Source: Polytrichum commune (taxonomy: Eukaryota; Streptophyta; Polytrichopsida; Polytrichales; Polytrichaceae). From it: DNA of 64,000 nt. The notes under the pieces were generated by a model. It did no database searches. It saw only the letters and a program-made list of their open reading frames with translations, and was not told where the DNA came from. Shown here in pieces: positions 1 to 64,000 of the stretch. Numbering within the stretch: position 1 is the first letter of the stretch; each line of letters opens with the position of its first letter. Location of the stretch: contig OX485809.1 in assembly GCA_950295325.1 (NCBI GenBank), positions 21,454,001 to 21,518,000 of the forward strand, written 5' to 3'. Made by a program: the position numbers and the translations under genes.

Positions 1-1379
1 CTCATCTCAAGTAGTACAAATCCCCCAAATTTCCCTCAAAGACTAATGCCCCCTTCCCACTTGACTTTACCAAATAACCAACGCATTTCCTAAAAACCGG
101 GTAAAGCTCCTTCGGTTATAGCGGAGGCATCTGGCTATCCCAATGCACCTACAAGAACTTGCTCTGGAGATTTTCAAGTAGGTTTTAGTTAAATAACTTT
201 CACACATGTTCATTGTTTTATTTACCAAGCAATGAATGTTGGGTAGTTTTTGTCCCATCCCCAAATGCCTTACTACTTATCTATCTTATCATCGGTTTTT
301 GTTAATGGAGCTCCTCGTGCCCTCAAAGCTAAGACTAAAAAAACAACCAATCACAAGGGCGGGAGGCGACACTTTTAAAGGTCCGGAAATTCTTGCCTCA
401 TGTTTAGGTACCAATGGGAGGGTCGGTGGTTGAAGCTTAAAACCTCCACTTGTAAACCATGCCACATCATTTGCCAACTAGACTCGGCAGTAGATAATGT
501 CGATGGTGTGAAGGCCGGGTTGTTAGAACCAACTTTTAGTCTTAGCTAAAGTCAGGTGGGAAGGGGGCATAACCCGAGCTAAACCCTTAACGATACACCC
601 TTACACCAGAGTCCCCTCAAATCCCCTGAGACCAAGGTTTAGTGACTCACAACCAGTGAATCTTTGGGGGATGACCCAAGCATTTTTTTTGTTCTCTCTC
701 TCGCTAGATTTCTTGTTAGTTTTCTTCAAAACCACTTTCTAAAACAGAATTTGGATGTTGTACTTATGTGTTTGAAGTTTCAAAGTTTTATACTCAAAAT
801 CATTTGAAAATGAAGTGGCTTGCTCTACGATCCGTGCATCTCAAAACACAAGCAAGCCTACTTTAAGATCATAGTCAGTAAATTTTGACATGGAACACTT
901 AGCCTAGTCCAATCATTAATCCAATCAGACTAGCCTTATTCGAAGTCTTCAACCCTAATCCCCGTGTCATAGAAAACTAAAAGGAACAACATCCAGGTGA
1001 CGTACTGTTTCAAGACCTTTTAAATTTTTATTTTTTTTATTAATGCTAAGATGTTGGATGAACGAGGGTCCTTGGTACGCTCGCATTCGATAAGTTAATT
1101 CCCTTCCTCTCGTCTCCCAAGTAAGCTTAATTCTCTTTTGTTGCACTTTCTTCTCACCCCAGTCGAGTTCCAGTACTACTCCTATGTGATACTACTACTT
1201 TTACTGCCACGACCATTCCCAATCCCAGTGATTGATGCTGCTCCCCTTTCACAGGCGCATGTAAGTGGGACTGCAGCTTTGTATTTGAGGGCCTCCTGCC
1301 TGCACTTTGGGGTTTGAATTGAAATTTGCAGCCCGCCTTAACTTTCAAGCACCCCCCCCCCCTCCCCCTCCCCGGCCTC
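1..1379. other. Gene-free stretch
   Basis: I see no gene. Short open frames on both strands have no recognisable domain and no exon pattern. A C-rich tract lies at about 1349-1372, directly before the fold-back element. Confidence 0.5.
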
Positions 1380-2366
1380 GCCACTAAGGGCGGGACCAGT
1401 GTTCAAGATTGGAGTCTTCAATGCCCTTCAAACGCGATTTGGCCCTTCAAAATATACCTCTCTCAAAACAACTCTTCGAAACGCAACCCCAAATTGAAAA
1501 TGAAGACGTCACTTTGAAATCCTCAATATAATCTACCCACCACATGAACCAACAAGCACAGGGTATTGTCACTACAAGAAGTGGAGTTAGACGGTGGTTC
1601 TCGATTCTTCGTAGTGTACTGGAAACATGTATCATAGAATCCATGCACAAGTTTAATACGAGTTTTGTATCTCCTTTTCTATATTCTTGGATTGACGTCT
1701 TGGATTTGAACCGGCCCTTCAACTGAAGGGCTGGTAATTGAGAGCCCTTCAAAATGAAACTCGTATGAGGGCTTCAATCTTGAACACTGGGTGGGGCACA
1801 GGATGGCCTGCCCGACCTCCTGCCCACCCGAGCCTGGGCCCGGCTGCTACACTAAATACGCTATTTAGTGTCACCGATTCTAATTGTCTTGCTCCATACT
1901 AATTGTAACCCGCGCTATAGTGTCACCAACACTAAACGTTAACCCAACAGTCTTTGTCATTCCTTGTAAATTTTTCTGGGGGGTTACAGATATACGTGTT
2001 GCAATCACTGTCACATACCAAGTGATTTTTCAATCATCCATGACAATATTTTAATCACCAGTTGCTGACAAGAGAAGGTATGGTTTTGGCCAATGGATTA
2101 ACTCATCCATCATCCATGACAACATTGTCATGGATGATTGAAAAATCACTTGGTAAGTGACAGTATTTGCAACACATATATCTATAACCCCCCAGAAAAA
2201 TTTACAAGGACTGACAAGGAATGTTGGGTTAACATTTAGTGGTGGTGACACTATAGCGCGGTTTACAATCAGTATGGAGCAAGACAATTGGAATTGGTGA
2301 CACTCAATAGCATATTTAGTGTGGCAGGAGGCCGGGCAGGCCCTCCTGAGTCCTGCCCTTAGTGGC
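1380..2366. repeat. Large fold-back (inverted-repeat) element
   Basis: The left arm (1380-1396 plus about 1798-2047) is the reverse complement of the right arm (2124-2366). Shared landmarks are GCCACTAAGGGC at the outer ends, CCTGCCC..CCTCCTGCC, ACTAAATA.GCTATT.AGTGTC, and TCAATCATCCATGACAAT near the centre. Arms diverge by scattered substitutions and a unique spacer of about 75 bp separates them. The left arm is split by the hAT-type element at 1397-1789. The inner part shares its CTACACTAAATA..AGTGTCAC ends with the elements at 11117-11840 and 12820-13028, so it may be a compound of that family. Confidence 0.75.
1397..1789. mobile_element. hAT-type MITE inside the fold-back arm
   Basis: A 393-bp non-coding element with terminal inverted repeats CAGTGTTCAAGATTGGAGTC (left) and the complement of GCTTCAATCTTGAACACTG (right). 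The CAGTG..CACTG ends are typical of hAT elements. Flanking octamers GGCGGGAC (1389-1396) and GGTGGGGC (1790-1797) agree at 6 of 8 positions, consistent with an aged 8-bp target duplication. The motif GCCCTTCAA recurs near both ends. Removing it joins the two halves of the fold-back left arm. Confidence 0.7.
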
Positions 2367-2400
2367 AAGGCATGCACCCGTATTGCCATTAACTTAACAA

Positions 2401-2427
2401 CAGCAGCAGCAGCAGCAGCAGCAGCAG
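2401..2427 (+). repeat. (CAG)9 microsatellite
   Basis: Nine perfect CAG units. No supported coding sequence contains them. Confidence 0.9.
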
Positions 2428-2462
2428 GGCCACCTATACAGGGGAGCCTGCTCACTCACTGC

Positions 2463-2600
2463 CAGTGTCTGGGGAGGTTTTCAGGCACAATCAGTCAAAA
2501 TCTGAGTGTTTCCAAGTCCAACCGGTTACATGTCGGGATCATCTATTTCGGGTTCTTTCTTTATCCATTTGAGGTATATTTTACACACTTTCCGCTGATG
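2463..2600 (+). repeat. AACCGGTT dispersed repeat, copy 1 (partial)
   Basis: Shares CAGTGTC.GGGGAG, GGCACAATC, TTTCCAAGTCCAACCGGTTA and GAGGTATATT with the other four copies. It is truncated before the second AACCGGTT block. Confidence 0.65.
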
Positions 2601-2836
2601 TTACTGAGGGTTGAAGTTGTTGTTGAGTGAAGATACTAAATTCACGAAGACAATAAATTTTATGCTCATTTACTTACATAGATTTCAAGAGACTCATTGC
2701 GTGCCACATGCTTGTCAATGAAGAGTGCATACATTCATGCCAAGTGCTACTACTTTAAGTGAATAGCTAGTGCCAAGTGTTGAGATGAACAATGCTTCCG
2801 AGATCTTTTGGTGGCATTATTTCAAAGCGTAAACAT

Positions 2837-2997
2837 AACATTACTCAGATCCATAACGATGTTATGTGGGATTGATAGTATTCCATAGAATATGCATGGA
2901 TATTTCCCACATTTAGAGTGAATGTGAGAAATATCTGGGAATATTCCATGGACTACTGTCAATCCCACATAACATTGTCATGGATTTGAATAATGTT
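2837..2997. repeat. Fold-back MITE, AACATTA family, copy 1
   Basis: The arms AACATTACTCAGATCCATAA and its near-complement ending at 2997 enclose a hairpin of about 160 bp, with ATGTTATGTGGGATTGA and its complement inside. A second, shorter copy lies at 10510-10618. Confidence 0.65.
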
Positions 2998-3179
2998 ATC
3001 AAAATATTTTAGTATCACCTTCACTAAGTTCCCACCCTCGCTGATTGGCTTATTCAATGTACTATTTTTTCTTCTTCCAACAGACATTTCTCGAACAGAT
3101 CCCAGTCATAAGCTCGATATCCTCACATCAATTTTCAATATCTTATCGTCCGAAATGCCTTGAATGAAGTCGAGGAGAT

Positions 3180-3388
3180 CAGTGTCCGGGGAGATTTTCG
3201 GGCACAATCGGTCAACATCCGAGTGTTTCCAAGTCCAACCGGTTACATGCTGTGATCATCATTCGGGTTATTCATTTGAGGTATATATTCCACAAATTCC
3301 TCTAAAACGATGGATAATTTTCCCAAAGTCTTGAACTTCAACCGGTTATTTCTCAAACTCAACCGGCTCATCTGTAACTAGCGGTCGG
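3180..3388 (+). repeat. AACCGGTT dispersed repeat, copy 2
   Basis: Nearly full copy: CAGTGTCCGGGGAGATTTTC at the start, AACCGGTTACATG in the middle, CTTCAACCGGTTATTTCTCA and CTCAACCGGCTCAT at the end. The family has no coding capacity. Confidence 0.7.
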
Positions 3389-3447
3389 TTTGGTCCTTTG
3401 CTTGATTAGATCTGGGAAACGAGAATGGAGTTGCACTCACATGCACC

Positions 3448-3813
3448 AGTGTTGGTTTGCTATCGTCTTCTCTTAGTATCATTCGGGCATCGATAATGAA
3501 GATTTCACAGTTTTTGTTACGAGTAACTTGGTACTATGAGTAGTTGATAGTTCTTTTTGATATCGATACCATTCGAGTCCATAAAACATGCAAGAATTTT
3601 CATACGCAGGCAATATTGCCATGGTGTCAATATATACGGTTTAGAATGGTATTGACCCAAACAATTGCTCCCGGACATACAAGGATTCTCTCTCCTTGAC
3701 ACGCCCATCAAATATCAATATTTGATTGGTATCACAGTTTTGAAGGTTCTTTGATACCAGTTTTGATACCGATTATTGTTACCGTGCATTCACCTATATA
3801 CGAGTCCAACATT
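3448..3813. mobile_element. Mutator-like MITE, copy 1
   Basis: Ends AGTGTTGG..CCAACATT. Internal landmarks shared with two intronic copies (16906-17268 and 62682-63045) are ACCATTCG.GT, GGTATTGACCCAAA and CAAATATCAATA. The flanking direct repeat is no longer clear in this copy. Confidence 0.65.
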
Positions 3814-3957
3814 GGTATTCACTTACATACTCACTCGGGCCTTTGCTAACTGGTAAATATTGTGTAACGACAAATGAATTGCAGTGCTGTGGCTATGACC
3901 AGATCGATGGAATTTCTATAATACTCGTCCTTGCTGCACACTGCACACAGAGACAAG

Positions 3958-4147
3958 CAGTGTACGGGGAGATTTTTGGGCATAATCAGTCGAGATCCTA
4001 GTGTTTCCAAGTCCACCTGGTTACATGTTAGCACCTTTCGGGTTTTTTTTCTTGATTAACATTCTATAAACTCCTCTAAAACGATCGGTAATTTTCCTGA
4101 AGCCATGAACTTCAAACCCGTTATTTCTCAAACTCACACTGCTTCAT
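3958..4147 (+). repeat. AACCGGTT dispersed repeat, copy 3
   Basis: Degenerate copy: CAGTGTACGGGGAGATTTTT, TTTCCAAGTCCACCTGGTTA, CTCTAAAACGATCGGTAATT and TTATTTCTCAAACTCACACT can be aligned to copies 2, 4 and 5. Confidence 0.65.
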
Positions 4148-6540
4148 TGACGTAGAGTGCCCCATGTGTGCCTATTAAGGTAGGCAACCCTTCTTCAATT
4201 AGTAATTGCAAATCACATCCGCAAGGGATTAACTCTCATATAATAAGCAGGGGGTATTGGCAAAATAAGACTCTAACAACTTATAATGAGTTCACAATAA
4301 AGTATAATATTGTTATGATAAGAATAACAAACATAATTATTATTATTTTAAATAACATTCAAAAACATTATCCATATTCATTGAGTTATGTAAACCTCTT
4401 ATTATATCCTATTATCTTTGTATCCTACATTTGCTTATTATGTTTCTTGCATTGTTCATTGCATGTGATGAATATGGAGACCACCAATGACTATGCCTCA
4501 ACCATGTCAATGTTTATATTGATTGACATATCGAGTCTCAAAATTGAAGTTGAGGATTTGCAAAAGTTGTAGGCCATTTGCTATCTGGTGATGGTTTGTA
4601 ACGACAAATAAATTGCAGTGTGACTTGATTGATGGATTTACTATAATACTATTGTTCTTGTCGCACATTGGGAGCGAGGTGTTGCATGTGCACCTATATG
4701 TGGTAACTCATTGTGGAAATTTCCAACTCCATAGACATTTCCAGCCATTGGATTGGCTCGAAATTGCATTGTCTCATCAGCTTAGCAATTGTGAGTCACG
4801 TACATTGTACTTTTAAGCTACGGAATCAAAGTGGAGCAAAAGTTATAGTAGGAGGTTAAAGGTCTGAAGATTCTCTTTCTCTTTAAGTGAAGACATAGGC
4901 CCTCCTTAATTATGCTCATTCTTGAGAGTTGAGCCTAGAAGGGTTGATATATTTTGATCAAGATTATTATTATAGTCCAATCTCATACATGTTATAATGC
5001 GTGTTATTTGGGTGTCCGTTCTTGACTACAAGCCTTGCTATATAACTACACCTCAAATCTAGAGGTTCAATTAGGAAGAAATGACCACATCTAGGCCCCC
5101 ATGCCTTAACGCAACTTAGCATGTGAATCGAGCTACATGGTGGGAGGCAAAGGGATGATCACATTTAAAGTATGTGGCTTTGTTGTGGGCAACTCCAATT
5201 AAGATATGTACACATACATGATATCTAGCCCTTGGACCACCTCGGAAATTTTTTCATTGCAAATTGCGGAGATTATCATTTCAAGTTTTATACTCGGAGT
5301 AGAAATGCAAAAATTATAGGAGATGGGAGTGGATATTTTCTTACTCTATTAATGATTGCTTAGGCCCTTCCAATCGTTTTCATTGTTGAAACTAGTATGG
5401 TGTCTATATTCTGAGCACATGTATAGTTGGTTGGAGTGGACAAGTTTTCTTGTAGTGACAGTCTACTCTCATCATAACAATACATGCTTTTTTGGTGTCC
5501 ATTCTTAACTACACCCCTTGCGCTTATGCAACTCAAATGCATGTGTTTGATTAACCCCTAAATGTCTACGCGGACCTAAAGATTGAAACGTTTTTTAAGT
5601 TGTGCCTGAAGAAAAAAAAAACAACACCTCCAAGAATTTCTTAAGAAGTATTCCAAAAGGGGAAGTTCTGAGGCACCATCAAAGAATTGCATCGTTATTA
5701 AGCCCCTCAAAGTTGTAAATGAGAATAATTTTTTTGGGTCCTCCTAAAGTGAATCGAGGAGGAATTAAACTTTGAGAATTCATCACAATCATATATCCCA
5801 TTTCTATGATCTCAAAACTGATTTGATTGCGAACAATACATATACTATAGAGGTTGGTTGGAAAGCTACAAGCATAATATGAGTTGAAATGATCAAACTC
5901 TAAAAACGTCTCTTGAGACGTGAACACTTCATGTTGTATAGAGAACAACCGGAGATACAATTTCATGATCAGAATGTTGGAGTTGAATGACGATTTCAAT
6001 AGCTACATACATATGGAGGACCAATGACCAAAAACAAAAACAAAATAACAAAATAAAATTTATAAAGCAAGATGTAAAGACCGCGTAAGGCCTTCTTCGT
6101 TCATCGCTCAGAAAACAACTTAAACACAAAGTTGATGCTCTGCAAAAGCCTCGGACCTTGAATCATTCTTACCTCCAAAAGCTCATGGAACAGCAAGCTG
6201 GTGCGCTGCAAAAGCCGCATCAATCTTTTGATTCGTGATTGAGACCAGTTGGAAATTTAATTGATCGCAGTGGTGTACTGCTTTTGTATTCTTGTTATTT
6301 GTGGGTTGGTGGTGCATTCGATGGTTTGCAGGCTCCATGATTGTTAGAAATACTTGAGGATACCTATATGTTTAATCAAGAAAATCTTCAACTCAAGAGT
6401 CCAAAAAAATTGTGACAATAGAAATTACGTCAATTACAGGCTGGCTGCAGAATTGAAACCCTTCGTGTCATTATTGACTTGAAACTGTCACGACACTGTA
6501 CATACAGTAAGAGCCATACTTCAAGTTGTGAAGCCGGGCT
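4148..6540. other. Gene-free stretch with weak repeat remnants
   Basis: No gene recognised. Weak remnants of the dispersed family at 48030-48320 can be seen near 5000-5090 and 5440-5560 (phrases like GTGTCC.TTCTT..ACTACA). The rest is AT-rich with scattered stops in every frame. Confidence 0.4.
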
Positions 6541-6730
6541 CAGTGTCTGGGGAGCATAATCGCTGAAAATCCTGGTGTTTCCTGGCCCAACCTGTTACAT
6601 GTTGTGATCTTTTGGTTTTTTCTTTATTAATTTGAGGTATATTCCCATAGATTCCTCTAAAATGATGGGCAACTTTCCTGAAGTCTTGATGAACTTCAAC
6701 CGGTTATTTCTCAAACTCAACCGGTTCATC
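6541..6730 (+). repeat. AACCGGTT dispersed repeat, copy 4
   Basis: CAGTGTCTGGGGAG at the start, then TTTGAGGTATATTCCCATAG, CTTCAACCGGTTATTTCTCA and CTCAACCGGTTCATC at the end. Best match to copy 2. Confidence 0.7.
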
Positions 6731-6798
6731 GGGTCGGGCTTCAGAAAGATGACATACAATTGTATTGTTTTCTCAAATTGCAAGGGTGAAACTCGCTA

Positions 6799-7511
6799 CA
6801 GTCTAACCTCGTTAATACAACACCTGTTTAATACGACACCCTCGATATTCCGATACATTTTTACGAGACCAAATTTTTTAGTTCAAAACTCCCTCTTTTA
6901 TACACGACTACGACACTCGATAATGCGACATTTAGAATCTCCGTTTTGTCATATTGAAGAGGTAGTTAATGCTAAAATTCCTTTCATCGATGTCACGTAC
7001 ATCTAGAATGCATCCAATTTCACTTGGGAACTACTTGGGAACTTCACTTATCATTGGGAACTTAATGAGAACTAGGGTTACTAGTGTAGACTGGACATGG
7101 CTAGGGTTAGAGTGGTCTCCTGCCTAGTATGTTGCCTTGTACACGGGTGATATGATATCACCGGTATCTTGATGCGAAACGTCATGCATCATTGTTGTCT
7201 ACTTTCTTATTACAAAACTCTTTATATTTTGGTGTTAATGAAACTATTAGTTTTCAAAAGAACTTTAGTCGGGAATTTAGATAGGACGACAGTTGCCAAC
7301 TTGGGTAGGCAACACCAGAGATCTTTGGACTCCTATTTCAAGAGTTCTTGAGAATATAAGTTATCATTTTATACCATCTATATCACTTAAACTTGTTGTA
7401 CATATTTTTTCAAGCACATATTACTTATGTTTCGTATTCCCTCAATAATACGACAACTTTACACCATTTGTCATATTAATGAGAAGACAACACCTCGATA
7501 ATACCACAAGT
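6799..7511 (+). mobile_element. Possible pogo/Tigger-like (Tc1-mariner) remnant
   Basis: After a TA dinucleotide at 6797-6798 comes CAGTCTAACCTCGTTAATAC and a run of TTAATACGACA / CTCGATA..CGA motifs, the usual look of pogo/Tigger termini. The frame 7169-7351 ends in RSLDSYFKSS and stop, resembling the short S-D-F/Y-F tail of pogo/Tigger-type transposases. No DDE core survives. A clean right terminal repeat was not found, though CTCAATAATACGACA and CTCGATAATAC recur at 7440-7505. The superfamily call is inference from these pieces. Confidence 0.4.
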
Positions 7512-9290
7512 TTTCTTTTCTTTTCTTTTCTTTGTGTGTGTGTTTCCCGAACGTGTCATTCTAAAGAGGGAGAAAAGTATGAATTAAACTGATACTCGCC
7601 AGGCTCTGGGACGTGAACTGAAAGTCGTAGATCCGTATTTGGGGCATTTGAGATGTAGTTTTCTGCACCCAAAGACCATAATAACGTGGAGTACGCCTGG
7701 CACCTACAGGTACATATTATTCAATTTCCAAATGTACATACATACGAATTAAATCAGAATCATAACAGTTCACCTCTGAGTTTCACGTCGAGAATTGAAA
7801 CGGGTCGAGCTCGTTTTTCAAACAGGTCGAGCTCGTTCTTCTTGAATTCAAAGCTCAACTTTTTAGTATCACCATATGAATTCTTCGCAATCATCATACG
7901 TCATTCGAAGGAACATGCAAATATATCACTATGGTAGATCAGATTTGTAGATCAGATTCTTTCAATGACGTAAAATATTTTCCAATGACGCAAGTTGATT
8001 ACCCAAGATTCATATGCTCGTAGTGTTTCATGCTTTTCGTTTAAGATTCGTATGTTCATGTACTATTATTCTCAAATCCCTACGTATGTTGAAATGTTAA
8101 AAGTCTTCATTATAGGTGCTTGACTTATAATTTGGACATGTTTATATATATATATATATATATATAATTGTTTATGAGTTCAGGTACATGTATTGATCCA
8201 TCACTGTAAGACTTTAGTATATCCAAAGTGAATAGAATAGTTGTCAATCCTCAATGATTAGTTAAATTTTACAAATTAAGGTGGAATTTATAATTCTGTG
8301 CTGAACCAAAGAGCAGGGTACAGTAGCAGATCTGTGCGAACTAGAAGTGATACGGTATATGAGTAGGTGGTAGACTTTATGTAGCTTAAGTACAATCATC
8401 ACGAGATAAGTAACATTTTCAAATTTAAAAACGAGCTCACAAAGTTGATTTGGAGTCCCCCCATGCACCCAGTGTGTTGATTCATATTTCTGTGAATAGG
8501 CACACTTATGACAAAGGATTTAAGTATTCATAACTATTAGACGATAAAATGTTAAAAAAAACACCGATCATCTGAGAAATGTTATCAGACATAACATTAT
8601 TCAATGCTGGGTGGGGCTGGGAATAAGGCAAATCTTATTCAAAATTTTACTATGTTTATTCTCACAGCAAAGCATTGCATTGGTAGATTCAAGCTGAAAA
8701 ACTCGAGGGAAGCAGTGTATTGATATCATTAGAATGGAACGGTTGATAATAGCGGTATAATGTTATGAATCTTAGGGTTTTTTTCTTCGAAACACAAATA
8801 ATAGATGTAGGATGTGTGAGTTTATGAACCTTCCTGAGTGGCTCAAAAGTCAGGACATAATTTGCAAGACATTCACCTCAAGAGGATGATAGAGAACATG
8901 TGGTTTTGTTTCCTAACACCTATCGAATGGGGGTGGATTCTTGTTAGGGTTTGCATCTGGGTTCTACGTTTTTACAAACCAATGGCTCTTGGAGCACTCA
9001 TGGGCTCCCCTGAGTTTTGCAATCTAGATTGTGGCTTAGTTATTTTGCTCTTGTCTTTGTTTGTTTGGTGCAACCGTTGTGTTACATGTTGTGAATGAAA
9101 AAATGTCCAATGATTTTCTCATTGGAAAGTGAAAGTGGATTTTATATGTAATAAAAAGCATATTTAATTCATGATTTGTATTTTGTAAATGTAGTGGAGG
9201 CATTAATCACATTATATTGAATTTTTTTGTATAATTACATGGTCCCTATCCTAGCATCACATTAGAACATTTTCATTTTCATTTCTCTCT
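7512..9290. other. Gene-free stretch
   Basis: No gene recognised. A (TA)n microsatellite lies at about 8144-8166. The 86-residue open frame at 8838-9098 looks hydrophobic but has no recognisable domain, so I do not call it. Confidence 0.4.
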
Positions 9291-9724
9291 ATAAACTTCT
9301 TCTCACGGGGGGTGCACTTCATTGTCAAGTTGAACACCACGTGCGATAAAACAAAATCTACTTTTTACATAAAGCATCACCAAAATGGTTCAAAAGTTTA
9401 TGATTTTTTTTTCATGAGTAGATATACATAGTATCTATTACATAGTAAAAATTGGTAACCAAATTTGATGATTTGTTTTTTTCATAAAACATACCGTTTC
9501 TAACTAGAATGACGCAACATTGAACTAAACAAATTACTACAAAAAATGAAGATGACTAAAAATTTCAAAAAAATATACAAAAGATATTATCAATGGTTAT
9601 GTGTATGTAGAAAAAATATCATAATTTTAAAATTTATCTATGGCATGTAATATAGGGTAGCAAATTTTTATCGCACGTGGCTATGAAATGTAAGGGGGTG
9701 TGACCCCCCCGTGCTTCTTCTATA
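9291..9724. repeat. Inverted-repeat element (MITE-like)
   Basis: Left end (about 9291-9353) and right end (about 9663-9724) are inverted relative to each other. Shared pieces are TATA..CTTCTTC.CACGGGGGG at the tips and CCACGTGCGATAAAA inside. The core is AT-rich and non-coding. Target duplication not resolved. Confidence 0.6.
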
Positions 9725-10509
9725 CAAGGGGTTTCATTTTATAGTTACCCACACACGTTATTTAAGTTTCAAATGCGGAGACCAACTTGGGTACAAAAAC
9801 ATGAAGAAGCTCAAAACACTCTTGTTTAAGGCAAAGGTAGTCAAACTTCTTTAAGGCTATTTTGGCGAGTTTGTGTATGAAGAGTGATATGATTTCCATC
9901 TAAATTGCCTAAATGTGTTAGGTTTTTAAAGTGGATTTGGAAGCCATGAAACAAAAATAAACATTGGAGCACATCTCATTTTCTTATGGAGTTGAAATCA
10001 TTTACGGCTCATTGTGTTTACAGAGGGCAAATTGTTTGCGCTACCCATCTAGGTCATGTGCCACATTTGCATGAGACAAGGTGGTGCTTTGAGTAAAGTT
10101 ACTATGGTCTTGTTTCAACCTTATGATTGTGAATATGTGAGACCGCATGTGATATGTCTACACACTTGTTTATAACACATTTTACGCATTCCATCCAATC
10201 ATAAATTTTGCAAGTTGATAGCCCAACTTACATTAGAGCCTTCAGTGACTTGTCTCCAACACAATGTGTTATGCAATGGACATGCCACATGTGCACACAA
10301 GTCATGGTTTACATGCCCTCGGTTTCTAGATTTGAGGATCATTCGCTACGTCCATACTATGCTTAAATTTAAATGTTTGTAAATGGATGAACCCTTCATG
10401 GATACGGAACCATCGCAGAGGCATGGTTAAATGCTCGCCTTTTGTAGCCTAATCATCCACCACATGCATGTAAGATAAGCAAGCCTTAAACGGACAAATC
10501 TAGCTTCAC
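9725..10509. other. Gene-free stretch
   Basis: Nothing recognisable on either strand. Confidence 0.4.
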
Positions 10510-10618
10510 AACATTATTCATATCCATAACAAAGTTATGTGAAACTGACACTGATATACAAAATATTGCAGAGAATCCTCTCAATCCCACATAACATTGT
10601 TATGGATCTTAATAATGT
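10510..10618. repeat. Fold-back MITE, AACATTA family, copy 2
   Basis: AACATTATTCATATCCATAA at the left and TATGGATCTTAATAATGTT at the right, with AATCCCACATAACATTGTTA inside. It is the same family as 2837-2997 with a shorter loop. Confidence 0.6.
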
Positions 10619-11116
10619 TTTGCTAGCGCCCGCTTCTTCTAGAATGTAAATGACGCAATCATATTCAAACATATTTCTGATGTTAATCATGTTTTCTTCC
10701 AAAAAAACTGGTCAGCGGTATTTCTCATCCCCACTCAAAATCAAGAGTGTCTGTTATGAGCTCGGTATTCAAAAACTTTCAACCCACCCTTGAACTGTGT
10801 TTAATATAACAAACTACTGCCAAGGATGGCGGACAAGCATTGGGTGAATCCAAGAGTCGATTGGCTCAGGTTAAGTTAACCAACATTCCAACCACATGTG
10901 ACTTACACCGCTGACATTAAAAAAGAAAAAATTGGCAACATAAATTTACCCAAAACTTTGTCATCTGTCAGTATGACGTCTCGAATTCTTTAAGAATAAA
11001 CCTCCACAATCACACCGATACTTTACTCAGAATTATCTGAGAAACACATGCGGAGGACGAATGTACTACTGCCATGCGCTCGTCATTTTAATGTGCCATC
11101 ATGGTTTCGGAACGAG
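10619..11116. other. Gene-free stretch
   Basis: Nothing recognisable on either strand. Confidence 0.4.
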
Positions 11117-11840
11117 TACACAAAACATGACATAAATACTGTCACTTCCTACTCGGAGTTACATGTTTCAATCCTCTAAGGATTGATGTGATTTTTTACC
11201 AAGTAAAGGTGTTCTATGATGTCCAAACAACCAATTCGACCTTTGTTAGTTAAGGAATAAGATGTATAGTTAACAATTGTAGTGTTGCGTAATTCCAAAT
11301 AGTGAGTGTGACATTTAAGGCCACTTCACAGATGAGACTGAGAGCCCATGACCATTACACTTCAAGCACTCATTGGTGGAAAAGGTAGAGCCAATCCAAG
11401 TTCGCTTCACACTACGCTTGACGGACCATCGGAGTATGTGAATGCAAGATGATGGATGTAAAGTCTACATGGACCCCTACATGGCATCCGATGGATCATG
11501 TTTCATGGTCACTTGGATTATTTTCAAAAACCACCTCTTGCAGGTAGGTCTTAACACAAAACCGGGAGACCATGGCACTCTGAACGCTTACAACCGATGG
11601 TTTATTTTATTTCATCATGTGTGAGGACCCACGTGAATAGAAATTCATTGAAATAGCATTTGGTTGAGGACCCAGTCACATATGGCTTCACACTACACTT
11701 GAGGATCCATGACCACACTACATGATTGTGGAGGTGTGTTGGGACGGCCTTTGGACACTTTCTTTTGGGCTCTCACAATTTCATGGTCACGGCTCTTGGC
11801 TCATGTGTGAAGTGGTCCTTAATATCATATTTAGTTGCAG
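11117..11840 (-). mobile_element. CTACACTAAATA-type MITE interrupted by another element
   Basis: 11117-11317 and 11820-11840 together form one degenerate copy of the element at 12820-13028, in opposite orientation. TTACCAAGTAAAGGTGTTCT and GTCCAAACAACC are the complement of the 12820 copy's core. TGTCACTTCCTAC..GGAGTTAC matches its left terminal repeat. GTAATTCCAAATAGTGAGTG followed, after the insertion, by ATATCATATTTAGT matches the other end. The gap is exactly the 502-bp element 11318-11819. Confidence 0.65.
11318..11819 (+). mobile_element. 502-bp TIR element, copy 1 (nested)
   Basis: Long imperfect terminal inverted repeats of about 42 bp: left AGGCCACTTCACAGATGAG, right the complement of AGGACCACTTCACACATGAG. 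It is flanked by TA on both sides; TTAA also fits, since it reads TTTA|AGG..CCT|TAAT. An inverted copy of the same 502-bp length lies at 55566-56067. No open frame is conserved between the two copies, so it is non-autonomous. Confidence 0.7.
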
Positions 11841-12819
11841 TTGGCCATTCGTCCTCTAATACCTGTCTTCCACACATGAGAACCTTCAACGAGCCTAGCT
11901 AGTCAAGGGAAGATCCCATGATGACAGACAGAATTAAAATCGCATCCCGGAAATAAATAGGCTTATTAGACTTCAATTCTAGCTTTTGTCATATAGTACA
12001 AGAGTGAAACTTTGAGCCTAATATTCAATTGTCGCATTTGACCAAGAAATCTAGCACTTCCGGATATACTTCATCCTTAGCCTGCACATACAAAGCCAAG
12101 AACCACGAGCATTAACACTTCCATTGTTGACGTCAGTAAATACGCTATAATATAAAACCTTTTGAAAGATCAAACCCTGACTCTTCCACTGCTTTAATGG
12201 TTTCATACAAAAGTCAGAGTTTTTAGTGTTTCAGCAATTTTCCATTATATATCATTAACCTTTAAATGCATGGGTGAATACAAAGTGGTCGATTTCCAGT
12301 TCAAAGGGCCAAATCATCAATTCCCAACCTCTGTTGGAGATACTCCTTACACAAGATGTTTAAGTTGACCCAAAATGCAAATCAAGTTTTAGGGATGCTT
12401 CAATCATGTGCTTCTTGTGCCTTTTTCCTTTTGCAACTCCTTACCTACTGGTGAATACATACTATCTCTACCACAAATGAAATTTTGGATGAGATTTTAT
12501 GCTTAAGAGTGTATTTAGATCGTTCACATGCAAAAATTCATACCTAATCCAAATAGGGTTCAAACAAGTTGAGTTTTTTTGGTTATGGCTTCAATATACA
12601 TTTGCCTACTTATGCAGGATTCTACTTTGGAATCTGCGTCCCTTGAAGTAAAGGAAAATTACTCATATGCATTGCTTTGACTTTTTTGGAAATAGGCCCA
12701 AGCATTTAGGGGTTAAGGACACATAATTAAACAAGTGTGGAGGTCAATCAAGGAGGTTGTCAGCTTCTGAAAAAAGTTGTTGGTTGTCTAGCACAAATAA
12801 GTACCAAAACAGTAGAGAA
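11841..12819. other. Gene-free stretch
   Basis: No gene recognised in any frame. Confidence 0.4.
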
Positions 12820-13028
12820 CTACACTAAATATGATATTTAGTGTCACTTACTACTTGGAATTACAGAACGCATATAACTGTTTACTGTACATCTCATCTT
12901 GAACTGGTTGTTTGGACATTATAGAACATTAACATCTTTACTTGGTAAAAAATTACACTAATAGTAAAAAGATATAGGAGTGCGTAATTGCAAATAGTAA
13001 GTGACACTGCATATCATATTTAGTGTAG
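12820..13028 (+). mobile_element. CTACACTAAATA-type MITE, intact copy
   Basis: A 209-bp element with terminal inverted repeats of about 45 bp, beginning CTACACTAAATATGATATTT and ending in the near-exact complement at 13028. TGTCACTTACTA follows inside each end. Flanking bases GAA / TTC extend the inversion. It is non-coding. Confidence 0.75.
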
Positions 13029-13049
13029 TTCAATTCTTTTTGTTTTAAA

Positions 13050-13325
13050 CTACATTGTTTTGTCTAATTAGTGTGGGTGGGAAATTCATGTGGGTTGGAA
13101 TATAGTGTGGCCCACATTGATTTTATAGTTTTTGCCTTGGTTAACATTAGTAATTCTACAGTACTTGCCTTGCCTTGAACTTTCATCCACATATGCAGAC
13201 GAAAAAACCCATACAAATTTTTGACACTGCAATTTACAGTGGGCCACTTTCAAATTATAAAAAAATAAAAATTGTGGGTAATTGGGAATTAGTGTGGCCC
13301 ACACTAATTAGACAAATCAGTGTAG
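13050..13325. mobile_element. MITE with TTTGTCTAATTAGTGTGGG ends
   Basis: The ends are inverted copies over 28 bp: CTACA.TG.TTTGTCTAATT and beyond, of which TTTGTCTAATTAGTGTGGG (13058-13076) is an exact complement of 13298-13316. It is 276 bp long, non-coding, and lies 21 bp from the previous MITE, downstream of the hydrolase gene. Confidence 0.75.
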
Positions 13326-13563
13326 ACTTCAAATCCTCGTAATATTACCATAGAGGGTGTCAGGGTTCTCATTTTTTTGTCAGTTAAACTTGTCATCTTC
13401 CTCCAGAAAAGTGAAGGCCATATTTCTAGAAAGAACAAGAATAAGATACCCTAGAAGCTTTAAAGTTGGGGTGAATTAAGGGTTAAGACAACCCTTCCCC
13501 TGCGGACATTTCTAGATTCAAGCATTTGTGCAAGCTCAAGAGCCCAACAACAAAACTTGAAAT

Positions 13564-16500
13564 CTATAAAAATGAAAGGGAGAACACTCTCTGCTATGTA
13601 AATACCAATCCATGATTTGAACGCTTCCACATTGCATCTACCTTGAACGAATGGTTAAGCTTCAAAGGTGGACTTTATCTTGAAAACATTCTCCAAAATA
13701 GCTATCTTAAAGCTCCCTCAAGTTAATGAGGGGGAGAACTACAAAGTTAGGAAAGGTAATGTATTTTAGGCGTTGAGACAGGGTTTAGGGTTTAAGGTGT
13801 AGGAGAGAAGTGCAACATACTGTTTGGCCACAAAGTAGATCGTAGTGAGAATAGTGGCGACTATCCTTTCCTCCATATAGTTTATACGTCACTTCATTTG
13901 GAAACACCTTGATTGTATCTGTTGGCAAAATCCATGGAAGTGAATGAGCTGAGGGAAGTAGGTATTTGTAATGTGATCGTCTATAAATACGAATACACCA
14001 AACCCTGCTCCTTGGTTCAGCATAAAAATGATTTTGAAACGTGTCAATATCCCATTACTTGACACCCTCTAAAAATCTGCGTGGAATTTACATTTTGGCA
14101 CTGAAACTGCCGAACCAAAGAGCAAGGAGGAGTAAGTTGCATTACAAAGATACAAACAAAATACAAATTCTAGAAGTCTACCTTAAACCTAGAGCACAAT
14201 ACACAAATGCTTGCTCAAATTCAAGGCATTTGCCGCATCAACTACTGAAAATCAGAAATCTCACCAGCAACGGCAGAAGGTGGGCAAATCATGTCGTGGT
14301 CGCCTGCAATTGCCATGATTGGAACTTTACACTCTTTGAGAAGTTCTTTATACTTGACTGACCCATCCCGGCTCTTCAAACCTCCCGGTTGAAAAGCTGA
14401 AATTAATTGGTATAATAATCTCATAGGTATGGCACCTGTTATGAGCAGGAATTCAAGAAAAAAATTTCAGTTTAGTGTGTGAACCACATCTGTAATTAGA
14501 AAGAAATGTACAAATTAGAGTTCTCCTCTAACCCAACATGACCTTTGATCAGGTTTTTGGATTCAGCACCTTCCATGTTGGGTAAATTTTGATGCATGCT
14601 TGAAGGTAATTTGGAGGTTTGGACGAAGAACATTCTACATCGGTATAACATGCCAAGAGGTGCTAAAATGAGTTTGGCCCTCAATGAACCAAAATAGGTT
14701 GCTCTTCATTCAATTTCAAAAACTACCCCAAGCATGCACCACGAGTTGATAGAGACTATTGATACTGCAAGCACAACAACTGATGTGACATTATAAGGCA
14801 CCAACTGCCACCCAAAAGTCCCATTGAGTTGAAGGATATGTTATGCGAGTTTTGGGAAGAGACTTGAACACTCAACCCATGAGAGGCTAGAAAACTCACA
14901 AAAACCAGTGAGTACTAGTTTTTCAAATAACTCCTTTTTCATCATCCCTTGTGCTGATACATGGTACCCCATCCAAGCAAGTGGATAGGGAGGCCTCGTA
15001 ACCAAAGGTTGAACAGCACTCATTAATACACCCAAGGGAATTACTGGAAGATTTAATAGATGGGCTGGGCTTGCCTGTCATTCCCCCCACAATATACCAC
15101 ACCAATAATCAAAATCAAATAACATAAGTGTGCCATTTCTTGACTTGTATCTAGGAATAAAAAGTAGGGTTTAGGGTTTAGGGTTTAGGTTTATATGTTA
15201 GAAAAATAGGCTTGCACTGTCATCATTAATGGTATCTTCAAGTGTACTTTTCAAATTGGCTGAATACCTTAACGTAATTGAAGATTCAGGTTTAAATACA
15301 AAGCCTGGGTGCCCTTGGATGCATATACATACTTAATATTTTGATCGTCAATGTCACACATGAGTATATATTTTTTCATATTTTCCTTGACATCAGATAA
15401 TGTTGTAAATAAAGTTCCAAACCCATAGATATGATTTTTAAGACTTACCAATGGAACAAGAAGCTTGAGGGTGCTATCTGACATGCCATACTCCAAGGAA
15501 GAAGCCACTGTTACAGCTGCTTTTATTCCAGCTTGCTCCGCTGTGATGAGGAACATCCAAAAATTAATATTTTCTTAAGGACCCAGACTCACAGTATATA
15601 AACTGGAAAGATTGTGTCACTACGGGAACTCGAAGGTAGCAAAAGAAGGCCCAGTTAGACCCTCTCAAAGTGATCACCCTTCAATCAATGGGTAGGGAAG
15701 TATTAATCACCATGAAGGTATGGTTTAATCTGACATTATGCTCAAATGTGGCACTTTGCACTAAGACAAATCACCTTGAGAATAACAAGGTGAATGCTAT
15801 TTCTTACCGCGAGTGGCCATCATGGCATACAAAATGATGCCTCCCATCGAATGACCGATGCTCAACACCTTGCCATCTGTAGGATTTGTGTGCAACTTCA
15901 CATACTCCATCTGTGCACGCAGATTTACACATCAGCTTACAAAGACGTGACTTGTTCTTTTTTCCCTTTTTATCCCTTATCAAAAGTACAACAATGCTAA
16001 GCATTTGAAAGAAGCTTGGAAGAAGGCCAATGGCTCACAAGGTGCTGAAAACAAAGCAACACCGTACCGCTGCTGGTACATCCTCTTCAAGGTAATTGTC
16101 AAAATCCCAATCATACTTTGAGACAAGCTCAATTATTTCAGAGACATTACCCACAGTAGAATTCAACCTTTCCTGCAAGAAAACAATTATTCACAATAAA
16201 TGAGGTTTTTTTTGGCAAAATCTCCTTCCTACAAGTGCTTCGAACCAAACTATGTGTTATGGAAAATAAAGCATGTCCAACCTAACATAACGTATCCTTC
16301 AAGATAGATGATTGTTTATCTTGTATAAATTTTATAGATATCACATAATAGTATATTATGTACTATATTGTATTATATGTATTATTTTATAGTTACAAAT
16401 TATGACATCTTGTATAATAGAATAAGGCATCGAACTACAGTCATTCACAGAAATTCATTCTTGAGAAACTGAATTTTTCTGCCCGACAGGAAGGACACCG

Positions 16501-19500
16501 CACCTGGAGATTGAAAACACTTGGTGAGACAGACCGCTGGCCTGCCTCAAATAATTCCATTACATTTTTTGTTGCGTTTGACAGTTGAAGTGACAACATT
16601 GTACTGGTCCTTTGCCCATCCAAAAGACCTCTGAGGGACTTTTGTAGCTGTCCAATGCGCTTGGACCAAAAACCTTGTTCCATTAACGATGAGACCTGTA
16701 AAATGAAAAGAACTGATAAAGTAAGATGACCTCAACATTAACTTGAATCAATTGTAACACGTCTCACAAGACCAGTGACTCATGCGACATCTTCAATTCA
16801 AGCACCCTAACAAACGAAACAGATAGAGGGTGCTCTATGGAGCTCTCAAAACTAAAATTATTGGTTTCTCAAAAGTGCAATAACACCAACAACAGGGTCA
16901 TAACCAGTGTTGGACTTGTATCATCTTTTTTGGATACCATTCGGGTATCTGTAATGAGGATTTCACTTTCTTTTTATATGATAAAGGTATGGGTATTGAC
17001 AGTATTTTTGTTTTCGATACCATTCGGGTCTATATCATGATGGAGCCTTCATACCTAGGCAAAATCGCCCTAGTATGAATATGGTTTAAAACGGTGTTGA
17101 CCCAAATAATAACTCGGCATAAAAACATTATCTCACCTTTGACATACCTACCAAATATCAATATTGACTGGTGTTACAATTTTGATACCCACGGATAGGT
17201 TCTTTGATACCATTACTGATGTTGATTATTCATACCCACGTATTCACCTGTATACCCAGGCCAACATTGGCAGTAACTACACATTGTCACTTCTTCTAGT
17301 CATCGGCTGCATAATAGACACACCTGTTTCATGTACTTCTGAGATAAGTATTTCTGGTTGACATGCACGAGCCGTTTATATCTTGTGGTCATCCTATTCA
17401 TTACATTCGACAACCACGACACTGTAGGCTTCTCTTTGTCGTTGTCTTTCTCAATCTCTTTCTCTTTCTCTAATGCGCCATTCTCTTTTGCCTGAATGGC
17501 TTTGTGTGCTCCCTGCTCTGTTGAGGGATCAACAGAGCTCTCTACAAATGGTGACGGTGTCAATTTGGTATCTTGTGTGCTATCAGACTCGTCCCCCTTC
17601 TTCACTTTCTTCTCCTCCAAATGTTTCTCCATATGCGAAGTAGCTCTAGTAGCACCTTTTATTGTTGCTCCAACCAGACTATCTTGCACTTGCCCTGTAA
17701 GAGCTCCATCAGGCCCCCCAAGTTCAATTGCTGTCAGCTCACCTTCGCGCTTGCTCAGCCCTGCACCCCGGACTTCCAATATCCATGTGTCAAATCCTTC
17801 ATTTGCTAAATATCGCGCCAACGAGACCTGTGTAGGCAACAATAACCCCCATGCCACATTCCCAATTTTCTGAATCCTAAGTCCGTCAATGAAAGTCCAT
17901 TCAAGCATCTTGGTAAAAATATTTATAATCCACTTCCATGTCTAAACCTTAGGACACGTAATGCCAGACCCATTAATTACTAAGCTGGATGTAAGGCATC
18001 ACAGACAAATTGAAATGCAGTCATGAAATTTGTGTAATTTATAAATTCAAGTGCGTGGTCACATACATCAGGGCCCAGGTCGAAGCAATATGCGTTTGAG
18101 CCAATTCCGCAAAGCATAAGGACAGGATGCTTTCGCTTAGGACCCTGCAACGTGTACAGCACCTTCATCAGCTACAAGTATTGTGAAGCATCATAAATTT
18201 GTCACCTAGGTGAAGCAACAAAACATCTCTTCTCATCAAGAGGATTCCTCTCATCAAGAGGATTCCTCACATCAAAAGTACACGAGAATCATTTACAACT
18301 GCCATCAGCATCGGGACATGGAAGCACGCACTGAAGAGCCGATAGCTCACAAAGACTTAAGACTGTATTTGTGACAATTGTGAACAAGGCTCTGCATATT
18401 AGAGTATGATGCTACTGTATTAAAAAAGATCTGGAACCCATTGCAGCATCGTTGACAAGGGCTTTCACTCACAGCCTCATTTTCACATGGAAGAATGAGG
18501 TGATGTCTGGGTTTCTAGAGATTGTCTTTGGCAATTCGGGGTACTTAACTGCAATTGAACTGACTCTAGCATATCATTTCCTCCTACCCTGAGCTAAGGA
18601 AAAACAGCAACCCAACACAAACTATAACAAAACAAAAACTGGTTTCTGGAGGTTTGATGCAATAAAGCAGGCTCACTCACATCTTTTACCCTGAGCTAAG
18701 GAAGAAGAGAAAAGAGATGTGCATTTTTGACAAGAACTTCTTCTCACAGCTGCATTTTGACATGAAAGAATGTGGTGATATCACGATAGTCTAAATTTCC
18801 AGAATGTAGCAGTGGCAAGTCAGGGTACTTAGCTGAACTGCTATCATCGAGGTGACTGTAGCATATCTTTACCTTCTCCTACCATGAGCAATCCACAAAA
18901 CTAACTTATACCAAACAAAAACGGATGTTGAAAGGAAGTTTGCTTACATCTTTAGCAGGCAAGTAACGCCACAAAGCAAGTCTCCAGGCAGTACCAGGCA
19001 GAGGAACATAGTGCAACTCATCCGCAGTGCACATCTCAGGCTTCTCAGGCCGATCTGGATTGGGGTCTTTCTCCCCCTTCTCCTTCGCCAACCCCACCTC
19101 TTTTTCATTCTCCATAGCCTCCCCAACCTCCCTGGTCGTAGTACTGCTAAACTCCTTCTCCGAGCCTGCAGACATACTTGCAGCAACACATGGATGTGCC
19201 ATTTTCCACCTAACCCTATTTGAAGGAATTCCCTGCAACAACAAGCACGGAGATTGGGGATGGTAGACTCTACTCCGCAACCGCCTCACCGGGGAGCTCC
19301 GATTCCAATTCCAATACCACTTCCTTGTGGAGGATTGCATGTCGCTAAGACATGATAGTGATGGGGTTGCATGGGTTTGATGCGAGACGATGAGAGCCCT
19401 TGAGCTTCTGGTCATGGCCATGGCATGTAAGGACCATGATGGTGGAGTCCTCATTGGGACAAAATGTGGAGCAGGTTGAATGAGATGATTGCGACTGGAA

Positions 19501-19520
19501 AATGCGGGCGCATATTGCAT
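13564..19520 (-). CDS. Alpha/beta hydrolase, plant UCP031088-like
   Basis: Exons in order: 19520-18948, 18144-18067, 17827-17324, 16695-16504, 16172-16068, 15910-15808, 15540-15449, 15074-14900, 14435-14265, 13918-13821. All have GT..AG borders and compatible phases, giving 697 codons. A tentative last exon at 13590-13564 adds RVFSLSFL and stop. It is a serine-hydrolase fold: HPVLMLCGIG and RGAGLS early, nucleophile elbow GHSMGG (15.85 kb), acid AGDHD (14.3 kb), and catalytic His in HYSHYD (13.85 kb). I recall Arabidopsis At1g15060 and At1g73750 as relatives of about 580 residues; substrate unknown. The extra length lies in an N-terminal region of about 150 residues before DELHYV, possibly including a transit peptide, and in a charged linker between RGAGLS and the DWDFDNYLEEDVPAA block. 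Intron 3 carries a Mutator-like MITE and intron 8 another repeat. The C-terminus is the least certain part. Confidence 0.88.
14510..14840 (+). repeat. Dispersed intronic repeat, copy 1
   Basis: Lies in intron 8 of the hydrolase gene. Shares GCATGCTTG.AGGT, GCACC..GAGTTTGGCC.TCAA, AAGCATGCACC and AAAGTCCCATTGAGTT with copies at 60690-61015 and 58830-59060 in legumain introns. It contains a small hairpin around AAATGAGTTTGGCC. Confidence 0.55.
15166..15192 (+). repeat. Interstitial telomere-like motif
   Basis: Three and a half units of TTTAGGG (plant type) within hydrolase intron 7. A shorter GGGTTTAGGGTTTA lies at 13781-13795, downstream of exon 10. Confidence 0.7.
16906..17268. mobile_element. 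Mutator-like MITE, copy 2 (hydrolase intron 3)
   Basis: A 363-bp element AGTGTTGGAC..CCAACATT between exons 3 and 4. Flanks GGTCATAACC and GGCAGTAACT are a decayed direct repeat (6 of 10 match). Core landmarks ACCATTCGGGT and TTGACCCAAATAATAACTC are shared with the legumain copy. Confidence 0.75.
18455..18922 (+). repeat. Direct duplication in hydrolase intron 1
   Basis: Two diverged tandem copies, about 18455-18640 and 18735-18922. Shared phrases: CATTTT.ACATG.AAGAATG, GGTGAT.TC, GGGTACTTA, CTAGCATATC and AACAAAAAC. Both end in a stretch resembling the exon 1 donor region. Confidence 0.55.
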
Positions 19521-20807
19521 TTATTCCTTCCCTCGAAATGCCAAATTGTTCCTCGAGAATGTCTGTCTTGCGATTGATTCGATCTCTGTTGGGATGTGAT
19601 AAGAGGCTACTAAATTCAACTCACACTTCTTTGCAATGAATGGATAATTCGCTTGCTCTCTGGAAAAATTATTGCTCACAACTCCTTCTTCCTTCCCTCG
19701 AGTGGTGCCTAAACCCTCTCTGCTACTGAGAAATTCCTTGCGGAGGTATTTGTTTCCAATTCTACAGCTCAAAAACAATCACGGTGAAAGAACACTGTGT
19801 AGGTAGTACGAAAGAGACTGTCTCCCAACAGAAATTTTAGTAACGGTTCTCTCTCCCTCGACATGAATTCAGTTCAATTTCATTCCCCTCGAGCGATGCC
19901 CAAATCTCTTCAAATTAGCGACACATTCATGTGAAATCCTGCCACAACATATAAAAATTCAATGAAATTCTGGCCCAAATCTGAGTCCGATGACCATAAA
20001 CACTTGCGATGATGGAAACCAATAAAATGGTGCTGTGGGTTCAACGCCCACTTGCGAACTTCTTTGAACCTGTTGCGATGATGCTGCCTTGCATTTGCAC
20101 TTGAGTCCTGGATACGCATTTCAAACGAGGATCTTCGATCGCAGAAACAAATGCGGCGCATTTTGGATGATATAATTTAGTGGAAAGTGGGGTTCATCCA
20201 TGCGTTACAGGTGGCGTGATTAGGGCATGCTACGTGGACGGTATCATGCTACCCCACGTTAAGGAAGGGAATATTTTCGTGTCAACTGGAAATAGACAAA
20301 CCTTTCCGTGGAAGATATTACTTTGCCTTAAGCTTAAGCTTAATGGTAATTCCGTTAAGTACCCGCTGCACAAGCCCGTTTACCACTTCGTCACATGAAA
20401 ACTCCCAAGATAACACTAAGCTTACCAGCATACAAGTACTAGAGCAAAAGTCCGGTCTGCACATCTGAAAATTTTGTAAATCTACCACTATGGACTTTGT
20501 GAACATATAAGTAACCTGATACTGTCTTATATGTAAGTTAGCCTGTAGTGCAAGTAAAACTCAACTACTTCGTGATTGTGGCAAAATTAGGGTAAAGGTG
20601 AGGAGGATTTCTGATGGTCACGTATCAAATTTTGAGGAAAGGGTATGGGGTTATGTTGTGGTTTGTCACTTTCATGCTTGTCTTTGTTCTCCTGCTGTAT
20701 TGTTGGTGCAATGGAGGCTGACCTTCCGAGCTTGCAGCCTGATGACAGTGAATTGTTTCCCTCTGAGGGCATTCTTGACATGAAACACGGGTGTGACTGC
20801 AAGTGGA
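19521..20807. other. Upstream region of the hydrolase gene and intergenic DNA
   Basis: Presumably holds promoter and 5' leader of the minus-strand hydrolase gene. I see no TATA motif I would defend. From about 20645 a plus-strand open frame (ATG choices 20645 and 20711) runs into the LINE insertion site and stays open across it when the LINE is removed. I do not recognise its product. Confidence 0.4.
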
Positions 20808-20823
20808 TGACAAAGAGAATGAA
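20808..20823 (+). repeat. LINE target-site duplication, 3' side
   Basis: TGACAAAGAGAATGAA, identical to 28161-28176. It marks the 3' end of the minus-strand LINE. Confidence 0.93.
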
Positions 20824-20887
20824 GAAAAGAAAAAGAAAAAGTAACGCCCGCACATTGTACCGGCGTGAATGCGAGCCCGTTGTCCGA

Positions 20888-20918
20888 ATGCTAAACACGG
20901 CGGGCCGTGTTGTAGCAT
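20888..20918 (-). other. Hairpin in the LINE 3' UTR
   Basis: ATGCTA-AACACGGC-GG-GCCGTGTT-G-TAGCAT folds into a 14-bp stem with one bulge. It lies 65-95 bp from the element's 3' end, where LINE RNAs can carry the structure recognised by their reverse transcriptase. That role is inference. Confidence 0.6.
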
Positions 20919-21014
20919 GGGGAGTTATGCCTCCGTTAGGAGGTGGGCTCTGAGAAAAAGAGAAAGAGAGAGTATAGTGTAAGGAGGCTAGTGTAAGGAG
21001 TGGGGGGAGAGTAT

Positions 21015-22101
21015 TTAGGGGGGTGCTACGGGGTTTTGTTTGTTATCGAGTTTTCGTTTATTTAATATGAGGTATGTGAGATATTTGATGGCATTTTGAT
21101 GTATGTTTTTCATGAGGATTTTGATATTGGATTTTGGGATTTTGAGGTCTTCTAATTTTTTGATGGAGTGTTCGTGTGTGGCACCTCTAACTCCTGCTGT
21201 GATGGTTATAAGAGGGTTTGTTTTCCATCCCTTGCTTTGTATAGTGCTGATCAATGGGTCGTATTTGGCATGTTTGTGTGTTATGGCTTATTCTGGGAAT
21301 CTGTCGTGACAGTACGTGAATTCAATGAATTGGATGGTTCGTGCGTGGGATGGTAGCATGGGTGTTGGGGTGTGGTTAGGGGCTCCTATGATACATAGAA
21401 TGTCGGGTCTTAGTCTAGCGTGGCACTGACACCCGGTTTGTGGGCATAGGCATTCAATGAGCCATTCGGGGACTGTTTGTTCTTGCTTGTTGTTGTTGAT
21501 ATTACCTGCATTTGTTAGTGTGTAATATCTGGTGTGTTTGTTGGCTTGGAGTGTTTGGGTGATGAGATGTACTGCCTTGTTGTGGCGTGCTATTCTTAGG
21601 CCCTTTAAGTATGGGTGTTCGCACGTTGAGAGTAGGTGTGGCCATGTGTCCCTTTCATTTTTACGGCATAATGTACAGTTTGGGTTTTGAAATTTGAGGG
21701 GCCAAAAAATATCCTTTCTATGGTTACCCATGTATTGGGCATATTGAAATTTTAAAGTTTGGGTGATTTGGGCGTCCGTTATTTTATTGTTTTTCCAAAA
21801 GTGGTTGGAGAGTTTGTGGTTTATTTGGTCGTTGGAGAGCCATTTGTCTACATATGGGTGTTTATGTTGGGCCAACCTAATTTCTTGTTTTTCGTGTGTT
21901 TTTGTGATGAATGTGTGCAAGTTTCGGATTGCCCCATTTCGTGTGGCTGTGGGACAACTTGTTAGCCAATATGGTGTAGCGTGTGTGATGTGTATATGGG
22001 GTGTGGGAGTGGGTTTTTCTATGTTTGTGCCTTCGTTGGCTAGCGCATCGGCTATTTCATTTCCTTTGATGCCCGTGTGGGCACGTACTTTATGTATAGT
22101 A
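21015..22101 (-). pseudogene. LINE: RNase H tail, CCHC finger and restriction-like endonuclease
   Basis: This frame begins with the last RNase H motif (VRAHTGIKGNEIADALANEG) just after a frame change at about 22089. It then has a CCHC finger CTLCRKNERDTWPHLLSTC (C-x2-C-x9-H-x4-C). Next is a PD-(D/E)xK endonuclease core: RPDIL, then IQFIEFTY, then after one in-frame TAA (21288-21290) KHAKYDPL and GWKTNPLITITAGVRGA, closing near KRKLDNKQ. The order CCHC, RPD, E, K, KY, GW, G.RG is that of R2-type site-specific LINE endonucleases. The nonsense codon separates the catalytic E from the K in this copy. Confidence 0.85.
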
Positions 22102-24591
22102 CTAGGTGTGGTGTTAGGTAAATTTGGCGTACTATGGCGGCTATGAGGATTTTGTCCGGGTGGTGGTGTTGTGAGGTTGGGTGTTGTATATGATTACTAA
22201 GTAGATATATGCTATTAAGGCTATCTGTGAAGATGTGTGTTTCGACTTTTGTGACTTGAATGGTTTTGACTGCTATGAGTATAGCATTTAATTCTGCTCT
22301 AAGTATGTTTTGATATCCTGGTAGGCGTTCTGCTATACGGATGTTTGTGTTGGGGCTATATACTCCTGAACTTGCGATGTCACCCTCTATTTGACCTTCA
22401 GAGTTCTTAGTTGGTGGAATAAATGAGCCGTCTGTGTACATGCATTGCTGTGGGTGGAATTTGGGGGGGTGTTGGTGGTAGTATTTAATGGGGAGGTTTG
22501 ATTGGGGGATTGTTGGCGGGGGAGGGATGTTTTTTATGGGGGCGTTTTTCCATCTGTTTGAGAATTTGATGTGGTAGTTTGGCGTTGTGGGTTTGATTGG
22601 GAATGTGTCTATGGGTGCGTTGATGGTATGTTCTAGTACTTGTGCGAGGTCTTGTGGGGTTTTTAGGCTTGGTGTGAGGTTGGCGTGGTTATGTATACAT
22701 AGTATTGTTGTGAGCGAGGGTTCTACGTATTGGTAATATTTTGGCCATTCCGGCGTAGGGTTATATAGTATGGTATGCGGAGGGATGGTTGTGAGGGTAT
22801 GTATGTCGCCACTTGTGGTAAGTGGGATTTGTTGTGTGGTCCAGTCGTTATGGTTGATTATGAGTATGGTGATTGTGTTTGAGTCTTCTTTGGCCGCCAT
22901 TCTAGCCCAGTGGATGGCTTCAATGGTTGTTTTATGGTCTGTGGGGTAGGCTAGACCAATGCCTTTCCATCTAGATATTTGTGCGTGTCCTAGGGAGCCG
23001 AATATTATGTCTCGGTTATGGGGTGAGTGATATTGTGTGAGTTGGGTGGGACATGTGAGTGGGGATGAATAGTAGGAGTGCGTGATTTTGAGGGAGTTTA
23101 TTAATGTTGTGATAATTGTCGGGTGTATTGTATGGTGCATGTTTTGGGGTTGTATGTTTTTTGGCTTTCTTTTGGGGAGTATGGTTATGTATCTTTGTAT
23201 TAGCCAAAGTATTTCAGTTTCAAAGTTTTGTGGTGGGGGTTGGAGGGCGTTTGTAGTTTGTGAGAAGTGGTAGTAAGAGAATTGGTTCCATAGCCATTGT
23301 AGCCTTTCTGTAGTGATGGTGGCCATGTAGTTTCCTTTTTGGTCATATATGTTGGCTTCGGAGTTTTGTATTTGGATGGTTGGTTGGGTTACTTGAATGT
23401 CTTTATCCGGGTTGCATTCTTGTATGGATAATTTTAGGTTGGTGATGTGAAGAGGGGGGTGTATGAATTTGTTGTCTTTTGATTGTATGTGATTGAGGCA
23501 ATTAGCGTATGTGTGGGTGGCTAATAGTTCGGCTTGCTTTGTGTGATATTGTGTAATACGTAGTATGTTATGTTCTAGAAGTATATTATCCGGGTGTAGT
23601 AGTTCTACCTCACTTCTCCATTGTTGTGTGGTGCCTTGTGGGGCTTGCCATTGGCAAACGTAGTTCGTCCTTATTGCTTGTGCACCCCATTTGTCTTTTT
23701 TGGTGGAGGTCTTTTCTTTTATTATTGTTTGGATTGCTTGTCCTAGGGGGGGAATATTTATCATGACCTCGCTTTGTGGTGGTGTTTGTTGTATTGGGTT
23801 TGTAGGGTTTGTAGGTGGGGGGGGGGAAATATTATTGTTGCTTGTTGGAGAGCCTCTTTGATGGTTTTGGGTATGTGTTTGTATGTGGATTGAAATTCCT
23901 TCGGGGTTAGTATGGCTTTGGTAGTGGGGTTTTGGATTTGTGTTAGTGTGGTAATGCCGTATATGTATAATTTGTCTAGATATTTTTGGGTCTTGGCTTT
24001 GGATATATCCGTTAGGGTGTTATAATTTGGGTTGGTTTTCCAAGTTCTTTCTAGTGATGTTTCTTTGATGGGGAATGCTTGGCTTGTGGAGTAGACGTGG
24101 ATTTCGTATTCTCTTTCAAGGAGAAAGAGTGTTCGGGCTATAGGGGAACGGACACATGCTTGTTGTTTGAGTTTGGGGAGGTGTCGGGCCCCACCATACT
24201 TGGCCGCTATATGTTTGGTTAGCCCTTGGTATATAATACCTAATTGACCCGGGTCGTTAAGTGCTTGGATTAGTTGTTGTCCTATGCATCGGATGTAGTC
24301 GGGTAATAGGGAGGTGACGTTAATGCCAAAGCTCTCTTGTGGGAGGTGGGTGAGAATGTTGGCCGAGCTTTTAGGGATGTTGCAAATTTCTTTGGTTAAT
24401 TTGCTAATGATTTTGTCTAATTTTTTAATATCCGATTTGGAGAATGGGACGGAGTAGTAGGCGTATGCTATTCGCGGTTTAATGACTGTATTCAAGATTT
24501 TGATTTTTTGTGTGAGGCTAGCCGGTGAGGTAGTTAGGAGTTGGCTTTGTTGTTTGACTTTCTTCATCGTTATTTTTTTTATAGGTTCCAT
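22089..24591 (-). pseudogene. LINE: RT thumb/connector and RNase H
   Basis: Two adjoining frames. 24591-23761 (276 residues) continues the RT: KPRIAYAYYSVPFSKSDIKKL is the usual 'linker/thumb' block of LINE RTs. 23764-22089 overlaps it by ATGA (stop/start), then carries connector sequence and an RNase H domain: MYTDGS (Asp), ILRAELNAILIA (Glu), HIFTDSLNSIYLL (Asp). The last Asp/His motif lies in the next frame (see 21015-22101). The overlap at 23761-23764 could be a frameshift or a real reinitiation point; given the other lesions I favour frameshift. Confidence 0.82.
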
Positions 24592-27034
24592 TTGAGTGAT
24601 GGTGTGAGGTTTATTCCTAAATACATATATGGTTCGTTTTGGGTAAGAATGGGGAAATTTTGAGAGTTGTAGGTGATATGTTGTGATTGGATGTATGCTT
24701 TGAAGGTAGAGGGTTTTAATTTAGATTTATTAGGGCATCCGGTAATGACACATTTTGATAGGTTGAGGTCCATGTGGGACCATTTTGCGAATTTTTGGAG
24801 TTTTGTCACTTGTGGTTGAATGTGTAGTATGTTGTCCGTTATAATAGCTAGGTCATCCGCATATGCGGTTGTGGTGCATGTGGCGGAGGACGTGTTGAAA
24901 TGATAACCTATGTTATCTTTCTCGAGCCATCTTAGTAGTGGTTCGAGAAAAATAATAAAAAGGTATGGGCTAAGGGTGTCCCCTTGTATGGTCCCGCGGC
25001 TTATTTCTATTGGGGGCGTCATGCCAAAATGACTCCCGGTGAAGGATGTGGTGGAGTTGGTGTAGATATGCCTACGATTTCTACCGCGTCTAATGGGTAG
25101 CCTAGGTCCTCCATTATGGCTAGGAGTCTTGCGTGGTCTATAGAGCCGAAGGTATTTCTAAAATCTATATAAGTTAAATATATGTCTTTTGTGGTTAGTC
25201 TTGCGTCTTCTAAGGTTGCTATAATCGTTTGAATTCGTCTCGAGGTATTTCGTTGTGGTCGAAAGCCTTCTTGGCTAAAGTGTAGTAATCTATGTTTTTC
25301 TCCGTAGCTTGTTAGGAGTGATGTTAGTGTACTAGTATATAGTTTATAGATTGTATTAGCTAGGAAGATTGGTTTATAGTTGGATATGTGGGTGGGGTCG
25401 TCTTTTTTGTGTAATAAGATGGTCTTACTATGTTTCCAATATTGCGGGATTGTTCTTTGTTTGTAGCAATGTTTGAAAAATAGGTATAGGAGGTTTTGCC
25501 ATTGTGTTGGTAGTGTTTTAATGATATCATTTGGGATATTGTCTGGGCCCGGGGCTTTCCCTTTTGTTAGGCTTTTGACACAACAATCGTAGACTTCTCT
25601 AGTGAATTGATTACTTATTTGTGTGTTGGGGTTGCCTCGTTTTTCTAGAATGATTCCTTGATGTGAGTGCCATGGGTATTTTCGTACTGCACATATGCAC
25701 GTATTAGGGTGGTCCGTGGTGTCCTCACATAGGGGGTCTTGTCTTTGAAATGAAGTTTGTTGGGTATGGTATATCTCCCTAGCTATCTCGGCGGATTTGG
25801 TGAGGATTTGACATTGGGGGTTTTGTATACAATCGAGTGTGTTGGTGGTTGTTGGGTAGAATATTCTTTTGTGGATGATTTTGGGTTTAGTGTTAAGTAG
25901 GATTCTATATTTGTTAATGGTTGCTTTGCAATTAAGTGAGGTTTGTTTGGTTATGATTTTGTGGGCTTCTGTCTTCGCGTGTTTTCCTATGGTGGCTAGC
26001 TGTGCAATCCATGTGTGTATTTCTGTGGGATGGGGGGGTAATGGTGGAATATTGGGGTTTCGTATTAGCTGAAGGTTTGTGATATCTGAGTGGTTGTGTA
26101 GTTGTATATGGGGGTAGTGACATGCAGCTCTTATGGCTTTGCGGGTGTTGTGGTATATTTTCAGTTGGTGCTTCCATTTATTATATTGGGTCCTGGAGAG
26201 GAATCCTCCTTGGGATTTTATCCTATTTGGTAGTGGTGGAGTGGGGTGTGACATGCATGTCTGTTCTATGCATTGACTAAGGGAGTTGGTAATTTCTTGG
26301 AGTTTGAGTTGTGCGTCTTCCCATTGCGTGAGCGTAAGATGTTCCTGTTGGAGTATTTGTGTAAGGTTTTCTATTGCTATATTTTGTTTTCCTATAAAGG
26401 TTGTTTGTAGGTTTTGTAGGTTGTTAAGGGGTATAGGGTATATGATACGTGGGATGTTTATGGGGGTGGTGGTTTCTTTGATGACTATTGTATTGGGGGC
26501 TAGCTGTAGTTGGACCGGGTAGTGATCCGAGTTTTGGTTTAAGTTGGTTAGCGTATGGCTATGAAGATTGGTGATATTGGGGTCGTTGGTGTAGAAGCCA
26601 TCTATATGGCTAGTTGCTGTGTAGTTGTGACCTCCTTGCCTTGTGAAGTTTACTGGGTTATGGACTACTTTAAGTCCGGTGTTTTGTATGAAGCATGCCC
26701 ATTCTTGGTCATCTGTATTAGGTGGGGTTGTAGTGTTATTATTGGTTCTTCCTTGTAGTAATATATCACGGTTAAAGTCTCCGGCTAATATGATGGTGTA
26801 TTTGGGGTGTTTTACTATGATATTTTGAATTTGGTTTTGGATTTCGGGTATTAGGTGCTCATCTTCTAAGTGTGATGGCATGTACATGTTTAGGATGATT
26901 AATGGTGTTAGTGGTTTGTTATTGATTATTATGGCTTGTAGGTAGGGTGAGATTGAGCTTGGGGTTGGTATTTTGGTGATGTTTTCGTTTGTGTATATTG
27001 CTATGGGTATCATGGCGAGGATGCCACCTCTAGC
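24579..27034 (-). pseudogene. LINE: APE C-terminal half and reverse transcriptase core
   Basis: Frame 27034-25019 continues the APE nuclease after the in-frame TAA: ARGGILAMIPIAIY, LNMYMPS, AGDFNRD and NSDHYPV, the metal and base-contact motifs of the exonuclease-endonuclease-phosphatase fold. The RT follows: GKAPGPDNIPNDIIK, SNYKPIFLANTIYKLY, SQEGFRPQRNTSRR, and motif A TYIDFRNTFGSIDH. After a frame change near 25066 come SRGTIQGDTLSPYLF and the catalytic AYADDLAIITDN (about 24866), then MYLGINLTPSLKWN, where the frame shifts again near 24588. All RT motifs can be read, so damage is recent or slight. Confidence 0.88.
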
Positions 27035-27958
27035 TTATGTGGGGCCCGCATATTTATTATGTTTTTGTGGTGTGGTGTTGGAGTTGTTGTATATGATTTT
27101 GTATTCGTTTAGTTGGCGGTCTATGTATGATGTGGATTTTGTTTTTGGGATTTTGGTTTCTTGGATGAGTATAATATGGGGATTGTTGTGTAGTGTTTGG
27201 GTGAGTTCTTGGATACCGGGTAGGCTAGAGGTGATACATCCGGTGTTCCAAGTGATTATTTTCAGGGTGTGAGTGGTTGGGTTGTTTTGCCTATTGTGGG
27301 TGTGTGGGGTATCATAGTTAGGTTTATGTATGTTAGGTTGGTATCCTGTTATTTTTTGGGTGCATTTAGTTAGTTCTTGTATTATTTTGTTTGGGAGGTG
27401 GTGTATTTCATTTTGTAGGGTTGCTGCGGTTATGGGTACTCCCTTAGCGATTTTGTCGTTGATGATGGAATAAGCTTGTGGTATAGTGGTTATTGTTGGA
27501 GTATGTATGTTAGTTTCGTGGGATATGTGTGGGTGCGTATTAATTGGCATTTTTTGTAGTCGTCTTAGGATGGTCAAGTATCTTGGGTCAAGTTTGTTAG
27601 TCATTTTTTTATTACATATTTGTGGTAGTGGGTTATATGTTATGATAAGAGCATATATTTGGTGGTGGGTGGGGTAGTTTGAGAGGAGTGAGGAGTGGTT
27701 TTTTAGGTGTGTTAATTCTTGGGAGTCGGAGGTGTTTTGGGGGTTGGGGGTGTTGTTGTTAAGGTGGGGTTCAAATAACTTTTCAAGGTGGGCGTATTGA
27801 GGTTTGAGTGATAGGGTTTTTGGTATAAAGTATTGTTTTTGTCTTTGTGTGTATTCTTTGGGAAGGTTTTTGAGGATGGTTGAGATCGGTCCCGGGTTTA
27901 GTTCAATGTCTCCGTGTAAGAGTATGAGTGTAGAGTTATTCCAAGTGTAGTATGCTAT
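27035..27958 (-). pseudogene. LINE: N-terminal region with 2A and start of APE endonuclease
   Basis: Open from an in-frame TAA just upstream of 27958 down to the TAA at 27035-27037, with no ATG before 27604. At 27956-27958 the codon is ATA in the context ACC-ATA-GC, so the start may have been a now-mutated ATG (inference). The 2A motif falls about 14-24 residues in. A Pro/Asn-rich segment of some 200 residues follows, then APE motifs KIITWNTGCI and ILIQETKIPKTKS. The stop after KYAGPT cuts the nuclease before its catalytic half. Confidence 0.8.
27887..27922 (-). other. 2A-like ribosome-skipping motif
   Basis: Translates as LLHGDIELNPGP, matching the 2A consensus D-(V/I)-E-x-N-P-G-P with the usual preceding Leu-rich stretch (TLILLHG). 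2A peptides make the ribosome skip the Gly-Pro bond. They are known at the N-terminus of some non-LTR retrotransposon proteins (trypanosome L1Tc, sea-urchin elements). The reading frame is the same as the APE domain downstream. Confidence 0.85.
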
Positions 27959-28160
27959 GGTTTTAATTTTTGGTTTTTTTGTGGTGAGTGTGTGTTATGT
28001 AGTAGATATTGCCTATATATATTGATATATTGATGGGGATGATTGTGTGGGTTGTGTTGTTGTGGTTTGTGTATGGGTTGTTGTTTATGTGGTATTGGTG
28101 GTTATATGTGTGTGAGGTGGTCTTTCTATGGTTATATTGGTAGGTGTTGTCTATATGTGG

Positions 28161-28176
28161 TGACAAAGAGAATGAA
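28161..28176 (+). repeat. LINE target-site duplication, 5' side
   Basis: TGACAAAGAGAATGAA, exact copy of 20808-20823. It marks the 5' end of the LINE, so the element is probably full length. Confidence 0.93.
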
Positions 28177-28624
28177 TAATATACTACATATCTCCTATAA
28201 GTTTTTGGTGAATGTATATCCACCTATTTTGTCTGTTAACAAGCACCCCTGGCAGAATTTGAGGTTCTTCACGTATCATCTTATCTGCAATTATTTACAA
28301 CCTTCACAAGAAAGAAGACAATATGTAACATCTGTGAGTCCATTTTTCAAAGATACAGCAGGATCCCACTTCCTTCTGACCAATACGCGAGTCACAAAAC
28401 TTCAAAGGCCCTGATCAAACTAAAGAGGTGTCCGAAATTGAAATATTTACTTGATTGCTGGTAAGTTTGAACAAAAACTGGAGATCTGCTATCTATGATG
28501 GGCCCATATTACACAGATCAGTTTACGAGATGTGCTCTGTTTTGTGATTAATGGATGGCTACAAAATTTTACTAAGAAAGAGAACTTAGATGTACATACA
28601 ATGGTAGGAAGAGCACTACAAATC
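28177..28624. other. Intergenic / 3' UTR region of the DUF1279 gene
   Basis: Holds the right half of the plus-strand open frame split by the LINE (stop at 28412-28414), and probably the 3' UTR of the minus-strand DUF1279 gene. No conserved domain. Confidence 0.4.
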
Positions 28625-31515
28625 CTATTTGGACTCTTTGTTGTCGTCAGATTGCTTCTTTCCAAACCAGCCTGCTACTATTGGGGTGAGAGCCACAGTT
28701 GGGGGAAAACGAATTGGTGAGGCTGCCTTGTGTGCTGCGTAGGCAAGAGCAAACGTCCCAACTTTTTCGCCAGTCTCATTTGCATGGATTCCAACCTGAC
28801 ATCATCAAGAAATCTCAGCACAAGGCTACTCTCACAAGAGTCATTATCTAAATATTACGGAATTTGAGGTCTCCCTAAGGAACAAAAGCTTAAAGTAAAA
28901 GGAAAAAAAGGATGACAAATCAAAAAATACTCCCACCACAGGTGGCATGAAGGTGTGTCTACACTAAACTATACTCGAGCGGTTGTGGTTCTGGTTCCGG
29001 CCCACTTTCAACTACAACTACAAAAAAATTCTTTTACACACAGCCACTCGTATAGTTGAAAACTGGATTTGACCTCAATGATCGTCCCTTCTATTGATGC
29101 AATCCGTGGAGTGGAGATAAACAATTTATGGGTTCTAGTGGAGGTTTGTCCAAGGATAGTTGACTCCTACAAATCCTCCTCTCCCATCCTGTGGCCTTGC
29201 AAGTGCTCTCCCGGTGCCACATAGTAACTACAAACAGAATAGAGCCAAAGAAAGTAAACTACAACCATTGCAACTACTCCCAAATCCACCTTTGTATGGT
29301 AGTTGGGCAAGGTAGTGTAATTGTGGTTGTGGCTGTCATCAAAGCACCTTATCACTCCTTATCCCCTCAAAATAGAGCCAAAGAAAGTAAGTAAACTACA
29401 GCCAATGATCACCGACACGGTAGTTGTGTGTAAGTGAACCTGGAGTTTTCCTAGTAAATGTCCAAACTGAACATAATTACTGAAATGCTGTGACCCGCCC
29501 CTTATATCCTCCTCACTCTAATTAATTCCTAAAAAGAATAGAGATGAATAGACATTAACAGACATCTAATAGTAGACAATACGTCAACAAGTTATAAAAG
29601 AAATGCACCTTTTCCAGCACACTGGAGACATCCACCCCAGATTGTACAAGCACGTAACACAGTGTGAAGGAGACTACAGATAATGAGATTGATGTTGCCA
29701 AGTAGGCGCCTCCATATCGTGCTAGGAGCTCCTTGGCTTGATTTGTTTTCTTCCCCTGTGTTGATGAACCTTCAGCAGTGTCGTCCTTTGAGGTGAATAT
29801 CTGGAAGGAACAAATCATGACTGCACTTTCAGCTATTTGAACGTCACACAAGCAGCAATTATTCTTCTACGGAATCTCCACAAGGACAATAACCCCAAGC
29901 ATCAGGGCAGATCTCAAAGTGAAGAACTGAATCATGTAATTGAGGAAACAGATGTTAAAGTTGGACTCCAGTTCATAATCTTTAGCTAAGAGATATTTTA
30001 ATCCTGCCTTTTCAACAGAAGAATACAGCAAGGAATCCCACATTGCAGATAGATATATCATTGTGAATCATAGGCGACAGCATAATCTGCGCTGATCTGT
30101 GTGACGTCCTCTCACAGCTCTAGGCTATCCCAAAAACGATTAACTTGACAATGCTGGACGCAAGATTCAAAAAACTATGATTACGTATGCATATATAGAC
30201 AAATCCAACTTTTTACAAAGTATATAGTATCTCGTTCTGTTCAGAAGGCGTTTATTATCCTTCACTTGCTATCCACTTGCTGTTCTACACACAGAATTCT
30301 CAAGCAAAGTGCACACAAAAAACCTTGAAGAACTGAATGGAATATATTCCATACAGCCCTTCCTACATGTTGATGACAACCATCACCACGACAACAATTC
30401 TAACTTGCCCAACTACGATAGAAGGTGTAGTTGGGAGTAATTGCGATGATGATTGTGCTTTACTTTCTTTGGCCTTATGTTGTTTGTAGTTACTATGTGG
30501 CACCGCGAGAGAACTTCAAGGGCACCGAATGGGAGAGGATGATTACAGGAGGCAAAGGTGGTTAAACCCCAAGGCCTTAACCCCTGATTCCATGGGAACT
30601 CCTCCGAGGCCCTAAAGCCGTACTAGTATTCTGATGGGTGTCCATCCTCGCGTTTGATTTCCAGTGCACCCACCAGTCCTACCACCTGTCCTTTGAAAGG
30701 AGCAGTAGTCTTCAGAGGCCCTCTAATTCTCATGATGCCCGTCTCAGGATTACAAATAGATTAAGACTAACTCGAAGATGAAGCAAAAACATAAATAATT
30801 CACGCGGTGGCAACCTCAGAGTCGTCTTTCTTTCTTTCTGTATAGAGCCTCGGCACGAAAAATGAATAAGGCCAAGCAGGACGGGCATCACAGCGAAGAA
30901 TTAAATCATTTCATTGAGGGATAACGAACGATATAATAAGATGGACTCCAATCCATAGTCTTCTGCTAAGAGATATTTTGGTCTCCTGCCTTTTGAAAAG
31001 GAGACCACATTGCAGATTGGTTTACCATTGCGAATCAGCAGACACAGGCGACAGCTCAATTCTGTGCTAAACTATACGAAGACGTTTCTCTCCACAGCTT
31101 CAGGCTATCCCAAAAACGGAAAATTTGACTTTAAATACTGACAAACCTAGGGAGAGAGGAAGAAACCTACCTTCCAGAGTCCGGCTTCAAGACCGAATTT
31201 CCGCGTGACAGCTTCCACATCCGGCTCACCCTCTATCGCCTTCTCCTTCTCCTCCTCTGTTTCTATCTCTTTCGATGCTCTCTCCTTCTCCTCCGTCGCA
31301 GCGCACACCACCACTTCCTTTTGTCGCAACATCGTACCTGAGCCTAACCCTAACACAGACAAACCGAGCACGCTTGCGGGACGGCCTGAGAACGAAGCAC
31401 CTGCGGGTGAGCATCGCCTCGCGTTCGAGAGCCTGGCATTCACACCGATATTGCTGCTGCTCGCGGTTGGAATTCCCACCGCCTGGGCCATCACCGCCAT
31501 CGTCGCCATTTGCAT
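28625..31515 (-). CDS. Plastid-type FAM210/DUF1279 membrane protein
   Basis: Three exons: 31515-31171, 29800-29609, 28795-28625, all GT..AG and phase 0, giving 235 residues. The N-terminus (MQMATMAVMAQAVGIPTASS, then Ser/Ala/Arg-rich, up to VVVCAATEE) looks like a chloroplast transit peptide. A Glu/Lys-rich stretch follows, then TRKFGLEAGLWK, the DUF1279 core LLARYGGAYLATSISLSVVS with a hydrophobic segment, SSGVD-like VQSGVDVSSVLEK, and the conserved tail TFALAYAAHKAASPIRFPPT. I recall Arabidopsis At2g27290 as a close relative. FAM210 proteins act in organelle membranes; the plant function is not established. Start chosen as the first in-frame ATG; MATMAV two codons later is equally possible. 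Introns contain duplicated and inverted repeat blocks. Confidence 0.92.
29160..29345 (+). repeat. Intron 2 copy of an inverted repeat pair
   Basis: Reverse complement of 30372-30552 in intron 1 (roughly 75-80% by eye): CGGTGCCACATAGTAACTAC, GCCAAAGAAAGTAAA and GTAGTTGGGCAAG occur in both in opposite orientation. Confidence 0.65.
29870..31125 (+). repeat. Direct duplication in DUF1279 intron 1
   Basis: About 29870-30150 and 30850-31125 are diverged direct copies: TAAGAGATATTTT..TCCTGCC, CACATTGCAGAT, GGCGACAGC, CAGGCTATCCCAAAAACG. The second copy ends beside exon 1, the first beside exon 2, so a splice-site-containing block may have been duplicated. Confidence 0.6.
30372..30552 (-). repeat. 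Intron 1 copy of an inverted repeat pair
   Basis: Partner of 29160-29345. It lies between the two halves of the intron 1 direct duplication. Confidence 0.65.
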
Positions 31516-31972
31516 CAATTTCAAGCACCACCAACTTAATTTCAAATTTGACTACCCGCCTCAGAAGAATTTAACAGCGAAATCTCAATCTTCAACCCAG
31601 GAAGCTCGCTCTATCCCCGAACTCAAATCCTACCTTCGAACGCCAGCTTCCCGGAATACTTCGTCCTTGTCCGGATGCCACGCACTCCAGTGGAGCTTCG
31701 TCGACCACACAAGGCCAAGAAACAAAAACAAGGCGCAGAAGCAACAAATTGAGTCGGTTGCAATAGTGTGAGCGTTCCGCGACAATTTTGTGAAGGATTC
31801 CGACTCTACCAATTGCGCTGGCTGCGTGGCTGCGATGAATCCGTCGAATTGCTGACGAAACGTCGATGGGTCTTAAATGGTTACTTTTTCTGACTTCTCC
31901 AAGGATATGAAACATGCGATTAAGGTAAGGGGCCTTAAATGGACACTTAATTATCATAGGATATAAAGCAAG

Positions 31973-32590
31973 CAATTAGTGCGAGATGATTAGCACATTC
32001 AAATTGTGGCCCTAGCCATTTTCCATGTACTTTTCGGAGCTCGTATCAATATCCTATTCATTGTCAAAGTGTAAGATTCTATGAGTTAATAAATGATCAT
32101 ATAGGTCCTCCCAATTATTTTGGTTATTACATCTAAATGTTTAACAATAATTGAGCATGTAGTCCAATCTTTTCTCAACATATGTCTTTTCAGTGTTTGT
32201 TCTTAGGTTCACGTACACCCAACCATACACCACTCCAATATAGGTGTACGTTTAAGATCAGACACCGAATTAGGCAGATCTACTCTAGTATGAGATACAA
32301 AGCCAAATTGAGGCCGTAGCCATATTCCTCATGGTTTTTGGAGTTCATATGAAAATCACCTTCATTATCAAAGTGAGGGTTCTTGTGCTTGTTAAATGGT
32401 CATTTATGTTTAGAATATTGAGCCTTAAACAACTTTCATATTTTGAGCATGTAGTCTGGTCTCTTTTAAATATGTGTTTTTTTTGGCATTCGTTCTTGGA
32501 GCCACATCTAAACTACATACTAGTCAAATATAAGTGTCCAATTAAGATAAGTAATCGAATCAGGCACATCTACCTTATGTAGGATAGGAA
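31973..32590 (-). repeat. Two adjacent copies of a dispersed repeat family
   Basis: Copies at about 31973-32285 and 32286-32590, head to tail. Family phrases (minus sense): AGGTGTCC/ATAAGT near the start, GAGATTGGACTACATGCTCA, GGTCATTTAA and TTTGGAGTTCATATGA. Other copies: 48030-48320, 52315-52475, 57040-57320 and 63419-63560. No coding capacity is seen. Confidence 0.6.
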
Positions 32591-33689
32591 ACACACATTT
32601 GTCTCAAGAAATACTATCTACATGGATTTGAGAATCCATTTTTTTTAAAAGGTTGTATTTATATGAGTTCTAGCATATATCAAAATTTTGATCAAGTATC
32701 ATATAATGTCATATGTGATTCGTCATATTTTGTACCCAAATCCCTTAAAGATAGTTGCAAAGTTCAAGGACGAGCATCCACATTTTCATTACAATCACTC
32801 ATTTGCAAATCGGAGCGGATTAATTTCTAGGAGTATCTACATAATCACGATGGGAATACATCTATAAGGTTGGAGTACAATATGAAGCTCTTGAATCGTT
32901 TGTGCACATGCTTACAAAGTAGAGGAATTTTTGAAGAGCCTCAAAGGGTGAAAGGAGGATTCTATCTTGAAGTCTGTGCGAGAGTCTGTGGAGAAAGAAT
33001 TCGATAAAGTTGCAAAATTAAGAGAACGAAAAGCAAACCACTCCGAAACTTGGGTGAGGCAAGCTCCTATCAATAATAAGAATTACAAAATTGAACTACG
33101 GGTTAGTTCCGCGAAGTGGTTGCTGTAAAATATTGAGAAATGTAATGATATCGTTGGGAGGGATATACTATAAGGGTTGGGCATGTGCATTTTCCATACT
33201 AAGTTTCTAGACTAATAAGAGAGGGAAGAAAGAACCATCTAGAAAAGGCTGGACATGCTTTGACAAAAAAGTATGGGCCTACAAGCTTGTTTTGTGAAGT
33301 GGCCATTGTGAAAATCTTGAGAATTGAAACATGTTTAGGAAACATATTTTGGCCCTACAAAATTATTCCTCAAAATGGTTGTTTGATCAATATTGAGGAT
33401 TGGGAAGGAGAAAGGGGCAAGGCTATCGAATGATTTGCTCAAGGATTTAGAAGGGAAAAACCAAGATGGGAATGGAACAACTACTACTCAACAACATGGG
33501 ACATGCTAAGTCTATATTTTGAGTTTGGTAATTTGACATTTATTTTTTTTCATGTTGAGATCTCACAAACTACATGGAACTGGTGCGTCTCTACTTTTAT
33601 TATTTCATGTTTTCTTTTTTCTTTTTTCTTTTACTTTGCAAATTTCTTACATTGTCATTCCATTACACAGGAAAAAATCATGACCACCG
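32591..33689. other. Gene-free stretch
   Basis: No recognised gene. All frames carry frequent stops. It may be the decayed 5' part of the element whose coding remnants start at about 33690. Confidence 0.35.
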
Positions 33690-34766
33690 AGGAGTTTGCA
33701 CAAATGTCTAATTGCAACCTTGCCGAATCCATTTACAACAATGGCTTTAAACGTCTGGCAACAAGGGTGGCGATTTGTATGTGGCCAATGTAGATGACTA
33801 TATTCAAGCATTCCTTCAAATCATGGCATATCATCAATTTCTAAAGGGTGGCGTTGGAGGTGATGACCCTAGCAAAGAAGAACTCAAGTTTCGATGTGCT
33901 CAACATCGTGCTTAATGAACTGGTGACCCTGCTATGCTACAAAAGATTCTCCTCGACATGCCCGGCGGGGAGGAATTTTGCACTCGTAATTTCCACCTCA
34001 AGGGTGCCGAGGTGTTCAGTTCGCAGAAACGCAAGCCCGACACCCCCATTGGAGCCGACGAAAAGATCCACCGCCCCGACACCGTCGATTTCTCTCGCCT
34101 TCATGTCGCTTAGAGAACCACACGATCTCATGCTTAACCTTTACCTACCATCGTCGAGGAGTCTTCTCCGTCAGTACTAAAGGTTTCACCACCTCTACCT
34201 ACTGGTCTTAATTTCTCCTAGGTCACTGTTGTACAAGAATCCAAAGTGAACGAGAAACTTTAGCATATTGTTCGTGTTCCTTATAATTCCTCCAAGGCAT
34301 GTTGGGTCATGCAAGCGGTCACCAAGAAGAAATGTATTGCCAAAATCATTACCAATAGCTCCCGCATCCCGGTCCCATACCTTGGAGTTTGAAATTATTA
34401 CAAATTCACAACACCTAAAGTTGAGAAATTCTTCTTTTGCCCTGACGACATTGAACGTTGTGTTGAGGGCTCCCGTCCCAAATGGGTCAACAAATTCTCT
34501 GCTGACCAAGAAAGACCTCCAATTCCGCTTGTGTGGCCTGTCAAACTTGGCAATAACCTCACTCGTCTAAAGATCCTCAAACTTGAAAATTCCGGCTTTC
34601 AACTCCCCCAAAAAGAACGCATTATGCCAACTCGTCTCTTTAACACATCTTCTCTTTCATTTGACCCCTCCGGTGTGGACGTTCCATCCAACCCAGACTC
34701 TTACCCTACTTCTAGGCAATCCAAGCCTATGCGACGGCCCAACACGGCACCATCAACAAACAAATG
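33690..34766 (+). pseudogene. Decayed coding region, probably transposon-derived
   Basis: The plus strand can be read as one protein only by changing frame. It starts EEFAQMSNCNLAESIYNNGF, then continues in another frame with YVANVDDYIQAFLQIMAYHQ and KGGVGGDDPSKEELKFRC. Further on are VRVPYNSSKACWVMQAVTKK, KVEKFFFCPDDIERCVEGSR, LVWPVKLGNNLTRLKILKLE and a Pro/Ser-rich end at 34766. Several stops interrupt it. GC content is higher than in surrounding DNA. I do not recognise the family with certainty; the style resembles ORFs repeated in some plant genomes. No function is assigned. Confidence 0.45.
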
Positions 34767-35454
34767 AAAATGGTCGCATTTGCACGAGCTATTGATGGAT
34801 TCGTCTTGAAGGTAATCATGATTCCATGCTTTGGATTTGGTTGCGTGATCATGTTGCAATCCAAATCTGCACATACACAATCAATTTACCAACTCACAGT
34901 GCGTTCTCTGCCCGAGTGTAATTGTCTGGCCTTCAAATATATGATATCAAAGTTCGGCCGCAAACGAAGCTCTTTTCTATATTGTAAGCACCTCTATTTT
35001 ATCTTTGTCAAGGTTTCCAATATAGATCCTGACATTGACTTGTTCATTTACGCCCCGACATTTAGCTTCAATGAGATTAAATTCATCCTCCAAGGGGGCA
35101 TCTTGATACATTGTACTTCCTAGAATTCCTCGCGGCCTAACACTACATTGTGCCATAATAGATGTGGCCATTTGTGGACCTCATGTGTGCTTATAATTAT
35201 TTTCTATAATAAAGATAATCTCATGGATGATCTTTATTTCATTTAAAATGTTCCATTACAATATTCAACTATGACATGTGTTTCTCACACCGTTAAACAC
35301 TACATGTTCAATCTAACATGTTTTTTCTTTTTATCAACTCTACTTCCGGTTTGCCAACCTACTAGATGCTTGGGGCTTCATTTCATCATCTTCTCTTGAT
35401 GGACGTGGACTCGGTCGAAGCAAATCAACGAAGCAAACCGTTTTATCCTTCATC
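34767..35454. other. Gene-free stretch next to the CACTA element
   Basis: No recognised gene. Across the CACTA element, minus-strand frames in 41168-41460 and 34770-35454 look like parts of one decayed region, but no domain can be named. Confidence 0.35.
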
Positions 35455-35457
35455 CGG
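35455..35457 (+). repeat. CACTA target-site duplication, left
   Basis: CGG immediately before the terminal CACTACTAC; the same triplet follows the right end at 41168-41170. Confidence 0.75.
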
Positions 35458-36625
35458 CACTACTACAAAACACGTCTTTTACAACTGGGTTTTCCAACTC
35501 ATACAAGTGAGAAAACCAGGACTTTACTAAAGTGGAAAACGACCAGTCGCTCCGGACAAGCAGTAAAGGAATATCGGACAGGACGTTCCCAATGGATACG
35601 TTCCCAATGGCAGTGAAGTTGGACTTGCGACGCGTGCCTTACTTCATAGAGTCATGTCCTATTTCACTATGTTTTGGCAATATAAGTAAGATACGACACA
35701 CGTCCATATAACTCAACGAAGTGATACAATATCACGGGCACTAGTCATGTAAGGTTTTGTTTACTTCACTGAACAAAGTAATACAATGAAAAATGCGTAT
35801 ACATACATTCCAAATTACTAGTGAACAATAAGAACGTGGTTGAAACAAATATGTAACCACGTGGTTAAGATTAATTGAATTAATTTTCACACATTACTTA
35901 TTCCAGTAATCGCAGACAACCAAGTGGGTAGTCAATAACGTTGCGTAGTTAGTTTCTTTGACTTTAGGTAGTAAATACATACAACAACTGCATATTTTCT
36001 TACTTCACGTCGTCATGTAAACATCACTGTCTAGAGTGATGTTTACCTCAACCAGTGGTTTATGATCTACGTTGTTAGGTCATGTGGTTCACGAATGTCT
36101 TTTTTGTGTATTACTAGCAGTGAAGTATACATGATATTGCCAAGTGTATGTGTAACTGTACGTAGTAAGTGTCTGTGACTACCAAGAGTGAATACATATT
36201 TAGATGGCATATATTTCTTACTTGAAGTCGTGATATCTATATTACTATGTAACGTAATGTAGACAACAAATTATGGTATTTTGTTGTACGTTGTGAGGTT
36301 ATATGGTCTTCACATGTCTTTAGTGTATATTATTGGTACTGCAGTGAATATCGACTGCGCTAAGTGGCATGATTAGGCTGCAATTGTGCGCGTTTACTGC
36401 AACTAGTAACATGCGGCTGACTCAACATAGTCATAAATTTATGGCATTAACAATATATTGATATTTATCATACGAGGATCATCGCAAACATGATCATTTA
36501 GTTCAAAAACCAAATCATATTCATCCAATAGTGTCATGAATGTTTCACAAATTGCTTCTAACAATGGTAAATACTGAATTCCAAATGTCTGCAAATCAAC
36601 CTAGGTCTACAAATCTACTCCACAC

Positions 36626-36928
36626 TCACGTAGCCGCACATAAATTTATACATTCGCTTGACCAAAGAATGTAATGGCCCTTCGCTTTGCCAATAGTAGT
36701 CACTGGAGGGTCGTCTCCAGTGAGAGGTTCGAGCAAAGGATAGTCGTCTTCAAGTGACTCCGTGACGGCCAATGATACATAACCATTGCCAATCACCTTC
36801 TCATGCAGCATCCCACCTGCTACATTTTGAACTACACCCTTCCCAATGGTTTTCGCTTTCGAATCCGGAGAATCATAGCCACGCAGGTAAACCAAGTCCC
36901 CCGTAGTCTGCACAATTCCCACGTACAT
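36626..36928 (-). pseudogene. En/Spm-associated protein fragment
   Basis: A 100-residue frame with GDLVYLRGYDSPDSKAKTIG, LHEKVIGNGYVSLAVTESLE, PLLEPLTGDDPP and TTIGKAKGHYILWSSECI. The layout (V-x-L-x-S/G..SPD..V.G..H..IGNG.V.V.V..PL..P......TIG.A.G..I.W) resembles the C-terminal segment commonly seen in plant En/Spm-type transposon ORFs, as I remember them. Upstream exons were not identified. Confidence 0.4.
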
Positions 36929-37076
36929 ATGTTACTGTTCCAAATTTTGAGCACGAATCACACTATTTTGTTGGTATTGATATTTGCAGATCAAAGAAAT
37001 ATTCAATCCAAAGTACTAAAGTTACATTATCGTCATATCTACTTTGCTATATCAGTTTTTCTTTACTATGTCAAGT

Positions 37077-37170
37077 AATGTTTACTATGACATGTCCAGT
37101 AGTGTTTACTATGTCCAGTAGTGTTTACTATGTCCAGTAATGTTTACTATGTGCAGTAATGTTTTTGATG
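37077..37170 (+). repeat. Short tandem repeat, unit about 19-20 bp
   Basis: Four to five units of TGTTTACTATGTCCAGTAG with point changes, inside the CACTA element. Similar GTTTAC..AGTAATG phrases are scattered through its left 2 kb. Confidence 0.8.
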
Positions 37171-37584
37171 GGCTAGACCTCAATTTCTATGTAATGTTTA
37201 TTCAACCATTTTAGCCTTACATTGATTAATGCATTGTAAACTAATGTAGAGAAGGACATTAATGTTAGTTATACCGAACATGGCTGAAAGTTTTAGAATT
37301 TCCTAGTTTTAGAATTTCTTACAGCTGGTTCTTAGTATGCACCACTTCTTACATAAATGTATATCTCTTGAAATCCATCTCTAATGTCTAAACACTCCAC
37401 GGCTTTATGACTATCACATTACTGCTTCTAGTAATATAGGACAACTATGTTGCAGGCCAATAACTATACGTAGTAAGCGTTAGTGACTACGGGTAGTAAA
37501 AAAATACGACAATGGCCATTATTGTATATTGGCTACAGTGATACTTCACCATGTGGACGTATACGCTTTGGTTTAGGTCCCCTC

Positions 37585-38430
<846 letters not shown>

Positions 38431-39798
38431 ACACATTTATGGTAAACCCTAATATTGCAAATATTGGGTTCCACACTCTAAGTTCCTCACTTTTGGCTTG
38501 TCTCTCATATCCACACTTACACTTATTGAGTAACAACATTATAAGAGAAAAAAAAAGGCACAATGGAGAAGCCAACGACAGCATACATCACCAAGAGGAG
38601 AAAGGAATCACCACCGAAATGAAGAATGAGCACCGAAGACAAGAGGAACTCGGAGAGCCCTCGGCCACGGTTTTAGGCCCCCTTTCCATGGATATACAAG
38701 GAAGTCGCGCGATTATAGGGCCCCTTACCCACGGCAATGGGTCCCCAGCGGCCTAGTGAAGGAAATTTAGAACTTAGAGATAGAAGATCACTATGTAAGT
38801 ATGAAAGGTCTTATATGAGGAATATATAGGAGTATATAGGGATATTAGAAAGTATATAGGACTAGGATTACATTCCATTAGTATGAATATACGAGATTTT
38901 GTTCAAGGACAATTATGAAAGAAGAATATTTAAGCAATTACGAGGAGTATATAAGTATTAAGGAGTATATAGGAATATGGTACATTCTACTAGTATGATC
39001 ATTGGAATTTAAATCAATCAATATGAAGATTTGATGGATTCTCAAAAAAAATTTGGAATGTAGCCACGACAAAGATATAGTGGAATCTTAGAAAGACGAA
39101 CATTAGAGTGATAAAACGGTTATAACCATTTATAATAGACATCATCTACCTATGTCGGAGATAGGTAGTTATCTAGGAAAGTGGAGTTAACAACCATTTT
39201 AAATATAGATTTTGGGTTAGGAAGAAAAGACTATATAAAGGGAACACTTTTAGGAGACTACACCTCATTTTCAATACGACGAAGCTATCTTAAATTTGAA
39301 TGTCAAAAACACTTGAGTTCCTTTTGTATCTCTCCTCTCGGAAAACTTTTGTAATATACTATCTTTTTCACAAATATGTGTGATCTATATCTCTCTCTCA
39401 ATTGGACTTACAAGTTGTTAAGCGGTACTTGGAACTTAAGTGATTAAGCAACCGAAAGAAGAGTAGACTCTTTTGAGCAAGAACTCAAAAGATTAGTGTG
39501 TGAGGGTGAGAACAAAGCGCTCAAGGATATTCGGAGAATCAATGGAACTTTGAGAGATGTTGTTATGATGAAGCAAACGTCAATTCATACAACGTGAATG
39601 AAGGAAACAAGATTGTCTCTTAAAAGTGGAAGTTATCATTGAACTCCTCAAAAGGGGATTATCCAAATATAAAGTGATAGAGTGATTAAGATTGAGTTGA
39701 TAAGACTTGCATGCATATTTCAATTAAATTGAGAGTAAGACTTCTTAAATATTACTAAGAAAGAGATACAATTAATTGAGAGAAACTTCTCAATATAA

Positions 39799-39803
<5 letters not shown>

Positions 39804-39838
<35 letters not shown>
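39804..39838 (+). repeat. (TA)n microsatellite
   Basis: Uninterrupted TA units inside the CACTA element. Confidence 0.85.
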
Positions 39839-39840
<2 letters not shown>

Positions 39841-41167
39841 GTGACTTATGGATGATAGTTGAACTTACTCATATTCAATTCTTTAAGTAAATTATAAGGA
39901 TAGTAACAAAGATTTTATTGATACTAACAAAGATTGATTGATTAACTACTCACAACAATTGTTATTGAAACTTCTTACCTTTAAGATTCTTGTGAGTTGT
40001 TGAATGTCATTACAAGTGAACGATTAACTATCAAAGAGAAAAGTTCTCTCTCTTAAGCAAACTCAAGAGAGTTATAATTACTCTCGTCATCAAGAAACAC
40101 TTTGAAGTAAAAACGTGACATTGCAAAACAATCAATGGTGTTTTGGATATAAGGTTATAACCACTATATGTTACACATATCAAAGTTACAATACTCTAAG
40201 TAGTAACACTTGAGCTTAAAAATGAAGATTCAATAACACAATATTTTTCTTATTATTATAAGTTATGGAGCAATATTATAAAGTATGTGATTGACGTTTA
40301 TGAACTACGAACTTAACTCCTTGAAGACTTATATAACCTATTGAAAATTATATTGTTATCAACGATATTGTTATACCTCTTGAAACCTTCTCTAATCTAA
40401 TTGTTCTTATTATCAATGATGCCTTACATTAAGAGTGAGAATATATAATAATGAGAATGTGTTCACTCCAATAATTATATTCATATCACAAGGAGAAGAG
40501 AGAGATTACTAATTCGAGACCGAGCATATTAATGAGACACGGTAGTTCTCAAGCAAATATAAATTTACATGATGTCTCATCGTGAGTCTTCTTAGCTAAT
40601 TACAAAGAAACGACCCACGGCGTCCATCAACACTTCCATTCTCACACTCACAACTACATTTTCACTCCTACCCACATACACATTCTTACTCACATTCTTA
40701 CACTAACACACACATTGTCACATATTCTCATTCACACTCTCACACTCTCATACTCACACACATACATTGTCATTCACATTCTCAAACACATTCTCATTCA
40801 TACTTTCACATACTCCCTCACACTCACACATACTCACACTCACACACTCATACACACTAACGGGTCATTTTTTATGAGTATTCTGTCTAAAACCCTGAAA
40901 CACATGACAATTGGACTTAACATTCTCTCCATGTGGACCACTTCACTACCCACAGTCATGCACGTTCTACTAGACGTTCCCAAACACGTTTACAAGAGCG
41001 TTTCCAACTGAATTGTTGTCCCATTTCACTACTATGACTCCGCAAAGTTAATTCGGACATCAAATGAGCCCATGTGGATTTCTATAATTCCTCCAATCAC
41101 TGTTTATAGTAGTAAAAGACATGTAGTGAAGTAGGTGTTGGAATAAAAGACGTGTTTTGTAGTAGTG

Positions 41168-42180
41168 CGGTCCTTCAATGAATGACGATGAGGTGATAAT
41201 TTTTTCATCCTTCGTGAAACGACAAAGACCTCAAAGATTCGCCTACCATCTTGACCTCCTCCTCCGTGTTGATCGACTAGTCATGACTCAAATCAACCGC
41301 ATCATCTTCCTCACCAACCATGCAACTTCTTGTGTCATTCTCCAACACATTCACTGGCATCTTGTATTTTTTTGCATATTGTCGCCGCTCCTCCTCCACC
41401 CTCCATCTCCATGTTTGTGTGGATTGCGAAAATGAAGTCACCTCGTAGTCATCACCGTATCGTTTTGCAGCACCTATGTCATATTCTGGAGATGGTTTAA
41501 ACGGAACATAGGGATCTTCTAAACTTCTAATCTCCTTCTCTCATCCTAAGCCAACAAACATGTCTCTCTTCTCTCCCATCTTATGCATGCGTCTCTACGT
41601 TCATATTGTGTATAATTTTAAATTATGTCCTCATATATATTCAGCTGAAAATAAGTTCCTAGACCACAAATAATAATTGTTGGAGTCCAAGATGCAGAAT
41701 TGAACCACGAATAGAACAAGGGTAAAAGTCGTGGAATAAAAACAAGCAAGTTGGTCGCCCTATGTATTTTGATTGAGTCAATCTTCAATCATACCAAACC
41801 GGTTCCCAAACTCAATCAGACATTTTCAAATTCAGAGTCCCTTTGTTTTTTTGGGCCTCACCACTCCATGGTAATAGGTCCTGAAAATTATTATTTTTAG
41901 TAGAAATACCAAATATTTCCCAGTATATTTGAATCTTGTGTCATAAAAATGTTGGATTATTAAAAATAGGTTACTATATTTATTATTTGTCCGCTCTCCG
42001 CTCTCTGCTCACCACTCACATAGAAGTGTCGTCCTAACACTAACTAGTGTATTTTTTGGATGCTTTTAGGGAGTGCAATTTTCCTTAATACACATGCAAT
42101 TTTAACACTTATCGGGGTAACACTTATCGAGGGCGGATTGTATTAATATATACGCAATGTCACATATGATTAGTCAACTT
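41168..42180. other. Gene-free stretch right of the CACTA element
   Basis: 41168-41170 is the right CGG target duplication. No gene recognised. A minus-strand frame (about 41460-41300) reads WRVEEERRQYAKKYKMP, charged but with no named domain. Confidence 0.4.
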
Positions 42181-42290
42181 TAACAATGACTTCCTCAATG
42201 GCCCCGTTGCACTGACTTGTTGACGGCTTAAGGATTAACAACAGGTGTCACCAAAAGAAATGTGTTACTTTAAGGCCTCAGTACCTTAGA
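42181..42290 (+). repeat. Dispersed repeat, copy 1
   Basis: Shares ATGGC.CC.TTG.ACTCACTT-like sequence, CTTGTTGACGGCTTA and TTTAAGGCCTCA.TAC with 47467-47577. Confidence 0.55.
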
Positions 42291-45200
42291 TGAAGAGTAA
42301 AATTTGCATGTTAGATTATATTGGTATAGGATGTCCAACAATTTCTACGGTGTCTACTTATAAGAAACACTATTGTGCGACATAGATCTGAAACTATACT
42401 TCGGTGCATCCATTTGCTAACATGCACATAACATTATTTAGTTGCATGGTTGTGTTCCATTCTATATGTAGCATCTAACATGGGGCCTCCACTATCTTAC
42501 CTTCATGGGAAGAAATTGACGCCGGCTCGAATAATGAATAGTAAGAATATTGTGAATGGTGTTAATCTTTCCAATGATAGTGTTGCTATGAAAAATATTT
42601 TTAGGGAATAATATTGGGCTAAACAATGCAACTTACGAATATAATCGGATGAACAATGATTCATGCGCATAATGTTGGGAATATAACTCCACCCAATTTT
42701 CCCAGTTCAACTTGAATGTGTGAATAGTTAAAAAATATTCTTACTTTATCAGAGGACCCATATAATGTAATTAACATATTCCGGGATCATGGAACCGACC
42801 CACATGATTGAAATTTTTTATGCATATGTTTGCAGATAGCAACAATTCTAGATATGATAAAGTCGACTAAGTGAGATAGATGCTAAAGATTATGTGGGAT
42901 GTGGCAATCTAAATTTGAATGTAGGAGAAACATAACCATGGATAAGACAACAACATACCAAAAGACATTGAGTTAGCTCAGAAAATGAGGCATAAAGGTA
43001 TGGTGTCTATACAATTTGGAATCCAATCATATACTAGGGAAAAAATGTTGACTATGTGTGTCCATAATACATGGATTGGAACTCACGTGAAATATCATGA
43101 ATTGAATGTTTGAAGGATTGACTAATTGATAGATCTAGATAGATAGATAGGCTTCCTATAGATCAATGAAGAGTCTTTTCATATGAGGGCAACTTCCCTT
43201 TTTCACAAGTGGGATCTATGGGTAGTCGGTGAACATGTGTCCTTTGTGGAGACATGGGGCATGTTGGGCTCCCTAACATGTAGTTTTCATGTTGTGATAT
43301 GTTGTGAGGTGTAGGTGCAACCTTATTGCACATGGTTTCATATTTGTGACCATCTAAATCTTTTGTGAAGGTTTTGAAGTGACGTTCTTGCTTGTGGGGA
43401 TGGGGGTGATGTTGGAGTCTATTTTTGGGTCTTATTTGTCATTTGTTTGTAACGAGGGCAGATGGCCTTATCAACTAAAGTGAGAGAATTGGTGTGCTCG
43501 ATTTAATGTAGGAAATGTGATGGAACACGATGATGGCTAATTTGTAAAAGTGATTACCCGTGGAGGATTTAAAAAAAAAAGCTTGAACAATCCAATTCAT
43601 ACAAAGCGTGTAGATAACCATTCTATGTAACACGGAAGATCTCATGAATGAAGACAAAATGATTGAACGTACACTCCATGGGTGAACCTCATATAAACAT
43701 TTGTTCCCAACATGCACATTGGGTCACAACCTTACATAGGTAACATGTTCATATAATACAACAACACACATGGAAAATCACATCAATGATTTTATTAAAA
43801 TTGGTGATTAAAACATCCCTAGACAAAGGTCAAGGTGTGGGATTTCTTTGTTTATACTCACAATTTCAAATAATAAAGTATAACTAGGTCCCATTTGACA
43901 ATGTCTCCAAATCTAGCCAACCATGAGTGTCCACCTATGCATAAATGGTAATAGCAAGGGTACACCCATATTGTGGACAATAATGAACCTATGAGTGATT
44001 ATTATCAAGCAATGGGAGTACACATCCTTCATAGCAAACCTCCAAATATTAAAAAAACCGAGCGTCAAACACTTTGACCCTCCATAGTTGTTCATATACA
44101 AAAACATCATCAATGTCAATCTTGGATGCCCAACCACAAGAGTCCTTGTGTGGATACCAAGGATTGAGCAATGCATTCTCAATCTAGAGGGCTACAATTG
44201 GTACCCCCTCCCCATCCTTGGATTGTCCTCCACCAATCATTTTCTCACCTCTCATGCATCACTCCAAATTATCCTTTGCGAAAAGAATTTGCGCATGTGG
44301 GATGACTACATTGCCATTGGACACGTTCTTGGATATCAGCCAAAATACCACAACACAATCTAGGCATTGATGGGCTGGAGTGTATGATTAGAACCTCATC
44401 CATTTAAAAGATTTTGCAGTTTCACATTTCTTGTAACACTTGTCAAAGGTTTTCTTGTTCTTTTGGCTAAAGACCGGAGCATAATGCATAATTTCAACGG
44501 AACGAGGATGAGGAACCGGTATATGCCAGATTTGGGTTTGATATCACTCATACCATTCACATTGAACTAGGACAATCTTCACTAGGCCATAGTAATATGT
44601 AATGCCTCACCATGATATATGCACCGAGATGGAAGGTTTCAACCATTCAAGAACTAGCTAGCCCCTACATAAGCATATTCATTGATGCTTTCCTTAAGTA
44701 GATGCACATTCTTCATATATAGGTTTGGTGCCATGGAGAATTGTAATTGTCATAAAACAAAAAAGGCTTGCAAAGTTTGAATGGAGTTGGGGGCAAAGCA
44801 TGATCCATGGCAACAAGCATATTGTCCCGATACAAAATCATTGGAATAATGGACTTTGTATATGCGACATGAATGGTCTTGCTTTGCCATCTCCTTTCAA
44901 TACATGATAAAACCTTGCACCCCAAGTTTTTATCTCCAGATAATCTTTCATCTCCTTTTTCAGAATGGGATCGGGACACCTTGCAAAGACAAGCATGTTA
45001 ACATAGAACTTAGTGTATTCTTACGGGTGGACAAGTGTGTTTGTTGAAACTCTAAACCCATGGGTGATCACAAGTGGGTCACATGCTTCACACCTTATAC
45101 GTTCTAATGCATTTTAAAATCAATATCAACAAGACACATACTAACATGTAGGGAACGTGGACTACTTCATTACAAGGTCTATATTCGAAAGTGCAATTCC

Positions 45201-47466
45201 TCCCTCTAGCACAAACTTGGATATGTACAAAATGTTTTGTATTGCATCAATAACACTCCTTGAGGCTCTATGAAGGAACGGAATTGGAATGCCCAATGAG
45301 TTGGTCTGCAACATCCTCCTTGTAGTATCCCTTCACCCATTCCTTGTTACCAACAATCTCATGTATCAAGGATGGGATCCAGACATGGACGATAGTGGGA
45401 CTTCATGAAAAAATTGTAGTCAAAGCATACCAAAACTACATGTTATACTTTGATTTGTTGTCCTTTGTGCAATTGTCCATTTGAAAAAACATGAGAAATG
45501 ACAAATCTAAAGGTGGAACAATTTTGGAAGTCGGCAGGGGACTTGCTTTCAAAGCGTTCACTCCTTTCTAAGCATTGAAGTTTTTTTTATCATACAATGC
45601 TAATACATGTTTAGGAAATACCTTTTACAAACCCTAGAAGGTATAGTCTTTCTCATGAATCAATTTCACTCCCAGAAGAAGATTATCTATAGATTATTCT
45701 TCCAAGTTTTGAAAAAATAAGGTTTTAAAGAGCTAGAAATAAGGATCAACTATTTGGCTTTGAGTGGTCAAGGATTGATCCATGCAACCAATATTAAATA
45801 GGTGCAATTGCACTCATATTTTTCTAATTTACTCTCCTCTGCACACATTTTGCAATCTTTATATTGTAAGCCTTGTACTCATCTTGATGTGCCATGTATT
45901 CCAAACAAATTGGTTATGTGACTTCGCATAACCTCAAAACACAACAATTTTTTTGTAAACTACTAAAATAACATTGAATTGGGTTAAGTACATCTATACT
46001 TATGCATGAATTCTAGACATAATGAAAATGTACACATGCAATCCTATTGGCGGACCCTATAATAGAAGAAACATATACTACTATTAGATGTAGACTGCAT
46101 TTCTTGTTGCAAAGTGTTTAAGTTGCATGCATATTCTAATATTCATGAAAAATTATACATTCATATTATTTGACCACATTGCTTCTCAAAGTATCTATGT
46201 ATATGATTTTTGTTATACTCTTCGGGTCTCATTCCCCAAATGGTGTTTCTTTTATGCAATGTGCATGTTTTGATGGTGCAAAAGAATACCTTCAAATGCA
46301 TTTTGTTTTTTGACAAATTTTTGTGCATATTTTCTTAAATCCCAATAATCGGTGATTTTCCATTAGACTAATGCATTATGCAAATAATAAAGGTAAATGC
46401 TTGAAAATTAATTTGCCTAAGTTGGACAATGCACAAATGATCATTTTAGTAGTATTATAGCATGTTAATGAGAATCACCCATAGTCTAATAAATGCCCCA
46501 ACCCTTGGTACTGCACATGTGGGAGTGTTGCATGAGTCACCCGCCAATATTGAATCTCCGACCTCCCCTCTCTTTTGTCACATGAAACACTTGGTGGGAG
46601 GAGAAAATTTGCATGGCCATCAATAATCATGTCCTAGTTCCTACCCTCCTAATGCACGGCCTTACCTACAATCCAAGTCCATAAGCATCCAAGGCATAGA
46701 TTCTTGAAACACATTTAAAATTGAAATTGAAAATAGATCAATCCACTCAAAATTTTGTAGGTAAAGGTTCATAAATAAGAGTCTTTTCACTAGAAAGTGT
46801 AAAATTTGAAGAAAGAAAAAGAAAAATGATTTAGATTTAGATTTTATATTCACCATGACCTCACAAAACTTTGGGCAAAAATGACATAAACTAGCACTGG
46901 CAATGTTGAGGATTGCTTCCACATTGGGATGGAGGGAAACATATATGGCTACGGTTTTTAATGGACCCTTCTCAACGTCATATTCAATGTTATAACCCAC
47001 CTTGATCCCAAAAAACATTTGTGCAAAATTGCCATAAGGTATTGAGGCCTTAAAGTGACACCTTAAGAAATATATTCTATTTCAAGTTAACTAGCTTGGA
47101 AATTTTCAAAAGAAACCATAGATTACAAAATATGTACAAATGTGCAAAGTCATCTTAAGGAAAGAGCCTTTTGCTCTCCACTAGGGGGGAGGGAGGGGGG
47201 GGGGGGGGGTTGTTGATGTTCGATTGATAGGTGAGAATCACCACAAAGTCAGCCTTATTGTGGGTGAGGATCCTTTATTAAATGAAGGCGTTGTCCTCCT
47301 TTTGTGGATCACTTACACCGCCTCATTGAGCGGATATCCCTGATTAGCCATTGTGATTGGCCAAAGTTGATGCTCTTCTGAAAGCATTTTTACATCCTCT
47401 TACATTGCTATTATGAGTGGCCAAAGTGGTGCTATTTTATACTTAATGGCGCATATGATTAATTGC
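42291..47466. other. Gene-free 5-kb stretch, decayed
   Basis: No intact gene. A short GATA repeat lies near 43138-43150. Minus-strand remnants include QMDNCTKDNKSKY at 45445-45483, which recalls the D-N-C..DNK..Y block of a transposon-linked domain (DUF7869-like). Neighbouring frames are broken by stops. A G-tract (GGGGGGAGGGAGGG then G-only) lies at about 47186-47210 and could form a G-quadruplex. Confidence 0.35.
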
Positions 47467-47577
47467 TTTAAAAAATGACTTATTCGATGGCACCATTGTA
47501 CTCACTTGTTGACGGCTTAAAGGTGAAAAATAAGTGTCATAAAAAGGATGGTGTTAATTTAAGGCCTCAATACTTTG
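47467..47577 (+). repeat. Dispersed repeat, copy 2
   Basis: Second copy of the 42181-42290 repeat, same orientation, sharing CTTGTTGACGGCTTA and TTTAAGGCCTCAATAC. Confidence 0.55.
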
Positions 47578-48029
47578 AATTAGAATTGGCGAAGTTGGCC
47601 ACTTCCAACGTTGGGAGAGAAGGTGATTTGTGTGGCAATTGGTGGCCATGGTTTTTTAGGTCCCCTCCAAACCTCATATTCAACTTTTAAATTTGCATTA
47701 ACATCAAAGCTTTTTGGGGAAAAAGACCATAAATGAGCACTAGTTAGACTTTTAAATCCATCTTCTTCACCCCAAAAGATTTTGGGCAAAAACACCATAA
47801 ACGAGTGCTTGCAATGTTGTGGGCAACTTCTAACATTGGGAGGGGTGGCAAAATCGTATAGCTACCGACAACCATATGTTTTTGCATTTCAACTTTGCTT
47901 CTAACACTTAAAATGCCATAGGTAGGTGATCACATTGGACTTAGAATTCACCCATCTACGGTCTATCTATCTAGAGCGAATAGATCTATCTATTTAGAGC
48001 GAATATCTATCTACCTAAGGTAAATGGAC
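47578..48029. other. Gene-free stretch
   Basis: No gene. Two related blocks (near 47635-47730 and 47770-47880) repeat phrases such as TTTTGGG..AAA.ACCATAAA.GAG, suggesting a diverged local duplication. Confidence 0.4.
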
Positions 48030-48320
48030 GTAATTCAGTTACTTATCTTAGTCAAACAACCATAATTGAATGGTGTGTGGTTGCCGGTGTGTTTAAAAGA
48101 AAATCAGACTATGTGCTCAAGATTTGTTAACCATTGTAGGCTCAATATAGTCAACATAAATGGAGGAGAAGGGGACTTAAATGACCATTTAATGAGTGTG
48201 AGAATCTTCACTTTGAGAATGAATAAGGTACTCATACAAACTCTGGAAATGGCTATGGGCACGATGTTTATTGCTAATCGTCTCGCACTAATTGCGTGTT
48301 TCATATGCTGAGAGCAAAAT
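48030..48320 (+). repeat. Dispersed repeat family (see 31973-32590), plus copy
   Basis: AATTCAGTTACTTATCTTAG at the start, GACTATGTGCTCAAGATTTG, then TAAATGACCATTTAATGAGT and GAGAATCTTCACTTTGAGAA. Confidence 0.6.
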
Positions 48321-48670
48321 GGGTGGAGAGAGAAAAGTATCCGAATGATACACGTCTACCTTATCTCTATTTATCTATCTTGCTAAGGTGTAATGGTGTT
48401 ATTTGCTTCTCCAAACTTAAAAATGGAACAATTGGGAGGACCTAAGGAATCAACAAAATGTTCACTTCTGATAACCCTAACCAAATCAGCAAATCAGGGG
48501 AGAGCTGATTTTCGATCTGCTTTTTGCTGATGTTTCATCATAGATTTGCTATTGCAACTCACATTTGAAGACGTAAATCTTATCAATGCAAGGTGGAGAA
48601 TGAACCGAATAACACCCCCATGCCTTATCTAGCAGTGAGGAAAAGTGATTGAAGAACAAGGAGTCATCAT

Positions 48671-48816
48671 CGGATCGGAGAGTCGAAGGATTCATGAAAA
48701 CGAATCAGTCATTGTTCATTAGGCATGAGCGGATCGGGAGGGTCGAAGGACTTACAAAAACGAATCAATCGTTATTCAATTAGGCATGAGCGGATTGGGA
48801 GGGTCGAAGGATCCAG
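48671..48816 (+). repeat. 60-bp tandem repeat overlapping the end of the methyltransferase gene
   Basis: Units start at 48671, 48730 and 48791 (spacing 59 and 61 bp) with CGGATCGG.AG.GTCGAAGGA, AAAACGAATCA.TC.TT and TTAGGCATGAG. The third, partial unit is the last few codons of the gene. The first two lie in its 3' flank and repeat the stop codon region. Confidence 0.8.
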
Positions 48817-49850
48817 TGTTGCCCATCCGGCTCAACGCGCAGATTCTTGATTTTTGCAAACAAATCCACAGCTCGCCGGACACCCCGCTTGTCAGCCACG
48901 GTGCAGTAGTCGTGTCCGAACATAACCCCGCCGGGGCGAAGCAAAGAGTGAGCAATGTTGATGTCGGACCAGGCGGAGTGGAAATCATGCGACGCGTCCA
49001 CTTCGATCAAGTCTGCGTAAATCCCCCACTGGCAGAAACTCGCCAACGACGACACCGTCGCGAACGGGATGGGCAAGATGGTTAGGGTTAAGTTTCGATG
49101 CACAACATTCTGCATAAATTGGTACATCAACATCACGTTTCCATTCTGTTGCTGAATGTCCTCAAATGGCGACGCTCGAAATCCCGGCCACCCTCGGAAG
49201 TCATCCACACACAAGATGTCGGTCTTGAATCCTAACTCCTTCGCAACTAACCCTAAGTGTGTTGCAGAAGCACCGAGAAAGCTTCCCAGCTCAAAGATAA
49301 CCCTTGGCTTCACCTCCTCCATTAACCTCCGAAACACGGTGGTGTTTGATCCCCACCCCCGGATCCTCTCCTTTTGCAGAAGGCTCTTCACATGTGGGGG
49401 AGGGAAATTCTCAAACGGAGAAACTCCATCATACAGTTTGTTAATAAGGAACTTTCGGATGTCTTCCTGTGGCAATGTCTCCTCCTTGCAGGATGTGTGG
49501 AAGGTGATTAAATCTTTGGGAAGAAGCTCATATCCTGGATGTGGTGGCTTTGGGGGTAACATATTGATGACCTGCTTTGATGACAAATTTTGGCATGACT
49601 CTGGATTTCCAACCTGTTGTTGCACTTGTGCTACTTGCTGCAAGATTGCTGGTTGTGATGTCTGTTGTGACGATGTTTTAGTTGCAATTGGTTGGGATGA
49701 TGATGCTTTGATGGTGGCGAGGAGAGGGAGACCAGGAGATGTCAGCAATCCTAAGAGGTAAGAGATGACTGCCACCACAAAGAGTGATCCAATATTCATG
49801 CCTCCTGGCCTTTGCACTCCACCCACAACTTGGGCCTTCCACCTCATCAT
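48780..49850 (-). CDS. Membrane-anchored methyltransferase-like protein (Methyltransf_24/CmcI type)
   Basis: One uninterrupted exon of 356 residues from the first in-frame ATG (MMRWKAQ) to TAA. The N-terminus has one hydrophobic segment (about residues 20-45, GSLFVVAVISYLLGLL), so it is probably a type II membrane protein of the secretory pathway. A Ser/Gln/Thr-rich stem follows. The catalytic-type domain starts near residue 150: VIFELGSFLGASATHLG (motif I), DILCVDDFRGWPGF, ADLIEVDASHDFHSAWSDIN, SLLRPGGVMFGHDY and GVRRAVDLFA. This layout fits the Rossmann-fold SAM-dependent Methyltransf_24 / cephalosporin-hydroxylase-like group. Substrate unknown. The C-terminus overlaps a tandem repeat that has duplicated its last codons downstream. 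A 5' intron is possible but not shown. Confidence 0.85.
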   Translation of the reverse strand: MMRWKAQVVGGVQRPGGMNIGSLFVVAVISYLLGLLTSPGLPLLATIKASSSQPIATKTSSQQTSQPAILQQVAQVQQQVGNPESCQNLSSKQVINMLPPKPPHPGYELLPKDLITFHTSCKEETLPQEDIRKFLINKLYDGVSPFENFPPPHVKSLLQKERIRGWGSNTTVFRRLMEEVKPRVIFELGSFLGASATHLGLVAKELGFKTDILCVDDFRGWPGFRASPFEDIQQQNGNVMLMYQFMQNVVHRNLTLTILPIPFATVSSLASFCQWGIYADLIEVDASHDFHSAWSDINIAHSLLRPGGVMFGHDYCTVADKRGVRRAVDLFAKIKNLRVEPDGQHWILRPSQSAHA

Positions 49851-52314
49851 CGTGGTCAATCCCACTCAGCCTGAGATTTTTCTAAAATCTCATAATGACC
49901 AGTCCTGCAACCTTCAGAAACATCACCATCAACCTTCAGCCTTGAATTATCTCGTCAAGTTGATGCATCACCCTGTGAAATGCAGTTTATAAGCTGTATA
50001 GATTCTGCAAAGAGATGATAACGGCACTGTGAACTCTTGAGAATTGGGTTATTTAGGATGACACATAGAAACAATTGAGAGGCACAATTGCTCATCGCAA
50101 GAATATGGACATGTGTCTAATATAGGTGGAATCTTATAATAGAGGAATTTTAACCTTGATTTAAGAAGGTGTTTGTGGTCACAGCGATAAGCCAAGTCAC
50201 TCAATAGACCTTATTCAGATGAACGTATTGCAGTTGACAAGGTGCTCTAGAATGATGTGCCTTGAAATTCAATCCACTTCAGAATATTAGAAAGGTTATC
50301 CAGATTTCTTAAATATCAGAAAGGTTGTCCAGAATATTAGAAAGGTAAAGCCAGCTGGTTTGAAATTTTGCGCAATGTGTTCAGGAAACCTGGAGGAAAG
50401 CACATACAATTGCTGTGCAAAAAATGCAGATGAATCCGATAAGGTCTAGATCCAGAAAACACAACAAGAGCTTAGCAATCCGTATGCAATGCAATTGAGG
50501 ATTGGTTAGGAGGTAAGAGGAAGTTCTGTAGGACCTCTACAATTTACTATCCATTTGTAGGAAGCATGATTCACTTAAACAAAAATCCCAGGTGGACCTA
50601 CAGGACTCATAACTAAGCACAATTTACCTTTACTTTAGAAACGGACACCTGAAATCATCACTCACTTGGTGTAAGAAGGGGTGGTGACAAAGATCAACAC
50701 AGGCCAGATTTGTGAAAACGTCAAGGAGCAAGAAACCAAGCGAGTATACTAGCCAAATCCAAACTAGTTTTCGAGTATTACTACTCACTGTAGCCACATA
50801 GTTTCCTCTTCTGAAACCCTTCACTATCCAAAGAAATTGAGAAGAGGCATTCTAAAATTTGGCAGGTATTCTTCAAGAAGACTGAACTGAACTATATAAA
50901 TTCCCCACCGCACTATTTGACATAACCAAATTTCTATCAACAAGCTTACCAAGAAGTCGAATCTGTGAGTACGTCCCTTATCTCGGAGCACCAGGAGCAC
51001 TTAAAAAGCAGAACTAAACAGATGACTGTCAAGTGTTGTTCTTAGGCAGGGAATAGTTGTATGGTAAGAGGAAAACTAAAGAAACCTGGAAATTTCAGGA
51101 AGATGCATAGCCCGACCTAAAGCAAGACTTGATCTCTCAAGTTATCTAAAAAGTATGAAATGGAGGAATTGACCAGCCTTATCGCCACATCAAAAAGTAC
51201 CGAGCTAGTGTTTTCAAAGCCAGAGGGACAAGGTTGAAACCTACAACAAATCCGCCCCAAAAGAATTCACAGAAAGAGGAATTCACCGCCTGCCACACCC
51301 TAGAGATCTCAGATAGTTGATAATGGGCCCGATTTACAACAATTTAGGGTATGTGAACTGGCTAGCCCGCACCATCTAGTGCAATAATGAAATCCAACAT
51401 GTCGATTTCGGGCTATAGCACCTCCCATGTCTTGTAGAGAGCTAGTAAAATAGTGGAGGGACTCCAGGGTGAACGTTATAACGTATTCGGGACGTATTTA
51501 AAGCAAGAAATCGAAAGAAATCTTGTGCATCATCGCAATCCGGCTCAAAGTGTTTCGTGGTGTGAGAACGACTCAAGCGGGTGTCGAAGAGACTTACAAT
51601 TGAAAAAACGCCGAAATTTGGCACTCAAGCCTACGAAGCTCAGATATTACAGTCACTGATCCGGCTCCATATCTTCTGATGATCTGCGTGACCACCATAA
51701 TACCCAGACACCGTCTTAATTACTCCAACAATCATCACGACACATTCAGCTCAAAGATGACAGACCACAGCAATCGATACACAAATACTCTGACAGAGTC
51801 GAAGACGTCACTGTAACCCCACTGTAACTCTTTGTTCGACAATTCAAGCTAGATTGGCCCTGGCTGCAACAAACGACAACCTAATCAAACTAGTACAGTG
51901 CAAACTCCACTCCAAGTTGCCAATAATCAGATCAACTCACTTAAATCGACCATTCCATAGTAGTGATGCAGCAGTGCTCGACATGTCAGCCACTGCCAAC
52001 GCTCAATCTTTGGTCTAGGACTGAGCTTATCAGACCACCACAGTGCAGTACTACTAGGGATTTGGAGCTGTAAATTATCTGTGTCTCCGAGTGAGTGAAG
52101 TTTCTTCCAAATCTTCAATTCTTCCGATGAATCTGCACTCGGTGATGGATGATCACAGACACATACTTACCATGTCACATACTTACCATGAATCTGAGCT
52201 TGCAAATGGGCTTCAGCTTCAGTGACGCAAACTACATTGTCGTCGTGGCTAGGTTAGGTCTGGCCCACCGGCTCGTCAAATAAGAATCAGGTAGACAACC
52301 CTTAATATTCGGTT
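49851..52314. other. Upstream region of the methyltransferase gene
   Basis: Presumably 5' leader and promoter near 49851-50100. The rest has no recognised gene. 51400-52200 has a higher GC content and short open frames on both strands with no domain. Confidence 0.35.
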
Positions 52315-52475
52315 ACTATTCTTATTAGGACACCTACATTGGATTGGTATGTGGGTTAGGTGTGGACATGTGTTTGAAAGAGATTGGACCACATGTTCAA
52401 AATATGATAACCATCCTAGGTTCAATAGTCAACAAAATTGGGGGGACCTACGTTATATCACTCTTTAATGACCTA
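52315..52475 (+). repeat. Dispersed repeat family (see 31973-32590), partial plus copy
   Basis: GGACACCTACATTGGATTGG, GACATGTGTTTGAAAGAGAT and GATAACCATCCTAGGTTCAA match the family; the 3' part is lost. Confidence 0.55.
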
Positions 52476-55400
52476 TATTATCGTCTATATTGGGTTTTCA
52501 TGTACTATGTTGCTCGCCAACTAGACTTTGGTGGGAATAAGGATAAAATGTAGATGAATTTTGATGTGGTAGGGTTTGTATGTGCCAACCATCCATTGTG
52601 ATTCTATGTGTTCAGTGAGTGCATGAAAGTTTGAGTGGCCCAAAGTCATGGCCCTTTACAAACTAGTAGGGCAATCATAATGTGGTTGTTTGGTTGCATT
52701 TGTTATCTTCATGCGAGCGCATCCAACCCAATATCATTTGAGAATCTAGTGGGTCAATGATGGACATGGAAACCCACCCTAACCATCTTGTACTAACTTA
52801 TACCCATGCCCACTGTGGTTAGTTTTTTGCTATTGCTTAATTCTCTCAAAGAAAACAACCCAAGGAACTAGATCTCTAGAAATACTGAGCTAGTGTCTAC
52901 AAGGATTATTGTCACATTGGATTAAGATTTTAGACAATCTATGTTCTTTCACTCCTTCATTCTGTCTTTATTACTCCACTCTTATGATTCATTATGTTTT
53001 CTTAGTCATGTGTGATTCACTCTTATGTGTGGGGACTCCTATCACTCTAATGATTTGACCTACTTCAGTCGTGAAGCTCAATAACTTGGCAAATAGTCAT
53101 TAGCTCATAGTTGGGACAACATGTCCAGGGTATTGTCTTTCGAGTAACTGCATTGTCTTTAATTGTCGTGAATTATGCTTGCGGTAATCCCAAATTTAAG
53201 TTCTTTTGTGTAACTTACAACGTTCATTCGGAAATTCTTCAAAGACTGTAATCACTACCTTCATCTTCAAGTAGATGTGACAATTCATCTAAAATATTAC
53301 CCACATAGTTAATACAAAAAAATGCATAATCATTAGACTATATCCTTTAATTTATGCATTAATTTTTTTACCTTCTAAATGACTTGCATCGAGTACAATC
53401 TTACTCTCATAGGGTGAAGTCCTCTTCCTCTTATAGTATTGTCTTTGCAGTTTATAACCTGCACAAAACCTCACTAGGCTTCGTCGTCACCATCTGCATG
53501 CAATCTCTCTATCTCCTTCCATCATGGTGTAGTGGATCTATTTAGGCCATTTTCTCTCAATATTTACCACAAGGTAATGCCTTTCACTTACTAGGCTATC
53601 TCTTGGCCTAATTTCTCGCTATGGCCTATCAAATTTATACAATCATGATTGTGCCCATCTCATGCCTCTCAATCTTTACCCTTCTTGGTTAACTCTTAAC
53701 CAAGTCTCGGCTATAGCCTTCCTCTTTCATTGTTCATGACTATGTCCATCACATGCCCTCTTAGTCAATTCACTTTCTCCCAAGCTATTTGTTTTCTTTG
53801 AACTTTGTCAATTCCTAATCTTCACTTATACAACCCATTTGCTCCCATTCAAACATGCTATCACATTTTCTAAGGTTCTCAATCTTCCTCTTTCTTTGTT
53901 TCACTTGGCTATCTACCTTTTACCCCCATGCAGGTACCATTTTTTTTTTACCTCCTATTGGTCATGTACTTACACAGTCTGCATAAGATCATTAATCTCA
54001 TATCAACGATTTATCTTCACTCCCTCTTACAGGGTAAATGAATTACCTTACATCCTTATGGCCTAAGGGATCTCTTTCACACGTATCCTAGCTCTCTCTC
54101 TCTCTCTTTGACTCACATTCAGCCGTTCTATTCGTTGGCCTCTCGCCATAATCTACTTATGATCAACTTTGACTCTTGCACTCTTTAATCAATCCCATTC
54201 ATGCTCTTGACAATTTTACTTGCTCAAAATAACGCTCATAGTCACTGCTACTAAGCATTCAAGACATTACTTTCATCCTGAAGAATAGGATAACAACAAT
54301 CAAAATTCCATTTCAAAGGCATCAAGGCCATTGCACATCAAAAGTATTTATTCTTCATATCAAAATTCAAAGACTCAAGAATCCGAATCACTTAATTCTA
54401 CATCAACCTACTTCTATTTCTCTCAAGAATCTCACTTGGAGAAATCCTATCTCTGAACTCAATCATTGAGTTCCTACCACTTGGTAAAGTCTATTGCTTT
54501 ACTGCTACGAGACTATGCAATATTCTACAAATGAAAAATAGCCTCCCCATGACTTTCCTTGCTTCCTCCTTAATATGGTGCCGAGGAAGGGAAAGAGTCG
54601 GTGACAGACTATAACCAAGCCTAAACGGCAATTGCCTTGGCTTTCCACTCTGGATGACCATCTAACCGCCAATCACTAGATAAAAGTGATTACAACTTCA
54701 AAATTGCCTATTTTGGCTAGGCCATGGCCCAAAAATGTTGTTTACACCCACACCAAGGCTAGTCGCTGCTCCTCAGCAACATCTGGAATGCCTTTTTAAA
54801 AAAACTCATTGCTACAATTACAAATTTTTGTCCTATTCACAATATACCTCTTTGGATGCTCATTTCACTGCATACAAGACATAAACTCCTATGAAGATGG
54901 AAACTCTCCCATTGTTATGGACCAATCGTTGGACCTAGTACGAGCGTGCTATTAGATGCATATTTCTTATCCTAGGAGACTCTATGCTAGTCGGAAAAAG
55001 GAACCATTTAAGACAGTGTGCAACACAATGACATTGTCACCAAATTTTTCAAATCAAAAGAGTCCGAGACTTGAAAAGCCTCTAAGTGGGGACTCAAGGG
55101 CTAGGCACATGGCTCGATTTTGCTTCCCCACAACTGTTTTTAGCCACTAGGGAGGCAAGGTTGTTGGGTGGACGGTTGTACATCACAACAAAAAAATGGC
55201 TACAACCAAGGCAAACCACCACACAAGCTACAAAATGCAGTAAAAACACAAACTACATTTTACCCCAATGCAAATAACACACTACTTGCATTTAACTTGA
55301 TAACAAATAAAGAAATAAATAGAAATATACAAAATTTTCCTATTGTCGCATTTAATTTTTTACTTTTCAGTGTTTCACTCAGGCCATGTGCTCAGCCTTT

Positions 55401-55565
55401 CATGCCTTGATCACACCAACATTTCCATATGGTTACAATCGTGAAATTGTTGGGGATTATGTTGAGAAATAGATGCTAGCCCACCACTATTCACACCATT
55501 ACAACCGGAGATGCCGACGGATGGTGCGAGATGTGGCCGGTGTGATCGACCCTTCAACCTAGGTT
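52476..55565. other. Gene-free 3-kb stretch
   Basis: No gene recognised. 53300-54520 is pyrimidine-rich on the plus strand. A small frame at about 54575-54670 (KPKRQLPWLSTLDDH) looks protein-like but isolated. Confidence 0.35.
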
Positions 55566-56067
55566 AGGGTCACTTCACACACGAGCCAAGAGTTGTGACC
55601 GTGAAATTGTGAGAGCCCAAAAGAAAGTGTCCAAAGGTTGTCCCAAGACACCACCAAAATCATGGAGTGTGATCAAGTACCCTCAAGTGTATTGTGAAAT
55701 CATATGTCACCGGGCCCTCAACCAAATGCTATTTCAATGAATTTTTATTCATGCGGGTCCTCACACATGATGAAATAGAATAAATCAATGATTGTGAGCT
55801 TTCAGAGTGCCATAGTCTCCCAGTTTTTTTATTAAGCCTACCTCCAAGAGGTGGTTTTTGAAAGTAGTCTAAATGACCATGTAACATGATCCATTCGATG
55901 CCATGTAGGAATCCATGTAAACTTTACATCCATCGTGCATTCACATACTCCATTGGTCCCTCAAGCTAAGTGTGAAGCGAACTTGGACCGGCTCCGCCTT
56001 TTCCACCAATGAGAGTGCTTGAGGTGTAATGGTCACGGGCTCTCAGTCTTGTGTGACAAGTGGCCCT
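55566..56067 (-). mobile_element. 502-bp TIR element, copy 2
   Basis: Reverse complement of 11318-11819 along its whole length, with many substitutions. Ends: AGGGTCACTTCACACACGAG and the complement of AGGGCCACTTGTCACACAAG. Shared inner blocks include GAGCCCAAAAGAAAGTGTCC and CCCTCAACCAAATGCTATTT. Confidence 0.7.
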
Positions 56068-56465
56068 TTGTCAGCAGGTCTTGCTGTAAGACACATCAGC
56101 ACTGTGGATCTAATAAAGTTGTTTGCGATCTTTCTCGCAAAGAGACACAACAGACACCATGAATTGGGGAGGACGATTACTTGGTTATTCAGTAAAGTGC
56201 TCTGAAACTAGTGTAGACTCTACGCCACTGGGACTGGGTCTGTGAATAGGTCCCATGAGATATATTAAACTGGCTGTGTGATTCCCAACGGCTGAAGTTT
56301 GAATCAGCTTGAAGAGGCTCAACTTCTGATCTGCACTTCCTTTTTTACTTTCATTTTCTTGAATGGCCCCAGGGCTTAGTATGATGAAGGAGAGGCCACA
56401 CACATTCAAATACGCTGGTTTTGAAACGGAGTTTGGTAAGCCAAGGTAAAAGAATCTCAACCAAT

Positions 56466-56684
56466 GATCGGGGAGAACTGGCGATTAGTTACAAATGAAC
56501 CGGTTGAGTTTGAGAAATAACCGGTTGAAGTTGAAGATTGCAGGAAAATTACCAATCATTTTAGAGAAATCTATGGAATATACCCCAATTTAATAAAGGA
56601 AAACCGAAGGATGTCAACATGTAACCGGTTGGACTTGCAAACACTAGGATCTCAACCGATTATGCCCAAAAATCTCCCCGATCA
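56466..56684 (-). repeat. AACCGGTT dispersed repeat, copy 5
   Basis: Most complete copy, with inverted tips GATCGGGGAGA / TCTCCCCGATC. It contains GAACCGGTTGAGTTTGAGAA, TAACCGGTTGAAG and TGTAACCGGTTGGACTTG. Confidence 0.75.
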
Positions 56685-56691
56685 CTAATCT

Positions 56692-56919
56692 CAACCTTGA
56701 CATGTCCCTAACTTCGAGGAGTTTAGTTTCGATTGTTGGTCCCTCTATTTTTTGGGGTCAAAATCGTATGTTTTCAACTCCGATCGTAAAGGGAGGTTTT
56801 TGAGCCTCGCAAAACCGCCATCTTGGATCAAAGTTCAAAACGGACGTTTGTACCCACTAAACGAGGGACCATCCTTAAAACCAAGCTCCGCAAAGTTAAT
56901 TAGGCACATGTCAAGGTTA
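56692..56919. mobile_element. Hairpin MITE, AACCTTGACATGT ends
   Basis: About 228 bp. Left CAACCTTGACATGTCCCTAA and right TTAGGCACATGTCAAGGTT are inverted; inside, GGTCCCTC and GAGGGACC continue the stem. It abuts AACCGGTT copy 5. Confidence 0.7.
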
Positions 56920-57039
56920 AATTTCCTTTTACCTTTTGTCAACCTCCATTTTTGAATGTGTGTGGTCTCCACATGAGAGATGAACCGAAGAAAACACACT
57001 TTTTTTTACTAGCCCACTTCTCCCTAGGATATGAATAAT

Positions 57040-57320
57040 GTGACTAAGTACAAGATAGGTAACAAATCCAAGCAGCAACCACTTTCCTCATAAATTTCGG
57101 AGCTCATATGAATGTATTATTGGTTATAGTGAAGATTCATGTGCTCATCAAACAATCACATAGGTCCTCCCCAATTTTGCCAACTACTTGAGTCTAAAAT
57201 GGTTATCATATTCTATGCATGTAGTCCAATCCCTTTTAAAACACATGTTTGTTTGGTTATTGTTCTTGGAGCCACATCAAACCACATACCACTCAGATAA
57301 TGGTGTCCTAATAAGAAAAA
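57040..57320 (-). repeat. Dispersed repeat family (see 31973-32590), minus copy
   Basis: GGAGCTCATATGAATGTATT, CATAGGTCCTCCCCAATTTT, GCATGTAGTCCAATCCCTTT and CTTGGAGCCACATCAAACCA. Confidence 0.65.
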
Positions 57321-58424
57321 GAGTTGTCTATCATAGATGAGAATTGCCATAATATCTAAACCTTGCCCACTCTAAATAAAAGAGATGTCATATTCCATGA
57401 CAACATGGGAATCTTGTCATAACGCCAAGACTGAATCCGTTGTTTTGTTTGAATCACTACATGTTTATTCCCAGTCCTTGGCTGAATTGTTCTCCTGCCT
57501 AGGGTGTAAGGGGCAGGTGGAGTTTAGCGATGCTGCATTTGGGTATGAGTTCATGTAAGCTTACCTCCGAAATTGAGAAATTGATCTCGCATATTAGTTG
57601 AGACCACAGACTTCATAATATGCAGTTAACTAATTTTTGAATGGTCCAGTATGGAGTTGTTGCTTATGACACACATCACCTTGGATCAAATTTGATTTCC
57701 AGAATCAGTTCAGAGCAGTTTGAACTTGAACTAACATAGTTTGGAACCCAGCTACCCAAAGTGAGTCTGGTATCCTTGAAAAAACAAACGACCTTATATG
57801 CCTACTAAGAGAACCAAGAAACTAGAGTCTGCACTAAACACTAAACACCACATTGAATTTTGCAAAAGGGATTCTCAAAGGGACAAGGCCGGCTTTATTT
57901 GATAAGGAGTACTATACAATAATGACAGGATAAAAGACAGGCCTCTCGTTGGCATTGAGAGAAATCCAATAATGCTAAAAAGTAATGCAAACTCTACAAT
58001 TCATTTACAACTGTACAAATTGTAAAAAATTGGCCAAATTGAGAACTTATATTCTAGTTTTAAAACGGCCACCCCAATTTTTTAAAACCTCACCTTCCCA
58101 TAGGCAACTTAAATGCAACAACCTTGTTCAATTTTGTATTCAGTCGTCTCCAACGCCTGCAATCAATATGGCAGCGAATGCCTCAATAATGCGTGGCCAA
58201 CAGTGGAGGTAAAATTGCTCAAATGTTTGGGTCGCAACTTTAATGTACTCCAAGCTGTCACGTCATGAGTTGAATTATTGTACCACTTCAACTCCATCCA
58301 TGTGGTTCGATCCACTATAGAACGGAGAGATCTCTATGTCCACCACCACCTCCATTGACTTTAAATGACTTTTCTTCAGTTTTAGACAAACGCAATCTAT
58401 GCACAATTTTAAGAATGTAGAAAT
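57321..58424. other. Downstream flank of the legumain gene
   Basis: Presumably includes the 3' UTR of the minus-strand legumain gene next to 58424. Nothing else recognised. Confidence 0.4.
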
Positions 58425-61400
58425 TTATGCACTGAATCCAGAAGTCAGGGGTGTCCACAGTCCAGCACCAAGAGTGCAAGCCTGATCTGATGCTATGGCC
58501 ATGTCTGTAGTTGAAAAACCTGCATTGCAAATATTTGCAAATGCACGCATGTGTTTCATTCCATACTGGGTCAATGCACCACAGTTTGCCTCAAATATGC
58601 GTACCTGCATAAGAATCAAGTGTTAGAAACAATGATGCAGTTATTGCTGTTAACTATTGCAGTTAAACCCATACAAGTACAAAAAAAGATGGTGTTCTTG
58701 AAAATGATAACCATCCCCTTTCAAATTTCGACACAGCTTTTAAGGGAACAAAAGACCCTGAGAAGTGATTAACAAAAATGACTTTCTTGGGTTGCAAAAC
58801 AAAGTTGTAACTCTTTCAGAGTTTTAACTCCTTCAATCCAAATGGGCTTTTTGGTCAGGAGTTGGTCACACATGATTTCTCATCGGTTGTTTTGCTTACA
58901 ATATCATTACTATCTTTACACTTGTGGTGCATCCTCGGAGGTGGTACTTAAATCTGAATGAACAGCGACCCATTTTCAGTTCGTTGAGGGCCAAACTCTT
59001 TTCAGCACCTAGTGGCATACCAAACCTCCACACTACCTCCAAGCATGTACCGATCAATTATACGACAAGGATGAGTCCTAGGCAACTCGTCTTGCATCAG
59101 TGAAAATTGTCCTGCTTCATTGATAATTCTACATAGTACAACTGTAGTAAATTTGCAAGAAAACTCATCGGCCCAAGACAAGTTGCCTAGATCTCATATG
59201 CTGTATTGTTACCAAACATGGAAAAGTGTTGTAACACCGAACTCCCAAAATTGATTCCCTTTGAATTAAGGGATATCCCTATTCACTTGAATGGAATGTA
59301 GACTTACCATGGTTTTGAGGCAGGTCCAGTCATCCACAAGAACTTGCCCCATGGAACGCACAGCAGCTAATTCCTGGGGACCTTTCTCATCACCAAACAG
59401 AGACATCCCAATGATCAAAACGCTATTGTCCAAATGCTTGCGATGAGCTTGGATGTTAGCCAACTCCAATTCAGCATGCAATTTCCGGCTAGACCCCTCA
59501 GCAGCTCTGTTGTACTGCATCACATGCAACCCCCAGTCCCAATCATCAGAGAACCTGTGTTTCAAAGAGTACAAGTCACTTAACCCTCTAAATTTTCAGT
59601 TACAACATCTCACAAAATACCTGAATACACAATAGTGTTATCCTTAAAGTCTCTTAAATAGTCATGTTTGGTAAGGAGTTTCACCCCACTTTTGGCAATT
59701 CATATTGTTCAAGTACTCAAATGGTATCAGATCCCCCAATTTTGGTGAATTGAAAGGGAGGTGTTTGACTTTGGCTGAGAAATGGTTATGTCAAAATGAC
59801 CTCCTTGTCAAACGTTTGAGACCACGATTTTTGGTGCCTTGAAAAGTTTGACATAACATTCATTTCTATATATAGCCATCTTCAGGCCAAAGTTAAATGC
59901 CTCCACTTCGTTTCACCAATATTGGATGTTTTGGTACCACTTGAACACATTAAACATTAAAATTTGTCAAAAGTGGGGCAAAACTCCCTACCAAAACATT
60001 AGCTTTTGAGAAGCTTAAAGGATAACTCCATTGAATCTCATACAGGCCTAAAACTGCTGGACTCAGTGTCTCTTGAAAGTATACCTTATGCCAGAGATGG
60101 AGTAAGTCAGCATCTCGTTGAGGAACATGGGTGAGGTGCCGCTTATGAGTATTTTGTGATAAAAGCTTTGGAAGGTCGGGTTTTGTGACATTCTCATTAG
60201 CAGGGTCAAAACCAAGGAAGCGCTCCAACTCCTCTACATCAATGCGAAGATCACCATATTGCATCACATGTGAACCAGAATTATATGTCTCGTCATTTGA
60301 TGTTCTCGATTTGACCTGCATCAAGAATGAATGAATTAAGTATGAAAACAGCACAGAAGGACCAATGAATCAATTAGGGTCTTACTAATTTAGTGATGAG
60401 AACAGGACGAGAACTTACTAGGATGTACTGATCCTCGAGTGTCTCCTTCCTCAAATTTTCCTTCTCACTGTAACCCAACATTAGGTTCAGATAATAACGT
60501 GATACACAAAAAAAAAATTCCTTGATATGATGCAAATATCAACCCATGAATGAAGATAATGTACAAATTTCATTATTTGTCTGCAACTTTACTGTCAACC
60601 AATCTGTGACCTGATAGATTTTACCTGGACTAAAAAGTGGGATGTCTTGTCCAGTCCCTCTATGTGAGTTAATTATCTCTCTAATTGGATGGCCTTCAAA
60701 TGGGGCTTGCTTTCCACTTGTGGTGCATGCTTGGAGGTGGTGATTGAACTTGAATGAAGAGCAACCTATTTCAGTCATTGAGGGCCAAACTCATTTTAGC
60801 ACCTGTTGGCAGGCCAAAATGAGTTTGACCTTCAATAATCCATAATAGAATGTTCTTCATTCAAACCTCCACCCTACCTCCAAGCATGCACCGCAACTTA
60901 CCAAATCTGGAGGGTATTTTATGCAAAACAACCACCTCCCGACCAAAAGACAGGTCAAGTTTGGAGAACTATATGGCACCAACTCCCGCAGAAAAGTCCC
61001 ATTGAGTTCAAGGATAATTCTAAAATTCACCTAAAATGGTAAAAAGGTGACGTTCAGTTACTTACGTATCTTCCATCCAGGCAACACTATAGAGATCACC
61101 CAAGCAGGTCTCATACTCAGGAGGAGGTTCAGGAAACATGCCAGGGCAGTAAGTTCCCCAGCTGCTCTCCTCTGCATTAGAGGCAGTGGTGACATAAATA
61201 TTCAAGCCTTCCGGTAAGAGTCCGTCAAAGATACTTCCACTCTCGCATGCCTCCAAATATATCACCTGCAATTTCATCAATCAGCCCAAACTATGCCCAG
61301 CAGACCTTGCCACTTCTGCATAAACGTGAACTAAATCACTTAGCATGGGTTTACATTAAGGTCCGGTCCAAGAAACTCCAGGTCCAAAACACCCCTTAAT

Positions 61401-63289
61401 GAACCTTACATTCAGACTCAAGATTGATCCCAATCTTGAAGAACGGTTTCTAGAAATAGGAGTACTTTTTGGAGTGGGACCTGCCAAGATTTGGCAGGAA
61501 ATTGATGCCACATTGGCACCATTTCATTCTGTCATACCTTGGACCCAGACCCTAGTGTCAACTCCTTGGGTCCAAAATTCTGCACTCGACCACTAGGATC
61601 GCTTGATTTGGAGTTTCTTTGGTCTTAGACCTTTTAATTTTCAGTGTGGATCCTCTGCCAAAATTGCCGATGGCTGACCTAGTTTTTTCAAGGAAGTAGA
61701 GATACAATGACCCGGTATTTCAAGAGGTTCATACCAATTCCTTGAAAGCACCCAATTCCGCCTTCTTCTTCAGAGTCTCCACCAACTCGTCAGCATATAG
61801 GTAGGGCAACGTTGGCATCCCTGTTCATGAAAACATAAAATTACTCCCAATAGTGCTTGCCAACTCTGTCATGATAACAAGAGAATCTCCACAAATACCT
61901 ACGAGTACACACAATTACATAACAAAGTCCTTGCACACGGGTCTATTGATTTGAAGTTCAAACATATGATTAAACTAAAATTGTAGAGTTGCCACTGTCC
62001 ATTGCAGGTCAATAATGCCATGCTCTTGATTGTCTTTTTACCGAATGCTCATAATATATAGACGGATGATATTTGCAGGAGTTCAAGTTCTAAATCATGA
62101 ATCACCTAACCAAAATTGTAACTCACCAAGGACACCGGGGCCTCCATGGTCGGTGTAGTAGATGAAAACATGGTCATTAGGACCACTAGCAACCACTTTA
62201 CCGCTGCCTCCTTTGATCGCATCTTTGTTTCCCAGGATTGCAGCCAAGAAGTTGTTCACAGTCACATTGGATCCTGTGTAATCCTACATTCCCAATAATT
62301 GTTTCTTCCTTAAATTAAACTCATACCAAATGCTTACAAGTACTGTAAAATCCACACCCTCAGAGCGATACCTGCAGTAGGAAACTATTCATGTGGACAA
62401 CAAACAAAATGCTTCACAAATTTAAAGAGGCAACTTATTTTCAAGAGCACAATTCAATCTCATAGTTTGTTTATATGATACGTAACTTGAAACACCGACT
62501 ACATATCTCAAGCCCTAGTCCAGTGACCTAAAGATTTAGTTACACAAGTATGAGTTAAGAAACACATGAATCTAACACTTTTTCTAACTATAGATTTGCC
62601 TTTAGTTACAGGTAAACAAAACTCACAATATTAACTCAGACACTCTACTACTAAATCCTTTCATACAATTAGGTTGTAACCAGTGTTGGACTGGTATCCT
62701 CTTTTTCCTATACCACTGGAGTATCTAGAATGGGGATTTCGCATTTTTTGATACTGGTAGGGTATGGGTAATTGGTGGTATTTTTGTTTTTGATACCATT
62801 CGGGTATATATACCATGCAAGAACCTTCATACCTAGGTAAAATTGTCCGAGTATCAAAATGGTTAAGAATGGTATTGACCCAAATAATAACTCAAGTAGA
62901 CAAAGATTCTTTCACCTTGACATACCCACCAAATATCAATAGTTGACTGGTACTACAACTTTGATCACCATGGGTAGGTGTTTTGACACCATTATTGATG
63001 TTGATTACTAATACCATGCATTCACCTATCTACCGGTCCAACATTGGTTGTAACCTCTGAGACATGTAGAAACTGATCTCCTGCATGCAAACAAGTGAAA
63101 AAAACTCTAGATCAGGACACAAACCTTGGGAACACCTTGGTAGACGTCAGGCCCATCCGGTCTGTTGATTAGAGTCCCTGGGTGAGGATTCTCAAAGTCA
63201 TATGCAATATCATCATACATGAAGACAATGATATTTTCGTCTTTCAAACCTCCCCGCTTCAAAATTTGATATGCATGGCATACATCCGA
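58425..63289 (-). CDS. VPE: Legumain / vacuolar processing enzyme (C13 protease), 5' end missing
   Basis: Eight visible exons: 63289-63125, 62283-62127, 61820-61735, 61265-61066, 60467-60419, 60315-60085, 59514-59308, 58604-58425, all GT..AG and in phase, giving 424 residues to the stop. The protein starts at [20 protein letters not shown]. Catalytic His lies in YTDHGGPG and catalytic Cys in YLEACESGS; substrate-pocket blocks [10 protein letters not shown] and [16 protein letters not shown] follow. The C-terminal prodomain keeps [20 protein letters not shown] and ends LTSGFSA. Full plant enzymes are about 480-490 residues. The missing first exon (signal peptide, RWAVLVAGS block, ..YRHQ) is not in 63290-64000 and must lie to the right. 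The enzyme cleaves after Asn/Asp in vacuoles. An N-glycosylation sequon (SNVT) is present. Introns carry at least four repeat elements. Confidence 0.95.
58830..59060 (-). repeat. Dispersed intronic repeat, copy 2
   Basis: In the last legumain intron. Shares GTTGAGGGCCAAACTC, TTTCAGCACCTAGTGGCATA and CTACCTCCAAGCATGTACC with the other copies. Confidence 0.55.
59664..59999. mobile_element. MITE in legumain intron (60084-59515)
   Basis: A 336-bp element with 36-bp terminal inverted repeats: left ATGTTTGGTAAGGAGTTTCA, right the complement of ATGTTTTGGTAGGGAGTTTT; CCCCACTTTTG follows in both. Non-coding. Confidence 0.75.
60690..61015 (+). repeat. Dispersed intronic repeat, copy 3
   Basis: Best copy of the family. 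Contains the hairpin GGCCAAACTCATTTTAGCAC..GGCCAAAATGAGTTTGACC and ends in AAAAGTCCCATTGAGTTC. It lies in the legumain intron 60468-61065. Confidence 0.6.
61358..61635. mobile_element. MITE-like inverted repeat in legumain intron (61266-61734)
   Basis: Ends GGTCCGGTCCAAGAAACTCC (left) and the complement of GGTCTAAGACCAAAGAAACT (right) form imperfect terminal inverted repeats around 280 bp of non-coding DNA. Confidence 0.55.
62682..63045. mobile_element. Mutator-like MITE, copy 3 (legumain intron)
   Basis: A 364-bp element AGTGTTGGAC..GTCCAACATT flanked by a perfect direct repeat GGTTGTAACC (62672-62681 and 63046-63055). A 9-10 bp target duplication is typical of Mutator-like elements. It is the best-preserved of three copies, so the family was active after this intron formed. 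Confidence 0.85.
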
Positions 63290-64000
63290 CTGTTCATACA
63301 TTGAAAGACACACACCACACACCACATTATAACACAGGAAATGATAAAGTTGTTGAGTCTCATCCAAGCTCATGGTTTTACAAAATGTCTGTCAAGAAAC
63401 ACACATAGGCTAAGCGGGCCTAATTCAGTTACTTATCTTAATCACAGACACCTATACTTGAGTGGTGGATGGATAGGTTCAGATGTAAGAACAGACACCA
63501 AGAAGACATGTGTTTAAAACAGATTGGACTACAGCTCAAATATCATTAGCCATTTTAGGCTTAAAAATCTAGGCTAAAACTTGTTTTGGGCACCTTTGTG
63601 ACCTTCTTATGGCTCACTGTAAGTGAACTTTGATAATCCATAATAACTTGATATTAGCTCCAAAACTTTCTGGGATTGATCCCGGCTTCCTCAGATACAT
63701 TGGCAGACGCAGAAAAATTTGAACCTTGTGAATCCAAGTAGTATAAGGTAGCAAACAGCACAAAGTAACGAAGGTCCATCTACCTTAAGGACACTATGAA
63801 TTCGGGCCAGCAAAATCATACAAAGGAAGAGGGTCTGCAAGGTCGAAGGCACCACATAGGTCCAGATATATTTCATGTTTGCAACTGACTTCCTTCCCTC
63901 TCAATGTTTGTTGTAAGATGTTCACTTCGCAATGTCTGCTAATAATCAAGGCATAAGGAAAAATTGATGTATAGTATGATTTCATCGAAGATATAAATAG
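63290..64000. other. Part of legumain intron 1, with a dispersed repeat
   Basis: Upstream of the first visible legumain exon. 63419-63560 is a partial plus copy of the family described at 31973-32590 (AATTCAGTTACTTATCTTAA, GACATGTGTTTAAAACAGAT). I searched for the first exon and did not find it; the minus-strand frames at 63691-63985 have no legumain motif. Confidence 0.5.

Follow-up and report, generated by a model that had tools for sequence, protein, structure and literature searches.

Can one LINE carry two unrelated endonucleases, one of the APE type and one restriction-like endonuclease (RLE) of the R2 type, and can it do so in a land plant? The preliminary description of the window (the whole stretch of 64,000 nucleotides analysed) had claimed this for a single locus, with RNase H placed between reverse transcriptase (RT) and RLE. 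It had also named the presence of both endonuclease types as the hallmark of Dualen/RandI, which agrees with the accessible text of PMC3636483 and PMC4640811, where the pair of APE and PD-(D/E)XK endonucleases marks this group. As far as the accessible sources go, Dualen/RandI is distributed in Chlamydomonas and related green algae, and dual-endonuclease LINEs have been used in arguments on APE replacing RLE during LINE evolution (accessible part of PMC4640811). The central claim is confirmed here by Pfam for the APE, by fold for the RLE and by a single reading frame in related copies.

The copy in the window is a worn-out one on the minus strand (28160-20824), mutated and 5′-truncated. It is 7.3 kb long, lacks ORF1, is homologous to the related copies L039-L042, and is delimited by a target-site duplication (TSD) at both ends. 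The TSD is an exact 16-bp repeat, with the 5′ copy TTCATTCTCTTTGTCA at 28161-28176 and the 3′ copy at 20808-20823. Ahead of the main frame lies a 2A/StopGo motif (YTWNNSTLILLHGDIELNPGP, 27887-27949), recognised as a sequence motif and by a genome-wide motif count against a reversed control; it and all features below are on the minus strand. The APE (ITWN, QETK, MYMPS, GDFNRD, HIDGFY, SDHYPV) was placed by Pfam Exo_endo_phos_2 (1.6e-8) and the family alignment at 26507-27270, approximate boundaries transferred from L041, and is broken by a stop codon at 27037-27035. The RT with AYADD (approximately 24514-25564; Pfam RVT_1 and RT profile against PDB) changes frame near 25.1 and 24.6 kb. It is followed by a chromodomain-like domain (YVCQW...W..E.ELL, 23504-23725) and a PCIF1/CAPAM methyltransferase-like domain with AYPTD in place of the catalytic NPPF (22529-23383). 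A frame change near 22.1 kb divides the RNase H (YTDGS, AEL, TDS, RAH..GNEIAD, 22029-22447) into two pieces; Pfam RNase_H matches both, each below the cut-off. The CCHC knuckle and RHN motif (21580-21677) were identified from sequence, a 24-copy alignment and the RHNK of R2Bm, and the RLE (C.C....C.C, RPD, E, K..KY, GW, GVRG; 21050-21479) from motifs and the AlphaFold/Foldseek fold, with an in-frame stop at 21290-21288. A conserved 3′UTR RNA structure (20835-20950) and a (TTTTC)n tail (20824-20842), with a repeat number that varies among copies and unrelated flank beyond, complete the element. Four of these features were not mentioned in the preliminary description, namely 2A, chromodomain-like domain, PCIF1-like domain and 3′ RNA structure.

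Intact copies, whose search in the host genome had been proposed, do exist. Uninterrupted APE-to-RLE frames of 2,305-2,625 aa were found in four copies of the same genome (L040, L041, L058 and L059), and the open frames of the relatives join APE, RT, RNase H, CCHC and R2-type RLE, so the domain order bears out an RNase H between RT and RLE. L039 also has a single frame, with the RT region partly deleted, and the frame of L042 begins just ahead of the APE; in L041 the 2A lies in a different frame from the APE-to-RLE frame. On the reading that we find fairly likely, ORF2 is one polyprotein with the architecture seen in the unbroken natural copies: a short leader, then 2A, APE, RT, chromodomain-like domain, PCIF1/CAPAM-like pseudo-methyltransferase, RNase H, CCHC and R2-type RLE. 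The copies fall into two families, whose identity downstream of the RT is about 33-49 %, and two family-2 copies are 99.36 % identical across 8.5 kb. ORF1 is homologous between the families (30 % over 402 aa), and none of the three ORF1 pieces had a Pfam match above the cut-off. Genome-wide, two scans listed at least 138 and at least 120 C-terminal matches, and in a PCIF1_WW scan with 697 candidates all 150 matches that were scored were over the cut-off. The supposed land-plant setting holds, with telomere repeats (TTTAGGG), SAM_LFY matches and NAC genes, and no relative turned up when viral contigs were scanned with the alignments of RLE and RT. The window element seems, on balance, to be a dead, 5′-truncated member of an abundant and recently active two-ORF land-plant LINE lineage.

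The RLE belongs to no Pfam family (Pfam on the RLE stretch gave one unrelated weak match), and NCBIfam returned generic RT, ExoIII and RNase H matches and nothing beyond these. The best match of the RLE profile to PDB sequences was not significant (E 0.44), and neither were those of the PCIF1 region (E 0.56 and 1); single-sequence PDB searches with either region gave nothing meaningful. In the family-based AlphaFold model of the RLE, all six Foldseek matches at E<=0.001 were R2 proteins; mean pLDDT was near 60 in this model and in that of the chromodomain/PCIF1 region. Since the sequence matches to PDB are not significant, both assignments rest on fold, with Pfam in addition for PCIF1. The RLE identity proposed earlier was therefore recovered by fold, while the sequence profile fell short of significance. 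Moreover, C122, C125, H135, C140 and R152-H153-N154 are invariant across the 24 copies of the CCHC/RHN alignment, and the RHN motif aligns with RHNK of R2Bm. Judging by the predicted fold, the element carries an R2-type RLE beside its APE. The RNase H is clearer in the unbroken L041 (Pfam RNase_H, 4e-15) and retains the histidine of KVRAHTG, and the APE profile gave a weak ExoIII match in PDB (22 bits).

Regarding the 3′ end, the RNA structure consists of a closing stem, two inner hairpins and a terminal hairpin. It has 33 pairs, 12 of them with changes on both sides, and when this covariation was compared with shuffles, four of five measures were reached by none of 500 and the fifth by 18 of 500. 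Rfam gave no match up to E 1 across 20500-28500. The tails are simple repeats, (TTTTC)n and (TATC)n, not poly(A). RandI has been reported with SINEs sharing its 3′ end; here, all nine places checked among 40 scored 3′-end places turned out to be LINE sequence (five with the 5′ border in reach).

We think that the element is probably related to Dualen/RandI as a land-plant form whose polyprotein is unusually elaborate, with three parts that are uncommon in elements of this kind. The chances are about even that it is instead an ordinary member of that group to which the green-algal description already applies, and that the extra domains occur there too or are small add-ons. This reading draws on the published hallmark itself, on the RNase H of RandI (PMC4640811) and on the non-A simple repeats that end green-algal RandI LINEs in eight of eight families (PMC3747384), as given in the accessible text of these papers. 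The 2005 Dualen paper is said to list a cysteine protease among the Dualen domains, whereas Pfam found none in the window pieces (E<=10), the relatives (E<=1) or the three ORF1 pieces (E<=1).

The RT offers another view of the origin. Ranked by profile score, with R2 and L1 sequences of PDB as references, the best matches were the turtle and zebra finch R2 proteins (143.9 and 135.3 bits), ahead of L1 ORF2 (about 87 bits). This ranking, together with the RNase H between RT and RLE, could speak for a separate dual-nuclease lineage, derived either from an R2-like element by independent gain of an APE or from an APE LINE by gain of an RLE. However, R2Bm (84.8 and 80.5 bits) scored no better than L1, and scores are no phylogeny; we regard a separate lineage as possible and considerably less probable than membership in Dualen/RandI.

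Do both nucleases act? Both borders could be reached in 14 copies of family 1 and two of family 2, and TSDs of 11-16 bp were present in seven of the former and neither of the latter; L038 was left out of this count because its 3′ end lies outside the locus, and a 12-bp repeat in L059 was rejected as a TSD, as it is located within the element. The 3′ flanks of 27 copies are all different (L038 is without a flank). Such TSDs and dispersed sites resemble the APE type, and one nuclease might be vestigial, with the APE alone (or the RLE alone) acting. This seems unlikely to us, as catalytic-type motifs are retained in APE and RLE alike in the two families and dN/dS is low for both (APE 0.10-0.17, RLE 0.07-0.14), as in every domain tested, although the ratios are rough because dS is mostly above 1. 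With unbroken dual-nuclease copies in two families of one genome, the job of the second nuclease becomes open to testing.

The chromodomain-like domain after the RT is indicated by profile matches and fold comparison, with a Pfam match below the cut-off. Of the three residues of the chromodomain aromatic cage, the W of YLCQW alone is common to all nine rows of alignment A2 covering that site; since only this residue resembles a conserved cage residue, histone reading is doubtful. Two alignment rows, L046 in A1 and L011 in A2, were left uncleaned and begin with out-of-frame residues. For the PCIF1-like domain, the top five Foldseek matches have the PCIF1/CAPAM methyltransferase fold over about 190-200 residues, the superposition on CAPAM being loose (rmsd 6.2-6.5). 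This fold and a dN/dS of 0.16-0.26 would suit an active adenosine N6-methyltransferase, a very improbable reading given that family 2 has AHPHN opposite NPPF in the alignment and family 1 has A[FY]PT[DNH] in this position. With the catalytic NPPF replaced, the domain is, from its sequence, probably a pseudo-enzyme. In a partial survey of the open-access literature we came across no non-LTR element described as containing a chromodomain or a PCIF1 fold.

Canonical 2A sites number 255 genome-wide, and the reversed control gave none. The consensus D(V/I)ExNPGP is matched in the window copy, L039, L042 and L058, and variants without its E occur in L040 (GDIHPNPGP) and L041 (GDVKPNPGP). There is no in-frame AUG between the upstream stop and the 2A in the window copy, nor any before the 2A in L039. 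It would be notable for an element of a plant genome to have a natural 2A motif, because plant viruses are reported, in the accessible text of a 2026 report, to show no evidence of natural 2A use (PMC12846837). On contig C1, 35 of 54 2A sites were followed downstream, on the same strand and at the distance expected, by a PCIF1 or RLE match, against none of the 54 on the opposite strand (among the matches listed), and spacing was near-constant in 14 triples of 2A, PCIF1 and RLE. That an APE LINE and an RLE element lie side by side by chance, for which we found no supporting point, is rejected as next to impossible by this spacing and by the other, unbroken copies, whose single open frame with APE and RLE makes the RLE no chance neighbour.

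How might such a protein work? The 2A would release the leader during translation, and the 3′ structure would load the element RNA onto the RT and CCHC/RLE. The APE would make a staggered first nick, from which TSDs and dispersed insertion would follow, and reverse transcription would start on the simple-repeat tail, after which RNase H would remove the RNA. By analogy with R2, the RLE would bind target DNA and/or make the second nick. The chromodomain would serve as the chromatin tether of the complex, and RNA, perhaps its capped 5′ end, would be held by the pseudo-methyltransferase. The architecture of the unbroken copies, low dN/dS, 5′ truncation, TSDs and the covarying 3′ structure are observed; the scheme of action is an inference, and we hold the explanation as a whole with somewhat better than even confidence. 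A more speculative and rather unlikely version is that the lineage survived with the two endonucleases of its ancestor and took up two further domains, one that reads chromatin and one, a dead cap-methyltransferase, that acts as a receptor of the RNA 5′ end. If true, one polyprotein would recognise chromatin by the chromodomain and target DNA by the RLE; it would also recognise its own RNA at both ends, through the 3′ structure and the capped 5′ end, while a 2A switch would decide the fate of the leader.

Among known systems, the element shares with R2 (structures of R2Bm, R2Tg and R2Pm) the C-terminal CCHC, RHN and RLE fold and a similar RT. R2 has the RLE as sole endonuclease and a single 28S rDNA site, whereas the present element has an APE, an RNase H and TSDs, and its insertion sites are dispersed, with 27 differing 3′ flanks. 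L1 and I-type APE LINEs lack an RLE, the fold of which is present here. Odon 2013 reportedly describes 2A peptides in LINEs that its title calls APE-type; our element likewise has 2A on an APE-RT element, and it carries an RLE as well. The PCIF1-like domain resembles the cap-specific adenosine methyltransferase PCIF1/CAPAM in fold and in ASP and FGS-type motifs, but has NPPF replaced and sits inside a retrotransposon polyprotein. Chromoviruses (Ty3/Gypsy) are likewise retroelements with a chromodomain-like module, placed, according to the accessible literature, at the integrase end of these LTR elements; in our LINE it lies after the RT and before the RNase H. With Dualen/RandI the element shares APE and RLE in the same protein, RNase H and a non-A simple-repeat 3′ tail; it differs in its host, a land plant and not a green alga, and perhaps also in its 2A motif and its chromodomain-like and PCIF1-like domains.

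The dual-nuclease LINE claimed in the preliminary description proved to be real and more elaborate than described. In the copy at 28160-20824 (-) of the window, signatures of the apurinic-type endonuclease (APE), RT, RNase H, CCHC and R2-type restriction-like endonuclease (RLE) domains were found in the translated frames in the order originally given, and an exact 16-bp duplication stands on both sides of the copy. The features added here are a 2A/StopGo motif upstream of the APE, chromodomain-like and PCIF1/CAPAM-like domains between RT and RNase H, and a 3′ RNA structure. The window copy is dead: in-frame stops interrupt it at two points, its frame changes at four, and the 5′ portion bearing ORF1 is missing. 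Over 20824-28160, GC skew reaches up to 0.57 and AT skew -0.41 (plus strand, 2-kb steps), and A and C are strongly enriched on the coding strand, unlike in the remainder of the window.

Using a C-terminal query, the protein search of the host assembly (407.8 Mb, 64 contigs, the window being on contig C7) found 5,423 candidates at first look and scored at least 138 of these places, whose open frames reach 2,638 aa; a second-family query scored at least 120 among 5,924. Six relatives were read over all or almost all of their length: four from family 1 (L039-L042) and two from family 2 (L058 and L059). The region from APE through RLE lies in a single open frame in four of the six (L040, L041, L058 and L059), and in L041 the 2A motif is cut off from the rest of the protein by a frame change. 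L039 also has a single frame, but its RT region carries a deletion; the frame of L042 begins immediately upstream of the APE. The two family-2 copies share about 10.7 kb of sequence, and each has a 2,625-aa frame. Their 99.36 % identity over 8.5 kb makes recent activity of family 2 probable. Between the families, alignments of two regions gave 33-44 % identity; downstream of the RT, fragments of family 2 aligned to L041 at about 34-49 %, with two pieces at 22-24 %. Elsewhere in the assembly, equal-score element matches on opposite strands of C1 (70160189 - and 70188262 +; 70158287 - and 70189519 +) suggest an inverted duplication at 70.15-70.19 Mb. PCIF1 matches at C3:874345 and C24:11558 (chromosome and small contig) have equal scores and equal open frames of 833 aa, so C24 may duplicate C3 sequence.

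The 2A motif, the PCIF1-like domain and the RLE are linked on contig C1. At least 35 of its 54 2A sites are followed downstream on the same strand, at the expected distance, by a match to PCIF1 or RLE, and none of the 54 has one on the opposite strand among the matches listed. Likewise, an RLE match follows 0.5-3.5 kb downstream of at least 17 of 46 PCIF1 matches (opposite strand, 0/46 among the matches listed). Complete 2A-PCIF1-RLE triples number at least 14, with near-constant spacing.

The 2A motif of the window copy reads YTWNNSTLILLHGDIELNPGP. The consensus D[VI]ExNPGP is present in L039 (GDIELNPGP), L042 (GDIETNPGP) and L058 (GDIEPNPGP), and its E is missing in L040 (GDIHPNPGP) and L041 (GDVKPNPGP). 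A genome-wide count of the canonical DNA pattern gave 255 sites, and the reversed control gave 0. By eye, the first in-frame AUG upstream of the motif was placed 31, 43 and 52 codons before it in L040, L041 and L042, respectively; there is none between the upstream stop and 2A in the window copy, and none ahead of 2A within the L039 open frame. In L040 (1212-1800, +) the 2A region and main-frame start are duplicated, giving GDIQPNPGP upstream and then GDIHPNPGP. The long family-2 leader preceding 2A in the L058 main frame contains the peptide ASAYRPRH twice.

Selection was estimated as dN/dS (Nei-Gojobori) for the six pairs of L039-L042, with saturated pairs excluded. Values were 0.10-0.17 for APE (5 pairs) and 0.02-0.08 for RT (4 pairs); all six pairs could be used for the chromodomain-like domain (0.12-0.25), the PCIF1-like domain (0.16-0.26), RNase H (0.04-0.08) and RLE (0.07-0.14). 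With dS mostly above 1 these values are rough, yet all tested domains remain far below 1, and we read them as selection acting on both nucleases and the extra domains in the active lineage. The RLE of the single family-2 pair (L058, L043) was saturated. RT profile scores were 143.9 bits for R2 of turtle, 135.3 for R2 of zebra finch, about 87 for L1 ORF2 and 84.8 for R2Bm, which would fit a position near the RLE/APE divide, as far as profile scores rather than a tree can indicate.

Longer copies carry an ORF1, with stop-to-stop lengths of 596 and 747 aa, upstream of ORF2. The ORF1s of the two families are homologous to each other, and Pfam gave no match over the cut-off. At the 3′ end, 22 family-1 copies have a 33-pair structure in common, with changes on both sides in 12 of the 33 pairs versus a shuffled mean of 4.6, a count reached by 0/500 shuffles. 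In this shuffle control, which covered family 1, four of five measures were reached by no shuffle, and the fifth, further pair types, by 18/500. Nine family-2 ends gave 43 pairs, 8 changed on both sides, in the same arrangement of a closing stem, two inner hairpins and a hairpin opening near ATTCACGCCGG. The tails are (TTTTC)n in family 1 and (TATC)n in family 2. About 50-140 bases past the 3′ end of L021 we noticed by eye a second, degenerate 3′-end-like sequence (GCTCACATTCATGCCAGTAC...GCGTTAC), which may stem from an older copy or from nested targeting.

Target site duplications (TSDs) were sought in the 14 family-1 copies with both borders reachable (the window copy, L021, L022, L025, L030, L031, L033, L035, L036, L063, L064, L068, L069 and L071); L038, with its 5′ border present and its 3′ end outside the locus, was left out. 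Seven have TSDs of 11-16 bp, that of L022 with one mismatch, six have none and L071 is doubtful. The borders of L030 and L036 are probably misplaced, as flank sequence is common to both. Neither of two family-2 copies has a TSD. Copies are scattered through the genome and frequently 5′-truncated. From the TSDs, dispersal and truncation, our reading is that the copies inserted by target-primed reverse transcription and that the staggering is APE-like.

The host is a land plant, based on TTTAGGG telomere repeats at the start of contig C1, four SAM_LFY matches and the NAC genes, 28 NAC-domain exon matches (14 per domain half) being read as a putative 14 genes. Also in the window, 37477-38303 is a long CA/GT microsatellite with mechanical open frames of repeated His-Thr, and 48780-49865 (-) holds a 361-aa frame, an apparent host gene, whose motif FELGSFLGASA is class-I methyltransferase-like.

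None of the listed papers pairing Dualen with retrotransposon deals, by title, with a land plant, and no fusion of PCIF1 or a chromodomain to a LINE is apparent in the listed titles and abstract starts. The abstract of the 2005 Dualen paper reportedly describes a cysteine protease and RNase H. The lineage is most likely a land-plant relative of Dualen. Dualen/RandI is described as having both APE and PD-(D/E)XK endonucleases (PMC4640811, PMC3636483), like the window LINE, and green-algal RandI ends in non-A repeats in 8/8 families (PMC3747384), like both families here. Retrotransposons of charophytes and dinoflagellates have captured cytosine methyltransferases (PMC5890265), a precedent for enzyme capture by a retroelement. 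The dual-endonuclease LINE is already known as a kind, within which the land-plant variant is best filed.
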